Source: an uncultured Lachnospiraceae bacterium (GTDB lineage Bacteria > Bacillota_A > Clostridia > Lachnospirales > Lachnospiraceae). From it: DNA of 6,848 bases. Within the stretch, counting starts at the first letter, position 1. The number at the start of each line of letters is the position of its first letter. This document shows positions 1 through 6,848 of the stretch, one piece after another. The stretch lies in NCBI GenBank assembly GCA_902766415.1, contig CACXDR010000004.1, forward strand, positions 1 to 6,848, read 5' to 3'. The position numbers and the translations under genes were made by a program. The notes beneath the pieces are model-generated. The model ran no database searches, had not been told where the DNA came from, and was given only the letters and a program-made list of their open reading frames with translations.

Positions 1-1454
1 ACGGGGACCGCGAAGCCGGTCGGCATGCGCAGGTGTCCCGGGAACAGCCTGTCATAATCTGAAAGGAAATAGTAATCCGAATACCACTTCCTGTCCTTTA
101 AAAAGCCGTAGGCGTCGTCAAGCGGCTGGAGGCCGCCGTCGTACGAAGCGTCCAGGCCGGAGCTTTCAAAGACGGTCGGCACCTGCCCCGTTTCAAAGGC
201 CGTGCGGATCCTGTCCGCGTACTCAGCCTCCGGGACCGGCACGCAGACCACCTCGACCTCCGGGCAGCTCTCCCGGAAGCCCTCCACCAGGCGCTCCGGG
301 TCCGAGCCCTCGCGCGCGGGATACCAGAAGGTGATATGCGCAGGCTCCAGATGCAGGGCCGCGCGCCGCAGGAAAAACCGGAACAGGCTGAAGCCGCCGA
401 CCAGGAGGATGATGATCCCCGCGCCGCCGAGAAGGAAGAAACGGCGGTGCCGCCGGTGCCTAAGCTCCCCCTCCGCGTCGCGGACCGGACCCGCGCTGCG
501 GATCGCGGCGGCGAACTCGTCCACCGTCCGGTACCGGAGCTCCGGGTCTATGGCCATGGCACGCATGATCGCGTTGCTGACCCCCTTCGGGATCTCCGGG
601 TTTATGCTGTCCGGCGCGGGCAGCTCGTCCCTGATCACGCGGTTCACCGACTCGTCGGGCTTCCGCCCCGTGACGGCCTTATAGAACATGGCGCCCGCGG
701 CGTAGACGTCCGTCCACGGCCCCTGCACGCTTTTCGAACGGTACTGCTCCGGCGGCGTGTAGCCCGGCTTCAGGATGATGGACCTGGTCGTCTCCTTTTC
801 CGTATCCGAAAACCTGGCCGCGCCGAAATCGATCAGCTTGACCTGGCCGCTGTTCGTGATGAAGACGTTGTCGGGGCTCACGTCGCGGTGGATGATTCCG
901 TGGGCGTGGAGCTCCTTCAGCGCGTTCAGCACGGAAAGCGTGACCTCCTCCGCGGTCCCGTACGGGACGCCGCCCGGATTCGAGGCGATAAAATCGCGGA
1001 AAGAAACGCCGTCCAGGTACTCCATCACGATATACGCGGTCCCGTTTTCCTCAAAGAAATCGTAGACGTGGACGATATTCGGATGGGCGCTGAACAGCGC
1101 CATGCTGCGGGCCTCGGACAGGAACCTCGCCTTTCCGGCAAGGAACTCCTCCCCTCTCTGCCCCTTATACATAATGACCTTCGGATTGCCGGGAACGCGG
1201 TTCACGATCCCGTTCGCGCTCGGATAATACTCCTTGACCGCGCACACCTGCTGGAGGCGCGTGTCGAACGCGCGGTAGGTTATGCCGAAGCCGCCGACGC
1301 CCGCCGCGGTCCCGACCATATAGCGGCCCCCGCCGAGGACCGTTCCCGGATAAAGCTGGAACGGCTCCTCAGGCAGGCTTCCGCGGACATACCCGCAGTG
1401 CGGGCATATCTGATAGCTCCCGTCATACTCCTTCATGCAGTTCAGACACCGCAT
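1..1454 (-). CDS. Zinc-ribbon Ser/Thr receptor kinase with extracellular solute-binding-protein-like domain (3' end beyond window)
   Basis: The frame from the ATG at 1454 stays open for 484 codons and leaves the window without a stop, so the C-terminus is missing. Residues 3-20 form a zinc ribbon (C3, C6, C17, C20). The kinase domain spans about 45-320: glycine loop GVGGFGITY (52-60), ATP-binding K74 in AVKEYYP, helix-C E114, catalytic loop HRDVSPDN (189-196), DFG 209-211, PGYTPPEQY (230-238), and D249 in GPWTDVYA. An Arg/His-rich stretch (332-338) precedes one membrane segment at about 339-362, giving kinase-in, C-terminus-out topology. From 373 the sequence (ITFWYP, then EVVCVPVPEAEYADRI, FETGQVPTVFES, LQPLDD, MPTGFAVP) follows the N-lobe pattern of family-1 solute-binding proteins. 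An AAGGGGG ribosome site lies 6 bases before the start. Inferred role: a membrane sensor kinase whose ligand domain resembles an ABC-transporter binding protein. The catalytic-loop Lys of canonical Ser/Thr kinases is Ser193 here. The kinase call is near certain; the solute-binding call is strong but rests on a partial domain. Confidence 0.93.
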   Translation of the reverse strand, partial: MRCLNCMKEYDGSYQICPHCGYVRGSLPEEPFQLYPGTVLGGGRYMVGTAAGVGGFGITYRAFDTRLQQVCAVKEYYPSANGIVNRVPGNPKVIMYKGQRGEEFLAGKARFLSEARSMALFSAHPNIVHVYDFFEENGTAYIVMEYLDGVSFRDFIASNPGGVPYGTAEEVTLSVLNALKELHAHGIIHRDVSPDNVFITNSGQVKLIDFGAARFSDTEKETTRSIILKPGYTPPEQYRSKSVQGPWTDVYAAGAMFYKAVTGRKPDESVNRVIRDELPAPDSINPEIPKGVSNAIMRAMAIDPELRYRTVDEFAAAIRSAGPVRDAEGELRHRRHRRFFLLGGAGIIILLVGGFSLFRFFLRRAALHLEPAHITFWYPAREGSDPERLVEGFRESCPEVEVVCVPVPEAEYADRIRTAFETGQVPTVFESSGLDASYDGGLQPLDDAYGFLKDRKWYSDYYFLSDYDRLFPGHLRMPTGFAVP

Positions 1455-1460
1455 GCGTTT

Positions 1461-1467
1461 CCCCCTT
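1461..1467 (-). promoter_or_regulatory. Ribosome binding site of the solute-binding-domain kinase
   Basis: AAGGGGG on the minus strand lies 6 bases upstream of the ATG at 1454. It supports that start, which also places the first zinc-ribbon cysteine at residue 3, exactly as in the protein encoded at 2943-1528. Confidence 0.6.
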
Positions 1468-1478
1468 AAGCCCCCTGT

Positions 1479-1512
1479 CCCCGCCGGAGCTCCCTGAGCC
1501 CTCCGGCAGGGG
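1479..1512 (-). other. GC-rich intercistronic stem-loop
   Basis: On the minus strand CCCCTGCCGGAG (1512-1501) can pair with CTCCGGCGGGG (1489-1479), with one bulged T and an 11-base loop. The structure sits between the stop of the DUF4234-like gene and the ribosome site of the kinase gene. No T-run follows it, so it does not look like a normal intrinsic terminator. It could be an mRNA-stabilising or processing element, a weak terminator, or chance in GC-rich DNA. Confidence 0.4.
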
Positions 1513-1527
1513 CATGATCCTTGTAGT

Positions 1528-2943
1528 TCAGTTCTTGTTGTACTGCTTGCAGAGCTCGTTCATGTTTCTGAGCACCATGTAGGTCGCGTAGAAGTAGCCT
1601 ACGCCGCAGCTCATCGCGCCGACCAGCGTCCAGACAAGATACGACGTACCGTTCTCGGTGAAGCGGAGACCGTAGCGCGGCGCGTTCTCCTGCATGCGGT
1701 TGCACAGATTGTACCACCAGAAATATGCGTAGAAGCCGCAGCTGATTAACGTGAAGCAGAAGTACTTGAGCAGGCCGGGCGTTTCCTTCCCGTCCCCCTC
1801 GCAGAGGATGTTGACGTCCTGCGCGAGCTTATAGATAAAGTAGAGATTGTAGAGGCTGCAGCTCAGAAGGTTCAGCACGATCAGCAGAAGGAGCGAACGG
1901 TCGGTCTTCAGCGGCCCGAGCCCGCCGTTGCCCGGAGGCAGGTTCAGCGGATCGGTATTTGCAGAGGCGTATGCCGGAGCAGCCTGCCGCTGCGCGCCGC
2001 CTGCGTTCGCCTGTCTCTGGCCGGCTGCCTGCGCCTTCGCGGCTGAAGCAGCGGAACGCTCCGCGGCGGAAGAGCTCACATCGTCCTTGAAGCCGTTCAG
2101 CGCGCCGCTGACGACGTCGCCCATGCTCTCACCGGCGACACCCTCCAGCACGCTCATCTTATTCACGGACATGATGATGTACATGCCGCCCACGGCGACA
2201 AGCAGGGCGATGACATCCCTGAGAAGCCATACCGCGCTCCCGTGCCAGCTGCCGGACACGATGTGGATGACCAGGTACCTTAAAAGATCGACGCAGAGAA
2301 GCACGCCGCAGACGATGACGAGCGTGATATAGAAGGACCTTGCCTTACTGTTCTTCCAGGAGGCGAACATGTAGAAAAGGACCCCCGCTGCGCCTGCCAG
2401 GCAGACAAGCCTTATCAGGGCCAGAAGGAAGAACAGGAGCCTTGAGACCACATGGCCGAAGCCGCGCGCGGAAAAAATGCTCCCGAGGTTTGAGAACACG
2501 CCGCCCAGGGACATCAGGGCAAAGATCGCGAAAACGATGCCCATGATGATCGCGAAGATCTTCACCGCGCCCGCGCCAGGCTGCGCTCCCTCGGCGCCAG
2601 GCTGCGCCTGCGGCGGTCTCTGCGCCGGCGGCGCCTGGGCCGCGCGTCCCTGATAGCCGCTTCCGGCGGTCCTCCTTTCCGCGCCCTGTCCCTGCGGGGC
2701 ACGGTTCTGTGCCTGCTGCGCCTGCTGTGCCTGCGAAGCGCTCTGCGCGGATGCGTTCCGGGCAGGCTGCCCCTGTGCCGGGCTGACCTTCGGTGCCGGT
2801 GCCGGAGCCGGGGCCGGCGCCGCGGCCTGCACCCGGGAACCGGGTCTCATCTTTTCAATTTCCTCCGGCGTAAAAACATGGCCGCATTTCCAGCAGTATC
2901 TCGGATCAGCTTCGATATTCGCGCCGCACTGGGTACAAAACAT
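1528..2943 (-). CDS. Zinc-ribbon polytopic membrane protein with DUF4234-like C-terminal domain
   Basis: This is a 471-residue protein of unknown biochemical function. The N-terminus is a zinc ribbon (C3, C6, C17, C20; FCTQCG then YCWKCG). Next comes a low-complexity Ala/Pro/Gln linker (about 38-125) with an Ala-Pro run at 42-51. Four hydrophobic segments follow at about 127-148, 165-193, 204-229 and 237-260. A second Ala/Gln-rich, probably cytosolic linker covers about 285-330. The C-terminal part has three more hydrophobic segments (about 350-372, 391-413, 434-458) with the LLSCSLYNLYFIYKL and ISCGFYAYFWWYNL pattern, which I match to the DUF4234 family from memory. A strong AAGGAGG site lies 8 bases before the ATG. 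The gene follows the DUF2752 gene after 30 bases and precedes the kinase gene by 73, which suggests co-transcription. Sharing its ribbon spacing with both kinases hints that it belongs to the same signalling assembly, perhaps as partner or substrate; that is inference. The zinc-ribbon and membrane calls are secure, the DUF name less so. Confidence 0.9.
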   Translation of the reverse strand: MFCTQCGANIEADPRYCWKCGHVFTPEEIEKMRPGSRVQAAAPAPAPAPAPKVSPAQGQPARNASAQSASQAQQAQQAQNRAPQGQGAERRTAGSGYQGRAAQAPPAQRPPQAQPGAEGAQPGAGAVKIFAIIMGIVFAIFALMSLGGVFSNLGSIFSARGFGHVVSRLLFFLLALIRLVCLAGAAGVLFYMFASWKNSKARSFYITLVIVCGVLLCVDLLRYLVIHIVSGSWHGSAVWLLRDVIALLVAVGGMYIIMSVNKMSVLEGVAGESMGDVVSGALNGFKDDVSSSAAERSAASAAKAQAAGQRQANAGGAQRQAAPAYASANTDPLNLPPGNGGLGPLKTDRSLLLLIVLNLLSCSLYNLYFIYKLAQDVNILCEGDGKETPGLLKYFCFTLISCGFYAYFWWYNLCNRMQENAPRYGLRFTENGTSYLVWTLVGAMSCGVGYFYATYMVLRNMNELCKQYNKN

Positions 2944-2951
2944 TCCTGTTT

Positions 2952-2958
2952 CCTCCTT
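2952..2958 (-). promoter_or_regulatory. Ribosome binding site of the zinc-ribbon DUF4234-like gene
   Basis: AAGGAGG on the minus strand lies 8 bases before the ATG at 2943. This is close to an ideal Shine-Dalgarno site and fixes the start of this gene. Confidence 0.8.
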
Positions 2959-2973
2959 AATATAGATCTTTCT

Positions 2974-3402
2974 TTATAACACGGGCCGGCCGTGAAGCAC
3001 CAGCTCCCTGAGCCGGAAAAGGATCCTGAAGACAAGGCCCTCCTCCGGCCGGAAATACACGATCCCGCTCTTTCCTCCCGCAAGCCGGAAAAGCCACACG
3101 CCAAGCATGAGGGCGATGCCGGCCCCGGAAAGCACCCTGAACAGCCGTTCCGGGATATGCCTTCTGGCAGGCACCAGGACAGCCGCGGCAAGCGGCATGA
3201 GAAACAGCGGGTGGACGGAAAACGCGCCCGCGGGGTCTCCCGCCAGCACCATGTGCCAGGCGCGGCTCATGCCGCAGCCCGCGCAGGAAAGCCCGAAAAA
3301 CAGCCGGAACGGACAGGTCGTGATGCCTGCCAGGTCGGCGAGGAGATAAAAGAGAAGGACTCCCGTCACTGCTGCGATCTCCGCAAAGCCTTTGCGTTTC
3401 AT
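2974..3402 (-). CDS. Small membrane protein, DUF2752-like
   Basis: This 142-residue membrane protein carries the cysteine signature I associate with DUF2752: C30-P-F-R, then C40-A-G-C43-G-M-S-R-A (40-48), followed by a GDPAGAF stretch and HPLFLMPL (64-71). Hydrophobic segments lie at about 8-26, 65-79 and 91-107, so two or three membrane passes are likely. The C-terminal 30 residues are basic and presumably cytosolic. Its molecular function is unknown; the conserved cysteines and arginine suggest a metal or structural site, but nothing in the sequence proves this. The start is supported by AGGAAGG (3414-3408), 5 bases before the ATG. The stop is 30 bases from the next gene, so the two are very likely co-transcribed. 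It lies just downstream of a terminator-like stem-loop and no clear promoter of its own is visible, so it may depend on read-through from the wall-repeat gene. Confidence 0.87.
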   Translation of the reverse strand: MKRKGFAEIAAVTGVLLFYLLADLAGITTCPFRLFFGLSCAGCGMSRAWHMVLAGDPAGAFSVHPLFLMPLAAAVLVPARRHIPERLFRVLSGAGIALMLGVWLFRLAGGKSGIVYFRPEEGLVFRILFRLRELVLHGRPVL

Positions 3403-3439
3403 ACCGTCCTTCCTGCCGTCCTCTCTCAGGCTGTCCCAT

Positions 3440-3480
3440 GAAGAAAAGGCAGGCGCAGTTCCCTGCCCTGCCCTTTCTTC
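3440..3480 (-). terminator. Intrinsic-terminator-like stem-loop after the wall-repeat protein gene
   Basis: Positions 3440-3453 and 3467-3480 form a 14-pair inverted repeat (one G-U in the minus-strand RNA) around a 13-base loop. In the minus-strand transcript the second arm reads CCTGCCTTTTCTTC, a G+C stem running into a pyrimidine/U-rich end. It begins 25 bases past the stop codon at 3506. It could end or attenuate transcription between the secreted protein gene and the three membrane-protein genes. The U-run is interrupted by C, so termination may be partial. Confidence 0.6.
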
Positions 3481-3505
3481 AGCTTATTCAGGATCCGTTC
3501 CCGGA

Positions 3506-4396
3506 TCAGTCTTCATCGTCATAGTAATCGTCGTAGCTGTAGTCGTAGTCCTCATCCACATCGTCGACTTCGTTCGACGGGACATAGAGGCCGGATTCCA
3601 CCTTGGAGATGTAGGTCGTGATCTCGCCTTCCGTGACCAGGTCCTTAAGGCTGGATTTCACGAAGCTTTCCCACTGGCTCTTCTTCGCCGTGCGCCTGGA
3701 GGCGTTGCTGGTCTGCATGGACTTCTTGTACTTCACGTAGTACTCGTCCATGATCTCGACTGCCCTCTCCGCGACGACGGACTCATCGAATTCCTTCTGG
3801 AGCTGCTGCTCGTAGCCCTCCTTATAGAGGTTCCAGGTATCGCTGAAGCCCGTGTTCTTCGTGGTCGTCGTCTGGTAGTACATGACGCCGTCGTCCATGA
3901 ACTTGTACTTCTTGCCCTCGCCGGCATTCAGCTCCGTGTTCCTGTAGATCGCGCCGGTGTTGTCGGTGCAGTAGGCGTACTGGTCTTCTCCGGAATACAG
4001 GAAGAAGATCCCCATGTCCATGGCGCCGCTGTCCTTGAAGTGATAGCGCTTGCCGCCCTCGTCGAACCAGCCCACCTTGATGTTTCCGCCGTTGGCGGGA
4101 TCAAGATAATACCACTGGCCGGCATCCTGCTTCCAGCCGAACGCCTGCACGCCCGACGGCTCGAAGAACTTCCAGCCGTAGTTCACGTACTGCCATCCGG
4201 TCTTCATGTATCCGTCGGCGCCGAAGCAGTAGTTCGCACCGTCGACCTCCTTGACGCCGTTCATGAGATATGAACCGTCGTCGTTCTGGTACCAGTAGCC
4301 GCCGGCGTCGTTCTTCCAGGTCCCTGCCCAGACCGTGGAAACACACAGCGCGGAGACCGCCGCAGCCGCGGCAAGAGTTTTCATGATCTTTCTCAT
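3506..4396 (-). CDS. Secreted cell-wall-binding-repeat protein with acidic Asp/Tyr-rich C-terminus
   Basis: This 296-residue exported protein has a typical signal peptide (basic MRKIMK, hydrophobic Ala-rich core, likely cleavage after A24 in VWA-G). Residues about 25-180 contain degenerate aromatic/glycine repeats of the choline- or glucan-binding type: GTWKNDAGGYWYQND, GYMKTGWQYVNYGWKFFE, AFGWKQDAGQWYYLD, IKVGWFDEGGKRYHF, KKYKFMDDGVMYY. These repeats in known proteins hold secreted proteins to teichoic acid choline or polysaccharide. Residues about 185-275 are predicted helical, charged and of no family I recognise. The last 21 residues hold 10 Asp, 3 Glu and 5 Tyr. AAAAGGAGG ends 8 bases before the ATG, which fixes the start. 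The gene has its own AT-rich upstream region with a tandem repeat and is followed by a terminator-like hairpin, so it may be regulated apart from its neighbours. Ligand and enzymatic activity cannot be assigned; no hydrolase motif is visible. Confidence 0.9.
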   Translation of the reverse strand: MRKIMKTLAAAAAVSALCVSTVWAGTWKNDAGGYWYQNDDGSYLMNGVKEVDGANYCFGADGYMKTGWQYVNYGWKFFEPSGVQAFGWKQDAGQWYYLDPANGGNIKVGWFDEGGKRYHFKDSGAMDMGIFFLYSGEDQYAYCTDNTGAIYRNTELNAGEGKKYKFMDDGVMYYQTTTTKNTGFSDTWNLYKEGYEQQLQKEFDESVVAERAVEIMDEYYVKYKKSMQTSNASRRTAKKSQWESFVKSSLKDLVTEGEITTYISKVESGLYVPSNEVDDVDEDYDYSYDDYYDDED

Positions 4397-4404
4397 AAGA
4401 GTGT

Positions 4405-4413
4405 CCTCCTTTT
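4405..4413 (-). promoter_or_regulatory. Ribosome binding site of the wall-repeat protein gene
   Basis: AAAAGGAGG on the minus strand ends 8 bases before the ATG at 4396. It overlaps the end of the gene-proximal copy of the 31-bp tandem repeat, so the duplication reaches into the translation-initiation region. Confidence 0.8.
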
Positions 4414-4468
4414 CGTGCCTTTGCTGATTCCATTATAGTCCTATTCATGCCTTGCTGATTCTATTATA
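4407..4468 (-). repeat. Tandem direct repeat, about 31 bp, two copies, in the promoter region
   Basis: Copy 1 (4437-4407) and copy 2 (4468-4439) are separated by one base. Read on the minus strand they align at 27 of 31 positions (three substitutions and one single-base gap). Each begins TATAAT, then (A/G)GAATCAGCAA, then a GGCA(C/T)GAA(A/T)AGGA end. The centre-to-centre period of about 31 bp equals nearly three helical turns, so both copies present the same DNA face. Confidence 0.85.
4432..4468 (-). promoter_or_regulatory. Two candidate -10 elements (TATAAT) upstream of the wall-repeat gene
   Basis: Perfect TATAAT hexamers occur on the minus strand at 4437-4432 and 4468-4463, one per copy of the tandem repeat, in a conspicuously AT-rich gap within GC-rich DNA. 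They lie 35 and 66 bases before the start codon. I see no good TTGACA-like -35 element 16-18 bases upstream of either, and no TGn extension. If these are promoters they may need an activator or use a weak -35. Confidence 0.45.
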
Positions 4469-4523
4469 TTCTGAAAAGGACTTGCATTTATTTTACGTTT
4501 TTAAATATTCCCTGTCTTAATTC

Positions 4524-6725
4524 TTAAGTATTCGCGTCCCTGAGCCACTCAGGAATATCGTCGGCCCCTCCCGCGGGCTGCGCAGGCGGCGGCGCGGCCT
4601 CGGTCTGCGGCGGTGGCGGCGGCGCCTCGGTCTGCGGCGGCGGCGGTGCCTCCGTCTGCGGCGGCTGCGTCTGCGGCGGCTGCGTCTGCGGCGGCTGTGT
4701 CTGCTGCGGCTGCGGCGCCTGTGTCTGCGGCGGCTGTGTCTGCTGCGGCTTCGTCTCCTTCGGCCTCGGTCCGCGGCTTATGACAAGGACCACCTCGCTG
4801 CCCTTCTCCTGGGCGCCGGACAGGCTCTGGCTTATGACATTGCCCTCCTTGACCGTTTCGCTGTACTGCCTCTCGCCCGTCACGGGGACGAACCCGGCAG
4901 CCTCAAGCATTTCGGCAGCCTCGCTCTCCGTATACTGGTTGATGACATCCGGGACCTGGACCTTCTCGATACCGTCGCTGATCGTGAGGGTGATCATGGA
5001 GTTCTTCGCGAGCTCCCCGCCGGCAGGCTGGTCCATCGCGATGATCCTGTCCTTATTGTCGTTCGTGTCCTCATAGGTGTGCCGGAAGGTGACCTGGAAG
5101 GAACCGGAAAGCAGCTCTCTCGCCTCGTCCTCCGTCATGCCCATGACGTCCGGGACCTCGATCATCTCTGTCGTGTCGACCTCTTCCTGGCCCTGGCCCT
5201 CGTCCTTGACGACCATGATCGTGACGGTGCTTCCCTTGTCGATATTCAGGCCCTGCTCCACGCTCTGGGATTTGACCTCCCCGGGCATTCTGGAGGTGTC
5301 CGACACCTCGCGGATCTCCGCCTTCAGTCCCACCTTTTCAAGCGCGGCAAGCGCATCCTCCTTCATAAGGCCCTGCATCTGCGGGACAACTGCCTGCTCG
5401 CGCCCGAGGCTGACGTCAAGGTCGACCCTGTTGTTCTTTTCGACGATCTTTCCGCGCTCGATCGACTGCCCCGTGACCGTGCCGCGCGGGATGACCGCGT
5501 CGTAAACATTGTGCAGGTCGCCGACGGCAAGGGACTTCTCCGTCAGCATGGTACCTGCCGTCTCCTGTTCCTTGTTGACCACGTTCGGGACGGTGGTCAT
5601 GTTCTGGGGCAGGACCGCATCCGGCACCGGCGGGCGGATCGTGATAAAGAGCGCGATGACCGTCATGACGACCGCCGCGGCGATCCCCAGGCCGATCGTG
5701 ACCTTGGCCGCCACCGGCATCTTCCCGACGTCCTTCTTCCGGTTCCGCGCGACCTTCTCCTTAACGTCCGCGGCCATGAGCTCCTGCTCAAACTCCTCCA
5801 TGGACTGCGTGCGGTCCTCGACCGTGACCACCAGGGCGTTCATGATCGCGGTCTCCATGGGCTTCGAGATGGTGACGCCCATTTTGGACGGCTTCTTCAG
5901 CATGTCCTTGACGCTCCGCTCCATGGCGTCCTCCGGCGTGACGCCGGTGATCATTTTATAGAAGGTCGCCGCCAGCGCGTAGACGTCCGTCCACGGTCCC
6001 TGGTCTCCGCGGCTCCGGTACTGCTCCTCCGGCGCGTAGCCTGGCTTGATGATGACGGAAAGGCTCTTGCTGTGCTTCGTCGTGGCGTAGCGCGCCGCGC
6101 CGAAGTCGAGGATCTTGACCTCGCCGTCCGACTGGATCTTGATGTTGTCCGGCGCGATATCACGGTGGATGATGCCTTCCTTGTGGACGGCCTTCATGCC
6201 CGCGATGACCTTCAGCGTGATCTGGAGCGCCTGATCCACGGAAAGCTTTCCTTCCCGGGCAAGGATCTCCTTCACAGTCTCGCCGTCAACATATTCCATG
6301 ATGATGTAGCAGGTGTTGTTCGCCTCGAAGCAGTCGAAGTTGTGGACGATGTTCGGGACGTTCTGGAACTTCGCCAGCCTCCTGGCCTCGTCCAGCATCT
6401 TCTTCTTGCCCTCTTCAAACTGCTCCTCGCGCTCGCCGGTATAGACCGTGACAGCCTGCTGGTTCGGCATGCGCGTGGAGAACTCGCCGGGGAGATATTC
6501 CTTGATGGCGACAGTCTTCTGGAGCAGGTTGTCATAGCCGATATAAGTGATGCCGAAGCCGCCGAACCCGAGCACGCGGCCTACGGTATATCTGTTCTGG
6601 AGCAGGGAGCCGGGTACGATATGGTACGCCTCCTTCGCGGGCGTCCCGTGTACATACCCGCAGTACGGGCAGACCATAAACTGCTCGCTGTACTCCTTCA
6701 TGCATCCCATGCATCGTCTGTTCAT
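4524..6725 (-). CDS. Zinc-ribbon PASTA-domain Ser/Thr receptor kinase
   Basis: Counted from the ATG at 6725 the protein has 733 residues. Order: zinc ribbon (C5, C8, C19, C22); kinase domain about 46-318 with GFGGFGITY (53-61), K75 in AIKEYLP, helix-C E113, HRDIAPDN (187-194), DFG 207-209, PGYAPEEQY (228-236) and D247 in GPWTDVYA; one membrane segment about 342-363; four PASTA repeats at about 377-441, 444-508, 522-585 and 589-652; and an 81-residue Pro/Gln/Thr-rich tail ending in IPEWLRDANT. PASTA kinases such as PrkC/PknB sense peptidoglycan fragments or lipid II and phosphorylate cytoplasmic targets; an equivalent wall-sensing role here is inferred. An in-frame GTG at 6734 would add three residues, but AAGGG is only 2 bases from it and 11 from the ATG, so I prefer the ATG. 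PrkC/PknB lack an N-terminal zinc ribbon, so this is probably not the housekeeping PASTA kinase but a paralog of the kinase at 1454. Ala191 replaces the usual catalytic-loop Lys. Confidence 0.95.
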   Translation of the reverse strand: MNRRCMGCMKEYSEQFMVCPYCGYVHGTPAKEAYHIVPGSLLQNRYTVGRVLGFGGFGITYIGYDNLLQKTVAIKEYLPGEFSTRMPNQQAVTVYTGEREEQFEEGKKKMLDEARRLAKFQNVPNIVHNFDCFEANNTCYIIMEYVDGETVKEILAREGKLSVDQALQITLKVIAGMKAVHKEGIIHRDIAPDNIKIQSDGEVKILDFGAARYATTKHSKSLSVIIKPGYAPEEQYRSRGDQGPWTDVYALAATFYKMITGVTPEDAMERSVKDMLKKPSKMGVTISKPMETAIMNALVVTVEDRTQSMEEFEQELMAADVKEKVARNRKKDVGKMPVAAKVTIGLGIAAAVVMTVIALFITIRPPVPDAVLPQNMTTVPNVVNKEQETAGTMLTEKSLAVGDLHNVYDAVIPRGTVTGQSIERGKIVEKNNRVDLDVSLGREQAVVPQMQGLMKEDALAALEKVGLKAEIREVSDTSRMPGEVKSQSVEQGLNIDKGSTVTIMVVKDEGQGQEEVDTTEMIEVPDVMGMTEDEARELLSGSFQVTFRHTYEDTNDNKDRIIAMDQPAGGELAKNSMITLTISDGIEKVQVPDVINQYTESEAAEMLEAAGFVPVTGERQYSETVKEGNVISQSLSGAQEKGSEVVLVISRGPRPKETKPQQTQPPQTQAPQPQQTQPPQTQPPQTQPPQTEAPPPPQTEAPPPPPQTEAAPPPAQPAGGADDIPEWLRDANT
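4654..4752 (-). repeat. 15-bp tandem repeats coding the Pro/Gln/Thr tail of the PASTA kinase
   Basis: Six near-identical 15-base units (plus-strand consensus gtctgcggcggctgc) occupy 4654-4713 and 4723-4752, interrupted by a 9-base insert at 4714-4722. They encode repeating Q-T-Q-P-P on the minus strand. A related GC-richer series at about 4590-4653 encodes the P-P-P-P-Q-T-E-A part. All units keep the reading frame, so copy number can change without breaking the gene. Confidence 0.8.
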
Positions 6726-6782
6726 GTTGATCACGACCCTTCATGGTGGTAGTTGTCTGGCTCAGCCTGGATCCCGCGTCCT

Positions 6783-6848
6783 TCAGACGCTCTGCGGGCT
6801 GTCCGCGGTGCTGCCCTCTGCCGGGCGCGCGCCGGGACCGCCGGTCCC
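6783..6848 (-). CDS. Possible C-terminal tail of an upstream gene (partial)
   Basis: The minus-strand frame entering at the right edge gives 21 codons, rich in Gly, Ala, Pro and Ser, ending SPQSV and a TGA at 6785-6783. Nearly all its third codon positions are G or C, matching the coding bias of the neighbouring genes better than the other two frames. It would end 57 bases before the kinase ATG. Too little is present to name a product, and a non-coding GC-rich stretch cannot be excluded. Confidence 0.35.
   Translation of the reverse strand, partial: GTGGPGARPAEGSTADSPQSV

What the first reader, a model, noticed from the sequence alone, without database searches (positions are those of the whole stretch)
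1..1454. Receptor Ser/Thr kinase fused to an ABC-type solute-binding domain
Directly visible: one uninterrupted frame carries a full kinase domain, one membrane segment and then, within about 10 residues, a run matching the N-lobe of family-1 extracellular solute-binding proteins (ITFWYP strand, EYADRI helix, TGQVPTVFES, LQPLDD, MPTGFAVP). Known bacterial receptor kinases usually carry PASTA, beta-propeller or similar outside domains; I do not recall this pairing as a described class. It would couple sugar, peptide or other solute recognition directly to protein phosphorylation, bypassing a transporter. The gene has no stop inside the window, so a tool that demands complete ORFs would miss it.
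Basis: partly seen in the sequence, partly recalled or inferred. Interest (0 to 1): 0.78.

Follow-up and report, generated by a model that had tools for sequence, protein, structure and literature searches.

The report
Receptor kinase with sugar-binding-protein-like sensor
A gut bacterium carries a membrane enzyme whose outer part looks like the proteins that normally catch sugars for transporters and whose inner part is a signalling kinase, so it probably turns a dissolved chemical outside the cell into protein phosphorylation inside.

The parts
3..1454 (-). SBP-kinase gene, 484 codons inside the window, running off the left edge
1395..1448 (-). N-terminal zinc-ribbon-like tip (two CxxC pairs, residues 3-20)
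   Evidence: Pfam Zn_Ribbon_1 only E 0.1; cysteine positions at least 90% conserved in 32 aligned relatives; CxxC...CxxC pattern in 104 of 120 listed relatives
651..1313 (-). Ser/Thr kinase domain (residues 48-268)
   Evidence: Pkinase E 1.2e-37; P-loop glycines, VAIK Lys, HRD Asp and DFG Asp invariant in 32 of 32
381..437 (-). single membrane helix (residues 340-358, placed by the six-residue offset to P0001)
   Evidence: hydropathy of P0001 334-352; alignment; long helix 321-361 in the model
3..344 (-). start of the solute-binding domain (residues 371-484), cut by the window edge
   Evidence: SBP_bac_1 E 1.7e-4 on the fragment; above cut-off in P0001
4524..6734 (-). PASTA receptor kinase with a similar CxxC...CxxC tip, same strand; relatives of the fusion have such a kinase nearby
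   Evidence: Pkinase E 1.1e-36 and PASTA E 1.5e-42; PASTA kinase near the fusion in 30 of 32 relatives
3506..4396 (-). choline-binding-repeat (cell-wall-binding) protein of the same gene row; its cluster has members at 7 other fusion loci
   Evidence: Choline_bind_3 E 7.5e-8; cluster c3; one other member checked by Pfam
2974..3402 (-). DUF2752 protein between the kinases
   Evidence: PF10825 E 1.4e-14
1528..2943 (-). DUF4234 protein with a CxxC-type tip, directly upstream of the SBP kinase
   Evidence: PF14018 E 2.9e-21

Best explanation
The gene encodes a single-pass receptor Ser/Thr kinase. Its outer domain is a shortened family-1 solute-binding protein that has become a built-in sensor. Proposed working: an extracellular solute, most likely a carbohydrate or cell-wall fragment, closes the two lobes of the ectodomain. 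Because the ectodomain follows the membrane helix with almost no linker, this changes the pairing or orientation of the kinases, which then phosphorylate themselves and other proteins. Neighbouring FHA proteins read the phospho-threonines, a PP2C phosphatase removes them, and a PASTA kinase encoded nearby supplies a second, cell-wall-derived input. Shown here: the architecture, intact catalytic residues, family-1 fold by prediction, recurrent gene partners in relatives, and no permease match nearby. Inferred: ligand binding, activation, cross-talk and targets. In some relatives the output may include a type VII secretion system.
Against: No ligand is known. The ectodomains are about 100 residues shorter than the SBPs they match and diverge fast (mean pairwise identity 23.3% against 52.8% for the kinase domain), so the pocket may differ between members or be lost; pocket residues were not tested. 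Only 17 of 32 members reach SBP_bac_8 and 9 of 32 SBP_bac_1 at E 1e-3. The window's own ectodomain is incomplete and was read through P0001, and the ectodomain model is of L002, not of the window. No PP2C or FHA gene was recognised among the five window proteins scanned. The mirror correlation is not corrected for species relatedness. In the kinase tree the SBP label needs 4 changes, not 1.
Confidence: 0.7

Rival explanations
1. The solute-binding fold no longer binds a small molecule. It serves as a protein-protein or cell-wall contact module that positions the kinase or touches its PASTA partner, the choline-binding protein or a secretion machine.
For: Fast ectodomain divergence; shortened domain; recurrent pairing with a PASTA kinase and, in 9 of 32 genomes, a nearby type VII ATPase.
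Against: The fold is predicted with both lobes, and a few ectodomain positions (Tyr406, Pro420, Pro472, Pro642 of P0001) are invariant in 32 of 32. Neither shows binding.
Confidence: 0.22
2. The ectodomain hands its ligand to an ABC importer encoded elsewhere, and the kinase regulates uptake.
For: Family-1 SBPs normally work with MalFG-type permeases; 18 of 25 ordinary SBP loci fetched as controls have them.
Against: No permease match at 32 of 32 fusion loci; the ectodomain is held to the membrane helix with almost no linker. Importers elsewhere in the genomes were not searched.
Confidence: 0.05
3. Chimeric assembly or frame artefact joining a kinase and an SBP gene.
For: The window's frame is cut at the window edge and its genome is not held.
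Against: Same architecture in 32 of 78 loci from different assemblies, including a complete chromosome (L040), and in 120 of the 120 listed database proteins.
Confidence: 0.01

Closest known systems
PASTA receptor kinases (PknB, PrkC, StkP, Stk1)
   Same: Cytosolic Hanks-type kinase, one membrane helix, sensor domain outside; usually encoded with a PP2C phosphatase (recalled)
   Different: Ectodomain is a two-lobed solute-binding fold, not PASTA. NCBIfam PknB_PASTA_kin gives 200 bits, cut-off 450, but the window's true PASTA kinase also misses that cut-off (320.7). The PASTA kinase here is a separate neighbour.
GlnH-GlnX-PknG system of Actinobacteria (PMC6069109, abstract and outline seen)
   Same: A solute-binding protein is proposed to feed a Ser/Thr kinase
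   Different: There the sensor is a separate protein acting through the membrane protein GlnX; here sensor and kinase are one chain and the SBP belongs to family 1.
Kinases TscD/TsdD/TseD/TsjD of type VII secretion variants (PMC11217815; abstract, passages and sections 9 and 14 seen)
   Same: Membrane kinases with an outer domain, in several variants encoded with a PPM phosphatase, an FHA protein and an FHA-bearing ATPase
   Different: Outer parts are described as extensively helical (TscD, TsdD) or TPR (TsjD); the text seen does not state the fold of TseD's outer part, and 'solute' has 0 occurrences. Only 9 of 32 fusion genomes have the link; whether TseD overlaps this family was not tested.
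PpkA, the kinase of type VI secretion (5hnv)
   Different: Different secretion system and phylum (recalled); the rest of PpkA was not examined here.
Family-1 extracellular solute-binding proteins (MalE, YesO, YcjN, CbpB)
   Same: Fold and sequence family of the ectodomain
   Different: Held by a kinase's membrane helix, about 100 residues shorter, no permease match beside it.

Membership tests
Hanks-type Ser/Thr kinase | Pkinase domain above cut-off | tested here: met
   Window fragment 130.2 bits, cut-off 31.7
Hanks-type Ser/Thr kinase | Catalytic Lys, HRD Asp, DFG Asp | tested here: met
   Invariant in 32 of 32; same residues in the window
Hanks-type Ser/Thr kinase | Kinase activity | not testable with these tools
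   Needs an assay
Family-1 solute-binding domain | SBP_bac_1 or SBP_bac_8 above cut-off | tested here: met
   Both above cut-off in P0001; the window fragment alone is below it (22.1 against 26 bits); 17 of 32 relatives match SBP_bac_8 at E 1e-3
Family-1 solute-binding domain | Two-lobed periplasmic-binding fold | tested here: met
Family-1 solute-binding domain | Encoded beside ABC permeases | tested here: not met
   0 of 32 loci; so it is a member by sequence and fold, not a transport component by context
Family-1 solute-binding domain | Binds a solute | not testable with these tools
   Needs ligand screening
PASTA kinase (PknB/PrkC) | PASTA repeats in the ectodomain | tested here: not met
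   No PASTA in the fragment or P0001, nor in 120 of 120 listed relatives by a profile of six PASTA domains. The NCBIfam cut-off is no fair test, since the window's PASTA kinase misses it too
Type VII secretion kinase (TsxD) | Encoded with the TsxC/EssC ATPase | tested here: inconclusive
   Same contig, 3-11 kb apart, in 9 of 32 genomes; no ATPase or WXG100 match in the held genomes of the closest relatives L001 and L002; the window's genome is not held
GlnH-GlnX-PknG | Separate SBP, membrane relay and kinase | tested here: not met
   All parts in one open frame

The most novel reading that the evidence does not exclude
A previously undescribed class of bacterial receptor kinases that sense a soluble chemical directly and work as a co-inherited pair with a PASTA kinase, so that a solute signal and a cell-wall signal meet on one phosphatase/FHA network, with protein secretion by a type VII system as one output in some lineages.
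Probability: 0.4. Interest if true: 0.78.

Novelty: new variant of a known kind. Interest (0 to 1): 0.62.

Why it matters
[quoted passage not shown] Here the sensor is a fold whose ligands can be sought by routine binding screens, joined to the kinase in one chain, so stimulus and response can be tested on one protein. The family occurs in many gut Lachnospiraceae and is found with PASTA kinases, which gives a way to study how chemical and cell-wall signals are combined, and in some species perhaps how type VII secretion is switched.

Tried and rejected
Artefact or chimera: rejected by the family.

SBP working with a neighbouring importer: no permease match at 32 loci. The permease profile was built from 11 of the 25 control loci, so part of the control is circular; among the 10 control loci fetched later, 7 have permeases. 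Two members of the profile are BPD_transp_1 by Pfam. Permeases of other families would have been missed.

Origin from sensory SBPs of two-component systems: the five stand-alone SBPs most similar to the fused domain, of 25 examined, all sit beside a sensor histidine kinase and a response regulator and lack permeases (6 of the 18 permease loci also have the histidine kinase). The tree does not join them to the fused domains (AU p 0.004), so I drop a shared-origin claim. I formed the idea from the ranking before seeing the tree.

Type VII secretion as the general output: only 9 of 32 genomes show the link, and neither closest relative has it. The ATPase was found in 17 of 32 fusion genomes and in 48 of 200 genomes of the family of G001; the second search scored only two candidates per genome, so the rates are not strictly comparable. 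Two of the nine (G023, G027) involve a second fusion copy whose match holds one stop codon and a shorter FtsK-type protein.

Kinases inside the fusion branch without SBP: 7 of 54 rows. L033, L034 and L037 are short (331-371 aa; L037 ends at its locus's end); two L019 and two L059 copies carry other outer parts. One L059 copy (870 aa) looked SBP-like to my eye, but neither my profiles nor Pfam support it.

Plasmids: with P0001 no record had a place covering 80% of it, and the 20 rows listed of 805 match only residues 4-322. One search used the kinase part alone and cannot speak for the ectodomain. Viral contigs gave no relative. The full-model structure comparison listed only kinases and said nothing on the ectodomain, so the ectodomain was modelled alone. 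Pocket residues were not mapped.

Known-in-print check: searches returned no paper that, from the listings and the passages I opened, describes a Ser/Thr kinase fused to a family-1 SBP; not all listed papers were opened, and most subscription papers are not in the library. Passages of PMC12415202 do not mention Ser/Thr kinases. From memory only, no call: NCBI uses a product name like 'bifunctional serine/threonine-protein kinase/ABC transporter substrate-binding protein' for some actinobacterial proteins with another SBP family; I could not check it.

Full report
Observation. The minus-strand frame 1454-3 is open from an ATG to the edge of the window, 484 aa. It holds a Pkinase domain (residues 48-268, E 1.2e-37) and the start of SBP_bac_1 (387-447, E 1.7e-4, below cut-off; truncated). 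No genome is held for the window. A full-length relative, P0001 (670 aa, 94% identical over the shared part), has Pkinase, SBP_bac_8 and SBP_bac_1 all above Pfam's cut-offs. One membrane segment lies at P0001 334-352; in the model a helix runs from 321 to 361 and the first ectodomain strand starts at 366.

Family. In 32 of 78 one open frame covers kinase and SBP parts by blastp. With the profile, 44 of the 60 loci given to the tree carry a fusion. A database search with the 32-row alignment gave 7120 proteins at E 1e-30, of which the best 120 were listed. All 120 match a profile of 15 stand-alone SBPs, and 104 carry the CxxC...CxxC tip. Where a source gives a name it is 'protein kinase', 'serine/threonine-protein kinase' or 'extracellular solute-binding protein', so the pairing is visible in public domain tables but unnamed in the rows seen. 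In samples of genomes, 13 of 299 of the family of G001 have a match at E 1e-20 (two of the 13 have short frames, 384 and 515 aa). Across its phylum 2 of 398 do, G001 itself and G661. In the class of G029, 5 of 291 match at E 1e-15, of which two are fusion-length, G029 itself and again G661. Few candidates per genome were scored in these runs, so these are lower bounds. The family is patchy. By record titles many members are Lachnospiraceae, others are labelled Clostridiaceae, Eubacteriaceae or Oscillospiraceae, and one MAG is labelled Prevotella (L031), perhaps a binning error.

History. In a tree of 140 kinase domains, 47 SBP kinases and 7 others share one starred branch (98), and 43 of 44 PASTA kinases with 7 others share another (100) (quick method). 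The SBP label needs 4 changes on that tree, so loss or exchange of the outer part in a few kinases must be allowed. The 31 fused ectodomains are one side of a branch against 25 stand-alone SBPs (100/100). One old fusion followed by a few losses or swaps is the simplest reading. SBP-kinase and PASTA-kinase distances correlate over 39 pairs (r 0.66, 0 of 2000 permutations as high), as expected of co-inherited genes; species relatedness was not removed.

Gene context. At 32 fusion loci (flanks up to 8 kb, often cut by contig ends) a PASTA kinase is present in 30 (within 300 bases in 24), PP2C in 29 and FHA in 22, in each listed case on the strand of the fusion (representatives checked by Pfam). 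The two misses for PASTA are L020, whose next kinase is cut by the contig end, and L059, whose fusion runs off its contig. In the window the PASTA kinase (4524-6734), a choline-binding protein, DUF2752 and DUF4234 genes and the SBP kinase follow each other on the minus strand; no PP2C or FHA was recognised among the five proteins scanned. Permeases: 0 of 32 fusion loci, 18 of 25 ordinary SBP loci (7 of the 10 loci not used to build the profile).

Type VII secretion. WXG100 proteins pass the cut-off in 17 of 32 fusion genomes and an EssC-like ATPase is found in 17 of 32, the same 17. In 9 of 32 (G005, G007, G009, G010, G011, G013, G015, G023, G027) the ATPase and a fusion's ectodomain match lie on one contig, 3-11 kb apart; in G023 and G027 it is a second fusion copy, with a stop codon inside the match, and a shorter FtsK-type protein. 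In the other 8 of the 17 they lie on different contigs. G045 and G141 of the family sample also have both on one contig, 11 and 15 kb apart. The held genomes of the window's closest relatives (L001, L002) and of L040 show neither WXG100 nor the ATPase. Variants of type VII systems with kinases, PPM phosphatases and FHA proteins are described in PMC11217815 (abstract, passages and sections 9 and 14 read), where 'solute' does not occur in the main text. So secretion control is a possible output in a subset, not the rule, and not shown for the window.

Mechanism. The most likely working is ligand-driven closure of the ectodomain, passed through a nearly linker-free membrane helix to kinase pairing and phosphorylation; FHA proteins read and PP2C erases the mark; the PASTA kinase adds a cell-wall input. 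Only the anatomy, conservation and gene partners are shown; ligand, activation, cross-talk and targets are inferred. The main rival is a non-binding contact module.

Comparison. It is a Hanks-type kinase and carries a family-1 solute-binding domain; it is not a PASTA kinase, nor, by context, part of an importer. The closest working analogue is GlnH-GlnX-PknG, in which a separate SBP is proposed to signal to PknG through a membrane protein (PMC6069109, abstract). PMC9602780 (passages) lists Ser/Thr kinases among receptors stimulated by SBP binding, citing the PknG work, and PMC6213207 (passages) names PASTA and beta-propeller ectodomains; in the passages seen neither describes this fusion.

Noticed in passing
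window 1528-2943 and 2974-3402, minus strand: A DUF4234 protein and a DUF2752 protein lie between the two kinases. The DUF4234 one fell in no cluster shared by three or more of the fusion loci; the DUF2752 frame was not tested there, as an overlapping frame was picked.
   Followed up: no
L002:8443-10212 and L001:10061-11560: A divergent kinase-like protein (Pkinase below cut-off in both) sits between the SBP kinase and the PASTA kinase; it may be a pseudokinase partner.
   Followed up: no
L059:4434-7046: A sister kinase with an outer part that reads to the eye like another solute-binding fold, but no profile or Pfam model supports it.
   Followed up: partly
L084, L096, L099, L100, L101: The five stand-alone SBPs most similar to the fused domain sit beside a histidine kinase and a response regulator without permeases, which suggests dedicated sensory SBPs. 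Histidine kinase and dCache were checked by Pfam in two (L099, L100); the response regulators were labelled by eye.
   Followed up: partly
G001 contig C1, 4906249-4928788: A second cluster of eight matches to the kinase alignment within 23 kb in the L040 genome, away from the SBP kinase.
   Followed up: no
L034:9154-12450: A kinase of the PASTA-partner branch carries a NADase_transloc-type F5/8 domain and no PASTA match.
   Followed up: no
L027:15559-17280: A trypsin-like protease fused to an FHA domain near an SBP-kinase locus.
   Followed up: no
L003:6872-7474: A Phd/YefM-ParE toxin-antitoxin pair about 0.5 kb upstream of the SBP-kinase gene.
   Followed up: no
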